A DNA stretch of 64,000 nt from Alphaproteobacteria bacterium SO-S41 (GTDB taxonomy: Bacteria > Pseudomonadota > Alphaproteobacteria > Micropepsales > Micropepsaceae): contig AP024629.1 of assembly GCA_019670725.1 (NCBI GenBank), positions 2,852,001 through 2,916,000 on the forward strand. The letters are read 5' to 3'. This document shows, piece by piece, positions 1 through 64,000 of the stretch. The notes below the pieces were generated by a model. It was not told the origin of the DNA and did no database searches. It saw only the letters and a list, made by a program, of their open reading frames with translations. The position numbers were made by a program, and so were the translations under genes. Position 1 is the stretch's first letter. The number at the start of each line of letters is the position of its first letter.

Positions 1-932
1 AAGGCGGCCTGCTCGATGTCGAGATCGACCCGAAATTCGCCGAGAACCAGCTCGTCTATATCTACTATGTCGAGGCAGCCGACCCGCAGCCCGACGACGC
101 CAAGGAGCCCGGCGACACCCGCACGGGCACGAAGCCCAATGACGACATCATCCTGAAAGGCGGCGCCGTCGCGCGTGGCCGGCTCGAAGGCAATGAGATC
201 AAGGAACTCACCACCATCTGGCGTCAGGAGCCCAAGGAGATCGGCCGCGGCCATTTCGGCGGCCGCCTCGCCTTCGCGCCCGACGGTAAGCTCTTCATCT
301 CCTCCGGCGAGCGCCAGCGCTTCGATCCCGCGCAGGACCTGAAGGGCAATCTTGGCAAGATTATCCGTATCAACCCGGACGGCTCGACACCCAGCGACAA
401 CCCCTTCATCGCCCAGGGCGGCCGCGCCGACATCTATTCGATGGGGCACCGCAACCCGCTCGGCCTCGCGATCCATCCGACGACCGGCGCACTCTGGGAA
501 AACGAGATGGGCCCGAAGGGCGGCGACGAGATCAACATCATCGAGCCCGGCAAGAACTATGGCTGGCCGATCGTCAGCGACGGCGACAATTACGACGACA
601 CGCCGATCCCCGACCACAAGACGCGGCCCGAATTCCAGGCGCCGATCATCTCGTGGAACCCGGTGATCTCGCCCAGCGGCATGGCCTTCTACACCGCCGA
701 TCTGTTTCCGACCTGGAAGGGCAGCGTCCTGCTCGGCGGCCTCTCCTCGACCGCCCTCATCCGCGTGATGCTCGACGGCGACAAGGTCACCGGCGAGGAG
801 CGCATCACCACCGGCCAGCGCATTCGCGACGTCATCCAGGCGCCCGACGGCGCGATCCTGCTGCTCACCGAAGGCACCGCCGACGGCGATCCCGCGGATG
901 GCCAGCTCTGGCGCCTCACGCCCGCGAAATAG
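1..932 (+). CDS. PQQ-dependent sugar dehydrogenase, 5'-truncated by window edge
   Basis: This is the C-terminal part of a soluble glucose/sorbosone-dehydrogenase-like beta-propeller (YliI/Asd family), read in frame from base 3 to the TAG at 930-932. About 309 residues are visible. The family oxidises aldose sugars in the periplasm using PQQ. Diagnostic stretches are GHFGGRLAFAPDGKLFIS, GKIIRINPDGS, a MGHRNPLGLAI motif and GGDEINIIEPGKNYGWP, all typical blade motifs. The start and any signal peptide lie outside the window. The substrate cannot be read from the sequence. The next gene begins 41 bases downstream on the same strand. Confidence 0.88.
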   Translation, partial: GGLLDVEIDPKFAENQLVYIYYVEAADPQPDDAKEPGDTRTGTKPNDDIILKGGAVARGRLEGNEIKELTTIWRQEPKEIGRGHFGGRLAFAPDGKLFISSGERQRFDPAQDLKGNLGKIIRINPDGSTPSDNPFIAQGGRADIYSMGHRNPLGLAIHPTTGALWENEMGPKGGDEINIIEPGKNYGWPIVSDGDNYDDTPIPDHKTRPEFQAPIISWNPVISPSGMAFYTADLFPTWKGSVLLGGLSSTALIRVMLDGDKVTGEERITTGQRIRDVIQAPDGAILLLTEGTADGDPADGQLWRLTPAK

Positions 933-973
933 TCGGCGCTGACAATCTGTCGGTCCGCGGTTAGATTCGATTC

Positions 974-3454
974 ATGAGTGAGGGGGACGCGCCGCCCGCG
1001 GGGGGAATGCCCAGCTTTGAGACCCGCGGTCTCGAGGAGATGCCGGCATTAGCCCGCGCGACCGACTGGGCGGCGACACCGCTCGGCCCCATGGAAAGCT
1101 GGTCGCCCGGCCTCCGACTCGCCTTCGATATCGTGATGTCCTCCGGCTTCCCGATGGCGCTGCGCTGGGGGCCGGACTTCCTGCTCATCTACAACGACGC
1201 CTACCGCCCCATTCTCGGCGACAAGCACCCCGCCGCCTTCGCCCGTCCTTCGCGCGAGGTGTGGGCCGAGGTCTGGGCGGACATCGAAGCCGCTCATCAG
1301 GCGGTCTTCAGCGGCGCCACCAAGGCGCTCTACGCCGAAGACCTGCCGCTCCGCCTCAAGCGGCACGGCGGCCAATGGGACGAGGGCAATTTCACCTTCA
1401 GCTACAGCCCCATGCCCGACGCGACCGCGCCGAACGGCATCGGCGGCGTCCTCGTCACCGCCGTCGAAACCACCCGCCGCGTCACCGCTGAACGCGCGCT
1501 GGAATCCGAGCGCGCCTTCCTCACCAATCTCTTCCAGAACGCGCCCAGCTTCATGGCCGTGCTGCGTGGGCCCGAGCATCGCTTCGAACTCGCCAACGAC
1601 GCCTATCTCAGGCTGATCGGTAACCGCGACCTCGTGGGCAAGCCGATCCGCGAGGCTCTGCCCGACATCGAAGGCCAGGGCTTCTTTGAACTGCTCGACA
1701 GTGTCCGGGAAACCGGCCGCACCTTCACCGGCCGCGCGATCCGCGCGCTGATCCGCCGCAACGCCGGCGGGCAGCCGGAAGAGCGCTATGTCGATCTGAT
1801 GTACCAGCCCTTCGGCGCGCTCGGCGCCGCGGATGCCGGCATCTTCGTCGAAGGCTTCGACGTCACCGAACGCATCGTCGCGGAGACCGCGCTCCAGCGC
1901 CTCAACCAGTCGCTCGAGGCAGAGGTCGCCCAGCGCACGCATGAGCGCGATCGCGTCTGGCAGAACTCGCAGGACCTCTTCGTCGTCATCAACGCCGACG
2001 CCTCCATCGCCGCGGCCAATCCCGCCTGGGCGACGCTGCTCGGCTGGTCCCCGGAAGAGATCACCGGCCGGCACTTCCTCAGCTTCATCCATCTCGACGA
2101 CCACGCGTCAGGCACCGCCGCCTATATGGATGCCAAGCGCGACATCCTGCCGAACGTGGAACTGCGCATACGCCACAAGGACGACAGCTATCGCTGGATC
2201 TCCTGGGCGGCCTCGCCCGACGGCGAGCGCGTCTTCGCCAGCGGCCGCCACATCACCGCGCAGAAGCAGGCGGAGGAAGAGCTCGCCATCGCCCAAGACG
2301 CCCTCCGCCAGTCGCAGAAGATGGAAGCGGTGGGTCAGCTCACCGGCGGCATCGCGCACGATTTCAACAATCTGCTTCAGGGCATCACCGGCTCGCTCGA
2401 TCTCGTGCAGAAGCGCATCGCGCAGGGCCGCCACGGCGAGCTTGACCGCTTCATCACGGGCGCGATGAGCGCCGCCCAGCGCGCCGCCGCCCTCACCCAC
2501 CGCCTGCTCGCCTTCTCGCGCCGCCAGCCGCTCGATCCGCGGCCCGTTCCGGCGAACCCGCTCGTCTCCTCGATGGACGATCTCCTGCGCCGTACATTGG
2601 GTGAGCGCATCTCGCTGAATGTCGAACTCGCGCCCGATCTCTGGCTGACGCGCTGCGATCCCAACCAGTTGGAGAACGCGATCCTCAACCTCGCCATCAA
2701 TGCGCGCGACGCGATGCCCGATGGCGGGCGGCTCCATATCGAAACTTGCAATGTCCGCTTCGACGTGCGCGACGCGCTGCGCAGCCGCGATGTCCGCGCC
2801 GGCGACTATGTCTGCATCGTCGTCACCGACAACGGCACGGGCATGGACGCCGACACGCTCGCCAAGGCGTTCGATCCCTTCTTCACGACCAAGCCGCTGG
2901 GCCAGGGCACGGGACTTGGCCTCTCGATGATCTACGGCTTCGCGCACCAGTCGGGTGGCGAGGTGAAGATCCAGAGCCAGCTCGGCAAGGGCACGATCGT
3001 CAAACTCTATCTGCCGCGTCATGTCGGCGATGCCGACGCCGACGAGGCCGCCACGGGCGGCAAGGCCGCGGATGCGCCCGCGACCGGCGAGATCGTGCTC
3101 GTCGTCGAGGACGAACCCGTCGTCCGCGCACTCATTCTCGAAATCCTCGCCGACCTCGGCTACCAGGCGCTCGAAGCCGCCGACGGCCCGTCGGGCCTCG
3201 CCATCCTGCAGTCCGACGTGCGCATCGACCTGCTGGTCAGCGATGTCGGCCTGCCCGGGCTCAACGGCCGCCAGCTCGCCGACGCCGCCCGCCTCGTCCG
3301 CCCCGGCCTCAAGGTCCTCTTCATGACGGGCTATGCCGAAAGCATGGTCGGCGCCGCCGGCTCCCTCGCCCCCGGCATGACCGTCATCACCAAACCCTTT
3401 GCCATGGAAGTCCTCGCCAGCCGCATCCGCGCCATCATCGCGGACGAGGGGTGA
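974..3454 (+). CDS. Hybrid sensor histidine kinase with three PAS domains and a C-terminal receiver
   Basis: This is an 826-residue, apparently cytoplasmic kinase with no membrane segment. In order: a PAS-like region at about 25-165 that opens with the DWAATPLGPMESW motif common in this family, a second PAS at about 175-305, a short coiled coil, a third PAS at about 325-440, and then HisKA. The phospho-accepting His462 sits in GGIAHDFNNLLQG. The HATPase domain follows, with an N box near 573 (NLAINARDAMPDGG) and DNGTGMD near 619. The receiver starts near 709 with VVEDEP and has its phospho-Asp in LLVSDVGLPG near 757. The signal sensed is unknown. No partner regulator is adjacent, so output may go through a phosphorelay. 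Confidence 0.92.
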   Translation: MSEGDAPPAGGMPSFETRGLEEMPALARATDWAATPLGPMESWSPGLRLAFDIVMSSGFPMALRWGPDFLLIYNDAYRPILGDKHPAAFARPSREVWAEVWADIEAAHQAVFSGATKALYAEDLPLRLKRHGGQWDEGNFTFSYSPMPDATAPNGIGGVLVTAVETTRRVTAERALESERAFLTNLFQNAPSFMAVLRGPEHRFELANDAYLRLIGNRDLVGKPIREALPDIEGQGFFELLDSVRETGRTFTGRAIRALIRRNAGGQPEERYVDLMYQPFGALGAADAGIFVEGFDVTERIVAETALQRLNQSLEAEVAQRTHERDRVWQNSQDLFVVINADASIAAANPAWATLLGWSPEEITGRHFLSFIHLDDHASGTAAYMDAKRDILPNVELRIRHKDDSYRWISWAASPDGERVFASGRHITAQKQAEEELAIAQDALRQSQKMEAVGQLTGGIAHDFNNLLQGITGSLDLVQKRIAQGRHGELDRFITGAMSAAQRAAALTHRLLAFSRRQPLDPRPVPANPLVSSMDDLLRRTLGERISLNVELAPDLWLTRCDPNQLENAILNLAINARDAMPDGGRLHIETCNVRFDVRDALRSRDVRAGDYVCIVVTDNGTGMDADTLAKAFDPFFTTKPLGQGTGLGLSMIYGFAHQSGGEVKIQSQLGKGTIVKLYLPRHVGDADADEAATGGKAADAPATGEIVLVVEDEPVVRALILEILADLGYQALEAADGPSGLAILQSDVRIDLLVSDVGLPGLNGRQLADAARLVRPGLKVLFMTGYAESMVGAAGSLAPGMTVITKPFAMEVLASRIRAIIADEG

Positions 3455-3480
3455 GCGCTTAGCGCCTAACCCACCCCCAA

Positions 3481-3562
3481 TGTCATGGTCCGCGAAGGCG
3501 GACCATCTACGGCTTCCGGACCACGCAAAGTCGTGGATGGTCTGCCTCCGCAGACCATGACA
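3481..3562. repeat. REP-like long palindrome (TGTCATGGTC ends)
   Basis: This is an intergenic inverted repeat of about 82 bases. The outer arms are TGTCATGGTC (3481-3490) and GACCATGACA (3553-3562), and there are nested inner hairpins of the GGTCCGCNNNGCGGACC type. It lies between the hybrid kinase and the next gene, in a 294-base gap that otherwise holds only the palindrome at 3601. Two other elements in the window (46617-46695 and 62545-62657) also begin GTCAT and end ATGAC. Confidence 0.7.
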
Positions 3563-3600
3563 GCCAGAAGCCATCTACGCCGCTGCCAGCCACAGCCGAC

Positions 3601-3660
3601 ACTTCTCCCCGTCCTTACGGGGAGAAGTGGCCTCGCGGCACGCGAGGTCGATGAGGGGCC
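3601..3660. repeat. Double-hairpin palindromic repeat
   Basis: A perfect 12-base inverted repeat (ACTTCTCCCCGT / ACGGGGAGAAGT, 4-base loop) is followed at once by a second perfect hairpin (CCTCGCG gca CGCGAGG). This looks like the intergenic palindromes scattered in many alphaproteobacterial genomes. There is no T-run, so it is not a classical terminator. Confidence 0.7.
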
Positions 3661-3748
3661 GTTCTCCGCAGGCGAGTGCCTGCGTCAACTGAGCACCTCC
3701 CCTCTGCCCGCACCCGCGCTAGCCTCCAAGGAAAACGGGGGAACGATC

Positions 3749-4909
3749 ATGCGGACCATCCTCGGCGCAGCCCTCGCTGCCAGCCTCGCCCTCACCACCG
3801 TCCACGCCGAAGACAAAGCCCCGAACCCGCCGCTCTTCAGCGAACAGGTCGGCGCCTTCGATCCCGCCGCGCCGCTGCCGGAAGACAAAGGCGGCCTGCT
3901 CGCCCAGGCGCTCGCGCTCTACGGCCGCGAGGATCTGCGCGACCGCCTGATGGCCGCGAAGAAGATCGCGCCCTGCACCGTCGATGCCGCGCATCCCGAC
4001 GCCGTCCAGGCCATCGTCGACGGCGCGAACGCCAGCGGTCTGCTCATCATCAACGAGGCGCATTACGAACCGCGCGGTCGCGCGCTGATCGGCCGCGTGC
4101 TCGAACGCCTCCATGCCGACGGCTTCACCGTCTACGCCGCCGAAACCTTCGCCGCGGATGTTAGGGGCCCGGACTTCGCGGCGCGCCCCTGGCCGGCCTT
4201 CGACGATGGCGGCTACAGCAACGATCCCGTCTTCGGCCGCACGATGCGCAGCGCGAAAGCGCTCGGCTATCGCTTCGTGGACTACGAATACGACGCGGAA
4301 GATCCGCGCATGCAGGACCCGAACGTTGACGTCGGCGTGCGCGAAGACATCCAGGCCGAGAACCTGATGGCGCGCATCTTCGCCGCCGAGCCGAACGCCA
4401 AGGCCGTTATCCATGTCGGCCACGGCCACGCGGCGGAGGTCGCGTTCAGGACGGGCGACGGCACCGAGACGCGCATGATGGCGCTGCGCCTGAAGGACAA
4501 GCTCGGCCGCGATCCCTTCACGGTGAACACGACCTACTACACCAGCCCCTCGTCCGAGCCCGCCGTCTGCACCTTCGTACCGAGCGGTCCGGATGACAGC
4601 CCGCGCATGGATCTCTTCATCGGCCTGCCCGCTCCCGCCTATGAAGACGGCCGCCCCGTTTGGCGGCGTCACGATCTCGGCGACCACGCTATCGCCGTGC
4701 CCGCCGCATTCGCGGGCCAGAGCGAGAAACTCGCCATCGAAGCCCGCCCCGCCGGCGAACCGCCGCTGGCCGTCCCGCTCGACCGCGTCCTCGTCTATCC
4801 CGGCGAAACCCTCCCCCTCCTCCTCCCGCCCGGCACCTACACCGTCCGCGCCTATTCCTGGAGCAAAGGCTGGCTGCCGGACGAGGTGCCACTTACTGTC
4901 CCCGACTAA
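3749..4909 (+). CDS. Exported protein with a ChaN/Tiki/erythromycin-esterase-like core
   Basis: The protein is 386 residues. I chose the ATG at 3749 because it directly precedes a clear signal peptide (MRTILGAALAASLALTTVHA, cleavage before ED), although the frame is open further upstream. The core has INEAHYEPRGRALIGRVLE followed by a YAAETF segment, and later VIHVGHGHAAEVA. An N-terminal E-x-H pattern with a later H-G-H resembles the ChaN/Tiki/EreA-like superfamily of metal- or haem-associated proteins. The last 90 residues look like a beta-sandwich extension. The enzymatic role is unknown and the family placement is from motif memory only. Expected location is periplasm or outside the cell. 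Confidence 0.6.
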   Translation: MRTILGAALAASLALTTVHAEDKAPNPPLFSEQVGAFDPAAPLPEDKGGLLAQALALYGREDLRDRLMAAKKIAPCTVDAAHPDAVQAIVDGANASGLLIINEAHYEPRGRALIGRVLERLHADGFTVYAAETFAADVRGPDFAARPWPAFDDGGYSNDPVFGRTMRSAKALGYRFVDYEYDAEDPRMQDPNVDVGVREDIQAENLMARIFAAEPNAKAVIHVGHGHAAEVAFRTGDGTETRMMALRLKDKLGRDPFTVNTTYYTSPSSEPAVCTFVPSGPDDSPRMDLFIGLPAPAYEDGRPVWRRHDLGDHAIAVPAAFAGQSEKLAIEARPAGEPPLAVPLDRVLVYPGETLPLLLPPGTYTVRAYSWSKGWLPDEVPLTVPD

Positions 4910-4945
4910 TCCGCCCTTCCAAGCCGCGCAGGGACGCGCCGGGTC

Positions 4946-5530
4946 ATGATCTCAAAACTTGTTATCGGAACGGCGGCACTACTGGCGGCATTTGGCCATG
5001 TCTCATTGAACCAGGACGATGTCGCGGGCTACTGCGCCTTCGGCTCTGAGCACCAGTCGGCAGACATAGAATACCTGCTGCCGGAGCAAGCGGCTTGGAT
5101 CGGCGGCGATGTCGGCTACTCAAATTTGGGCGTCATTCGATCCGGCACCTATGTCGCCGTCAGCCAGCCGCTGCCCTTTCTGATCCCATCCGAGAGTGCC
5201 TGGGGAAACGAAATGTCCCTGAGTTTCGAAGCGGGCGCCGTTCAGAGTAGAGCAGTCCGGATGTTCGGAGCGTCGCGCCTGATACTAAGCCACGCGATCC
5301 TCCCGGCCGGCACCGACCAACCACGGGCCTCCGAAACCCTCGCGGTCTACTCCTACGATGCGGGACTGATCGCGTTCTCGCACACCAAAGTCTCAGCCGG
5401 CGGCGAAAAGGCCACCGACTTCTTCATCCGCTGCAGCGGCAAGCAACACTTCCTGTTCGACAAGCTTGGACCTGACCGCGAGCCCCCGCGCCCCCCAGCG
5501 GCCAAACCCACCCAGTCACGCAACCCTTGA
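4946..5530 (+). CDS. Hypothetical exported protein
   Basis: The product is 194 residues. The N-terminus, MISKLVIGTAALLAAFGHVS, is a plausible signal peptide with a weak cleavage site. There are two cysteines (in GYCAFG and FIRCSG) and a proline-rich end. The body has alternating hydrophobic residues consistent with a small beta-rich domain. I do not recognise the family. It follows the preceding exported protein by 36 bases on the same strand, so co-transcription is possible. Confidence 0.6.
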   Translation: MISKLVIGTAALLAAFGHVSLNQDDVAGYCAFGSEHQSADIEYLLPEQAAWIGGDVGYSNLGVIRSGTYVAVSQPLPFLIPSESAWGNEMSLSFEAGAVQSRAVRMFGASRLILSHAILPAGTDQPRASETLAVYSYDAGLIAFSHTKVSAGGEKATDFFIRCSGKQHFLFDKLGPDREPPRPPAAKPTQSRNP

Positions 5531-6092
5531 CGACATAGGATATATGTCCTATATCCCTCGTACCTGCGGACGGGCCGCGGGTCGATGTCGCATGACAGGA
5601 GGGCGGCAGGATATGACGCTCGCCTTCGCCCACCTGAACAATCTCCAAAAACCGACGTTCGAACGCGCCCGCGCGGTTCAATGCCCGCCCTCGGCCCCGG
5701 AACTCCGCCTCTCCCGCACGCGACCCGCCGTTGAACCGGGCACCGCCTGCACCCTGACGCCCGTGACAAACGAAGATGCTTCGTGTCGCCTCCCCGTAAT
5801 TTTATTTCTTTCGGGGAGGCAGGGAGTACACCCCCAAAAAATTCCCGGATCAATTCCACCCCCGCCCCAGGCTGGGGCGGCGGCCGCCAAGTGTGGAATA
5901 TCCCGCCCCTTGCCCTTGGCGTCACCCTCCTGTATGAGCCGCGCCCTCAACACCTGCGGTCATCCGGGGGAGGCAGGCGGCACTCAGCCGTTTCGCCGAG
6001 GGCATATGCCCGGTCCGGACGATCCATCGCAACGCGACGTGCGCCCCGCCCGTCGCAAAAGCGCCGCGGGTCAATAAAGGTGACGGGCAATC
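5531..6092. other. Intergenic region upstream of the ribosomal operon
   Basis: No convincing gene is present in these 562 bases; the open frames are compositional. The stretch holds an AT-rich near-palindrome at about 5535-5557 (TAGGA...TCCTA), copy A of a two-copy composite repeat (5763-5863), a GC hairpin at about 5862-5880 (CGCCCCAG/CTGGGGCG), and the leader of rpsF. An AAAGGTG Shine-Dalgarno lies just before the rpsF ATG. Confidence 0.6.
5763..5863 (+). repeat. Composite intergenic repeat, copy A
   Basis: It opens with GTGACAAACGAAGATGCT and ends with AAAAAATTCC followed by GGATCAA and a CCACCCC tract. Both ends recur in the same order and orientation on the opposite strand at 31005-31114. 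Here the centre forms a hairpin, GCCTCCCCG...CGGGGAGGC (5788-5820), with an AT-rich loop. Confidence 0.7.
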
Positions 6093-6596
6093 ATGTCCTT
6101 CTATGAACACGTCTTTGTGGCGCGCCAAGACGCGACGCCGCAGGCGGTCGAGACGCTGACCGAAGAGATCAAGGGCATCCTTGAAGCGAACGGCGGCACC
6201 CTCGTCAGCCAGGAACCCTGGGGTCTGCGCACCCTGGCGTACCGCATCAACAAGAACCGCAAGGGCCACTTCGTGCTCCTCAACATCGATGCGCCCTCCA
6301 AGGCCATCGTCGAGCTCGAGCGCCTGCAGAAGATCAACGAAGACATCCTGCGCTTCATGACCGTGCGCGTCGAAGCGTTCGAGGAAGGTCCCTCCGCGAT
6401 GATGAAGTCGCGCGACCGTGACGACCGCAAGCGCGAGTTCGGCGACGGCGGCTTCGGCGGTGGCGGCGGCTTCGGCGGCGGCGGTCGTGACCGCGGCTTC
6501 GGCGGCGGCGGCGGCGGTGGCGGTCGTGACCGCGACGATCGCGGCCCGCGCCGCGACCGTGATGCAGCCCCTGCCGTTGAAGGAGGTGCCCTGTGA
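6093..6596 (+). CDS. rpsF: Small ribosomal subunit protein bS6 with glycine-rich tail
   Basis: bS6 binds 16S rRNA together with S18 in the platform of the 30S subunit. The first ~105 residues are a standard S6 ([17 protein letters not shown], then [18 protein letters not shown]). At 167 residues it is longer than the usual 95-135 because of a tail of FGGGG and RDR repeats from about residue 108. It starts an operon with rpsR and rplI, and the rpsR start overlaps its stop codon. The tail resembles RGG-type low-complexity RNA-binding tails, but its role is unknown. Confidence 0.97.
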
Positions 6597-6853
6597 GCAC
6601 GCCCGCGAACACCGCGACCACCAACCCGACGCGCCGTCCCTTCTTCCGTCGCCGGAAGACCGATCCGTTCACGGGCCCGCAGGCCCCGAAGATCGACTAC
6701 AAGGACGTCCGTCTCCTGCAGCGCTTCATCTCCGAGCGCGGCAAGATCGTCCCGTCCCGCATCACCGCAGTGTCGGTGAAGAACCAGCGCGCCCTCGCCA
6801 AGGCGATCAAGCGCGCCCGGTTCCTCTCCCTCCTGCCCTACGTCATCGGTTAA
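6593..6853 (+). CDS. rpsR: Small ribosomal subunit protein bS18
   Basis: The product is 86 residues and is the partner of S6 on the 30S platform. Recognisable parts are [32 protein letters not shown] and the conserved [21 protein letters not shown]. The start is a GTG at 6593 that overlaps the TGA of rpsF (GTGA), which suggests translational coupling. rplI follows after 13 bases. Confidence 0.98.
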
Positions 6854-6866
6854 GGGGAGCGCCGCC

Positions 6867-7424
6867 ATGCAAATCGTTCTCCTTGAGCGGGTCGAGAAGC
6901 TCGGCCAGATGGGCGACGTCGTGAACGTGAAGCCGGGCTTTGCCCGTAACTTCCTGCTGCCGCGCGGCAAGGCGCTGCGCGCGACGAAGCTGAACATCGC
7001 GCAGTTCGAAACCCAGCGCGCCCAGCTGGAAGCCCGCAACCTGGAACGCCGCAGCGAATCCGCCGCGGTCGCCGCCAAGCTGGATGGCCAGACCTTCGTG
7101 GTCCTGCGCCAGGCCGGCGAGACCGGCATCCTCTACGGTTCGGTCAACACGCGCGACATCGCCAACGCGATCACCGAGGGCGGCTTCTCCGTCGCCCGCA
7201 ACCAGATCATCCTGGACACGCCCATCAAGTCGGTCGGCATGCACCCGGTGAAGGTCCAGCTGCATCCGGAAGTCCGCAGCAAGGTCACGCTGAACGTCGC
7301 CCGCAACGCCGACGAAGCCGAGCGCCAGGCGCGCGGCGAAGACGTCACGGTCGCGCAGGACGAGGAAGAAGCCCCCGACGCCGCCGAGATGCTGGAAACG
7401 GCCGAGGTCGAGACGGAAGAGTAA
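6867..7424 (+). CDS. rplI: Large ribosomal subunit protein bL9
   Basis: L9 binds 23S rRNA through its N-terminal domain and helps keep reading frame. The N-terminus, [19 protein letters not shown], with [15 protein letters not shown] is diagnostic. The middle helix and the C-terminal domain ([15 protein letters not shown]) are present. At 185 residues it has an extra acidic tail of about 35 residues rich in E and D, as often seen in alphaproteobacteria. It is last in the rpsF-rpsR-rplI operon, and a hairpin with a T-run follows at 7450. Confidence 0.98.
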
Positions 7425-7449
7425 TCTCCGCTCTACGCATTGTACTCAG

Positions 7450-7480
7450 AAAGGGCGGGCGCTCACGCGTCCGCCCTTTT
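7450..7480 (+). terminator. Rho-independent terminator after rplI
   Basis: The stem AAAGGGCGG / CCGCCCTTT is followed by T and C residues (TTTTC). It sits 26 bases after the rplI stop and separates the ribosomal operon from dnaB. Confidence 0.85.
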
Positions 7481-7568
7481 CATTCCACTAATCCACAGCA
7501 CCCACGATTCTTGTTAGAATCTAATAGACCGCGTTGCGCCCTATGCGCCGCAGGTCTCTAGTGAGCCC

Positions 7569-9044
7569 ATGACCTTCGCCTATGACAACCGCGCCGCGAC
7601 GACCGACGAGTCCGCGCTCTATCGTCAGCCGCCGCACAATATCGAGCTGGAGCAGGCGCTGATCGGCGCGCTGCTGCTCAACAACGAGTCCGCCAATCGC
7701 CTGCCGGATTTCCTCAAACCCGATCACTTCTACGCGCCGCTGCATCGCCGCCTGTTCGAGGCCGTGCTGCTCGCCCGCTCGCGCGACCAGCTCGCGACGC
7801 CGCTGACGCTGAAGACCCAATTCGACGCCGATCCCGACTTCCGCGAACTCGGCGGCTTCGCCTATCTCGTGCGCCTCGTCGAGGACGTGCCGCATGTCCG
7901 CAACCTCGAACAGTTCGCCCGCGCGATCGCCGATCTCGCCACGCGCCGCGAGCTGATCGGGCTCGGTGAAGGCCTCGTCAACGACGCCTATGACGCGCCG
8001 CTCGACTACACGCCGTCCGACCAGATCGAGACCGCCGAGCGCGCGCTCTATGCGCTCGCCGAACCCGAGAAGCGCGGCGGCGGCTTCAAATCGTTCAAGC
8101 AGGCCGCGACCATGGCGCTGCAGACCGCGGAATACGCGCGCAAGACCCGCGGCGGCACACCCGGCGTTCCCACCGGCTTTCGCAAGATCGATGAAAAGCT
8201 CGGCGGCCTGCAGAAGTCCGACCTGCTGATCCTCGCGGGCCGTCCCGGCATGGGCAAGACGGCGCTCGCCACCAACATGTGCGTCAACGCCGCCCGCGCC
8301 CGACTGAACGATCCTGAAGAAGGCGGCGTCGTCGCGTTCTTCTCGCTGGAAATGTCCGCCGAACAGCTCGCGACTCGTATCATTTCCGAAGTCTCGGAAA
8401 TTCCGCTTTGGGAAATCCGCAAGGGCAAGGTCGACGCCCGCGATTTCGGCCGCCTGATCGAGGCGGTGACGCTGCTCGAAAACCTGCCGCTCTATATCGA
8501 CGACAGCCCGGGCCTCTCGATCGCCCAGATCGCCGCCCGCTCGCGGCGGATGGCGCGCGACAAGAAGATCGGGCTCGACATGATCGTCATCGACTACCTC
8601 CAGCTCATCGAGCCGTCGGGGTTCAAGCGCCACGACAGCCGCGTGCAGGAAGTGACCGAGGTGTCGAAGGGCTTGAAGAACCTCGCCAAGGAACTGGAAG
8701 TCCCCGTCCTCGCCTGCGCCCAGCTCTCGCGCAGCGTCGACTCGCGCGACGACAAGCGCCCGGTCCTCTCCGACCTTCGCGAATCCGGCTCGATCGAGCA
8801 GGACGCCGACGTCGTGATGTTCGTGTTCCGCGAGGAGTACTACCACAAGAGCCGCGAGCCCGATCACGACGACCCCGAATACGGAAAGTGGCTGGAAAAG
8901 ATGAACCGCGTCGGCGGCAAGGCCGAAGTGCTCGTCGAAAAGCACCGCTCCGGTCCCACGGGCTCCATCCGCCTCGCCTTCGACGGCTCGTTCACCCGCT
9001 TCGACGATCTTGCGGATGATGAAGAGCTGCCCGATAGACACTGA
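7569..9044 (+). CDS. dnaB: Replicative DNA helicase DnaB
   Basis: DnaB is the hexameric fork helicase. The protein is 491 residues, a normal length. The N-terminal DnaB domain reads PPHNIELEQALIGALLLNN. The C-terminal RecA-like ATPase has Walker A GRPGMGKTALA near residue 225, FFSLEMSAEQLATR, Walker B MIVIDYLQLI and the LRESGSIEQDADVVMF motif. The gene lies downstream of the ribosomal operon and is followed without a gap by alr. A small inverted repeat (GATTC/GAATC) lies about 45 bases upstream. Confidence 0.98.
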   Translation: MTFAYDNRAATTDESALYRQPPHNIELEQALIGALLLNNESANRLPDFLKPDHFYAPLHRRLFEAVLLARSRDQLATPLTLKTQFDADPDFRELGGFAYLVRLVEDVPHVRNLEQFARAIADLATRRELIGLGEGLVNDAYDAPLDYTPSDQIETAERALYALAEPEKRGGGFKSFKQAATMALQTAEYARKTRGGTPGVPTGFRKIDEKLGGLQKSDLLILAGRPGMGKTALATNMCVNAARARLNDPEEGGVVAFFSLEMSAEQLATRIISEVSEIPLWEIRKGKVDARDFGRLIEAVTLLENLPLYIDDSPGLSIAQIAARSRRMARDKKIGLDMIVIDYLQLIEPSGFKRHDSRVQEVTEVSKGLKNLAKELEVPVLACAQLSRSVDSRDDKRPVLSDLRESGSIEQDADVVMFVFREEYYHKSREPDHDDPEYGKWLEKMNRVGGKAEVLVEKHRSGPTGSIRLAFDGSFTRFDDLADDEELPDRH

Positions 9045-10175
9045 GTGAGCGTCCCCGCAGCCGAATCACTGACTGCCCCCGTCCGCGACCGCCCGGTTCT
9101 GACCGTTTCGCTCGCGGCGATCGGCATGAACTGGCGCACGCTGAAGGACGCTGCGCCGACTGCTGAGATGGCCGCCGTCGTGAAGGCGGACGGCTACGGG
9201 CTCGGCGCCGTGCCCGCCACCGCGAAGCTGCGGGCGATGGGCTGCGAGACCTTCTTCGTCGCCACTCATGACGAAGCCTCCGCCATCCGCACCGCCGCCG
9301 GCCAATCGCGCATCTTCGTCCTCAACGGTTTCCCCCCCGGCGGCGCCGCATCCTTTGCAGCCGACGGGCTCATCCCCGTCCTCAACTCGCTCGACGAAGC
9401 CCGCGATTGGGCCGCACTCGGCGGGCGCCGCGCCTGCGCGCTCCACATCGACACCGGTCTCAACCGTGCCGGCCTCAGCACGCCTGAACTGGACGCCCTC
9501 ACCGCCGATCCCGCGCTGCTCGCCCGCCTCGATCTCGCGCTGGTGATGAGCCACCTTGCCTGCTCCGACGATGCCGGACATCCCCAGAACGCCCACCAGC
9601 TCGCCCGCTTCAAGGCGGCGCTCACGCGCCTGCCCGCCGCCCCCGCCAGCCTCGCCTCTTCCGCCGGGGTCTTCCTCGGTGCCGACTATCATTTCGATCT
9701 CATCCGCCCCGGCATCGCGCTCTATGGCGGCCATCCCTTGGCGCACGGCCCCAATCCGATGCGCGCCGCCGCCGTGCTGACGGCCGACGTGCTCGGTGTC
9801 CGCACGATCCAGCCCGGCGAACCCGCCGGCTATGGCGCGACCTTCACGGCGACCCGTGAGACCCGGCTGGCGGTCTGCAATATCGGCTATGCCGACGGCA
9901 TCCCGCGCGCGCTCTCCAATCGCGGCGTCGCCTTCATCGGCGACACGCCCTGCCCCTATGCCGGCCGCGTCTCGATGGATCTGTTGACCATCGACGTCTC
10001 CAACCTGCCGGCGTCTGAGGTCGGGCGCGGTACCGAAGTCGAGATCATCGGCCCGCACATGACGGTCGAGGACATGGCCACCCGCGCCGGCACCGCGAAC
10101 TACGAAATCCTCACCGGCCTCGGCTCGCGCTTTACGCGCCTCACAACCGACAGCCACTGGACGCGGATCGTCTAA
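9045..10175 (+). CDS. alr: Alanine racemase
   Basis: This PLP enzyme interconverts L- and D-alanine for peptidoglycan synthesis in the cytoplasm. The protein is 376 residues. The PLP lysine lies in VVKADGYGLG near residue 46, and the catalytic-tyrosine region is in the second half (AGRVSMDLLTIDVS, NIGYADGIPR). The start is a GTG that directly follows the dnaB TGA, and radA begins 3 bases after its stop, so dnaB-alr-radA are probably one transcript. Confidence 0.96.
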   Translation: MSVPAAESLTAPVRDRPVLTVSLAAIGMNWRTLKDAAPTAEMAAVVKADGYGLGAVPATAKLRAMGCETFFVATHDEASAIRTAAGQSRIFVLNGFPPGGAASFAADGLIPVLNSLDEARDWAALGGRRACALHIDTGLNRAGLSTPELDALTADPALLARLDLALVMSHLACSDDAGHPQNAHQLARFKAALTRLPAAPASLASSAGVFLGADYHFDLIRPGIALYGGHPLAHGPNPMRAAAVLTADVLGVRTIQPGEPAGYGATFTATRETRLAVCNIGYADGIPRALSNRGVAFIGDTPCPYAGRVSMDLLTIDVSNLPASEVGRGTEVEIIGPHMTVEDMATRAGTANYEILTGLGSRFTRLTTDSHWTRIV

Positions 10176-10178
10176 CCG

Positions 10179-11543
10179 ATGGCCCGCAGCAACGTCTCCT
10201 TCGTCTGCCAGCAATGCGGCGCGGTCCATTCGAAATGGGCCGGGCGCTGCGATGCGTGCGGCGGCTGGAACACGATCGTCGAGGAAGTCACCGCGTCCGG
10301 CCCCGGCGCCGGTCCGCCGTCGCGCAGCGCCGGCAAGGGCCGCAAGCTCCAGCTCGTCTCGCTCCGCAGCGACGAACCCGAGCCCCCGCGCACCTTCACC
10401 GGCGTCGGTGAACTCGACCGCGTTCTCGGCGGCGGCCTGGTGCCCGGCTCGGCGATCCTGGTCGGCGGCGATCCCGGCATCGGCAAGTCCACCATCCTGC
10501 TCCAGGCGGTCGCCTCGCTGGCACGCGCGGGCAAGCGCGTCGTCTATGTCTCCGGCGAAGAAGCCGCTGCGCAGGTGCGCCTCCGCGCCCGGCGTCTCGG
10601 CCTCGACGACGCCAATGTCGATCTCGCGATGGAGACCAACCTCAAGGACATCCTCGCGACGTTGGACGCCGCGAAACCCGACGCGGTCGTGATCGACTCC
10701 ATCCAGACTCTCTGGTCCGACGCCGTCGAAAGCGCGCCCGGTACCGTCAGCCAGGTCCGCGCCGTCTCGCAGGAGTTGGTGCGCTATGCCAAGCGCAGCA
10801 ATGCCGCCGTCATCCTCGTCGGCCATGTCACCAAGGACGGCCAGATCGCCGGTCCGCGGGTGATCGAGCACCTTGTCGATACCGTGCTCTATTTCGAGGG
10901 CGAGCGCGGCCACCAGTTCCGTATCCTGCGCGCCGTGAAGAACCGCTTCGGCCCGACCGACGAGATCGGCGTCTTCGAGATGACTGACAAAGGGCTCGCC
11001 GAAGTCCCTAATCCCTCAATGCTATTCCTCACCGGCCGCGACCAGTGGTCGAGCGGCGCGGCGGTCTTCGCCGGCGTCGAGGGCACGCGTCCCCTGCTCG
11101 TCGAAATCCAGGCCCTCGCCTCGCCCACCAGCTACGGCAATCCGCGCCGGGCCGTCGTCGGCTGGGATACGGCGCGCCTCTCGATGATCCTGGCGGTGCT
11201 GGAAACCCGCTGCGGCCTCGGCATTGGCGGGCACGACATCTATCTCAACATCGCCGGCGGCCTGAAGATCGGCGAGCCCGCGGCCGATCTCGCCGCCGCC
11301 GGTGCTCTCGTGTCCTCGGTTCTGGGCCGTCCACTGCCGTCCGATTGCGTCCTCTTCGGCGAAGTTGCCCTGTCAGGGGCGATTCGCCCGGTCAGCCAGG
11401 CCGATTCGCGTCTCAAGGAAGCCGCAAAGCTCGGATTTAAACGGGCAATCGCTCCGCCGGGTGCTAAAGCCGACGGAATCACCGTCATGACTGTCGAAAC
11501 CCTCTCCGATCTCGTCGAACGTATACGAAATAGCGACGTTTAG
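10179..11543 (+). CDS. radA: DNA repair protein RadA
   Basis: RadA is a RecA-related, DnaB-like branch-migration ATPase used in recombinational repair. The protein is 454 residues, as usual. The N-terminal C4 zinc finger is CQQCGAVHSKWAGRCDAC. Walker A is GGDPGIGKST, and the RadA-specific KNRFG motif is in RAVKNRFGPTDEIG. The C-terminal Lon-like domain starts near residue 280 (GTRPLLVEIQALASPT). It sits 3 bases downstream of alr, with cvpA 22 bases further on. Confidence 0.97.
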   Translation: MARSNVSFVCQQCGAVHSKWAGRCDACGGWNTIVEEVTASGPGAGPPSRSAGKGRKLQLVSLRSDEPEPPRTFTGVGELDRVLGGGLVPGSAILVGGDPGIGKSTILLQAVASLARAGKRVVYVSGEEAAAQVRLRARRLGLDDANVDLAMETNLKDILATLDAAKPDAVVIDSIQTLWSDAVESAPGTVSQVRAVSQELVRYAKRSNAAVILVGHVTKDGQIAGPRVIEHLVDTVLYFEGERGHQFRILRAVKNRFGPTDEIGVFEMTDKGLAEVPNPSMLFLTGRDQWSSGAAVFAGVEGTRPLLVEIQALASPTSYGNPRRAVVGWDTARLSMILAVLETRCGLGIGGHDIYLNIAGGLKIGEPAADLAAAGALVSSVLGRPLPSDCVLFGEVALSGAIRPVSQADSRLKEAAKLGFKRAIAPPGAKADGITVMTVETLSDLVERIRNSDV

Positions 11544-11565
11544 ACGTGTTAATCTCCGTTTCACC

Positions 11566-12408
11566 ATGTTCAACGTCCTAGACCTCGTCATCCTCGGCGT
11601 CCTCATCCTGTCGGCGGCTCTCGCCGCCTGGCGCGGATTCACGCACGAAATCCTCTCGATCGGCTCATGGGCCGGCGCTGCCATCGTCATGTTCGTGGCC
11701 GCGCCCTATGCGGTTCCGCTGGCCGCCGTCTATCTGGAGAGCGCGACGCTCGCGAAGATCGCGGCCTACGCCGCCGTTTTCGTTATCGCGTTGATTCCAT
11801 TGTCCTATATCAGCTACCGCATCGCCGACGGCGTACGCGGCTCGGCCATCGGCCCGGTCGATCGCCTGCTCGGCCTGGTCTTCGGCGCGGCGCGCGGCCT
11901 GGTCGTGGTCGGCATCGGCTTCCTGGTTTTCACCAGCCTGGTTGGCGAATCCCGCCTACCCGACTGGTTCAAGGAAGCGAAGCTGCGCCCTCTCATGGAA
12001 GGCTCCGGCAAGGTCATCGCCTCACTGCTGCCCGAACGCGGTACCCTGCCCGGCCAGAGCAAGCCTGCCGCGGACGAACCGGTCATCGGCGGCTCCAAAG
12101 CCAAGCCCGCCCCGGCAGCGCCCGCCGCGGCGCCTGAGCCCGCGCCTGCCGCCGAACCCGCGCCGGAAGAGGCGGAAGCGCCCCCGCCGCCCCCGAAACC
12201 CAAGCCTCCCAAGCCCGCGAAACCCGCCCCTGCGACCGAAACGCCACGCACGACCGAGAAGCCGACGGCGCGGGCAGAACGGCATGACGATGATGCGACT
12301 GGCTATGGCGAACGGGAGCGTGACGCATTAGATCAACTCATCGGAACGGCCACCGCGAGTCCTGCTGAGGACAAGCCGGCAGCCGGTGAGGCCAGCGGCC
12401 GTCGCTGA
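11566..12408 (+). CDS. cvpA: CvpA family inner-membrane protein
   Basis: The family is a small inner-membrane protein that often precedes purF and is linked to envelope homeostasis. Residues 1-150 carry four hydrophobic segments beginning FNVLDLVILGVLILSAALAAWRGF, which is typical CvpA. The remaining ~130 residues are a Pro/Ala/Lys/Glu-rich cytoplasmic tail, making it longer (280 residues) than the ~160-residue enterobacterial protein. It sits between radA and purF, the classical context. Confidence 0.9.
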   Translation: MFNVLDLVILGVLILSAALAAWRGFTHEILSIGSWAGAAIVMFVAAPYAVPLAAVYLESATLAKIAAYAAVFVIALIPLSYISYRIADGVRGSAIGPVDRLLGLVFGAARGLVVVGIGFLVFTSLVGESRLPDWFKEAKLRPLMEGSGKVIASLLPERGTLPGQSKPAADEPVIGGSKAKPAPAAPAAAPEPAPAAEPAPEEAEAPPPPPKPKPPKPAKPAPATETPRTTEKPTARAERHDDDATGYGERERDALDQLIGTATASPAEDKPAAGEASGRR

Positions 12409-12436
12409 CCTCGCCTCAGGGCGACAGGACAGCTTT

Positions 12437-13906
12437 ATGCAGCCGCTGATACACCCCTTCGATGGCGACAAGCTGAAGGAGGAGTGCGGGGTCTTCGGCG
12501 TGTTTTCACACGACGAAGCCGCAAAGTTCGCGGTCTACGGACTGCACGCTCTCCAGCATCGCGGCCAGGAAGGCGTCGGCATCGCCTCCTACGACGCGGT
12601 CGACAATCGCTTCATCCTGGAACGTCATCTCGGCCAGGTCGGTGACGTGTTCGGCGAGAACGGCCCGACGGCCAACCTTAAGGGCCGCGCCGCGATCGGC
12701 CATGTCCGCTACTCCACGACCGGCGGTTCGCTGAAGCGCAACGTGCAGCCCTTCTTCGCCGACGTGGCGGGCGGCGGTATCGCGGTCGCCCACAACGGCA
12801 ACCTCACCAACGCCAAGTCGCTGCGCGAAGAACTCCAGGCCCGCGGCGCGATCTTCTATGCGACCTCGGACACCGAGGTCATCGTCCACCTCATCGCCAC
12901 CAGCCGCCAGCGCGGCATGGTCGCGCGCATGATCGATGCGCTGCATCAGGTCGAAGGCGCCTATTCGCTCGTCGCCCTGACCCGCAAGCGTCTGATCGGC
13001 GTCCGCGACCCGCTGGGCGTCCGCCCGCTGTCGCTCGGGCGCCTCGGCGACTCCTGGATCCTTGCATCGGAAACCTGCGCCTTCGACATTATCGGCGCGA
13101 GCTTCGTGCGCGACATCGAGCCCGGCGAACTCGTCGAGATCACCGAGAACGGCGTCATCTCGCACTTCCCGTTCGCCCAACGCCGCTCGCGCTTCTGCGT
13201 CTTCGAATATGTTTATTTCGCCCGGCCCGACTCCATCGTCGAAGGCAAGAACGTCTATGACGCGCGCAAGCGCATCGGCGTCGAGCTCGCGGGCGAGGCG
13301 CCGGCCGATGCCGACATCGTCGTCGCCGTGCCGGACTCCGGCAATCCGGCCGCGATCGGGTTCGCCCAGGCAAGCGGCCTGCCATTTGAGATGGGCATCA
13401 TCCGAAATCACTATGTCGGCCGCACCTTCATCGAACCGACCGACCGGATCCGCAATCTCGGCGTGCTGATGAAGCACAACGCCAATCGGCCGGCACTGGA
13501 AGGCAAGCGCGTCATCCTGGTGGACGATTCCATCGTGCGCGGCACCACCTCTCTCAAGATTGTCCAGATGGTCCGCGACGGCGGCGCACGCGAGGTGCAT
13601 ATGCGCATCGCCAGCCCGCCGACGACCAATCCGTGTTTCTACGGCGTCGATACGCCCGACAAGGACAAGCTGCTCGCAGCGCGCATGAATCTCGATGTCG
13701 AGGCAATGCGCGCCTTCATCAAGGCCGACAGCCTCGCCTTCATCTCGCTCGACGGCCTCTATCGCGCCGTCGGCGAGCAGGCGCGCAACAACCAGCGCCC
13801 GCAATATTGCGACGCGTGCTTCAGCGGCGAATACCCGACCTCGCTGACCGACAATGCCGAAGGGCGGCAGCTGGAGCAGCTCTCGCTGCTGACCGAACAG
13901 GTCTGA
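12437..13906 (+). CDS. purF: Amidophosphoribosyltransferase
   Basis: PurF makes 5-phosphoribosylamine from PRPP and glutamine, the first step of purine synthesis. The protein is 489 residues. I chose the ATG at 12437 because it leaves a 16-residue propeptide before the nucleophile Cys17 (EE|CGVFGVF); an in-frame ATG at 12386 would overlap cvpA. Other landmarks are LQHRGQEGVG, HVRYSTTG and the PRPP loop VILVDDSIVRGTT. A C-terminal CDACFSGEYP fits the iron-sulfur ligands of the cluster-containing PurF type. Confidence 0.97.
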   Translation: MQPLIHPFDGDKLKEECGVFGVFSHDEAAKFAVYGLHALQHRGQEGVGIASYDAVDNRFILERHLGQVGDVFGENGPTANLKGRAAIGHVRYSTTGGSLKRNVQPFFADVAGGGIAVAHNGNLTNAKSLREELQARGAIFYATSDTEVIVHLIATSRQRGMVARMIDALHQVEGAYSLVALTRKRLIGVRDPLGVRPLSLGRLGDSWILASETCAFDIIGASFVRDIEPGELVEITENGVISHFPFAQRRSRFCVFEYVYFARPDSIVEGKNVYDARKRIGVELAGEAPADADIVVAVPDSGNPAAIGFAQASGLPFEMGIIRNHYVGRTFIEPTDRIRNLGVLMKHNANRPALEGKRVILVDDSIVRGTTSLKIVQMVRDGGAREVHMRIASPPTTNPCFYGVDTPDKDKLLAARMNLDVEAMRAFIKADSLAFISLDGLYRAVGEQARNNQRPQYCDACFSGEYPTSLTDNAEGRQLEQLSLLTEQV

Positions 13907-13910
13907 TCCG

Positions 13911-14630
13911 ATGACGGACAAACCTCTTGCCGGGCGCGTCGCGCTCGTGACCGGCGCGTCGCGCGGCATCGGCTTCGCGACCGCGATGGCGCTCGGCCGT
14001 ATGGGCGCGCACATCATCGCGACCGGCCGTTCGACGCGGCTGCTGGAATCGCTCGACGATGCGCTGAAGGCCGAGGGTCTGAACGCCGCGACCCTCGTGC
14101 CGTTCAACCTTCGCGACTATCCCGCGATCGACAAGCTGGGCCAGGCGATCTTCGATCGCTGGGGCAAGCTCGACATTCTCGTCGGCAATGCCGGCCAGCT
14201 CGGCCAGCTCGGTCCGATCGGCCACGTGAAACCCGACGCTTGGAACGAGCTGATCGAGGTCAATCTCACCGCGAATTATCGCCTGATCCGCTCGATGGAC
14301 CCGCTGCTGCGGATCGCGGACCATGGGCGCGCGGTCTTCCTGACCTCGGGTGCCGCGACCCAGTTCCGCGCCTATTGGGGACCCTATTCGATCACCAAGG
14401 CGGCGCTCGAAGCGCTCGCCAAGTCCTATGCGGCCGAACTCGCAGAAACCAATGTCCGCGTGAACCTCTTCAGCCCCGGCCCCGTCCGCACCGCGATGCG
14501 CGCCAAGGCGATGCCGGGCGAGGACCCGCTGACGCTTCCGACGCCGGACGATGTCGCCGTCCAGCTTACCGAGCTTTGCCTGCCGTCCTTCGACGCGCAG
14601 GGCGACGTCATCAAGTTCGCCCGCCGCTAG
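13911..14630 (+). CDS. Short-chain dehydrogenase/reductase
   Basis: This is a 239-residue classical SDR. The nucleotide-binding motif is VTGASRGIGFATA near residue 13, followed by NAG in VGNAGQLG. The catalytic Ser is in FLTSGAAT and the Tyr-Lys pair in YSITKAALEALAK. The substrate is unknown. It begins 4 bases after purF, so it is probably co-transcribed, and it converges with der at its 3' end. Conserved linkage to purF is common in alphaproteobacteria. Confidence 0.92.
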   Translation: MTDKPLAGRVALVTGASRGIGFATAMALGRMGAHIIATGRSTRLLESLDDALKAEGLNAATLVPFNLRDYPAIDKLGQAIFDRWGKLDILVGNAGQLGQLGPIGHVKPDAWNELIEVNLTANYRLIRSMDPLLRIADHGRAVFLTSGAATQFRAYWGPYSITKAALEALAKSYAAELAETNVRVNLFSPGPVRTAMRAKAMPGEDPLTLPTPDDVAVQLTELCLPSFDAQGDVIKFARR

Positions 14631-14647
14631 GCGAACGGCTCAGACAC

Positions 14648-16024
14648 CTAGTCGTCGTCCGCGTACGGATTTTTGCCGCCCCGCTTGAGGAAGCGGATCG
14701 GCGTGCCCGGCATGTCGAACGTCTCGCGGATGCCGTTTGAGAGATAGCGGATATAGTCGTCCGCCAGCTCGTCCAGCTGATTGCCGAACAGCGCGAAGGT
14801 CGGCGGCCGCGTCTTGATCTGCGTCATGTAGCGCAGCTTGATCCGGCGGCCGGAGATCGCAGGCGGCGCGTGGCGCTCCAGCGCATCGGCCAGCCAGCGA
14901 TTGAGCGCGGGCGTCGGGATGCGCTTGTTCCACACGGCTTCCGCTTCAAATACCGCCGGCATCAACCGCTCAAGCCCTTGGCCCGTCAGGCCGGACATCA
15001 TGACGATCGGCACGCCCTTCACCTGGGGCAGCTTTTCGGTCGCATCGCGTTTCAGTTCGGCGAGCCTTGCCTGCTTGTTCTCGACCAGATCCCACTTGTT
15101 GACGGCCAGCACCATCGCGCGGCCTTCCCGCTCGATCAGGTCGGCGATCGCGAGATCCTGCTTCTCGAACGGATTAGTGGAATCCATCAATACGACGACG
15201 ACTTCGGCAAAGCGGATCGCGCGCAGCGCGTCGCCGACCGACATCTTCTCGATCTTCTCGGTGATGCGCGCGCGGCGCCGCATGCCCGCGGTGTCAAACA
15301 GCTTGATCTCGCGGCCGTCCCAGTTCCAATCGACCGAGATGGAATCGCGCGTCGTTCCGGCGACCGGGCTGGTCAGCAGGCGCTCCTCGCCGATCATCCG
15401 GTTGATCAGCGTCGACTTGCCCGCATTGGGGCGGCCGACCACGGCGATGCGCAGGAACTTCTGCGGTCCGTCGTCTTCCTCGCCCTCGGGCCGGTCCCAT
15501 TCCTCGACGAAGCCCTCTTCACCGCGACGCGGCGGCCCGAACGGCGCGAGCGCGTCGAAGAGTTCGCCGATGCCTTCACCGTGTTCGGCGGACATGCCGA
15601 TCGGCTCGCCCAGGCCCAGGCCATAGGCCTCGCCAAGTCCGGTAAACCCTGCATTTCCCTCGGCCTTGTTGGCGGCGAGGATGACGGTCTTGTTGGTCTT
15701 GCGCAGGATCGCGGCAATCGCCTTGTCCTGCGGCATCACGCCGGCGCGGGCATCGATCATGAAGAGGATCACGTCGGCGAGTTCGATCGCCTTTTCCGTC
15801 TGCCGCTGGATGCGTTTGTCGAAATCGTTGTCGGCCTGGTCGTCGAGCCCGGCCGTGTCGACGATGGTGAAGGTCAGCTGTCCGATCGAGGCTTCGCCCT
15901 CGCGCCGGTCGCGCGTGACGCCGGGCATGTCATCGACCAGCGCGACCCGTTTGCCCCCCAGCCTGTTGAACAGGGTCGACTTGCCGACATTCGGCCGTCC
16001 GACGATAGCAAGCGTGAAGGTCAT
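14648..16024 (-). CDS. der: Ribosome assembly GTPase Der (EngA)
   Basis: Der acts in late 50S subunit assembly. The protein is 458 residues with two tandem G domains. The first has [19 protein letters not shown] and NKAEGN. The second has [25 protein letters not shown] and NKWD. A C-terminal KH-like domain ([20 protein letters not shown]) completes the family architecture. It is the last gene of a minus-strand set with bamB and the YfgM-like gene, the usual order. Confidence 0.98.
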
Positions 16025-16044
16025 AAGCGCGCAAAGCGACGGCC

Positions 16045-17448
16045 CTAGCGATAGGCAGTCAGCACCCCGTCATCGTTGAGGATATAGATCGTTCCGTTGG
16101 CGGCGATCGGCGCGATGATCGAGCCGGTGCCGAGCTGATAGGTCTGTTCGACCGCACCGGTCGAGGCGGCGACGACGACCATGCGGCCGTCGGTCGAAAC
16201 CAGCACGAGATGGCCCTGCGCCATCAGCGGGCCGCTCCATTCGACGGGATCTTCGCGATCCTGCTCGTCCTGCCAACGGCCGAGATAGGTCGTCCAGGCA
16301 ACGCGCCCGCTCGACTTCTCGAAGCAGATCAGGCTGCCGTTCATCGCCGCGACATAGACATAGTCGCCCGCGACCCAGGGGGTCTGCACGCCCGCGACGT
16401 CGCGCGTCCACAGCCGCTCGCCCGAGCGCGTATCAACCGCGACCAGACGGCCGGCATGGCTGATCGCGTAGACGACATAACCGTCGAGCGCCGGACGGCC
16501 GGCGATGTCATTGATCGAGGACAGCGTGTCGGCCTGGCCCGTACGGGTCAGCGAGTCGTTCCACAGCGCGCGGCCGTTATTGGTGCGCAGCGCGTAGAGG
16601 TCGCCGTTGGTGTAGCCGATGATCGCGAGATCCGCGCTGACCGCCGGGCTGGAGCTGCCCAGGATGCTTGCGGTTTCCGAGAACACTTCCTGCGTCCACA
16701 CTTCCGCGCCCGTCGCCGCGTCCAGCGCCCAGGCGCGGTTGTCGCGGTTCATGACGTAGACGCGGCCGTCGCGGACGGTGGGCGCGGTGTGGAACGGGCT
16801 CTCGACCTTCTTCGTCCAGATCTTGCCGCCCGTGCGGACATCGAGCGCCGTGACTTCGCCGAAGCCGGTCGTGACGAACAGCCGGCCGTTTTCATAGGCG
16901 AGACCGCCGCCATAGCCCTCTTCGGCAGTGTCGCCGCCGGTGCTGAAGAAATAATAGTCCGAGCTTTCGTCGGCCACGGCCACCGAACTGCCCCACACCT
17001 CACCGCCGCTGGCTTCGTCGAACGCGCGCACGTTCGCCGCGGCGTCCAGCGTGAAGACCATGCCGTTCGCGACGATCGGCGCCGCGGTGATGGCCGACTC
17101 GGACGAGGTCGAAACGCCGACATTCGCCGTCCAGGCGACGCCGAACGTCACGGGCACGTCGGTATTGCCGACGACATTCTCGGGCGTGCCGCCGGGCTGC
17201 GTCCAGGTCGCGATATGGACCGCAGCGGGAATGCCGACGGCCTTTCCGACAAAGGCCTGGTCCTGCGCCAGCGAGTCGCCGCCGCGCGGCATCAGCGAGA
17301 TGCGCTGGCCGGGGACCTTCGCCTTTTCGGAACTGCCGAAGAGATCGCCGATCGAATCGAGCGTGCTGCAGCCGGCAAGGCCGAACGCGATAGCCAGCAC
17401 CGTCGAGCGCGCAAGCGTCATACGGAGGGAACTGACGGCCAACTTCAT
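16045..17448 (-). CDS. bamB: Outer membrane assembly lipoprotein BamB
   Basis: BamB is the beta-propeller lipoprotein of the BAM complex that inserts outer-membrane proteins. The chosen ATG at 17448 gives 467 residues beginning [19 protein letters not shown]; an internal ATG at 17421 is equally compatible. The lipobox is FGLAGC followed by [16 protein letters not shown]-type blade repeats are clear ([52 protein letters not shown]). It lies directly upstream of der and downstream of the YfgM-like gene. Confidence 0.94.
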
Positions 17449-17473
17449 GGACTGGACCTGATCTTGTTGCGCG

Positions 17474-18223
17474 CTACTGGGGGGCATCGGCAGGCGGTGT
17501 CTCGGGGGCCGGCGTCGCAGCGGGCGGCGCGGGTTCAAGCGGTGCGACGGGCGTGGCGGCCGGCGGCGGCGGCAACACGGCGCCGCCCTGGATGAACACG
17601 GCCATCTTGCCTGCACGATCGCGCAGCGACTGCGGCGCCGCCGCATCGGCGGCCAACGCCGTATAGGCCTCGCCCGCCGTCTTGACGTCGCCCTTGCGGA
17701 AGTCGGCGAACGCCTGGAGCTCGCGCGCCTGGAAGCGCCACGGGCTCGTGTCGCCGATCAGGTCGGCGAGGCGATTCTTAAGGACATCGGGGTTTTCGGT
17801 GTCGGCGACGGCATAGGCGGCCCGCAGGCGCGCCAGCGACTTCACCTTGTCGTCGGCCGCCGAGTTGGCGACCTTGTCGTAGAGCGCGAGCGCACCCGGC
17901 ACGTCGTTCTTGGCGAGCAGAAGACCGGCCTGGCTGAACAGCGCCATGGTCGGATAGCCCTCGCCGCCCGGCGCGGCGATCGCGGCAAAGGCGGCAATGC
18001 TCTCTTCCAGCTTGCCGTTTTCGACCAGCGCACCGGCATCGGCAAAGGTCTGCGCCGCCGCTGCGGCCTGGTTTTGCTGGTGCTGGCGCCACCAGACGAC
18101 GCCCGCCGTGGCGGCCACGGCGAGAACGGCAATGGTCAGGAAGACAGAACCGTAGCGCGCCCAGACCTTATTCAGCCGGTCGCGCCTAAGGTCTTCCTCG
18201 ACCTCGTGAAAAATGTCGGTCAA
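17474..18223 (-). CDS. YfgM-like membrane-anchored TPR protein
   Basis: A short basic cytoplasmic segment (TDIFHEVEEDLRRDRLNKVW) is followed by one transmembrane helix (SVFLTIAVLAVAATAGVVWW) and a tetratricopeptide-like periplasmic region, as in YfgM/TPR_21 proteins that cooperate with periplasmic chaperones and BamB. I favour the TTG at 18223, 249 residues, because family members begin close to the TDIF-like motif. An ATG at 18247 would add 8 residues. The C-terminus is Pro/Ala-rich. It precedes bamB by 25 bases. Confidence 0.8.
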   Translation of the reverse strand: MTDIFHEVEEDLRRDRLNKVWARYGSVFLTIAVLAVAATAGVVWWRQHQQNQAAAAAQTFADAGALVENGKLEESIAAFAAIAAPGGEGYPTMALFSQAGLLLAKNDVPGALALYDKVANSAADDKVKSLARLRAAYAVADTENPDVLKNRLADLIGDTSPWRFQARELQAFADFRKGDVKTAGEAYTALAADAAAPQSLRDRAGKMAVFIQGGAVLPPPPAATPVAPLEPAPPAATPAPETPPADAPQ

Positions 18224-18323
18224 TGAGCGGGTCCTGGCGTCACGCAAACTAGATGTGCGGCCGGGAACCTATAAATTGCGCCGCGCTGGCAGGCAAACAC
18301 CAAAAGAGCTTGCTTTCCCCGCC

Positions 18324-19151
18324 TCAGGCGGCCGTGACCGGCCTCACACCATAGGTGTGCTCGGGGGCCGGGAAGCGCCGGGCCTGGACATCGAGCGCAT
18401 AGGCGGCCGCGGCGGCGCTGATATCGGCCCCGAGATCCGCGTACCGGCGCACGAAGCTGGGCGGAGCCTCGATGAGCCCCAGCAGATCGTCGGTCACCAG
18501 TATCTGCCCATCGCAGTTCGCCGAGGCGCCGATGCCGATGGTCGGGATCGAGAGCTTCGAGGTGATCTGGTCGGCCAGACCCGGCACCATGCCCTCAAGC
18601 ACGATGGCGAACGCGCCGGCCTGTTCGATGGCGCGGCCATCGGCCATGGCGGAGGGCCACTCCTCGGCGCTGCGGCCGGCGACCTTGTAGCCCTTGAGAT
18701 TCTGCTGCTGCGGCATCAGCCCGATATGGGCCATGACCGGCACGCCGCGCTCGGCGAGGAAGCGGATCGTATCCGCCATCACCGCCCCACCCTCCAGCTT
18801 CACAGCCGCGCAGCCGGTCTCCTTCATCACGCGCGCCGCCGAGCGGAACGCCTGCTCGCGCGATTCCTCATAGGACCCGAACGGCAGATCGACCACGACC
18901 AGCGCGGTGTCGGAACCGCGCATCACGGCCTGGCCGTGATAGATCATGAGCTCCAACGGCACGGGCACGGTGCTTTCCATGCCGTGGACCACCTGGCCGA
19001 GGCTGTCGCCGACCAGCAGCAGATCGACATGCGGGTCGAGCAGCCGGGCCATCGGCGCGGTATAGGCGGTGAGCGCAACGATCGGCGTCTTGCCCTTGCG
19101 GGCGCGGAAGCGCGGCACGGTCAGGCGCTTCGTCTTGACGACAGCGGACAT
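18324..19151 (-). CDS. panB: 3-methyl-2-oxobutanoate hydroxymethyltransferase
   Basis: PanB converts alpha-ketoisovalerate to ketopantoate with methylene-tetrahydrofolate, the first committed step of pantothenate synthesis. The protein is 275 residues, the normal length. Hallmarks are [41 protein letters not shown] and [17 protein letters not shown]. It is first in the minus-strand group that continues into the YfgM-like gene after about 100 bases. Confidence 0.97.
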
Positions 19152-19429
19152 GGCGGAATCCTCGAATGGGCGAGCGGCGAAAGTGGCGTCTTCTCGTACA
19201 GCCGGAGCATTCCCCGGCGCGGGCGCCGCCCGCAGGCAGCGCGACCCATATCTATCGGCGAGGTGCGATATAGGGTTTTGTCACGCAAACTTCAATTTAC
19301 CGCGCGCGTCAGCTTTCTCGCAGCCGCGAAGGGCGGCGCGAGACATCGCCGCAACATCACATGATTATATGCGGTTAACGCGGTCCGCCATATTGCATAC
19401 ACACCCGGTGCGGCCCTAAATCCCCTGTA

Positions 19430-20017
19430 ATGTCTACCCGTGCTTATATTGCCGCCACCGCTCTCGCGCTTGCCCTTTCGGGCGAGGCGCTGGCGTCCGA
19501 CGTTTTCGTCGGCGACGGGCATGTGTTTTCGGGTGTCGCGACCGAATCCGGCGAAGGGTTGATCGTGCCCCAGACGCTGATCGCCGGCGGCACCGCGGGC
19601 TTCGACAACCGCTTCGATTCCGGCTTTGCCGGCCCGATGGCGCTGGTCACCACGATGGGCGGCGGCTTGAACGCCGAGGGCCTCGAAGCCTTCCCGCTCA
19701 CCCCCGACAGCCCGGTCTCGCTGCAGACGCGCCTGACGACGGGCGAGATGTTCTGGGGCCTGACGCCTTATGTGGGCGTCGGGGTCAGCGCCGCGCCGAA
19801 CGGCAGCAGCGTCTTCCAGGGCATCGCCACCCTTCTTCCCTATGAGAGCGACGCTTTCGCGCTCCAGGGCGTCGCGGGCATCGCCTACGAGTTGATGCCG
19901 GGTGTCGGCGCCGGGCTCGAATATCGCTACCAGGGTTACACGGCGTCGACTCCCGTCGCGGGCGACGCATCGACCAACCAGACCATCATGATGAGGTTGG
20001 ACCTGGGCCTCAACTAA
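19430..20017 (+). CDS. Small outer-membrane beta-barrel-like protein
   Basis: The product is 195 residues. A clear signal peptide (STRAYIAATALALALSGEALAS) is followed by strands of alternating polarity such as LTPYVGVGVSAAPNG, VAGIAYELMPGVGAGLEYRYQGY and a final IMMRLDLGLN. This pattern and the length fit an eight-stranded OmpA/opacity-type barrel. The specific role is unknown. A strong terminator-like hairpin follows at 20080. Confidence 0.65.
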   Translation: MSTRAYIAATALALALSGEALASDVFVGDGHVFSGVATESGEGLIVPQTLIAGGTAGFDNRFDSGFAGPMALVTTMGGGLNAEGLEAFPLTPDSPVSLQTRLTTGEMFWGLTPYVGVGVSAAPNGSSVFQGIATLLPYESDAFALQGVAGIAYELMPGVGAGLEYRYQGYTASTPVAGDASTNQTIMMRLDLGLN

Positions 20018-20079
20018 CGGGCCTTTTCGAACGAGGTTTGTTCCTGATTGAGCGGGGGGCCGTGCTCTCAGGAGCTGGG

Positions 20080-20124
20080 CGGCCGCTGGAGCACTGAGGG
20101 GTGTTCCAGCGGCCGTCGATTTTT
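20080..20124 (+). terminator. Rho-independent terminator downstream of the beta-barrel gene
   Basis: An 11-base stem CGGCCGCTGGA / TCCAGCGGCCG with a 14-base loop is followed by TCGATTTTT. It lies 63 bases after the stop codon and 17 bases before the recX GTG, so it separates the two transcripts. Confidence 0.8.
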
Positions 20125-20140
20125 GGGGCATCATCGGAGC

Positions 20141-20641
20141 GTGAGAAAGCTCGATCTCCCATCGCTCAAGCGTTCGGCGGCCGCCTATCTCGGCCGCTAC
20201 GCCTCATCGAGCGCCAATCTCCGGCAGGTGCTGCTGCGCCGCGTGCGGAACTGGGCACGACTGCATCCAGATACCGACATTTCCGAGAAGCTGCCGCTGG
20301 TCGACGAAGCCGTCGCCTTCTGCGTCAGCGCCGGGCTGGTGGACGATGCCTCGTTCGCCGCCGGCCGGACCGCGACTCTGCGCCAGCGCGGGTGGCCGGC
20401 GCGGCGCATTCGCATGGCGCTCGGCATTAAGGGGGTGCCGGCGAGTCTCATCGACGAAGCGCTGGAGAACGATGCCGGCGACGATGACGCGGCCGCCTTG
20501 CGCTTCGCCGCCCGCAAACGGCTGGGGCCGTGGCGCGGCGCCAATCGCGAAGAGAAGCGCCATAAGGACATCGCGACGATGGCGCGCGCCGGCTTCAGCC
20601 TCAGCCTTGCGCGCCGGACGATCGACGGCGAAGCGGATTAG
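20141..20641 (+). CDS. recX: Recombination regulatory protein RecX
   Basis: RecX binds RecA filaments and limits RecA activity. I chose the GTG at 20141 (MRKLDLPSLKRSAAAYLGRY) because the upstream open frame runs through a terminator hairpin. This gives 166 residues. Family landmarks are AAYLGRYASSSANLRQVLLRRV, LVDDASFAAGRTATLRQRG and the helical GVPASLIDEALE. recA is not next to it. Its stop overlaps the stop region of the convergent next gene by 4 bases. Confidence 0.85.
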   Translation: MRKLDLPSLKRSAAAYLGRYASSSANLRQVLLRRVRNWARLHPDTDISEKLPLVDEAVAFCVSAGLVDDASFAAGRTATLRQRGWPARRIRMALGIKGVPASLIDEALENDAGDDDAAALRFAARKRLGPWRGANREEKRHKDIATMARAGFSLSLARRTIDGEAD

Positions 20642-21021
20642 CCGGACGACGAGGCCCGCGTGACGTCGGCCTCGAGGTGATCGGCCTCGGTCGCGATCGC
20701 GTCGTTGTTGCCGCCGGCGATCGGCGTCGTCTCGCGGCCTTCCAGCACGGCCTTGGCGACGTCGCGGTTCTCGTCCGTGGTGCGCACCGCGATCAGCGCG
20801 CCACCCTTGGCGAGGAACGCGGCGCGGGCCGCGGCGACATCCTCAGGCACCTGCCAGGCGGTAAGGCGGGCGATGATATCGCCTTCCGTCTCGGGGTTCT
20901 CACCGCCGGCCGTGGTGTTGAAGATGGCGACGTCCGCTTCGGCGAAGCCCCGCTCGTGCAGTTCGGCGGCGATCGGTTCGGCCTCGCCCACATCGTCCAG
21001 CAGCATCGTGAATGTGGTCAT
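20638..21021 (-). CDS. General stress protein 17M-like domain protein
   Basis: The 127-residue cytoplasmic protein resembles the ferredoxin-like 'general stress protein 17M' (YflT) domain. It has an N-terminal strand with an alternating helix (MLLDDVGEAEPIAAELHERGF) and a second half with VPEDVAAARAAFLAKGGALIAVRTTDE. The biochemical role is not known. It is convergent with recX and sits 21 bases downstream of the ceramidase-like gene on the same strand, so the two may be co-transcribed. Confidence 0.6.
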   Translation of the reverse strand: MTTFTMLLDDVGEAEPIAAELHERGFAEADVAIFNTTAGGENPETEGDIIARLTAWQVPEDVAAARAAFLAKGGALIAVRTTDENRDVAKAVLEGRETTPIAGGNNDAIATEADHLEADVTRASSSG

Positions 21022-21042
21022 CGCAGCTTCTCCCCCAATCGG

Positions 21043-21735
21043 TCAGGAACTGGTGACAGGCGATGACGACAGTCTCGTGACGCGCGGCGGCTCCAGCCGC
21101 AGCAACGTCAGCAATAGGGTGAAGGCGGCGGCCGAGAGCGTGACGTGCCACAGGAAGTGCGAGCCGAAGCCGATCTCGGAACAGGCGAGCGTGTCGATGC
21201 TGCGGAAGGTGAGCGCGCAGATCGCGAGAACCAGCGCCGCAAGACCGGTGAGCGCCGCCGGGCGCGACACCGCAAAGGTGCGCGTAACGAGCCAGATGGC
21301 GGCGAGGATGACGACCGCAGCGGTCAGCACGATGCGGCCGACGCCGAACTCGAACGGCAGCAGGCGGAGCAGGAACGGCGCCGCGACCAGTACGACGACC
21401 AGCAGCACCGCCTGCCACAGCGGCGCGACGCGGCGGGCCCACAGGAACGCGGCGAGCGCCACGAAGACCAGCGCCGGCTGGACATCCAGCGCCAGCGCCC
21501 ACCGTGTGCGCAGCCCATGCCACAGCGTCGAGCCCGCGCCGTTGAGCACCAGCAGCGCGCACAGAACGTGCAGCGGCCACGCCTGCGGGGCGCGGCGAAT
21601 GACGAGCACCCAGGCCAGCGCGCCCCAGACGCAGATCACCATGCTGGAATAGGCGTTCCAGGTTTCGATCGGGAACAGGCCGCCGATCGGGTCTGGGGTT
21701 TCGCAATACCGCGGGCCGAACTGAAGATTTTCCAT
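21043..21735 (-). CDS. Ceramidase-like (CREST superfamily) integral membrane protein
   Basis: The product is 230 residues with about seven hydrophobic helices. The N-terminal YCETPDP...ETWNAYSS pattern matches the W-C-E...E-x-x-N-x-x-S start of alkaline-ceramidase/PAQR-like hydrolases. The putative zinc ligands are His in GSTLWHGLRT, Asp in RSIDTLAC, and an H-x-x-x-H pair in FGSHFLWHVTL. The family hydrolyses amide bonds of lipids in the membrane. Activity on ceramide here is inference; it would fit a sphingolipid-making alphaproteobacterium. Confidence 0.6.
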   Translation of the reverse strand: MENLQFGPRYCETPDPIGGLFPIETWNAYSSMVICVWGALAWVLVIRRAPQAWPLHVLCALLVLNGAGSTLWHGLRTRWALALDVQPALVFVALAAFLWARRVAPLWQAVLLVVVLVAAPFLLRLLPFEFGVGRIVLTAAVVILAAIWLVTRTFAVSRPAALTGLAALVLAICALTFRSIDTLACSEIGFGSHFLWHVTLSAAAFTLLLTLLRLEPPRVTRLSSSPVTSS

Positions 21736-21892
21736 GGGGCGAACGTACGTTACCCCCTGAATGAGGGATAGACGGACAGGGACCGGGGTGGCCTCCTTTG
21801 GCCGAGCCTGCGTGGCGGCGCTGTCTGTCCCTGCACGCTATGCGGCTTCGGCCGGCGAGGGTCCCCTGGCCTTTCGCCGGCCGCTGTTTTTG
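21736..21892 (+). ncRNA. Candidate small RNA or attenuator leader
   Basis: The gap between two divergent genes is rich in structure and ends in an intrinsic-terminator shape on the plus strand at 21849-21892. Upstream lies CAGGGAC...GTCCCTG pairing that encloses a GGCC-tccttt-GGCC hairpin, whose loop exposes UCCUUU, an anti-Shine-Dalgarno-like sequence. No coding frame is convincing. It may be a separate small RNA or the leader of the gene at 21979. The 5' end is not defined. Confidence 0.3.
21849..21892 (+). terminator. Intrinsic terminator in the 21.8 kb intergenic region
   Basis: The 10-base stem CGGCCGGCGA / TCGCCGGCCG is followed by CTGTTTTTG. No plus-strand gene ends here, so it implies a short upstream plus-strand transcript. 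Confidence 0.6.
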
Positions 21893-21978
21893 CAGCGCAA
21901 CAACCCCCTTTACGCGGCCGCCTCTGACGGGTAAATGATAATCGTTTGGTTTACCGTTTCCGATCTGAGGAGCTATCC

Positions 21979-22302
21979 GTGATTCGTAAAATGTCCGTCC
22001 TTGCCGCGCTGACCGTTGCTGTCGCGGCAGTCGGTTTCAGCCTGCCCGTCGCCCAGGCGAAGAGCGTCACCTACCAGGCTGTCCCCGTCGTCGCGATCGA
22101 AGGCGAGCGCGACCTCTCCGTTGGCGACACGCTGTGGGAATGCAATGCCGGCGGCTGCACCACCACGTCGGGCAGCGGCAGCGCCGCGACCGTTTGCTCG
22201 CAGGCCGCCAAGAAGTTCGGCAAGCTGCAGAGCTTCAATGTGAACGCCGCGGCGTTCGAAGCCGAGAAGCTGGCGAAGTGCAACGAGAAGGCGGCGTCGT
22301 AA
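21979..22302 (+). CDS. Small exported protein with three cysteines
   Basis: The GTG at 21979 is preceded by GAGGAGC, a good ribosome-binding site, and starts a clear signal peptide (IRKMSVLAALTVAVAAVGFSLPVAQA). The mature part is about 80 residues. It contains LWECNAGGCTTTSG and VCSQAAKKFGKLQSFNVN, plus a final KCNEK, so at least one disulfide is likely. The pattern recurs among small exported sphingomonad/caulobacter-type proteins of unknown function. A terminator follows at 22348. Confidence 0.7.
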   Translation: MIRKMSVLAALTVAVAAVGFSLPVAQAKSVTYQAVPVVAIEGERDLSVGDTLWECNAGGCTTTSGSGSAATVCSQAAKKFGKLQSFNVNAAAFEAEKLAKCNEKAAS

Positions 22303-22347
22303 GCGACCCGCTGCGGCGGCCCGCGGCCGCCGGATAGAGAGACGATG

Positions 22348-22379
22348 GAAGGGGCGCTGCACGGCACGCGCCCCTTTTT
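22348..22379 (+). terminator. Rho-independent terminator after the small exported protein
   Basis: The stem AAGGGGCGC / GCGCCCCTT is followed by TTTC. It lies about 45 bases after the stop codon and ends just before the convergent TetR gene. Confidence 0.75.
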
Positions 22380-22398
22380 CGTGGCCGGGTGCGTGGCG

Positions 22399-23022
22399 CT
22401 AGGCCTGCTTGAGATAAGCGCAGAACATATCGGCCATGGCGTCGGCATACCGCACGATCTCGCGTTCGGACGGCGATGTCTCCGAGAACGTCTTGCCGAC
22501 CTGGCTCATCGTCATCTCGATCAGCCCGCCGGCCAGCAGGCGCGCCTCCTTCGACGCCTGTGGCAGCGCCTCCTTCAGAAAGACCTGGATCACATGCGAT
22601 CCCGATTCCCTTGCCGCATGCGCTTCCGGCACGTTTCGATACAGCGGCGCGGCGTCGTTCAGCGCAATGCGCATGGCCGCCTCCTCGCACTCCGACCGGA
22701 TGAAGGCGTGAACGAGCCTGCGTAGCCGCTCGAACGGTGGGCGCGCACGGTCCTCCAGGATCGCGCGCAACAGATCGCTGGTCTCGCGCCATTCGTCGCT
22801 CTGCAGCCGGAACAGCAGCGCGGCCTTGTTCGGGAAGTATTGATAGAGCGACCCGACGCTCACCCCCGCCGCTTCCGCCACCCGCGCCATCGTAAATCGT
22901 GATGCGCCCTCCTTCGCCAAAACCTGACCTGCGGCCTGCAGCACGGCCTCGACGAGGGCGGTGGAGCGGGCCTGTTTCGGGTCTTTGCGCGAGGAAATCT
23001 GCGGGTTTGCGGGCGAGGTCAC
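22399..23022 (-). CDS. TetR/AcrR family transcriptional regulator
   Basis: The GTG at 23022 gives 207 residues. The frame is open further upstream, but that part runs through the divergent promoter. The helix-turn-helix is FTMARVAEAAGVSVGSLYQYFPNKAALL, the hallmark of TetR proteins. The C-terminal ligand-binding domain is helical. It is divergent from an O-methyltransferase gene with about 90 bases between them, so it probably represses that gene and itself. The ligand is unknown. Confidence 0.92.
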   Translation of the reverse strand: MTSPANPQISSRKDPKQARSTALVEAVLQAAGQVLAKEGASRFTMARVAEAAGVSVGSLYQYFPNKAALLFRLQSDEWRETSDLLRAILEDRARPPFERLRRLVHAFIRSECEEAAMRIALNDAAPLYRNVPEAHAARESGSHVIQVFLKEALPQASKEARLLAGGLIEMTMSQVGKTFSETSPSEREIVRYADAMADMFCAYLKQA

Positions 23023-23048
23023 GGGCGGTTTCTGCAATGCGAATTGGA

Positions 23049-23070
23049 AATGCGACGGATCATTCGTATT
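23049..23070. promoter_or_regulatory. Candidate TetR operator
   Basis: The 22-base near-palindrome has arms AATGCGA and TCGTATT (6 of 7 positions symmetric). It lies between the divergent TetR and methyltransferase starts, the usual place for autoregulatory binding by TetR proteins. Confidence 0.4.
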
Positions 23071-23112
23071 TTTATCGCACGCAGCGACGCGCTGCAATCA
23101 ACCGGAGTTTCC

Positions 23113-23790
23113 ATGACCGCCCTCACCACGGCGCCGCTCGCGCCCCTGCTCGATCGTCTGTTCGCCGAAGCAGACGCCACCGAACCCGCAACCACACCGT
23201 CCGTCGCAGCCTATTGGAACGGACTGACCAACGACGACAAGACGCGGATCCTCAACAGCAAGACGGACTACGCGGAATTCTACACCCGCATGAAGGACAT
23301 CCCGCTCGCCGTATCGCGCGAGACGGGCCTGCTTCTCTACATGCTCGCGCGTCACTCCCGCGCAGCCTCGATCGTCGAGTTCGGCACCTCGTTCGGATTG
23401 TCGACGCTCTATCTCGCCGCGGCGTTGCGCGACAATGGCGGCGGTCGGCTGATCACCAGCGAGTTCGAAGCTTCCAAAGTGATCCGCGCCAAGGCGAACC
23501 TCGCGGCCGGCGGCCTGGCCGACCTCGTTGAGTTCCGCGAAGGCGACGCACTGGAAACGCTGGCGCGCGATCTGCCCGAGACGATCGACCTCGTTCTCCT
23601 CGACGGCGCGAAGGCACTCTACCCCGATATCCTCGACCGTCTGGAGAGCCGGTTGCGGCCCGGTGCCCTGGTCGTCGCCGACAATGCCGACTTCTGCCCC
23701 GATTATGTCGCGCGGGTGCGCGACCGCGCGTGGGGCTACCTCTCGATCCCGTTCGGTGAGGATGTCGAACTCTCGATGAGGCTCGGTTAG
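23113..23790 (+). CDS. Class I SAM-dependent O-methyltransferase
   Basis: The 225-residue cytoplasmic enzyme resembles the catechol/caffeoyl-CoA O-methyltransferase family. The SAM motif is IVEFGTSFGLSTLYLA near residue 90, followed by FEASKVIRAKANL and the metal-binding IDLVLLDGAKALY. I chose the ATG at 23113 after CCGGAG. It is divergently arranged with a TetR regulator, which suggests induction by a small molecule. The substrate is unknown. Confidence 0.85.
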   Translation: MTALTTAPLAPLLDRLFAEADATEPATTPSVAAYWNGLTNDDKTRILNSKTDYAEFYTRMKDIPLAVSRETGLLLYMLARHSRAASIVEFGTSFGLSTLYLAAALRDNGGGRLITSEFEASKVIRAKANLAAGGLADLVEFREGDALETLARDLPETIDLVLLDGAKALYPDILDRLESRLRPGALVVADNADFCPDYVARVRDRAWGYLSIPFGEDVELSMRLG

Positions 23791-23931
23791 CCGCCGCCAC
23801 TGGATGGGAGGATCAAAACGGCGGGGATGCACGCGGGGCACGTGCGACATTGGCGCACTTCATTGCGGGTTGCCCTCCCCGCCTCATCCCTTAGCCTCCC
23901 CTTCGGGCGGGCGGCGGCAAAGGAGGATGCG

Positions 23932-24957
23932 ATGGTGTTGCAGCTGGTCATGCCCCATGTGGGATCGTGCCTGCCGGCGGATCTGGCGGGCGGCGGCGGG
24001 GCGGGCGACGTCATGCCTATCTCGATCACCAAGCCGGTCGGGCAAGGCCCCCTCGCCCGCAACCTGCCCGAAGATGTCCGCACCATCCAGGATGCGCTGA
24101 ACCAGGTGACGCAGAAAGGCATCGCCGGCGGCCCGGTGCCGCTGCTCGTCGTCGATGGGCTGATCGGGCCCAAGACCAATGCGGCGATCCTGAAATTCCA
24201 GCGCGAGCAGGTGAAGACGATAAACCCCGACGGCCTCGTCGAGCCCGGCAAGCAGACCATCCTGAAGCTGAACGAGCTGGTCGCGCCGATCTCGCGCGCC
24301 GACCTCAACGCCAAGCTCGCCAAGGCCCTGCCGATCGCCAAGGCGGCGCTGGCGGCGGCGATCGCTAATCTGCGCGCGGTCATCTCGCAGGGCCCGGCGC
24401 CGGGACCCTCGGCGATCGCGGCGGACCGGCTCAACCGCCACTTCGCGCTCAACAAACTGAACGCCGCGGCGCAGAGCGATGCGCGCGTCACGTTGTTCGA
24501 GACCTATAGCGAGATGGCGCTGGTCATCAACGAACCGACCCTGTTCGACATCTTCGGCACGAACGACGCGTTCGATGTCGACAAGGCCAATGCCAAGATC
24601 GCGCTGACCACCAGTCAGGGCGTGTTCGAACCGGCCCAGGACGAGAACGGCGACCCGAACAAGGCACGCCGCATCCGCCTGGGGCTCGGCTTCTTCGCGC
24701 CCAATGTTACGGCGAACTTCGCCGCCCATATCATCGTCCACGAGCTGACCCACTTCACAGGGCGGCGCGACGGCCAGCGCATCGTCGACAACGGCCGCGG
24801 CTGGTTCGACGACGTCTTCATCAAGCCGCTGTCGCCCGCCGCGCGGCTGACCAATGCCGACAGCTATGCGAGCTTCGCCGAAGAGTGCCGCTCCAACAGC
24901 TCGGCCAAGCCGCCTTTCGTGAAGACGGCGCCGGGGGGCCTCGGCGGGGCGCGCTAG
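23932..24957 (+). CDS. Peptidoglycan-binding domain fused to an M35-like (aspzincin) metallopeptidase, no signal peptide
   Basis: The ATG at 23932 follows AAAGGAGG and gives 341 residues. There is no signal peptide. Residues ~40-105 form a PG_binding_1-like repeat (IQDALNQ...LVVDGLIGPKTNAAILKFQRE). The C-terminal half has the zinc motif HELTH (His270, Glu271, His274), and NADSYASFAEEC from Asn308 matches the NADSY segment of deuterolysin/Lys-specific M35 peptidases. M35 enzymes use two His and an Asp for zinc. It is probably a secreted or injected peptidase aimed at the cell wall. The gene begins an accessory stretch. Confidence 0.75.
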   Translation: MVLQLVMPHVGSCLPADLAGGGGAGDVMPISITKPVGQGPLARNLPEDVRTIQDALNQVTQKGIAGGPVPLLVVDGLIGPKTNAAILKFQREQVKTINPDGLVEPGKQTILKLNELVAPISRADLNAKLAKALPIAKAALAAAIANLRAVISQGPAPGPSAIAADRLNRHFALNKLNAAAQSDARVTLFETYSEMALVINEPTLFDIFGTNDAFDVDKANAKIALTTSQGVFEPAQDENGDPNKARRIRLGLGFFAPNVTANFAAHIIVHELTHFTGRRDGQRIVDNGRGWFDDVFIKPLSPAARLTNADSYASFAEECRSNSSAKPPFVKTAPGGLGGAR

Positions 24958-24977
24958 ACGGGGAGACGTGCGGGGGC

Positions 24978-25601
24978 ATGGCGGGGATCGGGGTTCACAA
25001 GCGTCTGCTGACGCTCATCGATCTGGCAGGCACGTTCGTGCTCGCCATTCACGGCGCCTCGGTCGCGGCCGCCGCGGGCCTCGACCTGCTCGGCATCGTC
25101 GTCATCGCGCTGATCTCGGCGATGGGCGGCGGCATCATGCGCGATCTACTGGTCGGCGAGACGCCGCCGGAAGCGCTGCGCGGCTGGCCGCTGCTCAGCG
25201 TCGCGCTGGTGGGCGCCGCGCTCGCGATGCTCTTCGCCCATCAGGTGGAAGATATCCCCGAATGGCCGCTCATCGTGATCGACGCGCTCGGCCTGTCGCT
25301 GCTCGCGGTCGCGGCGGCCGAGAAGGCACTGGAATACAAGCTCACCCCGATCGCCGCGGTGCTGATGGCGGCGATCGGCGGGTGCGGCGGCGGCGCGCTG
25401 CGCGACGTGCTGCTGAACGAGGTGCCGGCGGTGCTGCGCACCGACTTCCTCGCGACGGCGGCGATCGCGGGCGCGGCCGTGCTGGTGATTGCGCGGCGGT
25501 CGGGACTGCCGCCCGGTTGGGCCGCGCTCGCGGGCGGCCTCACCTGCGGCGTGCTGCGACTCGTCGCGGTATGGCAGGGGTGGCAGTTGCCGCATCTCTG
25601 A
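24978..25601 (+). CDS. UPF0126/TRIC-type membrane channel protein
   Basis: The product is 207 residues with about seven hydrophobic segments built as two repeats. Each repeat has a Gly-rich half-helix motif: ISAMGGGIMRDLLVGETPPEAL and AIGGCGGGALRDVLLNEVPAVL. This is the YadS/YicG (UPF0126) family, which is structurally related to trimeric intracellular cation channels. I chose the ATG at 24978, which starts 20 bases after the M35-like gene. Confidence 0.88.
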   Translation: MAGIGVHKRLLTLIDLAGTFVLAIHGASVAAAAGLDLLGIVVIALISAMGGGIMRDLLVGETPPEALRGWPLLSVALVGAALAMLFAHQVEDIPEWPLIVIDALGLSLLAVAAAEKALEYKLTPIAAVLMAAIGGCGGGALRDVLLNEVPAVLRTDFLATAAIAGAAVLVIARRSGLPPGWAALAGGLTCGVLRLVAVWQGWQLPHL

Positions 25602-25630
25602 CGGCGCCCACCCGGGCCAGCGGGTCCGCG

Positions 25631-26032
25631 CTACGGCGTGACGGTGACCGTGTAAGTCACGGTCTGGACCGCGGTCTTCTCACCGGTGAAGGGGAAGAGC
25701 CCGGCGGTCAGTTCCACCGTGCCGGGCGCATCGGCGCTGAAGGTGATGACGACGTCCGCGGGGCCGCCGGCGCGGCCGGGGATCTTGGCGACCGTTTCCT
25801 GGCCCTGCGCGATCAGCTGCGGTTCGACCACCGAGGTAACCTCCCACGCATAGGGCACGCCGCCCCGCGCCGGCAGCGTCAGGGTCAGCGTGCCGCCGGT
25901 CGCGACCGAGACGGCGGTGCCGGTTTCGGCAGGGGTCAGGGCGACAGGCGCCACGGCGGCGGGATCGGCAGCGAAGGCCGGCGTAGCGGCGGCGGCAAGG
26001 ACGAACACGGTGGCAAGCAACAGGGACTTCAT
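25631..26032 (-). CDS. Exported chagasin-like (I42) peptidase inhibitor
   Basis: The 133-residue protein has a signal peptide (KSLLLATVFVLAAAATPAFA). The mature domain matches chagasin's loop pattern. GGTLTLTLPARGGVPYAWEV corresponds to the NPTTG-x-x-W loop region, RAGG to the GxGG loop, and LFPFTG to the RPWTG loop, with correct spacing and a final YTVTV strand. Chagasins inhibit papain-like cysteine peptidases in the periplasm or outside the cell. Specificity here is unknown because the NPTTG residues themselves are replaced. It is convergent with the UPF0126 gene. Confidence 0.65.
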   Translation of the reverse strand: MKSLLLATVFVLAAAATPAFAADPAAVAPVALTPAETGTAVSVATGGTLTLTLPARGGVPYAWEVTSVVEPQLIAQGQETVAKIPGRAGGPADVVITFSADAPGTVELTAGLFPFTGEKTAVQTVTYTVTVTP

Positions 26033-26143
26033 GGGGTACTTTCAGGGACTGCCGCGCATCGCCGAAGGGCGCGCCACGGTTGGCCCTCATGCGCTTAGGC
26101 AGGAACTGCGGCAAGAGCGTGTCGGCAAGCGGCGCCCGTAACC

Positions 26144-26878
26144 TCAGGCGACGGCGCGCATCATGACCTGCTGGACATCGAAGGCGGCGGCGTTGGCGTC
26201 CTCGCGGCCCTCCTCCAATGCGCGGAGGACGCGGACCAGCGCCTCGTAGTCGAGCTTCTCGAACCGCGCGATCAGCGCGCTGGTGTCCCCGCCATTCTCC
26301 TTGAGCACGACGCCGACATATTCCAGCACATAGGTGGCGATGGTCAGCATATCCATGCGGAAGGAGTCGGCGAGGCCGTCGGGATATTCGCGCTTCGGCC
26401 AGTCCGCGAGCCGGTTGTCGAGCGCGGGCATGATGACGTCGTCGAAATTCTCCTCGGCCAGCGCGATCGCCTTGGGCACGGCGCCGCTCTTGGGGATCTC
26501 GGCGCGCAGCAGCGCCCAGAAATCGTGCAGCCGCGGCTGCAGCGTCGCGACGATCAGCTCCAGCGCCGTCTGCACCTGGCCGGGGCGCAACGGCTTGGTC
26601 TTGGGATGGCGGGTCAGGACATTGGGAATGCGCGCCAGCGTATACGCGGCGTCCAGCGCCTCGGCCGTGCGCGGGCCGACGACGCCGTCGACCTTCAGCT
26701 TGGCGCTGCGCTGGAAGGCGCGGACGGCCTTGTGCGTCTTCAACCCGAAGCGACCGTCGACGACCATGCCGCCATGCGGCGCCCGCGCGGCGAGCAGGCG
26801 CTGCAGCACCTTCACGCTGTCGCCATGGCTGCCGAGCCGCAACGGCCCCTTGATCCAGAACGCGCTGACGCCTGCCAT
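26144..26878 (-). CDS. Peptidoglycan-binding domain protein with helical C-terminal domain, no signal peptide
   Basis: The chosen ATG at 26878 gives 244 residues. A GTG two codons further upstream (26884) is possible; no strong ribosome-binding site is visible for either. Residues ~10-80 are a PG_binding_1 repeat (GPLRLGSHGDSVKVLQRLL...DGRFGLKTHKAVRAFQRSAKLKVDGVVGPRTAEAL). The remainder is predicted all-helical and I do not recognise it. There is no signal peptide. This is one of several export-signal-less PGB proteins in the window. It is divergent from the Inh-like gene. Confidence 0.7.
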   Translation of the reverse strand: MAGVSAFWIKGPLRLGSHGDSVKVLQRLLAARAPHGGMVVDGRFGLKTHKAVRAFQRSAKLKVDGVVGPRTAEALDAAYTLARIPNVLTRHPKTKPLRPGQVQTALELIVATLQPRLHDFWALLRAEIPKSGAVPKAIALAEENFDDVIMPALDNRLADWPKREYPDGLADSFRMDMLTIATYVLEYVGVVLKENGGDTSALIARFEKLDYEALVRVLRALEEGREDANAAAFDVQQVMMRAVA

Positions 26879-27055
26879 GACCACACTCGCACTTCGCGGG
26901 CGCACGCTAGCACCGGCGCGGAGGCGGACAATCCGGCACGCCTGCGACATCGCGGCGCTCTGAACGCGGCTTGCCCTCGGCCCCGCGACACCCGAGCTTG
27001 GGAGCCAGCCGGCACCCGCGCCGCCCAGGTTTCGCATCGCATCGGAGAAACGCCC

Positions 27056-27520
27056 ATGACCGCACTCCCCCACGCCGCCTCGGTCCGCCGCGCCCTTGGC
27101 CGCCGCGCCCGCCTCGCCGTCGCGGCGCTCGCGGCCGCCGTCCTCGGCGCCGCCGCCGGCGCGATGCCCCCGCCGGTGCAGATCGACACGCCGGCGATCG
27201 TCGCGGTGGCGGGACGCTATACGCTGACCGTCGCAGGCGGCCCGACCTGCATCGTCGACGTCTCCCACGACGCCTTCGGCGGCAACGCCCCGCTGAACCT
27301 TTATGGCGAAAAGACGATGGAAGCGGACTGCCTGAAACCACTCAGCCCCTCAGGCCTCACCAACTGGTTCTGGCAGCTCGGCCCGATCGGCGAAATCGTC
27401 CTCACCGACGGCGCCAAAGACGGCGTCACCGCCCCCTTCCGTTCGCAATACCAACAGCCGACACGGTTCGAGGGTGAGATCGGGGAGAAGAAGGCGGTGT
27501 TGGAGCGGATCGCGGAGTAA
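27056..27520 (+). CDS. Exported Inh/AprI-like (I38) metallopeptidase-inhibitor candidate
   Basis: The 154-residue protein has a long Arg-rich n-region and a signal peptide (ARLAVAALAAAVLGAAAGA). The mature part follows the order seen in the AprI/Inh family: an AGRYTL opening, Cys in PTCIVDVS, a second Cys in EADCLKPL, a central W, then GEIVLTDGAKDGV and an FEGEIG ending strand. Inh proteins plug the active site of serralysin-type metzincins in the periplasm. The match is by pattern, not by search. It sits 3.2 kb from an M35-like peptidase and 12 kb from a metzincin gene. Confidence 0.5.
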   Translation: MTALPHAASVRRALGRRARLAVAALAAAVLGAAAGAMPPPVQIDTPAIVAVAGRYTLTVAGGPTCIVDVSHDAFGGNAPLNLYGEKTMEADCLKPLSPSGLTNWFWQLGPIGEIVLTDGAKDGVTAPFRSQYQQPTRFEGEIGEKKAVLERIAE

Positions 27521-27525
27521 GTGCC

Positions 27526-28182
27526 TCAACCTTCCCCATCCGCCCGCGCGTACCACGCCCGCGTCGCGTGGCACACCTCCAGCGCCCGCTGGTACCCCGC
27601 GCGCGCCGTCGTGCGGGTGAGATAGGCGGTCTCCGCCTCGCCAAGCTCCAGCCCCGCATTGCGGCGGGCGAAGGAGAGGGCGTAGCTGACCGAGATGTCG
27701 GCGGCGGTGAAGGCGTCGCCGGCCATGTAGGGCGCGCGCGCCAGCTGCCGCGTCACGAGCTGCAGCCGGTTCCTGAAAATCTCGACGCTCTCGCGATCGG
27801 TCCAGTTACCGCGTTCGGCCTCGGGCGCGATGTTCTTGGTGATCACGTGCATGTAGAGCGGCATCATCAGGCCCGCTTCGCCGAGATGCAGGAATTGCTG
27901 ATAGAGCCCGTAGGCCGGATCGGCGGCGGCGGGCACCAGCGTCGCGGCCGCGGCGGCGCCGTGGCGGGCGATCAGGTATTCCATGATCGCGATGGACTCG
28001 ACCATCACCATCGCGCCGTCCTGCAGCGCGGGGATATAGCCGCAGGGATTGATGGCGAGGAATTCGGGATCGTTCTCCACGCCCTTCAGCAGATCGACAT
28101 CGCGCAGCCGATAGGCGAGGCCCATCTCCTCCAGCAGCCACACGACGCGCAGCCCCCTGCCCTCGCCCCAGACGGTGATCAT
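27526..28182 (-). CDS. Glutathione S-transferase family protein
   Basis: The product is 218 residues. The N-terminal thioredoxin-like domain contains GRGLRVVWLLEEMGLAYRLRDVDL and the cis-Pro glutathione-binding segment CGYIPALQDG, then ESIAIMEYLI. The C-terminal helical domain carries FTAADISVSYAL with the conserved N-capping Asp. Its start overlaps the preceding YCII gene's stop by 4 bases, so 28903-27526 is probably one minus-strand operon. Confidence 0.9.
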   Translation of the reverse strand: MITVWGEGRGLRVVWLLEEMGLAYRLRDVDLLKGVENDPEFLAINPCGYIPALQDGAMVMVESIAIMEYLIARHGAAAAATLVPAAADPAYGLYQQFLHLGEAGLMMPLYMHVITKNIAPEAERGNWTDRESVEIFRNRLQLVTRQLARAPYMAGDAFTAADISVSYALSFARRNAGLELGEAETAYLTRTTARAGYQRALEVCHATRAWYARADGEG

Positions 28183-28538
28183 GGTGTCGTCTCCGGCGGG
28201 GCGGTGACAAAGGGCATCAGGTCGACGCCGTCACCGGGGAAGATGCTGAAATGCGGGTGGTCCAGGAACAGGCGCGCGGCGTCGTCGATGGTCGGGGCCT
28301 CGATCACGATATAGCCGCAGAACGGATTGCGTGCGGGGGCGATGCCGTCCCTGGTCACGCGCACCGTCTGGCCGACCATGCCGCCGGTGTCGAGGATGGC
28401 CGCGCGGTTCGCGGCCTCCCACGCTTCCCAGGCCGGCAGGCCCGCCGCATCGACAGCTTCCTGCTCCGCCTTCGGCCGCTGGCGGAAGGCGGCGAGGTCT
28501 TCGGGCTTCATCGTGTAGACGGCGAGGAAACGGGGCAT
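28179..28538 (-). CDS. YCII-related domain protein
   Basis: The 119-residue cytoplasmic protein has a ferredoxin-like YCII/DGPF-type fold: an N-terminal strand (RFLAVYTMKPED), FCGYIVIEAPTIDDAARLFLDHPHF, and a terminal strand with FPGDGVDLMPFV. The family function is poorly defined. It overlaps the GST gene by 4 bases and follows the DUF2200 gene by 2 bases. A second YCII gene lies at 31478. Confidence 0.8.
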   Translation of the reverse strand: MPRFLAVYTMKPEDLAAFRQRPKAEQEAVDAAGLPAWEAWEAANRAAILDTGGMVGQTVRVTRDGIAPARNPFCGYIVIEAPTIDDAARLFLDHPHFSIFPGDGVDLMPFVTAPPETTP

Positions 28539-28540
28539 GA

Positions 28541-28903
28541 TCAGCTCCTCAGGATCTTCGCCATCGGGCGGCCCTTGGCGAGTTCGTCGATGAGTTTGTC
28601 GAGGATGCGGATCTCGCGCATCACGGGCTGCTCGATAGTCTCGATGCGCACGCCGCAGACGACGCCGGTGACGCCGGCGCGCAGCGGGTTCAACCCCGGC
28701 GCGGCCTGAAAGAAGTCCTCGAAGCTCGTGCCTTTCTTGAATTCCGCATCCAGCGTCTTCTGCGTATGGCCGGTTAGCCAGCGGAAGATCTCGTCGACCT
28801 CAGCCTTGGTGCGGCCCTTCTTCTCGGCCTTGGCGAGATAGGCGGGATACACCTTGCCGACGGCCATGTCGTAAATGCGGTGCCTGGTGGTGGTGGCTTT
28901 CAC
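28541..28903 (-). CDS. DUF2200 family protein
   Basis: The 120-residue protein matches the DUF2200 pattern: [65 protein letters not shown] and a terminal [11 protein letters not shown]. Function is unknown. It is first in the operon with the YCII and GST genes. Confidence 0.85.
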
Positions 28904-29041
28904 GTTGATGATCTCCCGCCGATCGGATGGTGCCTAAGTCTAGGCGGGGCGCGCCGCCTTCGCCAATGCCCCGCCCGCCTCTCGGCGCGCTTCTCATTGC
29001 CGCGCGGTTCCCCTAGGTTTTACGCCAGCGAGGGGGAGTAT

Positions 29042-30982
29042 GTGAGCCAGCCGGTGTTCGTCAGCTATGCCACGGCCGACCGCGCGCAGGCGCTGGCGGT
29101 GTGCGAGGCGATCGAGGCGCGCGGCATTGCCTGCTGGATCGCCACCCGCGACGTTGCGCCGGGCGAGAACTACCAGGAAGCGATCGTCCAGTCGCTGCGC
29201 GCCGCGCGCGCGATGGTGCTGGTGTTCTCCGCGGCCGCCAATGACAGCGACGAGATCAAGAAGGAGCTCTCGCTCGCCAGCCGCTTCCGCGTGCCGGTCA
29301 TGGCGCTCAGGATCGAGGACGTCGAACCGAGCGACGCCTTCGCCTACGAGCTGTCGACGCGCCAGTGGATCAACGCGTTCGAGGGGTGGGACCGCGCGAT
29401 CGACGCGCTGGCCGCCCGCATCGAACAGATCGCCGGCGCGGCGCCGACCCCTGCGCGCGGCCGCTCCGCCAAGGCTTTCTCACTGCGGCGTCCGATGGCG
29501 ATCGCCGCGGCCGGCTTGGCCGTCCTGTCGATTGCTGGCGCGGCGTGGTGGGGACTTCAGTCGCCCTCCCCCTCCCCCGCCCCCGAGGCGCAGGCGGCGC
29601 ACTCCATGACGGTGCGCCTGGCGGGGTTCCAGCTCCTCTCCGCCGACCTGCCGGCCACCGTGCCCGCCACGGTGGATGCCGAGATCGCGGCGGCGTTCAA
29701 TGCGGACGGCGTGGTGGGCGTCTCCACCGCACCCGCCCCGGCGCCGGGCGAGGCGCCGGCCTATGCGCTGGGCGGGACGATCCAGCGCGACGGCGACATG
29801 ATCCGCGTCATCACCCGCCTGACCAACGAGCGCTCCGGCACAACGATCTGGACCGACAGCTTCAACTATGACGGCAACGAGGTGTCGCGCGTGCCGCGCC
29901 GCATCGCGGTGGACGCCGGCAATGTCGTGCGCTGCGGCCTGTTCGGCGCCTCCACCTATCACGCGCCGCTGCCCGATTCCGTGCTCAAGGACTACATGCA
30001 GTTCTGCCAGGGGCATTGGGACACGAGGCTGAAAGAGGGGCGCAAGGCGCTGTTGCCGGCGCAACGGGTCGTTGCCGCCGTGCCCGACTTCTCGTGGGGC
30101 TGGGCGGCGGTCGCCGGCGGCTACTGGAAGGTGTCCTACAGCGCCGAGACGCCTGAGGCCGTGGATGCGGCGCGCGCAGCGGGGCGCGAGGCGGCCGACC
30201 GCGCGGTGGAGATCGACCCCAAGAACAGCGAGGCGTTCTACATCAAGGCCATGCTGGTCGATCGCCAGGATTGGGGCACGCGGGAGGCGCTGTTCAAGCG
30301 CGCCGTCGCCGCCCAGCGGCTGGATTGCGGCTGCGAGTATCATCAATACGGCTGGCTGCTGGTGAATGTCGGCCGGGTCAACGAGGGCGTGGAACGCCTG
30401 CGCCAGGCCAGCGACATGCTCGCGCTCTATTTGTATACGGCGCTCAATCTGGCGGATGCGCTGGTCGTCGCGCGGCACCTTGAGGAGGCGGCGCGCGTGT
30501 ACGACGCGGCCATCGACCTGGCGCCCGATGCCGCCTATGCGGCGCGGATCAAATCGTGGAAGGCCACCCGGATCTGGGACGCAGCGGCGTTGCGCGATCC
30601 CCAAGTGGCACTCCCGCCAGAGCTGCGCGCCGCCCTGGTGAAGGGGTATGACGCCCTGACCTCGGGCGAGGCCGGCGCCAAGGCCGAAGCCGTGCAGGCC
30701 CTGCTGGCCCTCCCGCAGGATCAGCAGGGCGAAGCCGCCACGCGGCTGCTCGCCTCGCTCGGCGCCACCCGCGAAGCGTTCCAGATGGCGACCCCGCTGG
30801 TCGCCAAGGCCTATCCCGGACCGACGCTCTTCTGGCATCCCAGCATGCGCGCCACCTTGGACGATCCAGGCTTCCCTGCGCTGGCGGAGAAACTAGGCCT
30901 CATGAAATACTGGAAGGCGACGGGGACCAGGCCGGATGTCTGCAACGAGGCGACCCCGCCGGCGTTTTGCGGGATGATCTAG
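29042..30982 (+). CDS. TIR domain, transmembrane helix and TPR protein
   Basis: The start is a GTG at 29042 with GAGGGGGAG 5 bases upstream, giving 646 residues. The TIR domain (about 1-135) opens QPVFVSYATADRAQALAVCE and has CWIATRDVAPGENYQEAI and MVLVFSAAANDSDEIKKEL; the Glu of KKEL is at the usual NADase position. One membrane helix lies near 151-171, followed by a Pro-rich linker, a domain with GGTIQRDGDMIRVITRLT, and TPR-like helices at about 340-520. This TIR-TM-TPR layout is found in alphaproteobacteria. The role is unknown; signalling or defence are both possible. A paralogue stump lies at 31922. Confidence 0.8.
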   Translation: MSQPVFVSYATADRAQALAVCEAIEARGIACWIATRDVAPGENYQEAIVQSLRAARAMVLVFSAAANDSDEIKKELSLASRFRVPVMALRIEDVEPSDAFAYELSTRQWINAFEGWDRAIDALAARIEQIAGAAPTPARGRSAKAFSLRRPMAIAAAGLAVLSIAGAAWWGLQSPSPSPAPEAQAAHSMTVRLAGFQLLSADLPATVPATVDAEIAAAFNADGVVGVSTAPAPAPGEAPAYALGGTIQRDGDMIRVITRLTNERSGTTIWTDSFNYDGNEVSRVPRRIAVDAGNVVRCGLFGASTYHAPLPDSVLKDYMQFCQGHWDTRLKEGRKALLPAQRVVAAVPDFSWGWAAVAGGYWKVSYSAETPEAVDAARAAGREAADRAVEIDPKNSEAFYIKAMLVDRQDWGTREALFKRAVAAQRLDCGCEYHQYGWLLVNVGRVNEGVERLRQASDMLALYLYTALNLADALVVARHLEEAARVYDAAIDLAPDAAYAARIKSWKATRIWDAAALRDPQVALPPELRAALVKGYDALTSGEAGAKAEAVQALLALPQDQQGEAATRLLASLGATREAFQMATPLVAKAYPGPTLFWHPSMRATLDDPGFPALAEKLGLMKYWKATGTRPDVCNEATPPAFCGMI

Positions 30983-31477
30983 GCGGCGCGGCTGGGTCCG
31001 CTGCGGGGTGGATTTGATCCTGGAATTTTTTACCCCTCCCCCTCCCCCTCCCCCTCCTCCCTCGGCGCGCAACAAAATTTTGCGGCTCCGGCGAAGAGCA
31101 TCTTCGTTTGTCACCGATGTCCGCGCGCCTAGCGTGACGCAAACGGAAGCGGCGGACAGCGAAGCCATTCGAACGTCGTTATGTGCCCTATCCCCTCTGG
31201 CCGTGCGGTATTCGAACGTCGCTTTTCGCGCCTTGTTTGAGCCGCCAATCCGCGCCGTACGGGCGCGGCCGCGCGCAGCGCATTCGAACCTCGATTGCGA
31301 GAGATCATTTCGGCCCACCCGTCTCTCCTTCCCGCCTCACGCACGCCTGAGCGCGCGACACCGCCGCCGGCGCGGCGATCGCACCGCCCGGCACGGAAAG
31401 CTATATAGGATTTTTCACCTATATACAAGGATTATGTTCAGCCGCGTGGCGGGCCGGTGGCGGCCCGGCCGGCAGGC
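30983..31477. other. Intergenic region after the TIR gene
   Basis: No convincing gene is present in these 495 bases. They contain copy B of the composite repeat (31005-31114), three copies of ATTCGAAC[GC]TCG (about 31168, 31209 and 31282), and an AT-rich TATAGG...CCTATA inverted repeat at about 31402-31424. The same kinds of element occur in the same order around copy A at 5.5-5.9 kb. Confidence 0.55.
31005..31114 (-). repeat. Composite intergenic repeat, copy B
   Basis: Read on the minus strand it opens GTGACAAACGAAGATGCT and ends AAAAAATTCCAGGATCAA followed by CCACCCC, matching copy A at 5763-5863. The middle here has a CAAAATTTTG palindrome and an expanded G/A-rich tract (runs of GGGGGA). 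It abuts the stop codon of the TIR gene. Confidence 0.7.
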
Positions 31478-31843
31478 TCAAGCGCTCTCCTCGCAGGGGC
31501 GGATTTCGAGTTCACTGGGGCCGCTCATCGGATTGGGACAGCGCTTTGCCCAGGCGACCGCCTCGGCCCTATCCTTGACGGTCCACAGCCACCAGCCGGC
31601 GACCTGGTCGCGGGCCGGGGTGAAGGGGCCGTCGATGACGGTGCGCGCCGCGCCGTCGAACGCGATGCGCTTGGCCGCAGAGGTCGGCTGCAGGCCGTCG
31701 CCCTCGCCCTCCTTCAGGATGCCGGCCGCGACCAGCGCGTCGTTGAAGCGGCCCATCTCGGCCCTCATCGCCTCGGTCTCAGGCGTACAGACGATGCCCT
31801 TCTCGCGCGCCTCGGTCGCCTTCACGAACACCATGACGCGCAT
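31478..31843 (-). CDS. YCII/DGPF domain protein
   Basis: I chose the ATG at 31843 (MRVMVFVKATEAREKG), which has GGAG 6 bases upstream and gives 121 residues. The open frame extends further but lacks homology there. The DGPF motif is TVIDGPFTPARDQVAGWWLW. Such proteins are often paired with ECF sigma factors, but none is near. Function is unknown. It lies between the intact TIR gene and the stump of its paralogue. Confidence 0.8.
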   Translation of the reverse strand: MRVMVFVKATEAREKGIVCTPETEAMRAEMGRFNDALVAAGILKEGEGDGLQPTSAAKRIAFDGAARTVIDGPFTPARDQVAGWWLWTVKDRAEAVAWAKRCPNPMSGPSELEIRPCEESA

Positions 31844-31921
31844 GACTGTCTCCATCCTGACTGAGCCTGACAGGAAAACGACGAACGAACGGGCCGGGCG
31901 CCGACACAAGGCGTGACGTTT

Positions 31922-32047
31922 TGCGCGGACGATCCGGGATTCCCGCAACTGGCGGAACAGCTCGGCCTCATGACGTACTGGAAGGCGATGGGGATGAGTC
32001 GGATGTGCAGCGAGGCGGCACCGCCGCCGTTTTGCGGGATGCTTTAG
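31922..32047 (+). pseudogene. C-terminal remnant of a second TIR-TPR gene
   Basis: The frame ends at TAG 32045-32047 and encodes about 41 residues, including DDPGFPQLAEQLGLMTYWKA and a CGML end. The intact gene ends DDPGFPALAEKLGLMKYWKA and CGMI, so about two-thirds of the residues are identical and the DNA matches along the whole stump. There is no start or upstream domain. A tandem duplicate lost everything but its 3' end, with the DGPF gene now occupying the space. Confidence 0.85.
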
Positions 32048-32177
32048 GGGGCGGTGTCACAACGGGAACCTATGCCAGCATCTGGCCAGCTACCGTGCGT
32101 GTCCCAATTAATCAAACACGTATGAAAAAGACTGACGGCAACGGACCAAACGCCTTGATCAAGTCGTGCGAAAAAAG

Positions 32178-33380
32178 TTACTCAAACGCGATGTCGCTTC
32201 TGAAGACACCACCGTAAGAAATCGAACGAGACCGGACACCTTTGCTCGTGACCAATCCATCGGATTTCACATATGCGTCAATCTTGTCTTCAACGCGTTT
32301 TCGCGCCAAATTATCGTCAGACCTTAGCTCTCGAACCAACTCACGCTTCACGCCCTGGCGAATTTTTATACTTGAAACACCATAGACTTCTCTCAATTCA
32401 GGTACTTTGAGCGTAGTTATTTTGCCAAGAAAAATTTCTCCGTTCAACTCGAATTGCCTCAAAGGAACCTCATCCAACTGATCCTTAGCTCGAGATGATC
32501 TATATTTCGTATCTATACGTAATGCAGCACGTTCGCTTGGTAAAAGTAAGTCGACGACACCTAGCCCTTGTTTAAGATCTTCCTCCGAAGGCAGCGCCAG
32601 TTCGGTGGCCAAACGACTGAAGCCGATCACTCCAAGCGACCTAGCGACAGACAGCCGACGCGCGTACTTGACGGTGTCGTCCTGCGCGCGGCCGTCAAGC
32701 TTTAGTAGAGGCTCTTCGTCGGGGTCTGGGTCAACTATTCGGAGTTGCGATCGGCGGCGATCATTTTCATGCGAGATGGCAAGACCGGCGCCAAGTCTCT
32801 GACCTCGCATCCGTCCCACTATATCAATTACGGATTTTTGCTGGATGGCTCTCTGCAAAAATCCATTGCGTGCACTGCGACCAGATTGCGTGCCTTTACA
32901 CTCCAAGACGTGCCACCTTCCGTTGGAGTCTAGAGCAACGTAGTCCGGTGCCTTGCTCGGCCCAACCTTCCTAGCCCCCCTCGGCATTCGCCGCATCATC
33001 CCGGCGAACTGCAGCATGAACTTTCTTCCATCGACCAAGTCTACGAACCCGCCAAGACGGTCCGATAACCACTGAGTGGACATCGCCACACCAAAGTCGT
33101 CACTCAAAATTCCTTTCTGATGTGGGTCCAAGTCTGAAAATGGCATAGTGATCCGGAAGTCCCGCGTAGTATGCAGGGCGACAAAATAGCGGACCCAGGC
33201 CCAAAATCTTGCTGGGGAGGACAACGATCCAGCGGCGGGAGTTGTGACGGAGCCAAGCAGCAACAGAGCTGCGGGGATATCGATTAGTTGCTGCCCAGCA
33301 CCACTTCGTATAAAGGCGGGGGCGGCCTTCGTCGGCCAAGTTGCCTCATCGATAACAACGTCCAAGTTCTTTTCAAACAT
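32178..33380 (-). CDS. PD-(D/E)XK nuclease-like protein, uncharacterised
   Basis: I chose the ATG at 33380 with AGGTG 9 bases upstream, giving 400 residues; an in-frame GTG at 33392 is also possible. The centre carries APDYVAL (Asp146) followed by WHVLECKG (Glu160, Lys162), the D-x(n)-E-x-K core of restriction-type nucleases, then a helix with LQRAIQQK. The N-terminal 130 and C-terminal 200 residues are unfamiliar. Base composition is visibly more AT-rich than the flanks. It is divergent from a Shedu-like gene, which suggests a phage-defence role. The family was not identified. Confidence 0.6.
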   Translation of the reverse strand: MFEKNLDVVIDEATWPTKAAPAFIRSGAGQQLIDIPAALLLLGSVTTPAAGSLSSPARFWAWVRYFVALHTTRDFRITMPFSDLDPHQKGILSDDFGVAMSTQWLSDRLGGFVDLVDGRKFMLQFAGMMRRMPRGARKVGPSKAPDYVALDSNGRWHVLECKGTQSGRSARNGFLQRAIQQKSVIDIVGRMRGQRLGAGLAISHENDRRRSQLRIVDPDPDEEPLLKLDGRAQDDTVKYARRLSVARSLGVIGFSRLATELALPSEEDLKQGLGVVDLLLPSERAALRIDTKYRSSRAKDQLDEVPLRQFELNGEIFLGKITTLKVPELREVYGVSSIKIRQGVKRELVRELRSDDNLARKRVEDKIDAYVKSDGLVTSKGVRSRSISYGGVFRSDIAFE

Positions 33381-33542
33381 TGTAATCGTCACCTAGTATC
33401 GATGCCGGCGCACCTATATCGGGGCAAAATCTTTCCTATCAAGCATAAAATCGTCCAAACATTGCGTCAGCAGGTCGCATTGCCATAAATATAAATACAC
33501 TCAAAGCTTCTCGGAATTCAGGCCAAGGAGCTCCAAGATTGA

Positions 33543-34784
33543 ATGTTCGAGTTCGTCGTCACCCCTATCGGTGCTACTGTCAAATATACTCCTGACATTC
33601 AGGGTCCTGCATGGATAAAAAGCGAGTTGAGCAAGCACGGCTCAATTACCATAAGCCGTGTCTTCAGTTTCCTCGCTGATGATGTCGTCAGCGAACCTGA
33701 TGGCGATCCGTTTGAAGAAAATGCAGAATATGAATTTCGCTTTGCCACAATAATTGGCGAATACCTTAAAATAGAAGGGCGTATATTTGGAATTATTCCC
33801 AATATTTTCCTTCATAAAAACATTCCACTATCAAGAAAACTATTTGCCGCAGAACGAAATGTGTCGATTTTTTTACGAATCTCAAAGATATTGAACTCGA
33901 CAGATGACATAATTATCGGCGGCGACCATCCGAGTGCTATTCCGTACGCTGAATTTGAGAACCTTTTAAAGAAATTTCCAAATACACTTGAATTGGATAG
34001 GTACGCTAACGCACGAGTTGCGGATATTTTAGGAGACTATCTGGATAATATGAAGGACGCACGTCGCGTATATGAAGATTATTTATCTAAAACTAGAGCT
34101 TTTATCAAAGAAAACCCTCTTCGTCAGGAAGAATTACTGCACCTTGAGGTTCATAAATATAAACTGATTCGCAAGACCATTACTGGCTGGCTCACCTCAG
34201 GCGCCAATCGTTCTGAGAGTGACTGGCAAAACATGATCTTACAATTTATACTCCTAATATTCCCGAAGTACGTTGCCGTTCTACGGAACGTTAAAATAAA
34301 TGACTATTATACATCGCCGGGATCAGTTCATCATCGATACATAGATATAGCGCTAATTGACGCATCCGGAAATATCGACCTAATAGAAATAAAAAAACCT
34401 ACTCTTGATATGCTCTTAGGTAAGACGATCTATAGAGGAAATAGTGTCCCAAGCAGGGTTCTGACCTACACGGTTATGCAAGCAGAAAAATATCTCTTTC
34501 ATTTGAATAAATGGGGGATAAAAGGGGAAGAGCTACTAACAAAGAAGTACAGGTCCGCGCTACCATCCGATCTTAAGATTCGCATAACCAGCCCCAAATC
34601 AATCGTTATTCTGGGCAGAGACCGGCTTCCATCAGGAGACCCTGCGTTCGATGAAAATCAAGGGTTTGATTTCGATGTAATAAAACGAAAATACTCAAAC
34701 CTTATAGACATAATGAGCTATGATGATTTGCTTAGGCGTTTAGATAACATCATTGCATCCCTAGAAACTCGCGCTGAAGGGTAA
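33543..34784 (+). CDS. Shedu-like (SduA/DUF4263) immune nuclease
   Basis: The product is 413 residues and strongly AT-rich, unlike the chromosome around it. The C-terminal nuclease region begins ESDWQNMILQFILLIFPKY and has RYIDIALID (Asp268) and LIEIKKPT (Glu282, Lys284), the DUF4263 arrangement of the Shedu anti-phage system. The first ~220 residues would be the variable sensor part. Shedu normally works as a single gene. AAGGAG lies 12 bases before the ATG. It was probably acquired by transfer together with the divergent nuclease-like gene. Confidence 0.72.
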   Translation: MFEFVVTPIGATVKYTPDIQGPAWIKSELSKHGSITISRVFSFLADDVVSEPDGDPFEENAEYEFRFATIIGEYLKIEGRIFGIIPNIFLHKNIPLSRKLFAAERNVSIFLRISKILNSTDDIIIGGDHPSAIPYAEFENLLKKFPNTLELDRYANARVADILGDYLDNMKDARRVYEDYLSKTRAFIKENPLRQEELLHLEVHKYKLIRKTITGWLTSGANRSESDWQNMILQFILLIFPKYVAVLRNVKINDYYTSPGSVHHRYIDIALIDASGNIDLIEIKKPTLDMLLGKTIYRGNSVPSRVLTYTVMQAEKYLFHLNKWGIKGEELLTKKYRSALPSDLKIRITSPKSIVILGRDRLPSGDPAFDENQGFDFDVIKRKYSNLIDIMSYDDLLRRLDNIIASLETRAEG

Positions 34785-34871
34785 ATTATTTAGATATTTA
34801 TTCCTCGTGCTAATATGGATATTACCGAATTTCGGCAGTAGCTTTCCTCTACACTGTAAAAATGCTTTCCC

Positions 34872-36434
34872 TCACTCCCACTCAATCGTCCCCGGCGGCT
34901 TGGACGTCACGTCGTAGACCACCCGGTTGATGCCCCGCACCTCGTTCACAATGCGGGTCGCGGCGCGGCCGAGGAAGGTCATGTCGAAGGGGAAGAAGTC
35001 GGCGGTCATGCCGTCGGTGCTGGTGACGGCGCGGAGGGCGCAGACCTGGTCGTAGGTGCGGCCGTCGCCCATCACGCCCACGGTGCGGACGGGCAGGAGC
35101 ACGGCGAAGGCCTGCCAGATCGTGTCGTAGAGGCCGGCCTTGCGGATCTCGTCGAGATAGATGGCGTCGGCCTGGCGCAGGATGTCGAGCTTTTCCCGTG
35201 AGACGCCGCCGGGGAGGCGGATGGCGAGGCCCGGTCCCGGGAAGGGGTGGCGGCCGACAAAGGCGGCGGGCAGGCCCAGCTCGCGGCCGAGGGCGCGGAC
35301 CTCGTCCTTGAAGAGCTCGCGCAGGGGCTCGACCAGTTTCAGCTTCATCCGCTCGGGCAGGCCGCCGACATTGTGGTGGCTCTTGATGGTGACCGAGGGG
35401 CCGCCGGAGAAGGAGACGCTCTCGATCACGTCGGGATAGAGCGTGCCCTGGGCGAGGAAGGCGGGGGCGCCTTTGCCGTCCGCGGCGATCTTGTGCGCCT
35501 CGGCGTCGAAGATCTCGATGAAGAGGCGGCCGATCGTCTTGCGCTTGGTCTCGGGGTCGGCCTCGCCCTCCAGCGCAGTGATGAAGGTGTCGGCGGCGTC
35601 CACGTGGACGAGCGGGATGTTGTAGTGGTCGCGGAACAGCGAGACGACCTCGTCGGCCTCGTTGAGGCGCATGAGACCGTGATCGACGAAGACGCAGGTG
35701 AGCTGGTCGCCGATCGCCTCGTGGATCAGCACGGCGGTGACCGCGCTGTCGACGCCGCCGGAGAGACCGCAGATGACGCGTTCGGTGCCGACCTGCGCGC
35801 GGATCTTGGCGATCATCTGGTCGCGATAGGCGGACATGGTCCAGTCGGGCGTGAGGCCGGCGATGTTCAGGACGAAATTGGCGAGCAGCTTGCCGCCGTC
35901 GGGCGTGTGGACGACCTCGGGGTGGAACATGGTGGTGTAGATGCGGCGGGCCTCGTTCGCGGCGATGGCGAAGGGCGCGTTCTCGGACGTGCCGATGACC
36001 TCAAAGCCCTCGGGCAGCTGCGTGACGCGGTCGCCGTGGCTCATCCAGACGGGGTAGCGCTGGCCCACCTGCCAGATGCCGGCGAAGAGCGGGCTCTCTT
36101 TCAGGATCTCCACATCGGCGCGGCCGAACTCGGCGGCGTGGCCGCCCTCGACGGTGCCGCCCAGCTGCAGCGCCGTCACCTGCTGGCCGTAGCAGATGGC
36201 GAGGATCGGCAGGCCCGCCTCGTAGATCGCCTGGGGCGCGCGGGGTGAGTTCTCGGTCGTGACCGAGGCCGGCCCGCCGGAGAGGATGACGGCCTGGGGC
36301 TTCAGCCGGGCGAAGGCGGCTTCGGCGGACTGGAAGGGGTGGATTTCGCAGTAGACGCCGATCTCGCGCACGCGGCGGGCGATGAGCTGCGTAACCTGGC
36401 TGCCGAAGTCGATGATGAGGACGGTCTGGGACAT
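34872..36434 (-). CDS. guaA: GMP synthase (glutamine-hydrolysing)
   Basis: GuaA aminates XMP to GMP. The protein is 520 residues, the normal length. The glutaminase domain has the nucleophile in AICYGQQV and a later FHPEV. The ATP-pyrophosphatase P-loop is [10 protein letters not shown]. The dimerisation domain ends PPGTIEWE, intact at the 3' end next to the AT-rich island. guaA 3' ends are known insertion hot spots for genomic islands. guaB lies about 9 kb away on the same strand. Confidence 0.98.
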
Positions 36435-36537
36435 GGCGTGAAATAGGGGAGTCGCGCGAAATCTTCAATCGCATTGGCCGGTTCGGCGGGCGGCTGCCGT
36501 CTTAGGGAGGGTAGGCCACAGGCAAAGGGCGCCCGCC

Positions 36538-37644
36538 ATGCTCCGCTCGGATCTCTTCCGCGACGTTTCCCGGCTGCAGAGCGCGGCGCGCAATGCCCCG
36601 CCGGTCAGCGGGCGCGAGCACACTTACGGCGTCTCGGCGCTGCAGGCGGGGCTGTTGCGGCTCGGCTACAAGCTGCCTGTCTCGACCCGGAGGCACGGCG
36701 CGCCGGACGGGATCTACGGTGATGAAACGCGCGGCGCGGTGCAGACCTTCCAGGCGAGGGCGCGGCTGAAGATCGACGGGATCGCCGGGCACGATACGCT
36801 GCATGCGATCGACGCGCTGCTGCCGGCGACCATCCCGCCCGCCCCGCCGCCAAAGCCGAATCCCAAACCCAATCCCAACCCAAACCCCAACCCGCCACCG
36901 GCCCCGGCGCCCAAGCCGCACCGCATCCCGCCGCCCATCGAGCCCGGCGGCCGCGCCCTGCCCTTCAACGACGACTACGAGGAAGGCACCGCCGCGCCGC
37001 CGCTGACCCATGACAAGGGCGCGGGCGCGTGGAACTCGAAGCCCGCCACGCTCACGACCCAGGCGGCGATCATCTTCATCAACGGCCCGCAAAGCGTGCA
37101 GTTCTGGGCTGCGGCGCTGGCGGTGGCGGGGCCGCATGCGGTGCTGAACCTCAAGCACTACTTCGCCAATACCGGCACCGCGCTGACGATCGACTACGCG
37201 GCGATGCGCAAATCCGGTTTCAGCGCCGGCCGCGCTTTCGGTATCGAACTCACCCGGATCGCCCGCTACATCGACACATGCCCTCCCGGGCGCTGGCAAA
37301 TTCGTTCCAAGGCCCTGCACCGCAACGATTTCACCTACAACTACAAAGACGAAAGCCGCGACTGGTACTACGCCGTCGGCGGCTACAGTCTGTGGGCGAC
37401 GGCAGCGTGCACGGTCGAGCCGGATGGGCGCATCTCGGCCGACGTCACCGTGCATTTCTACGACCGCTACAACTGGGACAAGGGCAAGGGCGTCGACATC
37501 CTGGGCATCCCGATCACCGACGTGTCGATGGCCGCGTTCCATCAGCAGGGCAAGGCGCGCGAGTACGACATGTTCGGCCAGCAGGGGCAGCAGATCGCGT
37601 GGACGAAGGGCTCGCCCCCGCGGTTCGACACCTTCAAGCACTAG
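36538..37644 (+). CDS. PGB-domain protein with unknown C-terminal domain (paralogue A), no signal peptide
   Basis: The product is 368 residues. Residues 1-20 (LRSDLFRDVSRLQSAARNAPP) form a module shared with the next gene and the gene at 39990. A PG_binding_1 repeat follows to about 100 (VSALQAGLLRLGYKLP...DGIYGDETRGAVQTFQ), then a Pro/Asn-rich linker. The C-terminal domain has DKGAGAWNS, LKHYF, YIDTCPPGRW, a DWYYAVGGYSLW segment and FYDRYNWDKGK...ITD. I do not recognise it with confidence; DUF6402 is a faint possibility. No signal peptide is present, so export by a dedicated system would be needed. It heads a four-gene same-strand set. Confidence 0.65.
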   Translation: MLRSDLFRDVSRLQSAARNAPPVSGREHTYGVSALQAGLLRLGYKLPVSTRRHGAPDGIYGDETRGAVQTFQARARLKIDGIAGHDTLHAIDALLPATIPPAPPPKPNPKPNPNPNPNPPPAPAPKPHRIPPPIEPGGRALPFNDDYEEGTAAPPLTHDKGAGAWNSKPATLTTQAAIIFINGPQSVQFWAAALAVAGPHAVLNLKHYFANTGTALTIDYAAMRKSGFSAGRAFGIELTRIARYIDTCPPGRWQIRSKALHRNDFTYNYKDESRDWYYAVGGYSLWATAACTVEPDGRISADVTVHFYDRYNWDKGKGVDILGIPITDVSMAAFHQQGKAREYDMFGQQGQQIAWTKGSPPRFDTFKH

Positions 37645-37753
37645 GCCGAGCGTTCGGAGCGGCGGCGCCGGGAAGCTGCGGCAAGGTGCGCCTTGCGCGT
37701 GCAGCGGCGCGCCAGAACACTTGAGCCGGGGAAACCGTCGCGTGGGGGAAGCG

Positions 37754-38893
37754 ATGCTGCGGTCCAAGATGTTTCGCGGAATCGAGCGCCTGGACGACGC
37801 GGCGCACAACAATCCGCCCTTCGCCTGGGGCGAGACCGGGCTCGGGGTCGCCATCCTCCAGGCCGGGCTGATCGCCCTCGGCTACAAACTGCCCAAGTCG
37901 GTCAAGAAGAAGACACGCGCGCCGGACGGCGTGCTGGGCGACGAGACCTTCCTGGCCGTGAAGGCGTTTCAGACCGCGCACAAGCTGAAGCCCGACGGGA
38001 TCGCGGGGCGCAAGACCATCCGCGCCATGGACGCCGAACTGCCGCCCCCTGCCCCCTCGGTCGTCGTGAAACCGCCCAGGCCCAAGGGCCCGCCCAGGCG
38101 GCCGAAACCCGTCGGCGACAAACCGCCCCCGCCGCAAAAACTGGGTCCCCCGCCGCCGGTCGGCGACAAGCCGCCGGAGCCGCAGCCTTTGGTGATGCTG
38201 CCGGAGTCCGACTACTACTGCGAAGGCACGGACGATCCGATCCCCAAGCCCGACAAGGGCGCGGGCGCGTGGAACTCGGCGCCGCTGACGCTGCGCTCCG
38301 CCGCCATCAAGATCGCGATCAGCACCTCGCCGGGGTTCTATGGTGCGACGCTGATCGGCATCGGCCCCAATGCCACCAAGCACCTCGTGCATTATTTCGG
38401 CGGCTCGGGCCGCGACTACAAGATCGACCTCGAAGGCATGTTCCAGGACAACGCCTATGTCCGCACCAACGTGCTCGATTTCGAACTGGCCTGCATGGCG
38501 GACTATATCGACGCCTGCCCGCCGGGGACGTGGAACATCACGACCAAGAAGGTGATCCAGAACGACCACACCTATAACGGCAAGGACGACAGCAAGGACT
38601 GGTATTTCGCGATCGGCGGCTTCGGCGTGTGGACGAAAGCCAAAGCGCGCGTGCCCAAACGCGGCAAGGTGCTCGCCGATATCGAGCTGAAATTCTTCGA
38701 CCGCTACAATTGGGACGGCGGCAAGAAGGTGCACATCGCCGGCATCGAGATCACCGACGAGTTCATGGGCGACTTCCACCGCGAGGGTCTGGCGAAGGAG
38801 TTCAACTGCTTCGGCTCGCTGAAGCGCAAGATGAGCTGGGAGCGCTTCAGCCGCGTACCGCCCGCGCCGCCGCCGCCGGGGGTCGCCTACTAG
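37754..38893 (+). CDS. PGB-domain protein with unknown C-terminal domain (paralogue B), no signal peptide
   Basis: The ATG at 37754 follows GGGGGAA and gives 379 residues. The protein is paralogous along its length with the preceding gene. Shared parts are the LRSKMFRGIERLDDAAHNNPP module, a PGB repeat (DGVLGDETFLAVKAFQTAHKLKPDGIAG), a Pro/Lys-rich linker, and the C-terminal domain with DKGAGAWNS, LVHYFGGSG, YIDACPPGTW, DWYFAIGGFGVW and FFDRYNWDGGKKV...ITDEFMGDFH. Conserved His, Asp, Tyr and Trp residues suggest an active or binding site, but none is proven. No signal peptide is visible. Confidence 0.65.
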   Translation: MLRSKMFRGIERLDDAAHNNPPFAWGETGLGVAILQAGLIALGYKLPKSVKKKTRAPDGVLGDETFLAVKAFQTAHKLKPDGIAGRKTIRAMDAELPPPAPSVVVKPPRPKGPPRRPKPVGDKPPPPQKLGPPPPVGDKPPEPQPLVMLPESDYYCEGTDDPIPKPDKGAGAWNSAPLTLRSAAIKIAISTSPGFYGATLIGIGPNATKHLVHYFGGSGRDYKIDLEGMFQDNAYVRTNVLDFELACMADYIDACPPGTWNITTKKVIQNDHTYNGKDDSKDWYFAIGGFGVWTKAKARVPKRGKVLADIELKFFDRYNWDGGKKVHIAGIEITDEFMGDFHREGLAKEFNCFGSLKRKMSWERFSRVPPAPPPPGVAY

Positions 38894-38969
38894 CAAGAAA
38901 GTTCGCCGGCCCTTGGCCGGTCCCGCCCGTCCTTTCCGTATTCCGGACGATGGGACGGAGACGGCTGAC

Positions 38970-39977
38970 ATGGCGTTGAAATTTCTGGGCGACGATGGCG
39001 GGCGCAAGGGCTTCGATTTCCGCAACGGCTTTGCCTACCAGATGGTGCCGGCCGGCGGCGCGACCCGGTCGCTGGGCATCATGACCGATCACAGCGACTG
39101 GATCATGGCGCCCAACACCGACAAGGCGGACGACGGCACGCCGCTGAGCGGGCCGCAGACCTTCGCGATCGCCAAGCTGTCGCCCGAAACCGAAGCGCTG
39201 GGCGGTGCGGGCGATACGTTCCGCCTGCCCGCCAACACGCCCGCCCGGTTCCGCTTCACCGGCGGGATGGCGGGGCAGTTCGAATACAAGCTGCAGCCCG
39301 TGAACAAGCACACAGCGCCGGTGCGGCTGAAGATCAGCGTGCTGCCCCGGGTGGCGATCCAGTATCACGCCTTCGTCCTCAAATCCGACGCCAAGCTGTT
39401 CGCGAGCGTCAACACCGACGAGATGATCAAGCAGTTCGAGACGGCCGAGGCCGCCTACAAGGACCAGTGCAATGTCGATCTCCAACGTCAGGGCGATGCC
39501 GGCCACCGGGGCCGCATCACGCCGCTGCGCAGCAATTTCAACCTCGGCTCGCCGATCATCCTCAGCGAGATGTGGGAACGGCTGAAGGTCGAGATCGAGT
39601 TGAACCAGCCGCTCGACCAGCAATGGATGCTGAAGGTCATCGCCACCTGGAACGTGATCAGCGGCGAGAAGAAGACGCGCAACAACAAATGGATCGATGA
39701 TGCGGTCGGCGTCGCCTATGTCGGCAATAATGTGTGCTTCTGCCAGTTCGAGCTCGGCCGGCCCGGCGCGCCGCAAGCGCCGGAGTGGACGACGATCGCC
39801 CACGAGATCGGCCACACGATGGGCCTCAAGCATACCGAGAAGGCGAATGCGCACGACAACATCATGTTCAACGGCAACATGGGCGCGGGCGTCAGCAATC
39901 GCTTCACCTGGTACCAGATCGAGAAGCTGAACGGGACATTCGCGCGCAAGCTGCGTCCCGAATGGTTCGACCTTTAG
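38970..39977 (+). CDS. Metzincin-type zinc metallopeptidase, no signal peptide
   Basis: The product is 335 residues from the ATG at 38970. The zinc site is HEIGHTMGLKH (His278, Glu279, His282, His288), and the Met-turn is probably NIMF (Met299), which defines a metzincin such as the astacin, serralysin or matrixin clans. The first ~200 residues are not recognised and may be a substrate or targeting domain. There is no signal peptide, and no RTX repeats or serralysin C-terminus. It is third in the set, between PGB proteins, with the next start 12 bases downstream. Confidence 0.72.
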   Translation: MALKFLGDDGGRKGFDFRNGFAYQMVPAGGATRSLGIMTDHSDWIMAPNTDKADDGTPLSGPQTFAIAKLSPETEALGGAGDTFRLPANTPARFRFTGGMAGQFEYKLQPVNKHTAPVRLKISVLPRVAIQYHAFVLKSDAKLFASVNTDEMIKQFETAEAAYKDQCNVDLQRQGDAGHRGRITPLRSNFNLGSPIILSEMWERLKVEIELNQPLDQQWMLKVIATWNVISGEKKTRNNKWIDDAVGVAYVGNNVCFCQFELGRPGAPQAPEWTTIAHEIGHTMGLKHTEKANAHDNIMFNGNMGAGVSNRFTWYQIEKLNGTFARKLRPEWFDL

Positions 39978-39989
39978 GGGGGATAGAGC

Positions 39990-40559
39990 ATGGCTCTCAA
40001 ATCGCGCCTGTTCGCGGGCAACAAGGCGCTCGAGGCCGCCGCGAAAGACAACGCCGCCCATATCGTGCCGGGCGCGACGGGCGAGCATGTCTCCAAGATC
40101 CAGGGCGCGCTGCAGGCGCTGGACAATGCCAGGATCGTCACCGCCGAACTCGCGCGGCGCAACTACGGGCCGTCCACGGCCGCGGCGGTGCTCGCCTACA
40201 AGACCAAGCGCAACATCATCAACCGCAGCTATCAGCAGAGCGCGGACAACGTCACCGGCATCATGACGCTGGCGCGGATGGATGAAGAACTGGCGGCGGT
40301 TGAGATGCCGATCGCCTATGTCCCGACGCCGATCGCCTGCGGCCGGCCGAACTGCACCTGTGGCGCGGCCACCGGACAATATGAGCCGGCGATGCCGATG
40401 AGCGATGCGGCGATGATCGCCGTGCTGGAACGCAGCCGCTCGCCGGGATCGCAGGCAGCGCTCGCGGCACTGGGCGGCAAGGCCGATCCGAACCGGCCGG
40501 TCGTCGCATCGGCGATGCGACCCCTGCCCGGCCCGCTCGCGGCGTTCCGGCGCGTCTGA
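39990..40559 (+). CDS. PGB-like protein with a short Cys cluster, no signal peptide
   Basis: The product is 189 residues. The N-terminus, ALKSRLFAGNKALEAAAKDN, matches the opening module of the genes at 36538 and 37754. The following PGB-like repeat reads GEHVSKIQGALQALDNARIV...YGPSTAAAVLAYKTKRN...GIMTLARMDEEL. A CGRPNCTCG cluster near residue 113 could bind a metal. The tail is disordered and Pro/Ala-rich. It starts 12 bases after the metzincin stop, so the two are very likely co-transcribed and functionally linked. Confidence 0.6.
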   Translation: MALKSRLFAGNKALEAAAKDNAAHIVPGATGEHVSKIQGALQALDNARIVTAELARRNYGPSTAAAVLAYKTKRNIINRSYQQSADNVTGIMTLARMDEELAAVEMPIAYVPTPIACGRPNCTCGAATGQYEPAMPMSDAAMIAVLERSRSPGSQAALAALGGKADPNRPVVASAMRPLPGPLAAFRRV

Positions 40560-40562
40560 TCG

Positions 40563-41744
40563 TCAGGCCGGTGTTCTGACGAAGACCGCCGCGAAGAACC
40601 CGTCGGTCGCCGTGCTTGCCGGGCTGAGGCGGGTGTCGGGCGCGGCGCGGCTGAAGCCGGCATGGCGCGCGAGGAAGGCGTCGGCCTGGTCCTCGTCTTC
40701 CTCCGGCAGGATCGAGCAGGTGATGTAAACGAGCTTGCCGCCCGGCTTCACCAGCGGCGCGGCGGCGTCGAGCAGGCGCCCCTGCAGTGCCGTCAGATGG
40801 GCGAGCCCCGCCTGTGTCAGGCGCGCGCGGGTTTCGGGATTGCGCCGCCAGGTGCCGGAGCCGCTGCACGGCGCGTCGATCACGACGCGGTCGAAGGCCT
40901 CGGTGAAAGGGCTCGCCTGATCCAGCCAGTCTTCCGCAAGCAGGCGCGTCTCGACGATCGTCGCGCCCGCGCGGATGGCACGGGGCGCCAACCGCTTCAG
41001 CCGCACCGCCCCGGTATCGCAGGCGAGCAACCGACCCGAGTTCCCCATCGCCGCGGCCAGCGCCAGCGTCTTGCCCCCTGCCCCCGCGCAGAGATCGAGC
41101 ACGCTCATGTCCGCCCGCGCGTCGGCCAGTTCCGCGACCAGCTGTGAGCCGGCGTCCTGGATCTCGACATAGCCCATCGTGTGGGCAGCGCTTGACTCGA
41201 CATCCACCCCGCCGGCGAGCACGCGAAGCGCCGTGTCCGGACGATCCAGCGGGTCGGCGGCGATCCCCTCCTCGGCGAGGACATCCAGCGCGCGTTCGCG
41301 CGTCGCCTTCAGCGTGTTGACCCGCAGATCGAGCGGCGCGCGCATCGCGAGCGCGGCGAGTTCGGCGTTCATGCGCTCGCCATAGGCGCGGCGCAGCGAG
41401 ACCGCGAGCCAGTCCGGCAGAGCAGAGGCCGGCAGATCGAGCGCCGCTCGCTCGGCGGCGCTGAGCGGCGCCGGGGCGTGGCGGGCGCCGGTGAAAAGCG
41501 CGTCGATCGCCGCGCCGTCATGGCCTTGCGCACGGAGACCGGCGAGCACCGCGGCGCGCGGATCGTCCGGCACCGTACCGCTGCGCAGCGTGGCGTAGAC
41601 AAGCTCGCCGATCGCCCGGCGGTCGCCCGATCCAGCGAAGCGGTTCGCCCTGCCCCAGCCCTGCAACGCCCGATCGGCGGCCGCGCCCTTGAGGATGGCG
41701 GACAGGACTTCGATGGCGGCATGGACGCGGGCGTCGGGCTTCAT
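40563..41744 (-). CDS. RsmB/NOP-family rRNA cytosine-C5 methyltransferase
   Basis: The ATG at 41744 gives 393 residues. The N-terminal half is an RsmB-like helical domain. The catalytic domain has the SAM site VLDLCAGAGGKTLALAAAM, Asp in LLACDTG, the PCS motif DAPCSGSGTWRRNPETR and the catalytic-Cys motif VYITCSILPEED. These enzymes make m5C in 16S rRNA. I leave the symbol open because alphaproteobacteria carry several paralogues. It converges with the PGB gene set. Confidence 0.9.
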   Translation of the reverse strand: MKPDARVHAAIEVLSAILKGAAADRALQGWGRANRFAGSGDRRAIGELVYATLRSGTVPDDPRAAVLAGLRAQGHDGAAIDALFTGARHAPAPLSAAERAALDLPASALPDWLAVSLRRAYGERMNAELAALAMRAPLDLRVNTLKATRERALDVLAEEGIAADPLDRPDTALRVLAGGVDVESSAAHTMGYVEIQDAGSQLVAELADARADMSVLDLCAGAGGKTLALAAAMGNSGRLLACDTGAVRLKRLAPRAIRAGATIVETRLLAEDWLDQASPFTEAFDRVVIDAPCSGSGTWRRNPETRARLTQAGLAHLTALQGRLLDAAAPLVKPGGKLVYITCSILPEEDEDQADAFLARHAGFSRAAPDTRLSPASTATDGFFAAVFVRTPA

Positions 41745-41996
41745 GGGGCGTGTCGATAGAGCCCGGCCCGCCTGTTGTCGAGAAGACACAGGTTCCGAAA
41801 TCAGCGCATTTGCTGCGCCGCACCGTGACAATTCGCCGGTTACAGACTGACGATCTGTCACTAACCTCGACTCGCTACGGCATTTTATCGAGGGAGATTA
41901 CCAGCACCACGACCGCGCCCCGCCGTCACCATGAGGTGCGGCGGTCACAATCACACCGATCCTGCGTAAAGCGGGACGACCCCAGGGAAACGAACC

Positions 41997-44876
41997 ATGA
42001 CAGGCACTACCGAAACGGGGACGCGTCACCCGTCCGCCTTGTTTAAGGCTCTGTTGCTTACGACCGCCTTCCTGACACCCGCAATCGTCACGTCCGCGCT
42101 CGCGCAGGACGCACCGGCCCCGGCGGCCGAGGAAGAAATCACCGTCACCGCCCAGCGCAAGGCGGAAAAACTCCAGAAGGTGCCGATCGCGGTCTCCGCC
42201 TTCGGTCAGGATCAGCTCCAGAAGCAGAAGATCGACGGCGGCCCGAACCTCGTGCTCGCGGTTCCGAACGTCAACTTCTCGAAGGGCAATTTCACCGGCG
42301 CGAACTTCCAGATCCGCGGCATCGGCTCGAAGCTGGTGGCGGCCTCGGGCGACGCGGCGACCGGCGTCCACATCAACAACGCGCCGATGACGGCGAATAA
42401 CCTGTTCGAAACCGAGTTCTACGACGTCGAGCGCGTCGAAGTGCTGCGCGGTCCGCAGGGCACGCTGTACGGCCGCAACGCGACCGGCGGCGTCGTCAAC
42501 ATCATCACGGCGAAGCCGAAGATTGATGAATGGGAGGCGATGGGCCGCGTCGAGTATGGCGACTATGACAGCGTCAAGCTGAAGGGCATGGTCAACGTGC
42601 CGCTCGGCGACGTGGCCGCTCTGCGTCTCGCCGGCACGTATCTGAAGCGCGGCGGGTTCGGCGAGAACCTGGTGACCGGCAACGACGCTGATGACCGCAT
42701 GCTCTACGGCCTGCGCGCGACGGTGTTCGTGCAGCCGACCGACGATTTCAGCTTCTACATCATGTACGACCACTTCAACGAGGACGACAACCGGTCGCGC
42801 ATCGGCAAGCAGTTCTGTTCGAAGGACACCGGCCCCGCCAATGTCGGCGGCGTCAACTACTCGACCGCGGCCGGCGGCCTGATTGGCCAAATCGAACGTG
42901 GCTTCTTCAGCCAGGGTTGCCAGGCGACTTCGCTCTATGACCCCTCCGCGCTCGGCACCGTGAACAGCCAGGCAACGCTTGGCGGCCTGTTCGGCGCGCT
43001 TGGCGGCTTCCAGACCGGCGACGCCTATGCCGGCAAGGTGCAGGACCCCGACGTCCGCAACATCGAGTCCGCGTTTGACCCGATCTACAAGTCGACGACG
43101 GATATCTGGGAGTTCAACGCGGACTGGGACATCACCGATAGCCTGCGTCTTTCGGCCCTCGGTACATACACCTCGTTCGACCTCTTCACGCGGCAGGATT
43201 ACAACCGCTACTCGCCGTCGTCGAACTTCAACACGACGCCCAACCCCGTGAACGCGTTCGCGGCGCTGGGTCCGGCCTATGCCGCGATCTACGCCAACCT
43301 GTTCCCCGGCGGCGTCGTCAACGATCCGCAGAACGGCGCGCGCAACCGCTTCACGACGACCGACATCTCGTCGGCCTACACGAAGCAGTACACCGCCGAA
43401 CTCCGCCTCTCCTCCAGCTATGACGGGCCGTTCAACTTCTCGATCGGCGCGAACTACCTGAAGTTCGATGCGACCGGCGACTACTACGTGATGTTCAACA
43501 CGGGTACCGCCTACTATCAGGTGAACAACTTCCTCAATACCGGCAACGCCAACTGCTATGCGGCGGCGCCTTGTATCGCGATCGATCCCAATCAAGACCC
43601 GGACCGCAGCGGCCGCAACTACTACGACTCGTATGGGCCGTATGAGCTGAAGTCGACCGCGATCTTCGGCGAGGTCTATTACGAGCTGGCCGACAATCTG
43701 AAGCTGACGGGCGGTCTGCGCTATACGATCGACCAGAAGCAGATCGAAAACCACGCCGTTGCGCTGGGCGTTCCCGGCATCGGCATCGCGGGCCCGGCAC
43801 CCGGTGCTCCGGCGTTCTCCAATGTCGAGTTCAAGGAGTTCACGGGCCGCGTCGGCTTCGACTGGCAGCCTGATATCGGGGCGGATTCGACCCTAGTCTA
43901 CGGCTTCTACTCGCGCGGCTACAAGGCGGGCGGTCTAAACCCGCCCTGCTCGACCGGCCCCGGCGTCATCTGCGGTCCTGCCTCGTTCCAGCCCGAGTTC
44001 ATCAACGCGTACGAACTTGGCACCAAGAACACCTTCATGGGCGGCCAGGCTCAGCTGAACCTGTCGATCTTCCACTACGATTACGAGGGCTACCAGGTCT
44101 CGAAGATCGTCAACCGCTCGTCGACGAACGAGAACATCGACGCCAAGATCAGCGGCGCCGAGTTCGAAGGCGTCTACTCGCCGATCGAAGGTCTCCGCTT
44201 CAACCTGAATGTCGGCTATCTCGACACCGAGATCGCCGAAGGCACCTCCTCGATCGACACGTTCAACCGCACGGCGAGCAATCCGCTGCTGACGCTGGTC
44301 AAGTCCAGCGCCGCATCGAACTGCGTAATCACCACGGCGGCTGCGGCGACGGCTCTCGCGATCACCAATGGCAGCGGAAATCCCTTCACGCTGCTGGGTG
44401 TTTGCACCGTCACCAACTTCGCCACGGCGGGCACGCCTCTCCTGCCCGGCGGTCCGGTCGCCCAGGGCTCGAACGCCTTTGGCGCGCTGGTCAGCGATGG
44501 CGTGGTCGCCAATATCGGCGGCAACGAACTGCCGAACGCTCCGCATTGGACGATCTCGGTCGGCGCTCAGTACACGTTCAACCTGAGCCCGACCTGGGAG
44601 ATGACGATCCGCGGCGACTACTACAAGCAGACCGAAACGTTCTCGCGTATCTGGAATGCTTCGTACGACCGCATCGACGGCTGGGAAAACGTGAACCTCA
44701 CGCTGACCCTCGCCAATGTCGAGCAGGGTGTGACCTTCGACGCGTACGTCAAGAACGCGACGGACGAGACGGCGATCACGGACAGCTACCTGACGGACGA
44801 CTCGTCGGGCCTGTTCCGCAACGCCTTCTTCACCGATCCGCGCACCTGGGGCGTGGCGGTCACCGTCAACTACTGA
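41997..44876 (+). CDS. TonB-dependent outer-membrane receptor
   Basis: The product is 959 residues. The signal peptide ends near ALAQD. The TonB box/plug region has EEITVTAQRKAEKLQKVPIA, RGPQGTLYGRNATGGVVNI and later barrel strands, with a terminal aromatic in WGVAVTVNY. Such receptors import siderophores, vitamins or oligosaccharides; the ligand cannot be read here. The 250-base region upstream holds its promoter, and a strong terminator follows at 44899. It is a lone receptor without adjacent regulators. Confidence 0.96.
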   Translation: MTGTTETGTRHPSALFKALLLTTAFLTPAIVTSALAQDAPAPAAEEEITVTAQRKAEKLQKVPIAVSAFGQDQLQKQKIDGGPNLVLAVPNVNFSKGNFTGANFQIRGIGSKLVAASGDAATGVHINNAPMTANNLFETEFYDVERVEVLRGPQGTLYGRNATGGVVNIITAKPKIDEWEAMGRVEYGDYDSVKLKGMVNVPLGDVAALRLAGTYLKRGGFGENLVTGNDADDRMLYGLRATVFVQPTDDFSFYIMYDHFNEDDNRSRIGKQFCSKDTGPANVGGVNYSTAAGGLIGQIERGFFSQGCQATSLYDPSALGTVNSQATLGGLFGALGGFQTGDAYAGKVQDPDVRNIESAFDPIYKSTTDIWEFNADWDITDSLRLSALGTYTSFDLFTRQDYNRYSPSSNFNTTPNPVNAFAALGPAYAAIYANLFPGGVVNDPQNGARNRFTTTDISSAYTKQYTAELRLSSSYDGPFNFSIGANYLKFDATGDYYVMFNTGTAYYQVNNFLNTGNANCYAAAPCIAIDPNQDPDRSGRNYYDSYGPYELKSTAIFGEVYYELADNLKLTGGLRYTIDQKQIENHAVALGVPGIGIAGPAPGAPAFSNVEFKEFTGRVGFDWQPDIGADSTLVYGFYSRGYKAGGLNPPCSTGPGVICGPASFQPEFINAYELGTKNTFMGGQAQLNLSIFHYDYEGYQVSKIVNRSSTNENIDAKISGAEFEGVYSPIEGLRFNLNVGYLDTEIAEGTSSIDTFNRTASNPLLTLVKSSAASNCVITTAAAATALAITNGSGNPFTLLGVCTVTNFATAGTPLLPGGPVAQGSNAFGALVSDGVVANIGGNELPNAPHWTISVGAQYTFNLSPTWEMTIRGDYYKQTETFSRIWNASYDRIDGWENVNLTLTLANVEQGVTFDAYVKNATDETAITDSYLTDDSSGLFRNAFFTDPRTWGVAVTVNY

Positions 44877-44898
44877 TCCCGAACCTCGGTTCGGCTTT

Positions 44899-44929
44899 AC
44901 GGGGGCGCTTCGGCGCCCCCGTTTCTTTT
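44899..44929 (+). terminator. Rho-independent terminator after the TonB receptor
   Basis: The 9-base stem ACGGGGGCG / CGCCCCCGT with a short TTCG-type loop is followed by TTCTTTTG. It lies 23 bases after the stop codon. Confidence 0.9.
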
Positions 44930-44960
44930 GGGGCCACTCGTAGTCGGCGGTTCATTGCTT

Positions 44961-44992
44961 CTTTCCTCCCCCCGCAGGCGGGGGGAGGAAAG
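44961..44992. repeat. Perfect hairpin repeat between the receptor terminator and guaB
   Basis: The 13-base perfect inverted repeat CTTTCCTCCCCCC / GGGGGGAGGAAAG has a six-base centre. It may act as the guaB terminator on the minus strand, although no clean T-run follows. It resembles the dispersed hairpin at 3601. Confidence 0.6.
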
Positions 44993-45003
44993 GGTTGGCG
45001 ACG

Positions 45004-46695
<1,692 letters not shown>

Positions 46696-46912
46696 AAATT
46701 AGGAAGGACGACGTGGTCGCCACGTGACGAGCGCCGCAGAATTCGGGCGCGCGAACGGGCATTAACGGCGCGGTGAGACCCCGTGAACCGGATCTCCACC
46801 TTTCGCGTGCATGATGTGATTCGGACTTAATGCACGGATTAGTCGGTGCCGAGGCCGGACGACTTGGGAACCAAAGGTGGGATCACCATCTTTGTTCTCG
46901 TGACTGAGAAAG

Positions 46913-47005
46913 ATGACTGCAATGAAGTGGCTTAAACTCACCCTGCCGATGGCGACCCTGATGGGTGCCTTGGCGCTTGCCGGCCAGGCCGCGCACCTGA
47001 TCTGA
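46913..47005 (+). CDS. Possible 30-residue hydrophobic peptide
   Basis: The ORF reads MTAMKWLKLTLPMATLMGAL and continues to a TGA at 47003-47005. A second ATG at 46922 would give 27 residues. The lysines followed by a hydrophobic stretch and AGQAA resemble a signal peptide or a single-span membrane peptide. The ribosome-binding site (GAGAAAG) is weak and close. It could also be chance in an intergenic region. Confidence 0.25.
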   Translation: MTAMKWLKLTLPMATLMGALALAGQAAHLI

Positions 47006-47019
47006 CGATCAGGGCGGCC

Positions 47020-47730
47020 TCAGCCGCCCGGCGCTTCGCTGCGCCCCCGGAAGCCTAAAGCGACAACGTACATTTCGGCTGAATCCGCCCGGCTGGCGGG
47101 CGGTTTGACGTGCGCGACGCTTTTGAAGTTCTTCTTCATGGCGTTCAGCAGCTGCGCCTCGGTGCCGCCGCGCTGGACCTTGCAGACGAACGCGCCGCCG
47201 GGCTTCAGAACCTCCTCCGCGAACATCAGCGCCGTCTCGCACAGCGCCATGATCTTCATATGGTCGGTCGCCCGGTGCCCCGTGGCGGGCGCGGCCATGT
47301 CGGACAGCACGACATCGGCCTCGCCGCCCATGACCGCTTTCAGCTTCTCGGGCGCATCCTCGGTGAGGAAATCGAGCTGCAGGATTTCGGCCCCCGGCAC
47401 CGGCTCCATCGGGTTGATGTCGAGACCGACGACCGTCGCGCCCGTCCCGGCGCGCTCGACGGCGACCTGGGTCCACCCGCCGGGCGCAGCGCCGAGATCG
47501 ACGATCCGGCCGCCCTTGCGGATCAGCTTGTGCTTGTCGTCCAGCTCGATCAGCTTGAAGGCCGCCCGCGAGCGATAGCCGCGCGACTGCGCCTCCTTCA
47601 CATAGGGGTCGTTCAACTGGCGCTGCAGCCAGCGGACCTGGCCCACGGTCCGGCCCCGCGCGGTCTTCACCATCACCTTCAGCTTCCGGCCGGAAGTGTT
47701 TGCGATGGAACCTTTTTTCTTGTCGGTCAT
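47020..47730 (-). CDS. rlmE: 23S rRNA 2'-O-ribose methyltransferase RlmE (FtsJ/RrmJ)
   Basis: RlmE methylates U2552 of 23S rRNA in late 50S assembly. The protein is 236 residues. The SAM site is IVDLGAAPGGWTQVAVER, with SRGYRSRAAFKLIELD, VLSDMAAPATGHRATDHMK and a K in GGAFVCKVQRGG that completes the K-D-K-E set. The N-terminal ~30 residues are basic. Its start overlaps the stop of the Ppx/GppA gene by 4 bases. Confidence 0.95.
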   Translation of the reverse strand: MTDKKKGSIANTSGRKLKVMVKTARGRTVGQVRWLQRQLNDPYVKEAQSRGYRSRAAFKLIELDDKHKLIRKGGRIVDLGAAPGGWTQVAVERAGTGATVVGLDINPMEPVPGAEILQLDFLTEDAPEKLKAVMGGEADVVLSDMAAPATGHRATDHMKIMALCETALMFAEEVLKPGGAFVCKVQRGGTEAQLLNAMKKNFKSVAHVKPPASRADSAEMYVVALGFRGRSEAPGG

Positions 47731-48881
47731 GCGCCGTTGAATCCTGTTCGCCGGTCATGCTTGCGCTGGCGGTGCCGGTCTTTGTCCGCCTTGGCGATGA
47801 GGGTGAGGAGAATGCCTTCGCGTAGCCCCCGGTCGGCGATGCGGATACGGGCGCACGAGAAGCGCCCGAGGATCGCATCGAGGATCGCGCAGCCCGGCAG
47901 GACGAGATCGGCCCGGTCAGCGCCGACGCAGGGGTGCGCGGCGCGGTCGGCGAAGTCCTGGCGCACCAGCCGGCCCGAGACGGCGGCGAGGTCGTCGACC
48001 CCCATCCACAGCCCGTCGATACGGCCGCGGTCATAGCGCGGCAGGCCAAGATGGATACCGGCCAAGGTCGTGACCGTGCCGGACGTCCCCAGCAGATGCA
48101 GTCCCGCGCCGCTCGCCGGCCCGGCGAACCCGGCCGCCGACAGCGCGGTCGCGAAGGCGGCATCGGCCGCCGCGGCCATGGCGGGATAGTCCTCGGCCTT
48201 CAGCGGCGCCCCGCCGAAGCGTTCGGCCAGGCTGACGACGCCCAGCGGCACCGAGACCCAGCCGGCCATGCGCGGGCGCACCTCCGCCCGCGCGGGCGTC
48301 CGGCGCAGCCAGATCAACTCCGTGCTGCCGCCGCCGATATCGAAGACGACGACGTCCTCGATGTCCGGGTCGGTCAGCGGTGCGCAGCCCTGGGCGCAGA
48401 GACGGGCCTCCTCGCCCGGCGCGACGATCTCCATGCGGATGCCGGTTTCGGCTTCGATGCGGCGGACGAAGGCCGAGCTGTTGCTCGCGCTGCGGCAGGC
48501 CTCGGTGGCGATCGCCCGGCTGTGGGTGACGCCGGCGCGGCGGATCTTGGCGGCGCAGACCTTCAGCGCCGCCAGCGTCCGCTCGATCGCGGCCTCCGAC
48601 AGCGTGCCTGAGGCGCTCAGCCCCTCGCCCAGCCGCACCGAGCGCGAAAATGCGTCGAGCACGCGGAAACCGCCACGGCCTTCGGGACGGGCGATCAACA
48701 GGCGGCAATTATTGGTACCGAGGTCGATGGCGGCGAAGGTGTCGCGCGGCCGGCGCGGCGGCGCGGCTTTGGGCGCCTCCTGGATGGCGGCGACCGGGGC
48801 GCCATCGACGGGCGCGACCGCGGGACGGTCCTCTTCTGCGGAGCGGTCGGTCACGACGGCACCCGTTCTCCTGACTTCCAT
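47727..48881 (-). CDS. Ppx/GppA-family exopolyphosphatase/pppGpp phosphatase
   Basis: The family hydrolyses polyphosphate and/or pppGpp and belongs to the sugar-kinase/Hsp70 ATPase fold. I show the ATG at 48881 (384 residues). The GTG at 48854 has GGAG 13 bases upstream and is an alternative. Conserved parts are TFAAIDLGTNNCRLLIARP, SRAIATEACRSASNS and VVFDIGGGSTELIWLR. The first ~55 residues are a disordered Pro/Ala-rich extension. The neighbour rlmE overlaps by 4 bases, a pairing common in alphaproteobacteria. Confidence 0.92.
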   Translation of the reverse strand: MEVRRTGAVVTDRSAEEDRPAVAPVDGAPVAAIQEAPKAAPPRRPRDTFAAIDLGTNNCRLLIARPEGRGGFRVLDAFSRSVRLGEGLSASGTLSEAAIERTLAALKVCAAKIRRAGVTHSRAIATEACRSASNSSAFVRRIEAETGIRMEIVAPGEEARLCAQGCAPLTDPDIEDVVVFDIGGGSTELIWLRRTPARAEVRPRMAGWVSVPLGVVSLAERFGGAPLKAEDYPAMAAAADAAFATALSAAGFAGPASGAGLHLLGTSGTVTTLAGIHLGLPRYDRGRIDGLWMGVDDLAAVSGRLVRQDFADRAAHPCVGADRADLVLPGCAILDAILGRFSCARIRIADRGLREGILLTLIAKADKDRHRQRKHDRRTGFNGA

Positions 48882-48999
48882 GCCGGCCGCACATCGCGCC
48901 GACACGCTTGGAAGCAGGATAGGCCTCCTACCGCATTGCGGCAAGCGCCGGGGTTGCGCGCCGTCAGGCCGGCTCAAGCGCCCTTAAAGCCGAACGGAT

Positions 49000-50610
49000 T
49001 TAGACGTCCGGCTCAAACCCGGCGACCTTAGCCGCTTCAGGAGCAGGGTCATCTTCGGTTGGCGCGCCATGTCTTAGCGCAAGCCGCCGCAAGCCCATGC
49101 CGAGCTGCCTTGTATCGCGGTTTCCGCGATCCGATGGCCGCCCGAGCGCAACCGCCCGAAAGATGATCTCGATTGTGGGAGACGAATTCAGCGCGTCGGG
49201 AATGCGCAAGATCCTGGAGACAACGCTCAGGTTCTCATCCTCGGCGTGCACCCATGTCGCCACATGGGTCGCCCCGACATGGACTTCGACGGAGAGATCG
49301 CCGTCTGCCGGTGCAAACGGCATGTATTCGACGTCCAGCTCCAACGGCCCCGTCTGCTTTCCCACGGCGAGGCGGATATACGCATTGCGCTCACCCGTCC
49401 AAAGCCCCCATTCCTCCTGGTCGTGAAAGCCCACGAGCCGGGCATGTTTGCGCCATTGCGTTTTCGCATCAAACGCGATGACGTCCCCGACATCCAACGG
49501 CTCCAGGCCCGTGTTCAACCGGTTCCGCTCGGCGATCAGCACGTCCCGCTCCTGGAGCCACGGCCATTGCTCATCTGAGCGCGGTGCCCACATCTCGAGA
49601 TGTGCGCTCAATGCCGACGCGGCCTCGTCGCGAGACGGTGCGCTCTCGCTCATCGCTTCCCGCAAAACGTCTATGTAGCGGCTGGCGCAAACCGCCATAT
49701 TCGCTTCCGATCGCACAAGCGATCCCACCTCGGCCGCGATGAGCGGGTCATAGCGGTCAAGTTCATCGCGCAGGTTTTCGGCAGAGACCTCGCGCAGCAG
49801 AACCTTCAGGCCGAAATTGTGATCCCTCCAGGCATGATAGCGGGAGACATCGACCATCCCGGCCAAGCCGCGCCCATCGCAGACAATGACCGGCAGATTG
49901 CATGCCATGGCCTCGGTCGCCGACCGCGCCGATGCGAATATGAGATCGTAATCTCCCAAAATCGCCTCGGGCGCCTCGATCACCGCGCCGACTTCCAACC
50001 CCACAAAATCGACAGCGATCTTGCGTTCGGCACAGAGTTGCCGAATGGCGTCGATATGGCCGGCATTCTTGGCGAACGCCAAGGCTCGGCGGGGAGCTGT
50101 GTTCGACAGGTGCAACGGCTTGAACCGGTTTGTATCGACCCCGTTCAGCACCAGCCGCGTTGCGGCTTCCGCAATACCCGCCAGATAGGAAAGGCGCTCC
50201 CGCGTATTCAGGCTGACAGCGACATATCGGTGGATGTTCGCGAGCTTGGGCGGAACGTCGTACCACGCCGTGAAGTCGTGGCAGACAAAGACGGCGGGGG
50301 TCGTGGGAAACTTCGCCATCACGCCGATGCAGGCATTGAGATGATTGCCTTGAATGACGTCGATGTCGCCCGCGATCGCCGCGACGGAATCGGTCACGGG
50401 AATGGATCTCGCGATCAATTCGTGGGCGATCGGCCCCAGCTCCCGCGCATACACATAGGGCCGGTGCCCGGCGTTCAGATAGGCCATCGCCAAGTCGCGG
50501 GTCATGGTCTCCGTGCCGGACCGGCCGCTCATGACGAGGTTGGTCATCAAGATGCGAAGCGAGCTGGCATCAGCCACGGCGGAGCCACCTAGCACTGTGG
50601 GTCTCTCCAC
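49000..50610 (-). CDS. GT-B-fold glycosyltransferase with C-terminal beta-domain
   Basis: The product is 536 residues from a GTG at 50610, 2 bases after the stop of the next upstream gene. The N-terminal Rossmann half has ILMTNLVMSGRSGTETMTRDLA and the typical acceptor-domain loops. The second half has FVGLEVGAVIEAPEAILGDYDLIFASARSATEAMACNLPVIV, a GT4-like donor site with Glu in SATEAMA. Residues ~370-500 look like a separate beta-sandwich. It probably transfers a sugar to a surface glycan in a cluster with a PIG-L-like and an APS-kinase-like gene. Confidence 0.75.
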   Translation of the reverse strand: MERPTVLGGSAVADASSLRILMTNLVMSGRSGTETMTRDLAMAYLNAGHRPYVYARELGPIAHELIARSIPVTDSVAAIAGDIDVIQGNHLNACIGVMAKFPTTPAVFVCHDFTAWYDVPPKLANIHRYVAVSLNTRERLSYLAGIAEAATRLVLNGVDTNRFKPLHLSNTAPRRALAFAKNAGHIDAIRQLCAERKIAVDFVGLEVGAVIEAPEAILGDYDLIFASARSATEAMACNLPVIVCDGRGLAGMVDVSRYHAWRDHNFGLKVLLREVSAENLRDELDRYDPLIAAEVGSLVRSEANMAVCASRYIDVLREAMSESAPSRDEAASALSAHLEMWAPRSDEQWPWLQERDVLIAERNRLNTGLEPLDVGDVIAFDAKTQWRKHARLVGFHDQEEWGLWTGERNAYIRLAVGKQTGPLELDVEYMPFAPADGDLSVEVHVGATHVATWVHAEDENLSVVSRILRIPDALNSSPTIEIIFRAVALGRPSDRGNRDTRQLGMGLRRLALRHGAPTEDDPAPEAAKVAGFEPDV

Positions 50611-50612
50611 GT

Positions 50613-51446
50613 TTAAAGCCCTCGCATTTTTTCAAGGTTTGCCGCCGCCAGTTGCAGCCGCTCAACCAACGTCTTCGCGACCACGGCGAAATGCGAAAAT
50701 CTCAGGACGCTCGTGTAGATTCCCGCCCGCGCGCGTTGTTCGCCAACCCTTTCATAGTATGGCGGTGCAGCCGGCCGCCACTCGCCGCCGAAGGACGGCG
50801 CGTCGTAAAGCGCCTCGCGCGCCAGATCCTCCGGGCGGTGACTGTCGAGAAATTGCACGAGGTCCTCACTGAGGTCGGGATAACGCTGAGCCGCACGGAT
50901 CTTTTGCGCCACCTCGGCAGGCGTCAGGTTTTCTTCGACCATGATGGGCGTCGAGACACGGCGCGGCCACGCCGCTTCCGAAACCGGCGCGAACTCGAGA
51001 ACGCGGATCGGCTCCGCGCGTCCGCATGAGGCTTCGGCGGCAGCGACGCGCGCCAACAGGTTGGTCAGATCGTGCGCCACGGAGTAACCCTGCCACGCAT
51101 CGACGACGACTTCGGAGGCCTGCGCGGCGATCAACGCGTCACGAAGCTTGTCCGCCCAGTCATGGAAGGGCGAGGAGTCGCCTTCCATGATGAGCCGATA
51201 GAGCTGCCGGTCCTCAAAGGACCCAATGAGCGCCGTCGGCACGAACCGGCGCATACCATTCGACGCGATGATGTGCTCGATACGCCCTCGGTCCGCGCCG
51301 GACCGCGAGCCGGTCGTGAGAACGACGAGATGAGGGCTGCGCCGTTCGACCCAATGCGCGATGCACACCTCATGACCCGGATGCGCGATCACCAGGAACG
51401 GCCTGTCGGTGTCACGGGGCGGCTCGATTGGTTGGGATATGTCCAA
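50613..51446 (-). CDS. PIG-L/LmbE-like deacetylase-family protein
   Basis: I propose the TTG at 51446 (277 residues). The frame stays open to an ATG at 51548, but that would overlap the upstream kinase gene by 73 bases. FLVIAHPGHEVCIAHWVERR and LVVLTTGSRSG resemble the AHPDDE...T.G start of zinc-dependent PIG-L N-acetyl-sugar deacetylases. The usual second Asp is replaced (AHPGHE), and a later AHDLTN may supply another ligand. It could therefore be a variant enzyme. It sits between the kinase-like and glycosyltransferase genes. Confidence 0.5.
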   Translation of the reverse strand: MDISQPIEPPRDTDRPFLVIAHPGHEVCIAHWVERRSPHLVVLTTGSRSGADRGRIEHIIASNGMRRFVPTALIGSFEDRQLYRLIMEGDSSPFHDWADKLRDALIAAQASEVVVDAWQGYSVAHDLTNLLARVAAAEASCGRAEPIRVLEFAPVSEAAWPRRVSTPIMVEENLTPAEVAQKIRAAQRYPDLSEDLVQFLDSHRPEDLAREALYDAPSFGGEWRPAAPPYYERVGEQRARAGIYTSVLRFSHFAVVAKTLVERLQLAAANLEKMRGL

Positions 51447-51475
51447 AACCAGGCTGCTCCGTTGGGCCTCAAGGA

Positions 51476-51931
51476 CTAGATGCTGTCGCCCGGCGACCAG
51501 CCACGCTGGGGCACGGGCCGGATCTCGTTGCAAATGCGCTCCGCCCAATGGTCCGGACTACCTTCGGGCCCCACGCGGAAATCGAAATGGTCAGGCGGCT
51601 CGAAGAGCGCATTCGTGTCGTCAAATCGCCCCGCCTTGATCCGGTCGACCCAAACGACATAGGCCGGCCCGAATGCCGCGCGCGTGGCCTGGGTCGGGCA
51701 GATGAAATCCGCGACGGCCGTACCGCCGGAGCGGGTCACGAGGTCGCACAGGAATTTCATGCGCTTCGCCTGCTCAATGCGATCGGCAATCGAAAAGCCC
51801 AGATCCTTGCTGATCGCGGCCCGCACTTCATCATTGTTGAAATGCACCGCCTGCAGCCGGCTCGCGAGCAAGCGCGAAAGCGCCGTTTTCCCTGATCCCG
51901 GAAGGCCCATGACAAGGATTTTATTCGTCAC
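51476..51931 (-). CDS. APS-kinase-like P-loop protein
   Basis: The product is 151 residues. The P-loop is VMGLPGSGKTALSRLLASRL. The next part, NNDEVRAAISKDLGFSIADR, closely follows the CysC pattern DGDNVR...LGFSxxDR, so it is related to adenylylsulfate kinase, which makes the sulfate donor PAPS. It is shorter than CysC (about 200) and lacks the usual DGD triplet, so activity is uncertain. It heads the minus-strand glycan trio and is divergent from a sulfotransferase gene. Confidence 0.65.
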   Translation of the reverse strand: MTNKILVMGLPGSGKTALSRLLASRLQAVHFNNDEVRAAISKDLGFSIADRIEQAKRMKFLCDLVTRSGGTAVADFICPTQATRAAFGPAYVVWVDRIKAGRFDDTNALFEPPDHFDFRVGPEGSPDHWAERICNEIRPVPQRGWSPGDSI

Positions 51932-52104
51932 TTATCAACCTGTCATTACTCATTGCGCGATGGGAATTGCGCGCAATCTGTTTCGTTCGGCGGCAAGACT
52001 TCGCCGTGACAATCGAGATTCGAGCTGAAGCTGTCAATTGAACTGAAATGGGACTCTTATTGTAAGGCGCTCGACACGCGCCCATGCGGGCAAGGGATTA
52101 TCGC

Positions 52105-52818
52105 ATGAACGGCCATCACAAGAGCTATCCGGTGCACCGCGGCTATGCGATCTGCACAGCGCCGCGGTCGGGCAGCAATTTTCTCTGTCAGATCCTCGCC
52201 AGCACGGGCCAGCTTGGACGGCCGCTTGAGTATTTCAACGAAGGCGGCCGGCGCCATTTCGACGACCCCGATTATCCCAGCGACCGGCAGGCGCAGATCG
52301 AGAAAATTCTCACGATGGGCGCAACGCCCAATGGCATCTACGCGCTGAAAATCTTCGCCTACCAACACGACGCGATCGAAGGCCACATCCGCTGGGCGGA
52401 CGCCCTCCCCGGTCTTCGCTTTGTTGTCCTCCAGCGCCGCGACCTGCTCGGCCAAGCGATCTCCTGGTCGCGGTCGCTGCAGACCGGTCAATATCGCCAC
52501 GGCCAGGCTTCGACCGGCACGGCGCATTACGACGCCGGTCAGATCGCCGAGTGCCTGAAGAGGGTGGCGACCGAATACGCCCGCTGGGACGTCTTCTTCG
52601 CCCGGAACGGCGCACAGCCGCTGCGGCTCTATTACGAGGACCTGACCGCCAACGTGGCGTCCGCCGTTGCGGACATCGCCGCGTTGGTCGGGGTCCCGCC
52701 GCCGGCGGCCGATCCGGACTTCGTCACGGTGCGTATCCAGCGCGACGAGGAGTCCGATGCCTGGCGCCGGCGGTTCATCGCCGAACGCGGCGATTTGAAC
52801 ATCGTTGAAAAGCTCTAG
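52105..52818 (+). CDS. Stf0-type sulfotransferase
   Basis: I chose the ATG at 52105 with AAGGGA 8 bases upstream (237 residues); an ATG at 52084 is possible. The 5'-phosphosulfate-binding loop is YAICTAPRSGSNFLCQILAS, followed by GRPLEYFNEG and the 3'-phosphate region FVVLQRRDLLGQAISWSRSLQTGQ. LRLYYEDL matches the Stf0 family that sulfates glycolipids such as trehalose or LPS sugars. It is divergent from the APS-kinase-like gene. Confidence 0.85.
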   Translation: MNGHHKSYPVHRGYAICTAPRSGSNFLCQILASTGQLGRPLEYFNEGGRRHFDDPDYPSDRQAQIEKILTMGATPNGIYALKIFAYQHDAIEGHIRWADALPGLRFVVLQRRDLLGQAISWSRSLQTGQYRHGQASTGTAHYDAGQIAECLKRVATEYARWDVFFARNGAQPLRLYYEDLTANVASAVADIAALVGVPPPAADPDFVTVRIQRDEESDAWRRRFIAERGDLNIVEKL

Positions 52819-52968
52819 AGCGCCACGATTTGCACCCGCTCAATCCGGCCCAATCCGGGACGAAGGCGCTTGCCCAGCAGGGCCGGTCCGGGTAGAAGCC
52901 CACCTCTCCGCGGCTCGGAACAATGATCGAAAGTCCGGCAGCGGGGCTTGATGCAGTTCGCTACTACT

Positions 52969-52995
52969 GAAAAGCCGCCAATTACCGGGCTTTTC
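52969..52995. terminator. Hairpin next to tRNA-Gln
   Basis: The inverted repeat GAAAAGCC / GGCTTTTC ends 3 bases before the tRNA. It could terminate minus-strand transcription that comes from the repeat lipoprotein gene, or simply be part of the tRNA promoter region. Confidence 0.35.
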
Positions 52996-52997
52996 GG

Positions 52998-53071
52998 TGG
53001 GGAATCGTCTAACGGTAGGACCCCAGACTCTGACTCTGGTTGTCTAGGTTCGAATCCTAGTTCCCCAACCA
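52998..53071 (+). tRNA. tRNA-Gln (anticodon CTG)
   Basis: The cloverleaf is complete: acceptor TGGGGAA/TTCCCCA, D-arm GTC...GAC, anticodon stem CCAGA/TCTGG with loop CTCTGAC (anticodon CTG at 53030-53032), T-arm CTAGG-TTCGAAT-CCTAG, discriminator A and an encoded CCA. It decodes CAG. A terminator hairpin with T-run follows at 53100. Confidence 0.97.
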
Positions 53072-53099
53072 TCTTCCTGAATTTCCCGCATCGCCAAGC

Positions 53100-53140
53100 C
53101 GGCAGGACAGACCGCGTCCAGCGGTCCGCCCTGCCGTTTT
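53100..53140 (+). terminator. Rho-independent terminator after tRNA-Gln
   Basis: The long stem CGGCAGG...GACCGC / GCGGTC...CCTGCCG is followed by TTTT. It lies 28 bases beyond the tRNA CCA. Confidence 0.8.
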
Positions 53141-53148
53141 GAACGCGC

Positions 53149-53625
53149 CTATTCGGGCGCCGGCGCCGTGCCATCGTCGGGGCCGTCTTTGCGGCCGCGG
53201 CGGTCGCCCTTGCCCTTTCCGCCGCGCTCGCCGGCCTCGTCCGGCTGAGGCGCATCCTTCGCCTTTTCGGCGTCGGGTGCGGGCGCCGGCGCAGCCTCGT
53301 TCCCGGCAGCCGGCTGATCAGCTGGCGGCGCGGGCTCGGCCGGCGGGGGTGGTGTCGCTTCCGCGGGGGGCGGGGCTGGCGGCTGTTCAGCCGCAGGCGT
53401 CGGAGCGGGAGCCGGGGCCGGTTCAGCGGGCGGCGCGGGAGGCGTTTCTACCGGCGGCGGCGCGGGCGGCGCCGGGGGAGACTCGGGTGCCGGGGCCGGC
53501 GGGGTTTCAGGCGGCGCGGGAGGCGGCTCGACCGCTGGCGGAGCCGCCTCGGGCGCAGGCTCGGGCGCAGCGGGCGGCGGTGCTTCCGGGGCTACCGCCG
53601 GGGGCGGCGCGGCCTCGGCGGCGCG
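53149..53625 (-). pseudogene. Out-of-frame continuation of the Pro-rich lipoprotein tail
   Basis: After the in-frame TAG at 53592 of the repeat lipoprotein, the -1 frame continues without a stop for about 155 codons to a TAG at 53149-53151. It encodes the same kind of tail (AAEAAPPPAVAPEAPPPAAP and similar), ending in a charged Gly/Lys/Arg segment. The composition matches the tail before the break. The simplest reading is a one-base deletion in a GCG-CC run near 53620. It could be a real mutation, an assembly error, or slippage. Confidence 0.7.
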
Positions 53626-54905
53626 TTGGGCGCGGCGGGCGCGGGCGGCACGTCGGGCAGAGGCGCGGGAGCTGGCGCAGCTTCAGCAGGCGGCGGGGTC
53701 GGCGCTGCGGCGGGCGGCTCCGCGGGGACCGCTGGCGCCGGCGGCGGTGCGGGCGGTGTCGGGGCCGTCTCCGCGGGTGCGGCAGCGGGGGCGACCGACG
53801 GCGCGGCGGCCTCCTCTACGCGGACCGCACGCGCGCCGTCATAGCGTTCGCGGCGAAAGCGGTTCTCGTCGTCGCGGCGATACTGCCGGTCTTCGCCGAG
53901 ATAATAGTAGCTGCCGTCATTGCCCCAATAGCCGCCGCGAAAATCGCCGTAGCCGCCATCGTAATAGGCGTTGATCTCGTTGCCGGTCGGCTCGATCGGC
54001 TGCGCGTTCGAGAAACGCTCGCGGCGAAAGCGGCGATCGTCGTCGCGGCGATATTCCTGGTCGTCGCCGAGATAATAGAAATACCCGTCATCGCCCCAAT
54101 ACCCGCCGCGATAGGCGCCATAGCCGCCGTCGTAATAGGCGGCCTCTTCGGCTGCCTGCTGCTTCTGACGGCGTTCACGGCGCTCCTGGATACGCTGGGC
54201 GCGTTCAAACTCGTCGCGGCGGAAATGATAGCCCTCGTCGCGGTAATACGTGCCGTCATTGTCGGCGTAGTAGAAGAACCCGTCATCGCCCCAATAGCCC
54301 CCGGCATAGTCGCCGTAGAAGCCGTCGTAATAGGCGGCATCTTCATCGGTATTGTCCCAGCGCGCGGCGCGGACGATGCGCGCATCGCCGAACGCCTCAC
54401 GGCGGAACCGCCCGTCCTCGTCGGCAACATAATTGCCCGAGCCGTCGGCGTAGTAGAACGTGTCGTCATCGCCCCAATAGCCGCCGCGATACGCGCCGTA
54501 GCTGCCATCGTAATAGGCTTCGTTCGCGGCCGCGACGGCTTCGTCCTGTTCGGCGAGCTGCGCGGTGAAGGGCTGCGCGCCCTTAAACGCCGTCCGGCGG
54601 AAGTGGCGGCCGGTATCCTTGCGATAGGCCAGATCCTCATCGGCGTAATAGAAACTGCCGTCGCTGCCCCAATAGCCGCCGCGATACGGGCCGTAATGGC
54701 CGTCATAGTAGCCGCCGTCGACCACCGGCGCTTCGACAGGCTCGGCCTCGGCGACGGCGGCCACCTGGTCGGCGGCAGGCGGCACGGGCTTGGGAACGAC
54801 CGCGGCGGGGGCCGCCGCGTGCTGTTCGGTGCTCGATTTGTTGTCGCAGGCGACGAGCGCAATCGCGGCCGTGGCGCAAAGCAAAATGGTCCTTAGGGAC
54901 TTCAT
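53592..54905 (-). CDS. Lipoprotein with five aromatic/Gly-rich tandem repeats
   Basis: The product is 437 residues. The signal sequence ends in a lipobox (AIALVAC|DNKSS), so the mature protein is anchored by lipid. Five ~48-residue repeats follow, each with the pattern YYDGxYGxYRGGYWGDDGxF then YY...YRRD...FRRExF. Linkers are charged, one (near 235) strongly helical with RERRQKQQ. A Pro/Ala tail begins near 350 and stops early because of an apparent frameshift; the original protein was probably about 590 residues. I know no family. It is presumably surface or periplasmic. Confidence 0.8.
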   Translation of the reverse strand: MKSLRTILLCATAAIALVACDNKSSTEQHAAAPAAVVPKPVPPAADQVAAVAEAEPVEAPVVDGGYYDGHYGPYRGGYWGSDGSFYYADEDLAYRKDTGRHFRRTAFKGAQPFTAQLAEQDEAVAAANEAYYDGSYGAYRGGYWGDDDTFYYADGSGNYVADEDGRFRREAFGDARIVRAARWDNTDEDAAYYDGFYGDYAGGYWGDDGFFYYADNDGTYYRDEGYHFRRDEFERAQRIQERRERRQKQQAAEEAAYYDGGYGAYRGGYWGDDGYFYYLGDDQEYRRDDDRRFRRERFSNAQPIEPTGNEINAYYDGGYGDFRGGYWGNDGSYYYLGEDRQYRRDDENRFRRERYDGARAVRVEEAAAPSVAPAAAPAETAPTPPAPPPAPAVPAEPPAAAPTPPPAEAAPAPAPLPDVPPAPAAPNAPPRPRRPRR

Positions 54906-55152
54906 GGGTGGCTCCTCGCATTAGGCCGCACAGGCGCGGCTTTAGTGGTGCCCCCGCACCGCCTCGGGGACATAACGCGCAAGATTGTGTTTTGAGCCGC
55001 CGGGTGCCGATTTGCGCCGGTCTGCAAGCCGCCGCGCCGCCCAATGAGTCAAAGCAAATCCGAACCTAAGTATTCGCTGGAACTATCGGGTTTGGACGCG
55101 CTTAGTATGTTGCAGTGCGAAGACGCATTGAACTCTGACATTACGAGGCAAT

Positions 55153-57486
55153 GTGGACCAGACGCACGCGCTGGCGCGCGCTTTGACGCGCCCAAAATCA
55201 GATATTTTGATCTGCTTCTCTCATCTGCGCTGGGATTTCGTCTTTCAGCGCCCGCAGCATCTGATGACGCGCTTCGCCAAGACGCTGCCGGTTATCTACT
55301 TTGAGGAGCCGGTCGGTGCGGCGGGCGATGAAGCGTCGCTCTCGCTGAAACAGGCTGACTCGGCCGACATCTGGATCGCCACGCCCCACTTGCCGGCCTC
55401 GCTCGATGTGGAGGCGCGTCTCGCCGCGCAACGCGGCATGCTCGCGACGCTGCTCGACGATTTCGGCGCCAGCAATCCGCTGCTGTGGTTCTACACGCCG
55501 ATGATGTTTCCGCTCGCCTGCGACCTGGCGCCGGCCGGTACCGTCTATGACTGCATGGACGAACTCTCGAACTTCAAGTTTGCCCCGGCCGACCTCGCGG
55601 ATCGCGAGCGCGATCTGATGGCGGCAGCCGACGTCGTGTTCACGGGCGGCACCAGCCTGTTCGAGGCGAAGCAGGGACGGCATCCCAACGTCCATGCGTT
55701 TTCGTCGGGCGTCGATGTCGCGCATTTCGCGCAGGCCCGCGCGGAGATGCAGCAACCCGACGATCAAAGCGCCATCCCGCATCCGCGGCTTGGCTTCTAT
55801 GGCGTCGTCGACGAGCGGATGGATCTCGTCCTGCTGGGAGCGGTCGCCGCGCAGCGGCCCGACTGGTCGTTCGTCATCGTCGGCCCGGTCGTGAAGATCG
55901 ATCCCGCCACCCTGCCGACCGCATCCAACATCCACTATCTCGGCGGCAAGACCTACGATGAGCTCCCAGCCTATCTTTCGGGCTGGAACGTTGCGCTGAT
56001 GCCGTTTGCGCAGAACGACGCGACGCGCTTCATCAGCCCGACCAAGACGCCGGAATATCTCGCAGGCGGGAAGCCCGTCGTCTCCACGCCGGTGCGCGAT
56101 GTCGTTCGCCATTACGGCACGCTCGGCAGCGTCCTGATCGCCGATACCGCCGATACGTTCGTCGCGGCCTGCGACCGGGCGCTGAGCGGCATCATGGCCG
56201 ACCCGGCTATTGCCGCGGCGACGATCGACGCGCTGACCGGCGCGTCGTGGGACGGCGTCCATGCGGGGATGGAGCAGATCCTCGCCAAAGCGCTCGCCAA
56301 CCCACGTGCGCCGAGCCAACCTCGCGCGCGCCGCAAGGCGGACTATGACGTGCTGGTCGTGGGCGCCGGATTCGCCGGCTCTGTAATGGCAGAACGTCTG
56401 GCAGCCGACGGCGGCAAGCGTGTCCTCGTCATCGACCGTCGACCGCATATCGGCGGCAATGCCTATGACCGCCTCAACGATGACGGTATTCTCGTCCATC
56501 CCTACGGGCCGCATATCTTCCACACCAACTCGGCGGAGATCCAAACCTATCTCTCGCGCTTCACGGCGTGGCGGCCCTACGAACACCGCGTCTTGGGTCA
56601 CGTCCGCGACCAGCTTGTCCCCATTCCGATCAATCGCCAGACGCTCAACCAGGTGTTCAACCTGTCGTTGACGACGGATGCGGAGGCCGAAGCGTTCCTG
56701 AAATCGCGCGCCGAACCGACGGGGGAGATCCGTTCTTCAGAAGATGTCGTGGTGAGCGTCGTCGGGCGCGAGCTCTACGAGATGTTCTTCCGCGGCTATA
56801 CGCGCAAACAGTGGGGGCTCGATCCCTCGCAACTCAACAAGTCGGTGACCGCACGCGTACCCACGCGGACCTCGCTGGACGACCGATATTTCACCGACAC
56901 GTTCCAGGCAATGCCCGCCGAGGGCTACACGCGCATGTTCGAGGCGATGCTCAGCCACCCGAACATCACGGTTGAAACGAGCGTCGATTATGACGCGGTG
57001 AAGCACCGGTTCACGCCGGACCTCACCGTTTACACCGGAACGGTGGATGCCTATTTCGGCTATCGCTACGGCCGCCTGCCCTATCGCAGCCTGCGCTTCG
57101 AACACGAAACGCATGCGGCCGAGCAGTATCAGCCCGTCGGCACAGTGAACTATCCCGACGAGAGCGTTCCCTTCACGCGCATCTCGGAGTTCAAGCACCT
57201 GACCGGGCAGACGCACGCGAAGACCAGCATCGTGCGCGAATATCCGAGCGCCGAGGGCGACCCCTACTACCCGATCCCGACCGAGGAGAATGACGCGCTC
57301 TACCGCCGCTATGCCGAACTGGCAGCGCGCGAGAGCGGCGTGAAGTTCGTCGGCCGGCTTGCGACCTATCGCTATTACAACATGGATCAGATCGTCGGCC
57401 AGGCGCTGGCGACCTATCGCAGGCTGCAGACCCGCACCCCTGCCGACGCCGTTGCCTATGCGGACATCGCCGTAGCGGCCCGGTGA
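55153..57486 (+). CDS. Glycosyltransferase fused to UDP-galactopyranose mutase
   Basis: The start is a GTG at 55153 after ACGAGGC, giving 777 residues. Residues 1-390 are a GT-B-like domain (ILICFSHLRWDFVFQRPQHL, YDCMDELSNFK, FISPTKTPEYLAGGKPVVST). Residues ~396-770 are a complete UGM: DVLVVGAGFAGSVMAERLAA, RRPHIGGNAYD, GPHIFHTN, RGYTRKQWGLDP and a C-terminal FVGRLATYRYYNMDQIVGQA. UGM makes UDP-Galf, so the two domains could channel Galf into a glycan. The next gene starts within its stop codon. Confidence 0.9.
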   Translation: MDQTHALARALTRPKSDILICFSHLRWDFVFQRPQHLMTRFAKTLPVIYFEEPVGAAGDEASLSLKQADSADIWIATPHLPASLDVEARLAAQRGMLATLLDDFGASNPLLWFYTPMMFPLACDLAPAGTVYDCMDELSNFKFAPADLADRERDLMAAADVVFTGGTSLFEAKQGRHPNVHAFSSGVDVAHFAQARAEMQQPDDQSAIPHPRLGFYGVVDERMDLVLLGAVAAQRPDWSFVIVGPVVKIDPATLPTASNIHYLGGKTYDELPAYLSGWNVALMPFAQNDATRFISPTKTPEYLAGGKPVVSTPVRDVVRHYGTLGSVLIADTADTFVAACDRALSGIMADPAIAAATIDALTGASWDGVHAGMEQILAKALANPRAPSQPRARRKADYDVLVVGAGFAGSVMAERLAADGGKRVLVIDRRPHIGGNAYDRLNDDGILVHPYGPHIFHTNSAEIQTYLSRFTAWRPYEHRVLGHVRDQLVPIPINRQTLNQVFNLSLTTDAEAEAFLKSRAEPTGEIRSSEDVVVSVVGRELYEMFFRGYTRKQWGLDPSQLNKSVTARVPTRTSLDDRYFTDTFQAMPAEGYTRMFEAMLSHPNITVETSVDYDAVKHRFTPDLTVYTGTVDAYFGYRYGRLPYRSLRFEHETHAAEQYQPVGTVNYPDESVPFTRISEFKHLTGQTHAKTSIVREYPSAEGDPYYPIPTEENDALYRRYAELAARESGVKFVGRLATYRYYNMDQIVGQALATYRRLQTRTPADAVAYADIAVAAR

Positions 57487-58655
57487 CGGCGCCGCGCCTG
57501 CCCGTAATGCGAAGCTGGCTGATCGGGGGCTTCGAAGGCGCAACGATGCGGCTCGATACCGGCAAGCGGGTCGATACGATCAACGCGGCGTCGCACGACG
57601 ATCTCGCAGACATCGACTATGGCTGCCTTCAAGCCTTGTCGATCTCGGCCGTGCGGGACGCATTCCGCTGGCACCTCATCGAAACCGCGCCTGGCCTTTA
57701 TGACTGGTCGAGCGTACGCAGCCAGCTCGCCGCCGCCCGGCGCGCCGGCGTGCAGGTCTGCTGGGACCTCGCGCATTTCGGGCTCCCGGATTGGCTCGAT
57801 CCCTGGGGGCCGGACTTCGTCGCGCGCTTCGCCGACTATGCGGAGGCGGCCGGCCGGATGATCGCGCGGGAGAGCGAGGCAGCGCCCTTCTGGTGCCCGA
57901 TCAACGAAATCTCCTACTGGGCGTTCGCCGGTGGGGACTGCGGCCACTTCGCGCCGTTGGGCGTCGGCCGCGGCGCGGAATGGAAAAGCCGGCTCGTCGC
58001 GGCATCGCTCGCCGCCGTAGACCGTTTGCGTGCCGTCGATCCGCGCGCCCGTTTCCTGCAGCCCGAGCCGGTCGTGCATGTCGTCTCCGATATGCCTGGC
58101 GAGGACGAGGCTACCGATCAAACCCACTCGACTTATGAAGCGTGGGACATGCTGTGCGGTCGCGCCTGCCCCGAACTCGGAGGCCATGCGCAATGCCTCG
58201 ACATCGTGGGCGTCAATTTCTATTCAAATAATCAGTGGACCGCGTCAGGCCGCCGTCTCGGGATGGGTGACATCGGCTACCGGCCGCTATCGCAGCTCCT
58301 GCTGGATGTCTGGCAGCGCTACCGGCGGCCGATCATGCTGAGCGAAACGGGCGCCGAGGGCGCGAATCTGCGCGGCTGGCTGCGCTATATCGCGGGCGAG
58401 GTCGCCGATGCCGAAGCCGCCGGCGTGCAGATCGTCGGCGTCTGTCTCTACCCCGTCATGGACTATGCGGGCTGGACCGACGATCGCCACTGCGCCTGCG
58501 GCGTCATCGGCCTGTCGCCGGACAAGACGCGCTATGTGCGGGAAGACGACGCGCTGCTGCTGCGCGAGGTGTTTGCGCAGAAAATGCCCTGGGTTGCGCC
58601 CCCAACGACGCAACCCGGGCGGCCATCTGAGCCGGCCGCGGCCGTACCGGCTTAG
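57483..58655 (+). CDS. Clan GH-A glycosidase-like protein
   Basis: The start GTG overlaps the TGA of the UGM fusion (GTGA), which indicates translational coupling. The product is 390 residues with a (beta/alpha)8 pattern. The acid/base Glu142 is in CPINEISYW and the nucleophile Glu288 in MLSETGAEG, as in GH1-type beta-glycosidases and relatives. There is no signal peptide, so it is probably cytoplasmic, perhaps trimming or transferring a sugar in the same pathway. Some relatives are described only as 'beta-glucosidase-like'. Confidence 0.72.
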   Translation: MTAPRLPVMRSWLIGGFEGATMRLDTGKRVDTINAASHDDLADIDYGCLQALSISAVRDAFRWHLIETAPGLYDWSSVRSQLAAARRAGVQVCWDLAHFGLPDWLDPWGPDFVARFADYAEAAGRMIARESEAAPFWCPINEISYWAFAGGDCGHFAPLGVGRGAEWKSRLVAASLAAVDRLRAVDPRARFLQPEPVVHVVSDMPGEDEATDQTHSTYEAWDMLCGRACPELGGHAQCLDIVGVNFYSNNQWTASGRRLGMGDIGYRPLSQLLLDVWQRYRRPIMLSETGAEGANLRGWLRYIAGEVADAEAAGVQIVGVCLYPVMDYAGWTDDRHCACGVIGLSPDKTRYVREDDALLLREVFAQKMPWVAPPTTQPGRPSEPAAAVPA

Positions 58656-58942
58656 TTGCCCTCCGGCTTGTCGTCCGGCTTGGTCACTTTCGGCTCGGCT
58701 CCGGTGGCGGAATAGCCGCAGCCTTCGACACATTGCTGATAGGGCGTGGTGCAATCCGAGTAGGGATATGAGGAATGGCACTGGGTATAGGCGTACCAGC
58801 ACTGGTTCTTGCAGTATTCGTCATACGTGGCGGGCTTGGGCACTTCCGGCTTGCCGCCATTCAGCTGATCCGCGGCGAAAGCGAGGCCCGCGCCGAACGC
58901 CAAGGCGGCGAGCGCCGCCGTCAAACGTGCAACAGTCTTCAT
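58652..58942 (-). CDS. Small exported Cys-rich protein
   Basis: The product is 96 residues with a signal peptide ending FAA. Six cysteines occur as CKNQCWYAYTQC and DCTTPYQQCVEGC, a spacing compatible with three disulfides. The tail is charged. It overlaps the glycosidase stop by 4 bases in the convergent orientation. The family is unknown. Confidence 0.7.
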   Translation of the reverse strand: MKTVARLTAALAALAFGAGLAFAADQLNGGKPEVPKPATYDEYCKNQCWYAYTQCHSSYPYSDCTTPYQQCVEGCGYSATGAEPKVTKPDDKPEGN

Positions 58943-59075
58943 GTCAGATGTCTCCGTCCACAGCGCCCCACAGCGCGTGGGTCACTGGAACAGGTCGGCG
59001 CGTGATCCGGTACTGGCGGTTACGAGAGGTTGCCCCGGACCGGGCTGTGTCCGCAGGATGCAGAACTGCGAGTCC

Positions 59076-59957
59076 CTAGCGCCATTCCGCGACAGGCGGC
59101 ATCGAGGAGAGAATGCTCTCGACATTGCCGCCGGTCTTCAGACCGAAGGTCGTGCCGCGGTCGTAGAGCAGGTTGAACTCCACGTAACGGGCGCGCCAGT
59201 GTGCCTGCTCGGCGCGCTGTGCATCCGTCCAAGGCTCTGCCAGATGCGTGCGCACGATCGGCAGATAGGCGTCGAGGAACGCCTGGCCCACACTCTGCGT
59301 GAACGCGAAGTCGCGCCCCCAGTCGCCGCTGTCGTGATGGTCATAGAAAATGCCGCCGATGCCGCGATGTTCGCGCCGATGAGGCAGGTAGAAATACGCC
59401 TCCGCCGCCTTGGCGTAGCGCTCATACCAGTCGTCGCCATAAGGATCGCAGGCCGCCTTCATCACAGCATGAAAACCCTCCGCATCCGGATGATCGGCGC
59501 GGCGCTGGTCGTTGAGCGTGGGGTTCAGGTCTGCCCCGCCGCCGAACCAGTGTTCGGTGGTGACGATCATCCGCGTGTTCATGTGCACGGCGGGGATGTT
59601 GGGGTTCGCCATATGGGCGATGAGGCTGATGCCCGAGGCCCAGAAGCGCGGGTCTTCCGAGGCGCCCTTCATGGTCTTGGCGAAGTCGGGCGGGAAGGTG
59701 CCGTGCACCGTCGAACAATGGACGCCGACCTTTTCGAACACCCGGCCGCGCATCATGCCCATGACGCCGCCGCCCTGCCCCGCTCCGTCGGCGGCCGGTG
59801 CGCGGTCCCAGGGCGTGCGGACGAAGGCCCCGGGCGTACCGGGATAGAGCGCGCCCGGCGCCTCGCGCTCGATGGTCTCGAAGGCGGCCATGATGCGGTC
59901 GCGCAGGGTTTCGAACCAGGCGCGTGCGGTCTGCTTGCGGGTGTCGAGCTCGGTCAT
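59076..59957 (-). CDS. hemF: Oxygen-dependent coproporphyrinogen III oxidase
   Basis: HemF decarboxylates coproporphyrinogen III to protoporphyrinogen IX with O2 in the cytoplasm. The protein is 293 residues. Landmarks are GVMGMMRGRVFEKVGVHCSTVHG, RMIVTTEHWFGGGADLNP, REHRGIGGIFYDHHDSGDW and the final GRGTTFGLKTGGNVESILSS-like segment. It stands alone, 45 bases downstream of a regulator gene on the same strand. Confidence 0.97.
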   Translation of the reverse strand: MTELDTRKQTARAWFETLRDRIMAAFETIEREAPGALYPGTPGAFVRTPWDRAPAADGAGQGGGVMGMMRGRVFEKVGVHCSTVHGTFPPDFAKTMKGASEDPRFWASGISLIAHMANPNIPAVHMNTRMIVTTEHWFGGGADLNPTLNDQRRADHPDAEGFHAVMKAACDPYGDDWYERYAKAAEAYFYLPHRREHRGIGGIFYDHHDSGDWGRDFAFTQSVGQAFLDAYLPIVRTHLAEPWTDAQRAEQAHWRARYVEFNLLYDRGTTFGLKTGGNVESILSSMPPVAEWR

Positions 59958-60001
59958 GACGCTGACTTAAGCGAGCGGCGCGCGCGGGTCCATGATCCAG
60001 G

Positions 60002-60604
60002 TCAAAGCCAGCCATTCGCCCGGGCGATGCGCGCCGCCTCGACCCGGTTCTGGGCGTCCAGCTTCTGGGCGGCCTCGTAGAGGTAATTGCGCACCGTGCC
60101 GGCCGAGAGCGCCAGCGTATCGGCGATCTCCTTGTTGCTGCGGCCCTGTTCGGCGAGGCGCAACACGTCGCGCTCCCGCTCGCTCAAGGGGTCCGCGACG
60201 CCCCAGGCGGCTTCGGACAATTCCGGCGCCACCGCCCTGCCGCCGGCCGCCACCTTGCGCACTGCGGCGGCAAGCTGGTCCGAGGGCGTGTCCTTCAGCA
60301 GATAGCCATAGACCCCCGCATCCAGCGCGCGGCGCAGATAGCCCGGGCGCCCGAAGGTCGTGACGATCAGCACCCGCGCCGAGTTCTTCTCGGCGCCAAG
60401 CTGGCGCGCCAGTTCGATGCCGGTCATTCCCGGCATCTCGATATCCGAGATGACCACGTCCGGCTTTTCGCGCCGGATGAGATCGAGCGCGGCGATCCCG
60501 TCCGCCGCGCGGCCGACGACGGCAATGTCGCCGTCCAGCTCCAGCAGCGCCGAGAGCGCCCCCAGCACCATGACCTGATCCTCGGCGACGACGACGCGGA
60601 TCAT
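60002..60604 (-). CDS. NarL/LuxR-type response regulator
   Basis: The product is 200 residues. The receiver has the phospho-Asp in VVISDIEMPG near residue 55 and Lys in YLLKDTPSD. The LuxR helix-turn-helix is LSERERDVLRLAEQGRSNKEIADTL...VRNYLYEAAQKL. Its start overlaps the stop of the kinase gene by 4 bases, so the pair forms one two-component system. The adjacent ABC exporter is the likely target. Confidence 0.95.
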   Translation of the reverse strand: MIRVVVAEDQVMVLGALSALLELDGDIAVVGRAADGIAALDLIRREKPDVVISDIEMPGMTGIELARQLGAEKNSARVLIVTTFGRPGYLRRALDAGVYGYLLKDTPSDQLAAAVRKVAAGGRAVAPELSEAAWGVADPLSERERDVLRLAEQGRSNKEIADTLALSAGTVRNYLYEAAQKLDAQNRVEAARIARANGWL

Positions 60605-61734
60605 GCGAGCACCCGACGCAGCGGCAGCACCGCCTCGATCCGCATGCCCTTCTCGCCGTCGACGGTCAGCTTGCCGCCCAGTGCCGCAACGCGCGCCCGC
60701 ATGCCGGCCAGCCCGTTGCCCTCCCGGATCGGCCCGCCGATCCCGTTATCGGCCAGCGTGAAGCGCACATCCTCACCATCGATGGCGATGGCGACATCGC
60801 AGCGGGTGGCATGGGCGTGGCGCACGACATTGGTCGCACCCTCGCGCAGCATCATCGCGAGCGCCTCTTCGACCGGCGCGGGCAGCGCGGCCTCGGGGCT
60901 GGTGACGGCGAGCGTCGTGTCGACGGCGGCCAGCGCATGGCGCGCCTGCGCGAGCTCCGCCCCCAGCGCGACGCGGCGCATGCCGGTGACGGCGCTGCGG
61001 ATATCGGCGAGCGCGGTGCGGGCCGTCGCCTGGAGATCTTTTATCTCGGCCTTGGCGCGCGCGGTGTCGATATCGATCAGCCGCGCCGCCAGATCGGCCT
61101 TCACCGCGACCACCGTCAGCGTGTGGCCGAGCAGATCATGGAGATCGCGGGCGATGCGCTCGCGCTCCGCCGTCGCGGCCATGACGCGCACCTCGGTCTG
61201 GCTCGCCTCAAGCGCGGCGTTCTTCGCGGTCAGCTCCGCGGAAAAGAAATTGGCCACAGCAACGACCAGGCCGAAGAACAGCGCGATGAGCGTCAGCGAA
61301 AGCGGCGCCTTGAAAATCACGCCGAACGCGATGATCGAGACCGCGATGGCCGCGAGCGTAACGAACGCCAGCCGCTGGGGCCGCAGGGCGCCGGCGAGCG
61401 CGAAGGCATAGACCGCGATCACGCTCCAATTGCCCGAGGTCGACATGGCGAGCGTGAAGCCCAGCACCATCAGGCAGGCGATCCACGGCAAGGCCAGCGC
61501 ACCGTGCTTCGTGGCGGCATGCCCCTTGATGTAGAGCAGCAGAAAGAGCGGCAGCGCCGCCGCCGTTAGGACAAGGTCCTGAAATGTCGGTTTCAGCCAG
61601 AACCAGGTGATCCCGTAGATCGGCAGATAAACCAGCCACAGATACGGACCGTCCGGCGCCATCGCCGCCTTGACGCGCGGCCACAGCCCCCTTTCGGGAG
61701 GCGGTGCGCCATAGGTGTGGTGCGGCAGCGTCAT
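60601..61734 (-). CDS. DesK-type membrane sensor histidine kinase
   Basis: The product is 377 residues. About six hydrophobic segments lie in the first 165 residues. HisKA_3 follows with the phospho-His in RERIARDLHDLLGHTLTVVAVK. The ATPase domain contains EGATNVVRHAHAT and DNGIGGPIREGNGLAGMRARV. The layout matches DesK/LiaS-like kinases that sense membrane state or antimicrobial stress. It overlaps the response regulator by 4 bases and follows the ABC permease gene by 31 bases. Confidence 0.95.
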   Translation of the reverse strand: MTLPHHTYGAPPPERGLWPRVKAAMAPDGPYLWLVYLPIYGITWFWLKPTFQDLVLTAAALPLFLLLYIKGHAATKHGALALPWIACLMVLGFTLAMSTSGNWSVIAVYAFALAGALRPQRLAFVTLAAIAVSIIAFGVIFKAPLSLTLIALFFGLVVAVANFFSAELTAKNAALEASQTEVRVMAATAERERIARDLHDLLGHTLTVVAVKADLAARLIDIDTARAKAEIKDLQATARTALADIRSAVTGMRRVALGAELAQARHALAAVDTTLAVTSPEAALPAPVEEALAMMLREGATNVVRHAHATRCDVAIAIDGEDVRFTLADNGIGGPIREGNGLAGMRARVAALGGKLTVDGEKGMRIEAVLPLRRVLA

Positions 61735-61765
61735 GGCGTCATCCTAGCGCGGGCGGAGGGCCGCG

Positions 61766-62503
61766 TCAGTCCCGCGCCCGGCGGACCGCCCAGGCGACAA
61801 GGCCGGTCAAGACCAGCGTCCACGCCGCGATCGCCCCGATGTGAGCCCACAGGAAGTCGGCCTTGACCATGCCCTGCGCGATCAGCGCGAGTTGCGCGAG
61901 GTGGAAGGACGGCAAGGCCCAGGCCATCGTCTGCATGAAGCCGGGAAAGGTGAAGACCGGCATCCACAGCCCGCCGAGGATCGCCAGCAGGAAAAACACG
62001 ATATTCGCGATGGCGATCGCCACCTGGCTGGTCATGAGATAGCCGAGCGTGATGCCGATCAGCGAGAACGGCACGACGCTGACGAGATGCACCGCGATCA
62101 TCGCGGCCCAGGCCCGCGGGCTGAGCGACACGCCGCCGGCGAAGATGCCGACCGCATAGATCATCGCCAGCACGATCGCGACGAAGACGAAGGTCATCAG
62201 CAGCTTCGACACCGGATAGACGAAGCCCGGCATCGGCGAGACGGCTTTCAGCGCCAGCAGGCCCTGCTCGCGCTCGGTTGCGATGGAGATGCCGAAACCG
62301 AAGACCGACGGCCCCAGCGCCGCGAAGACGCCGAAGGTCGCGAGCAGATAGGACGCGGCGTTGTCGCCCCTGGCGAGGGTGATGCCGAACAGCGTGTAGA
62401 AGACGACCGGCATCAGCACGGTCGGCAGGGCGAAGGCCGGCTGGCGCGCCGACTTCTTGATCTCGGCGCCCCATTCGCGGGCGAGGATGGCGGTGGCGGT
62501 CAT
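61766..62503 (-). CDS. ABC-2 type exporter permease
   Basis: I chose the ATG at 62503 with GAGGAAG upstream (245 residues). Six hydrophobic segments and the typical ABC-2 start MTATAILAREWGAEIKKSAR are present. It is the membrane partner of the ATPase at 62678, from which it is separated by a REP-like element. It lies upstream of the DesK/DesR-like pair, as in regulated lipid- or drug-export modules. Confidence 0.88.
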   Translation of the reverse strand: MTATAILAREWGAEIKKSARQPAFALPTVLMPVVFYTLFGITLARGDNAASYLLATFGVFAALGPSVFGFGISIATEREQGLLALKAVSPMPGFVYPVSKLLMTFVFVAIVLAMIYAVGIFAGGVSLSPRAWAAMIAVHLVSVVPFSLIGITLGYLMTSQVAIAIANIVFFLLAILGGLWMPVFTFPGFMQTMAWALPSFHLAQLALIAQGMVKADFLWAHIGAIAAWTLVLTGLVAWAVRRARD

Positions 62504-62544
62504 GGTTTTCTTCCTCAGGTCTGACACATCAATTTGTCCCAGCC

Positions 62545-62657
62545 GTCATCCCGGCCGCAGCGAAGCGAAGAGCCGGGACCCAGGTGACTGGACTCCGAGC
62601 GTGTGGCCCCTGGGTCCCGGGTCTCGGACGCCTGACGGCGGCCTCGCCCGGGATGAC
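62545..62657. repeat. REP-like long palindrome (GTCATCCCGG ends)
   Basis: The outer arms are GTCATCCCGG and CCCGGGATGAC, with an inner pair GGGACCCAGG / CCTGGGTCCC. It is about 113 bases and lies inside the ABC operon, between the ATPase stop and the permease start. It has the same GTCAT...ATGAC ends as the elements at 3481 and 46617. Confidence 0.75.
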
Positions 62658-62677
62658 AACTGTTTCGAGCGAGCTAC

Positions 62678-63571
62678 TCACGCAGCTTCGGCGACGAGGG
62701 CGTCGAAGGCTTCTTCCAGCCCCGCGCCGGTCAGTTGCAGGTCGGCGACCCCGGCATCGGCGGCGAGCAGTGCGCGCATGGTCGCCTCGCCCGCCTCGCT
62801 GAGCAGCACGACATGGCGGCCTGAGCGGCTGACCTGGCGGACGCCGGGCAGCGCCGCGAGCGCGGCATCGTCCAGTGCCGTCAGGCAACGGATCGACCGG
62901 CCCGAAACGAGCGCTTTCATGTCAGCAACCGACCCACTGGCCCGCACCCGGCCCTTGTCGATGACGACAACCCGGTCGGCCAGCGCCTCCGCTTCCTCCA
63001 GATGGTGCGTGGTCAACAGTACCGTCGCGCCGCGATCGCGCAGCGCGCGGATGGTCGTCCACAGCGCCCGGCGGGCTTCGAGGTCGAGCCCGACGCTCGG
63101 CTCGTCCAGCACCAGCATGTCGGGCCGGCCCACGATCGCCAGCGCGAATTGCAGCCGCCGCTGCTGGCCGCCCGACAGCGCCGAGCAACGGCGCCGCTCA
63201 AGCCCGCCAAGCCCGGCCAGCGCGACCGCCTCGGCGGCGGGCATGGCCGCCTCGTAGTAGCCGGCGAACAGCATGACCTGCTCCATCACGGTCAGTTGCT
63301 GCGGCAGGCCGGCGCTTTGCAGCATCACGCCGATCCGCTGGCGCGCCGCGAGGTCGCGGGGGTCGCGGCCGAACAGCAGCGCCTCGCCCGCATCGGGCCG
63401 CAGGCGCCCCAGCATCAGGCCGATCGCCGTCGTCTTGCCCGCGCCGTTCGGGCCGAGCAGCGCCGTCACCCCGCCGGGGGCGATCTCGAGATCCAGCCCG
63501 TTCAGCGCCAGCGTGGCCCCGAACCGCTTGACCGCGCCGGTGAGGCGCACCGGGGAAACCGAATGGGGCAT
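62678..63571 (-). CDS. ABC transporter ATP-binding protein
   Basis: The ATG at 63571 has GGAGGA 8 bases upstream, giving 297 residues; an upstream ATG at 63592 is less likely. Walker A is LLGPNGAGKTT, the signature ALSGGQQRRLQFALAI and Walker B MLVLDEPSVGLD, followed by the His-switch HHLEEAEALAD. The C-terminal ~75 residues are the extension typical of ABC-2 exporter ATPases. It is first in the operon with the permease, kinase and regulator. Confidence 0.95.
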   Translation of the reverse strand: MPHSVSPVRLTGAVKRFGATLALNGLDLEIAPGGVTALLGPNGAGKTTAIGLMLGRLRPDAGEALLFGRDPRDLAARQRIGVMLQSAGLPQQLTVMEQVMLFAGYYEAAMPAAEAVALAGLGGLERRRCSALSGGQQRRLQFALAIVGRPDMLVLDEPSVGLDLEARRALWTTIRALRDRGATVLLTTHHLEEAEALADRVVVIDKGRVRASGSVADMKALVSGRSIRCLTALDDAALAALPGVRQVSRSGRHVVLLSEAGEATMRALLAADAGVADLQLTGAGLEEAFDALVAEAA

Positions 63572-63592
63572 GGGATCTGTCCTCCGTGACAT

Positions 63593-63772
63593 GAGGGCAG
63601 AATGGCGGTGCGCGCGACCCGGCGTCAGAGACGGCCGTCATGCGGCTGGGGTGACGTTTGTCATGGCCGAACAAAGGTCTTTCAGGCTGAAAAATAACCC
63701 CTGCACACAGGCCCGAGCTGTGCGATATCCCGCCGGATCGGGCCTGAATCGAGTTGTCTGGGGATACCCGCG
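63593..63772. promoter_or_regulatory. Divergent promoter region with inverted repeats
   Basis: The gap between the ABC operon and the CHASE3 kinase holds GGCCCGA...TCGGGCC (about 63708-63742), overlapped by GCACA...TGTGC (about 63703-63723). These could be operator sites. No gene is visible. Confidence 0.35.
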
Positions 63773-64000
63773 TTGTTCACGCCGTCGCACAAACGCTCGC
63801 TGCTGTTGCCCTTCGTGGCCGCGTTTTTTCTCGCGGTCGGCCTGTTCGCCGCCGTCTGGCTGAAAATCGAGGCGGACGCCAAGAATGCGCTGGTCTCACA
63901 CACGCTCGACGTGCGGGTTGAGGTACGTGAACTCTACTCCCTGGTGCAGGACGCGGAATCCGGCCAGCGCGGCTATCTCATCACCGGCCGCGACTCCTTC
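63773..64000 (+). CDS. CHASE3-domain sensor protein, 3'-truncated by window edge
   Basis: The frame starts at a TTG (63773) preceded by a GGGGA-type ribosome-binding site and runs open to the window end (76 codons). A membrane helix (LLLPFVAAFFLAVGLFAAVW) is followed by a helical segment with VREVYSLV-like coil and the CHASE3 hallmark DAESGQRGYLITG. Such proteins are usually histidine kinases or diguanylate cyclases with a periplasmic CHASE3 sensor. The output domain lies outside the window. Confidence 0.8.
   Translation, partial: MFTPSHKRSLLLPFVAAFFLAVGLFAAVWLKIEADAKNALVSHTLDVRVEVRELYSLVQDAESGQRGYLITGRDSF

Follow-up and report, generated by a model that had tools for sequence, protein, structure and literature searches.

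Directly beside the 3' end of guaA, the 64,000 nucleotide stretch of contig AP024629.1 from Alphaproteobacteria bacterium SO-S41 that was analyzed here (the window) carries an AT-rich block of 2.8 kb. This raises the question of what the block encodes, whether it was acquired by horizontal transfer, and whether its genes work together. The reading that we consider probable is that of a small, horizontally acquired defence cassette, located in the slot between the DUF2200 gene and guaA, that combines an SduA of the EcSduA type with ORF1, a likely independent defence nuclease. The features of the region are listed in Table 1.

Table 1. Features of the DUF2200 to guaA region, in coordinates of the window.
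Feature	Position	Strand	Basis or remark
DUF2200 gene, bordering the variable slot on the left	28541..28903	-	Pfam DUF2200 1.4e-45; near guaA in G004 and G005
TIR-TPR gene, host-like composition, same variable interval	29042..30982	+	Pfam TIR_2 8.6e-21; GC3 0.90
Partial repeat of the TIR-TPR gene 3' end, at the left edge of the AT-rich block	31927..32053	+	direct repeats D1, D3
ORF1, unnamed PD-(D/E)xK-like protein, 400 aa	32178..33380	-	relatives, invariant residues, model
Intergenic stretch between the divergent start codons	33381..33542	.	162 bp; both promoters presumed inside; from gene coordinates
SduA, 413 aa, Shedu nuclease of the EcSduA type (type I)	33543..34784	+	Pfam, PADLOC, 8PS4
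guaA, intact, bordering the slot on the right	34872..36434	-	Pfam GMP_synt_C 5.6e-43, GATase 3.7e-40

Across the region from about 32.05 kb to 34.86-34.87 kb, the GC content is reduced to 0.40-0.52, compared to about 0.66 before it, and it rises again to 0.69 at the guaA stop codon; the sharp drop in composition that had been described between the stump of a TIR gene and guaA is thus reproduced. The GC3 values are 0.95 for guaA and 0.90 for both the TIR and the YCII genes, compared to 0.53 for ORF1 and 0.39 for SduA. Because the values for ORF1 and SduA are far below those of guaA and the TIR gene, both genes are foreign in composition, and the block from 32.05 to 34.87 kb is foreign. The GC3 of ORF1 also differs from that of SduA, which suggests separate histories for the two genes. 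The block contains two intact, divergent ORFs. The earlier note had recognized both genes; however, it overlooked the nuclease-like character of ORF1, and its suggestion of a possibly eroded cassette is not supported for the two genes, whose reading frames are intact. In a promoter search of the block, matches were no more numerous than in shuffled sequences.

The left edge of the block was placed at the composition step, which coincides with the end of the copied TIR tail, and the right edge was placed at the guaA stop codon. The TIR-gene stump at the left edge is real: it copies the TIR-TPR gene's 3' end (30859-30988) at 72-85%, is located 1.07 kb downstream of it, and stops at the composition step. 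Similar tails are present on other TPR-type genes of the same genome and genus, and the stump is therefore the end of a lost paralogue.

Comparison of the region downstream of guaA in sister genomes revealed that the block is not kept. In sister genome G004, whose guaA is 94% identical in its C-terminal part, DUF2200 and guaA are separated by 432 bp, versus about 6 kb in the window. The TIR and YCII genes are host-like in composition, and for this reason G004 alone does not fix the edges of the 2.8-kb block. Neither ORF1 nor SduA was found in the four congeners examined, and among the 96 genomes of the order, each species being represented by a single genome, SduA was detected in two and ORF1 in one. 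The earlier note had named conservation of the block at this place in all relatives, with matching codon use, as an outcome that would speak against its reading; the relatives do not show such conservation. That the block is ancestral and has disappeared from the sister genomes, instead of having been inserted in the window, is highly improbable: the sampling of one representative genome per species gives this reading some room, but the strongly foreign composition and the near absence of the block's genes from the order both speak for insertion. In the three genomes in which both flanks are present, the DUF2200 to guaA slot is variable and tends toward defence genes.

Several observations concern the surroundings of this slot. 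In G004, an AT-rich AbiEi/AbiEii pair (L094:9390-11184) adjoins DUF2200 on the side away from guaA. In G005, which belongs to another genus, an Eco29kI-type endonuclease and a C5 methyltransferase (L162:3611-5785) are located between DUF2200 and guaA. On the other side of guaA, the window contains a run of four genes (36538-40559) that, as read from their sequences, are of the peptidoglycan-binding/metalloprotease type; in G002, the interval that separates guaA from the next conserved stretch lacks this run, so that flank varies too. The possibility that the region downstream of guaA is a defence hotspot throughout the family was rejected: the 137 genes downstream of guaA in the relatives matched 17 PADLOC models, and the single AbiE pair in G004 accounted for many of these.

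Islands that integrate at guaA are expected to bring an integrase and to be framed by repeats of the guaA end, and neither feature was found here. No integrase was seen among the ORFs around the block, and a search within 20-60 kb for att-like copies of the guaA 3' end returned a best non-self match of 12 bp, which is at chance level; the earlier note had likewise seen no integrase or clear att repeat. Delivery could have occurred through an island that no longer has its former att site and integrase, or through homologous recombination. In two genomes of the family, the last 27-29 codons of guaA are repeated about 0.8 kb downstream of guaA (L129:9605-9685, L136:8141-8227). Such 3'-end fragments in family relatives are the scars expected from guaA-integrating elements. 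Another family relative also contains a guaA 3'-end fragment apart from the intact gene (G008:C24:161700-161927).

The product of SduA matched the Pfam SduA_C family with an E-value of 2.8e-29 (102.8 bits, against a curated cut-off of 27), and the PADLOC SduA model covered its full length (1.8e-167). The earlier note had named failure of the DUF4263 HMM as an outcome that would speak against its reading; both models instead match strongly. The solved E. coli SduA (8PS4) was matched at 5.1e-124, with 51% identity overall, 49% in the N-terminal part (residues 21-210), which places this part with the N-terminal domain of the EcSduA type, and 53% in the C-terminal part. The residues that had been proposed as the Shedu nuclease core, D268 and E282-x-K284, are numbered exactly and align with catalytic residues of 8PS4: D268, E282, and K284 correspond to D272, E286, and K288. 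In addition, Q313 aligns with Q317. Judged by its sequence, SduA belongs to a known defence family and is unexceptional within it, and for this gene the reading as part of a defence cassette is well supported by the Shedu models and the 8PS4 alignment.

Compared to E. coli SduA (EcSduA, type I Shedu; 8PS4, 8PS5), the likeness extends over the full length, including the N-terminal part, the nuclease domain, and the catalytic D/E/K residues; however, about half of the residues differ, and the window's SduA resides in a chromosomal slot by guaA, next to ORF1, with an activity and target range that are predicted. A relative with 50.6% identity over 93% of the query is the lysogenic conversion protein of Enterobacteria phage P2-EC31. 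This relative is carried by a P2-like phage, whereas the window's SduA has no adjacent phage genes. The settings of SduA relatives comprise plasmids, the P2-like phage record, in which the gene is a lysogenic conversion gene, and a BREX operon. The last is a Shedu gene (L044:5893-7119) within a BREX type 1 operon of a Methylomonas plasmid, with a PDDEXK nuclease gene and pglZ on either side. In the family relative G031, an SduA 54% identical to the window's (L161:8374-9645) is located among genes of the conjugation type, these identities being read from the sequences and not from a model scan.

For the mechanism of Shedu, we rely on PMC12904381 and PMC12137116. Since the N- and C-terminal halves of SduA are both conserved, the EcSduA mechanism is the default expectation. 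By homology, SduA would assemble into a tetramer and use its N-terminal clamp to bind free DNA ends, which linear phage genomes or replication intermediates, for example, provide; the PD-(D/E)xK domain would then nick the DNA at a fixed distance from the bound end, and the cell would be protected from phage. We infer the sensing of DNA ends and the anti-phage activity from this homology.

ORF1 starts with an ATG, and an alternative GTG start at 33392 is possible. Searches with ORF1 against Pfam, PADLOC 2.0.0, NCBIfam, and PHROGs returned no family at E<=1, and 45 of its relatives had no Pfam match below an E-value of 0.03. Against the sequences in the PDB, ORF1 had no match, and the family profile returned matches at chance level only. 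Some 55 relatives were recovered, from eight plasmid records and 49 genome loci; the latter span Proteobacteria, Acidobacteriota (Terriglobia, Bryobacterales), Binataceae, Myxococcales, and Alicyclobacillus. The family is rare: among 387 genomes of the class, it was present in the window's own only. It was not found in phage records, in IMG/VR contigs (scanned with a single sequence), or in E. coli genomes (searched with the DNA of one relative).

In 45 sequences of the family, residues P145, D146, E160, C161, K162, G163, and Q165 (P-D...E-C-K-G-x-Q) are invariant, and a second motif at residues 84-97, LDxHQKxILSDDxG, is mostly invariant. All 45 sequences thus contain the P-D...(D/E)-x-K motif of the PD-(D/E)xK superfamily, and the invariant P-D...E-x-K pattern is, at the level of sequence, the signature of a PD-(D/E)xK nuclease. 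ORF1 is of full length and retains all the invariant residues, and it is therefore not decayed; it is an intact member of a real, conserved family that is unnamed in Pfam, PADLOC, NCBIfam, and PHROGs.

An AlphaFold2 model of ORF1 was confident, with a mean pLDDT of 88 and a pTM of 0.89. Its PD-(D/E)xK-like core comprises residues ~86-225. The matches of the model to PD-(D/E)xK folds are weak (Z 2-3.9, the best being 3.9), and they occupy many rows of the structural list: SPO1766, lambda exonuclease, Hjc, Card1, AdnAB, and E. coli SduA, all of them members of the PD-(D/E)xK superfamily. The C-terminal domain, predicted alone, had a pLDDT of 84 and no clear match to a known fold (best Z 4.4 over 63 residues). 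ORF1 therefore resembles PD-(D/E)xK nucleases in general (lambda exonuclease, archaeal Hjc, Card1, SPO1766) in the P-D...E-x-K pattern and in weak structural similarity; in contrast, it has no sequence match to any of these, and it has its own LDxHQKxILSDDxG motif and a C-terminal domain that lacks a clear known fold.

The relatives of ORF1 are solitary genes. A conserved partner gene beside ORF1 was looked for and rejected, as neighbours are held in common only among near-duplicate loci. We compared the 148 neighbour proteins of ORF1 relatives, counted up to two genes per side, to PADLOC and Pfam. At a threshold of 1e-15, they matched 150 PADLOC models, versus the 17 models matched at the same threshold by the 137 control genes downstream of guaA; these numbers count models, not independent loci, and related models overlap, which makes the contrast a qualitative one. 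The controls were also drawn from other genomes than the test genes. The models included DruA, GajA, AriA, PDC-S06, PDC-S37, and type II methyltransferases, and the Pfam matches included phage integrases and transposases. In annotated plasmid neighbourhoods, ORF1 relatives were accompanied by genes for restriction-modification and for an anti-phage dCTP deaminase, and also by a short Shedu gene of a different kind. This short Shedu gene is located about 5 kb from the ORF1 relative on an Agrobacterium plasmid (L034:129-815 and L034:6001-7221).

The contrast in neighbours fits a solitary gene of defence islands. The plasmid location of some relatives and the integrases and transposases nearby are also what a DNA-processing enzyme of mobile elements, involved in plasmid or island maintenance and travelling with defence genes, would show. 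However, no conserved transfer or replication gene accompanies the relatives, and Druantia, Gabija, and methyltransferase models do occur among their neighbours, which makes this role for ORF1 rather unlikely. ORF1 is a candidate new defence nuclease; most likely, it has a PD-(D/E)xK-like core and is the second single-gene defence nuclease of the block, independent of SduA. Its C-terminal domain may recognize the target or regulate the core. More tentatively, as a possibility of some weight, ORF1 might found an undescribed family of single-gene anti-phage nucleases that occurs at low frequency in Proteobacteria, Acidobacteriota, Myxococcota, and Bacillota, and that combines the PD-(D/E)xK core with a C-terminal recognition domain whose fold is unlike solved structures.

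ORF1 and SduA are divergent, 162 bp apart, and part of the same foreign block, as would be expected if they were one two-component system, with ORF1 serving SduA as partner or regulator and both being expressed from the shared intergenic region. However, SduA was present at none of the ORF1-family loci, and ORF1 at none of the six SduA loci examined, so a conserved pair was rejected. The unequal GC3 values of the two genes (0.53 and 0.39) and the action of EcSduA as a single protein (PMC12904381) also argue against a joint system, which we regard as improbable. In the favored reading of two independent single-gene systems, ORF1 would act as a nuclease against phage in its own right, and SduA would work without it.

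With SduA, a well-studied enzyme gains one more diverged homologue; its presence is unsurprising, but it is useful for the question of how such nucleases spare their own host. The slot between guaA and DUF2200 provides a small natural comparison of the turnover of defence cargo between close relatives. The main value lies with ORF1, an intact and conserved nuclease-like family that falls outside the defence and domain libraries searched, that offers clear residues for mutation, and that is directly testable as a defence system of one gene.

Follow-up and report, generated by a model that had tools for sequence, protein, structure and literature searches.

Gene A, a 400-residue reading frame on the minus strand of the 64,000-nucleotide stretch of DNA analyzed here (the window), is best read, with a better-than-even but far from certain probability and by analogy with known systems, as an immune nuclease that stands alone, spreads by horizontal transfer and represents a new family. 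Some role in defense is likely. The family is rare, undescribed and previously unnamed, and it is unlisted in Pfam, PADLOC, NCBIfam and PHROGs. The features on which this reading draws are as follows.

32178 to 33380, minus strand: gene A, a 400-aa putative PD-(D/E)XK nuclease whose family has no name (from the open reading frame, motif and homologs)
32895 to 32948, minus strand: catalytic motif, running from P145-D146 to E160-C161-K162 and unchanged in all 14 homologs (positions counted from the ATG at 33380)
33096 to 33131, minus strand: second conserved block, LDPHQKGILSDD, residues 84 to 95, where the first core helix begins (positions again counted from the ATG)
32181 to 32714, minus strand: C-terminal domain, residues 223 to 400, alpha/beta and variable (from prediction and alignment)
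33381 to 33542, no strand: divergent intergenic region, 162 bases, 44.4% GC (from the sequence and a sigma-70 scan)
33543 to 34784, plus strand: sduA, encoding the Shedu nuclease, at 40.5% GC; a known single-gene defense system in its own right, outside the proposed one (from PADLOC and Pfam)

The gene A frame runs for 400 codons from an ATG with no internal stop. Its mechanical start is a GTG at 33392, 12 bases farther upstream, and we chose the ATG at 33380 because the starts of the homologs align there. The initial annotation had described a 400-residue protein with a nuclease motif at D146, E160 and K162, and both the frame and the residue numbers are confirmed; the motif reads KAPDYVALDSNGRWHVLECKG.

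The sequence libraries scanned do not recognize this protein. It drew no match in Pfam, PADLOC or NCBIfam (E ≤ 1) or in PHROGs, and the PDB yielded no relative by sequence or by profile. At E ≤ 5, Pfam gave only two chance-level matches across 12 members, each in one member (Ribosomal_L37ae at 0.023 and DUF3139 at 0.21), and the prophage member matches one unnamed PHROGs family at 0.043. Phage records yielded no match, whether queried with the window protein or with its prophage homolog, and E. coli genomes searched in distant mode yielded no DNA match to the gene from the prophage contig (L015) or from Enterobacter (L011). Six homolog accessions occur in no paper of the literature searched, and the motif strings occur in none of the papers listed for them; supplementary tables lay outside that search and may list the family. 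The gene is correspondingly sparse in genomes. Besides its own genome, none of 40 relatives carries a homolog, and it occurs in 1 of 387 genomes of a class sample, again its own. Homologs were found in 2 of 76 genomes of one order, in 3 of 397 of another (one partial, one remote) and in 2 of 397 of a phylum sample (its own genome and one remote case). The homolog records comprise eight plasmids, one viral contig and five genome contigs.

After duplicates were removed, 14 distinct members remained (the window, L003 to L013, L015 and L017). Dropped before counting were L002 (same protein as L003), the second copy H7 on a Methylocystis plasmid, L019 (partial, its frame broken), L020 and L021 (similar in the core only) and the repeat loci L001, L014, L016 and L018. 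The identical L002 and L003 proteins come from one project's metagenome-assembled genomes assigned to Binataceae and Xanthobacteraceae, and the 3.3-kb Binataceae contig (L002) is probably misbinned. The pattern PD[FY]V...WH[VI][LIV]ECKG is kept in 14 of 14 members. Across these, 47 positions are invariant, including D146, E160, K162 and Q181, and so is the block L84-D85-x-H87-Q88-K89-x-x-L92-S93-D94-D95 (LDxHQKxxLSDD), in which L84, D85, H87 to K89 and L92 to D95 do not vary. With the shortened L006 left out (13 sequences), invariant positions number 33 of 138 in the core, 12 of 84 in the N-terminal region and 7 of 178 in the C-terminal domain. In both member pairs with unsaturated silent sites, dN/dS is low (0.058 and 0.060). 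By these sequence measures gene A is under purifying selection, with conservation peaking in the core, and the frame is no product of chance, because 13 other distinct homologs keep the motif and dN/dS is 0.058 and 0.060. The D-ExK residues, whose loss among homologs the initial annotation had named as grounds for abandoning its proposal, are thus kept throughout. One Azospirillum member (L006:7971-9247) carries its C-terminal part in another frame and is apparently a decaying, broken copy.

The predicted structure places these residues where a PD-(D/E)XK nuclease would have them. An AlphaFold2 model built from six sequences (pLDDT 71.8, pTM 0.78) contains helix 86-109, strands 112-117, 147-151 and 156-166, helix 168-181 and strand 193-202, which together give the alpha-beta-beta-beta-alpha-beta core of the superfamily. 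In the model D146 lies beside strand 147-151, E160 and K162 sit on strand 156-166, and Q181 ends helix 168-181; the catalytic D and E/D-x-K of the superfamily are represented in all 14 members by D146, E160 and K162. Foldseek returned nothing for the model at E ≤ 0.001. VIA returned six PDB chains at Z ≥ 2, all low (Z 2.2 to 4.1, below 5): 3dnx (4.1), SPARDA 9vx6 (2.9), BsaXI 8w2p (2.7), lambda exonuclease 3sm4 (2.5), RecE 3h4r (2.3) and SduA 8ps4 (2.2). We take all six to be PD-(D/E)XK nucleases, with fold labels beyond the chain titles drawn from general knowledge, and 3dnx is SPO1766, an MmcB-like protein. Because the six weak matches agree and the catalytic residues are invariant, the protein likely adopts the PD-(D/E)XK fold.

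The presence of 3dnx (Z 4.1), lambda exonuclease (2.5) and RecE (2.3) among the best matches could also point to an accessory nuclease of DNA repair or recombination (like RecB, MmcB or lambda exonuclease) that plasmids and phages carry for purposes other than defense. Such a role seems distinctly unlikely, however, for a gene that all 40 relatives and 386 of 387 class-sample genomes lack, that is enriched beside defense genes and that has no conserved repair partners.

The C-terminal domain is harder to place. Modeled alone it reached a pLDDT of 83.2; Foldseek again returned nothing at E ≤ 0.001, and VIA scored 120 of 997 chains at Z ≥ 2 and none at Z ≥ 5. Its top VIA matches are UTRA/chorismate-lyase-like (Z up to 4.3, rmsd mostly 5.8 to 7.3), labels that in part are our own presumption, and among VIA-listed families this fold is too weakly matched (Z ≤ 4.3) to be assigned; the likeness to the effector-binding domain of GntR-type regulators is a hint only. 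One can imagine a new class of one-gene immune nuclease with a switch unlike that of Shedu. In it, residues ~307-400, for which GntR/HutC effector-binding (UTRA) and chorismate-lyase-type folds make up most of the weak best matches, would detect a small molecule that is produced or changed during infection and free the core, with LDxHQKxxLSDD coupling the two. We give this version little credence.

Near-identical members in different genera have little DNA in common outside the gene, and their neighbors differ each time. Between the Agrobacterium and Phyllobacterium loci (L008 and L009) the shared DNA spans 7994-9255 and the gene 8001-9221, so that the shared ends lie at most 34 bases from the gene; L008 and L013 share 8001-9211 only. 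The Pantoea and Enterobacter loci (L010 and L011) share 7870-9757 around a gene at 7995-9185, or up to 572 bases beyond it. The moving unit is this one gene, accompanied by no more than a few hundred bases. Judged by these boundaries, gene A moves between genomes as a single-gene unit and travels with no obligate partner. In chromosomes, L003 to L006 are lone low-GC insertions between ordinary genes. The plasmid locus L007 has IS elements on both flanks. A 46% GC reading frame of 155 aa (L003:7472-7939), with no Pfam or PADLOC match, ends just before the start of gene A in L003; it is possibly an accessory gene or a separate passenger.

A gene that travels alone, lands singly between housekeeping genes and in L007 is flanked on both sides by IS elements might be a selfish or mobile-element nuclease, homing-like or with a function in transposition or competition, that reaches variable islands because defense islands are generic landing sites. 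Against this, flanks and sites vary by locus with no common insertion target seen, no recombinase forms part of the unit, and the protein is a ~400-aa one with conserved flanking domains under strong purifying selection. We regard a selfish nuclease as unlikely, and the immune nuclease remains our preferred reading.

In the window, GC content is 52.0% in gene A, 44.4% in the gap and 40.5% in sduA, with flanks of 66.8 to 68.3% (chromosome 67 to 68%), and the low-GC patch that holds both genes adjoins guaA. In a genome of the same genus (L045), ~450 bases separate guaA from the next shared gene, a small gene at window 28541-28903; the same interval in the window (28904-34871, downstream of guaA) is ~6 kb long and holds TIR-TPR, YCII, gene A and sduA. 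This is therefore a variable site; no integrase was seen in the insert at 28904-34871. The TIR-TPR protein gene lies at window 28880-30982 (plus strand). Just before the low-GC patch, a fragment at 31927-32053 (plus strand) repeats its last ~42 codons at 66% identity; it is probably what is left of a second copy. The same genome contains further stretches that match parts of the TIR-TPR protein, with nine matches when the protein itself and this remnant are counted.

The initial annotation had noted that gene A stands head-to-head with Shedu, and an intact sduA does indeed lie 162 bases away at 33543-34784 on the plus strand (PADLOC PDLC04067, E = 1.8e-167; Pfam SduA_C, E = 2.8e-29). It had further supposed a shared divergent promoter, which is a matter of geometry only: a sigma-70 scan of 32050-34900 found 4 sites where 4.5 were expected, and none inside the gap at 33381-33542. 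It also raised a two-nuclease module, taken here to mean that gene A and SduA would act jointly, expressed from one divergent promoter region. The head-to-head arrangement at 162 bases within one low-GC insert, together with an SduA 5.2 kb from gene A in L008, speaks for such a module, but the linkage is not recurrent. Shedu adjoins gene A in 1 of 14 loci, the window itself, and lies within 10 kb in 2 of 14. Among the 12 other gene A genomes or records, SduA_C exceeds the cut-off in two, once nearby (W02) and once on another contig (G409). Close relatives of the window SduA occur on five plasmids, none of them among the eight gene A plasmids, and in two other class-sample genomes, both without gene A (the SduA and gene A searches had the same n and filter and are taken as the same draw). 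The two genes also differ by 11.5% in GC (52.0% versus 40.5%), and elsewhere in the family gene A faces PDC-S06 head-to-head (L013) or follows PD-Lambda-1 in tandem (L009). Because linkage does not recur, SduA relatives occur without gene A and the transferred unit is a single gene, the module is unsupported, and we reject it on linkage, GC and transfer boundaries as the least probable reading that we weighed. The transfer boundary, as read from shared sequence, is the strongest point against a two-gene unit. Head-to-head placement beside a known system is, we caution, weak evidence for a joint system, because transfer boundaries here part gene A from sduA.

The other option raised at the outset, an independent defense gene, is backed by the company that gene A keeps on plasmids. 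Of the 7 plasmid loci, 6 have a defense gene recognized by PADLOC no farther than 8 kb away, and the initial annotation's concern that homologs might occur mostly outside defense contexts is not borne out for these plasmid homologs. The neighbors are varied: SduA 5.2 kb off and an LmuB-like ATPase in L008, PD-Lambda-1 95 bases upstream in L009, a dCTP deaminase 0.9 kb downstream in L010, a type II methylase and restriction endonuclease in L011, a PaeR7I-type restriction-modification pair with PDC-S06 in L012, and PDC-S06 head-to-head at 312 bases with PDC-S37/Hhe in L013. At E ≤ 1e-20, PADLOC matched at least 11 of 69 neighbor proteins and 1 of 100 control proteins (Fisher p = 2.5e-4, with two proteins of one restriction-modification system being nonindependent counts). 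Counted per plasmid locus, 6 of 7 have such a neighbor, and no more than 1 of 7 controls does (one-sided p = 0.015), the controls being the opposite-side stretches of the same seven plasmids, one per plasmid. The test used 69 of 95 annotated features and the control 100 of 118. Gene A itself was left out, as were features that were very short, frame-shifted or truncated where a stretch ended, except for one truncated feature retained in the test set. The test counts come from 25 of 47 matching families, with mad3 (4 members), whose matching neighbors we take to be ABC ATPases, and DrmD (1 member, not mapped) uncounted.

The enrichment beside defense genes was seen at the plasmid loci. Among the 11 proteins scanned around the lone chromosomal insertions L003 to L006, no convincing defense neighbor appeared (0 of 4 loci; the L017 neighbors lay outside the scan), and the weak or generic matches there were a caspase at 1e-10, an oxidoreductase and an ABC ATPase that hit mad3. 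In the Agrobacterium locus, immediately after gene A (L008:9419-14204), genes for a SIR2-like protein (weak match), a small protein and an LmuB/SMC-like ATPase lie on the same strand; these are possibly an unlisted three-gene defense system.

One further member is cargo in the tail cluster of a prophage. On the viral contig (L015) a 37% GC gene lies beside the sheath, tube and tail genes of a prophage piece, which on our own reading is P2-type, and adjoins a fragment weakly like a tail-fiber assembly protein. Phage P2 carries the fun/Z exclusion gene in the tail region of its genome. The P2 hotspot treated in passages of PMC9122126 lies between the P2 genes A and Q, a different place from the L015 site. 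The tail sheath gene of this contig (L015:968-2139) is split over two overlapping frames, and the prophage is likely defective or the contig in error.

We propose that the core, made of helix ~86-109 with LDxHQKxxLSDD, the strand with D146, the strand with E160 and K162 and the helix ending at Q181, would coordinate a metal ion and cleave DNA brought in by phages or plasmids. Its two flanking regions, N-terminal (1-84) and variable C-terminal (223-400), would recognize the target or restrain the nuclease until infection, a restraint modeled by analogy on the sensor domains of Shedu, and would thereby set specificity. That the core is conserved and the C-terminal domain variable is what one would expect of a sensor facing shifting pressure, and no partner gene would be needed. 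Nuclease activity, the DNA substrate, the antiphage or antiplasmid effect, autoinhibition and the trigger are all things that we infer by analogy. The present data fit a DNA or an RNA substrate alike, and many defense nucleases act through cell death, so that a catalytically dead or RNA-directed protein of this fold acting by abortive infection also deserves mention; invariance of the complete D-ExK-Q set speaks against a dead enzyme, and we hold this alternative to be very unlikely. If active, gene A would be a compact nuclease with a self/non-self rule of some kind. It would add an unlisted family to the growing set of single-gene defense nucleases, and the near-identical Pantoea and Enterobacter plasmid copies and the prophage copy are ready test material.

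Among proteins of known structure, SPO1766 (3dnx), lambda exonuclease and RecE have the PD-(D/E)XK core topology in common with gene A (Z 4.1, 2.5 and 2.3), but they are smaller or differently built and have no sequence relation to it; to our knowledge none of them is a defense protein. The remote relatives L020 (351 aa) and L021 (497 aa) share a PDF/PDY...H-V-x-E-x-K-G core that is aligned by the 14-member profile, but the good alignment is confined to that core (profile 132-231) and their N- and C-terminal parts differ from those of gene A. PD-Lambda-1 is likewise a single gene with a predicted nuclease domain, and the gene A homolog of L009 lies 95 bases downstream of one. Passages of PMC9519451 describe a DUF4041 protein as a single-gene defense protein with a predicted nuclease domain, and we took the equation of DUF4041 with PD-Lambda-1 from PADLOC. 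The two differ in domain order, gene A has no PADLOC match, and the adjacency was seen once.

Shedu (SduA, with the SduA_C or DUF4263 domain) offers a close parallel, being likewise a single-gene unit of ~400 aa with a PD-(D/E)XK core and extra domains that occurs on mobile islands; the E. coli SduA complex 8ps4 is among the six VIA matches to gene A, weakly (Z 2.2). The two nevertheless have no sequence similarity. BLASTP against the neighboring SduA gave E = 2.2 at best, and the gene A family profile did not report that SduA even with filters off. Neither Pfam nor PADLOC matched SduA_C or DUF4263 in the window protein at E ≤ 1, and Pfam found no SduA_C in 12 members. The layouts differ as well: the gene A core is central and followed by a long C-terminal domain, whereas the SduA_C match in the window SduA is C-terminal, at residues 223-397 of 413. 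Because both the SduA_C domain test and the test of sequence homology failed, gene A is not a member of Shedu. Passages of the review PMC12904381 present Shedu as an autoinhibited nuclease released once its N-terminal clamp binds DNA ends, and EcSduA as a homotetramer in which that clamp senses the ends. Considered simply as an immune nuclease encoded by one gene, gene A would, by analogy, work like Shedu.
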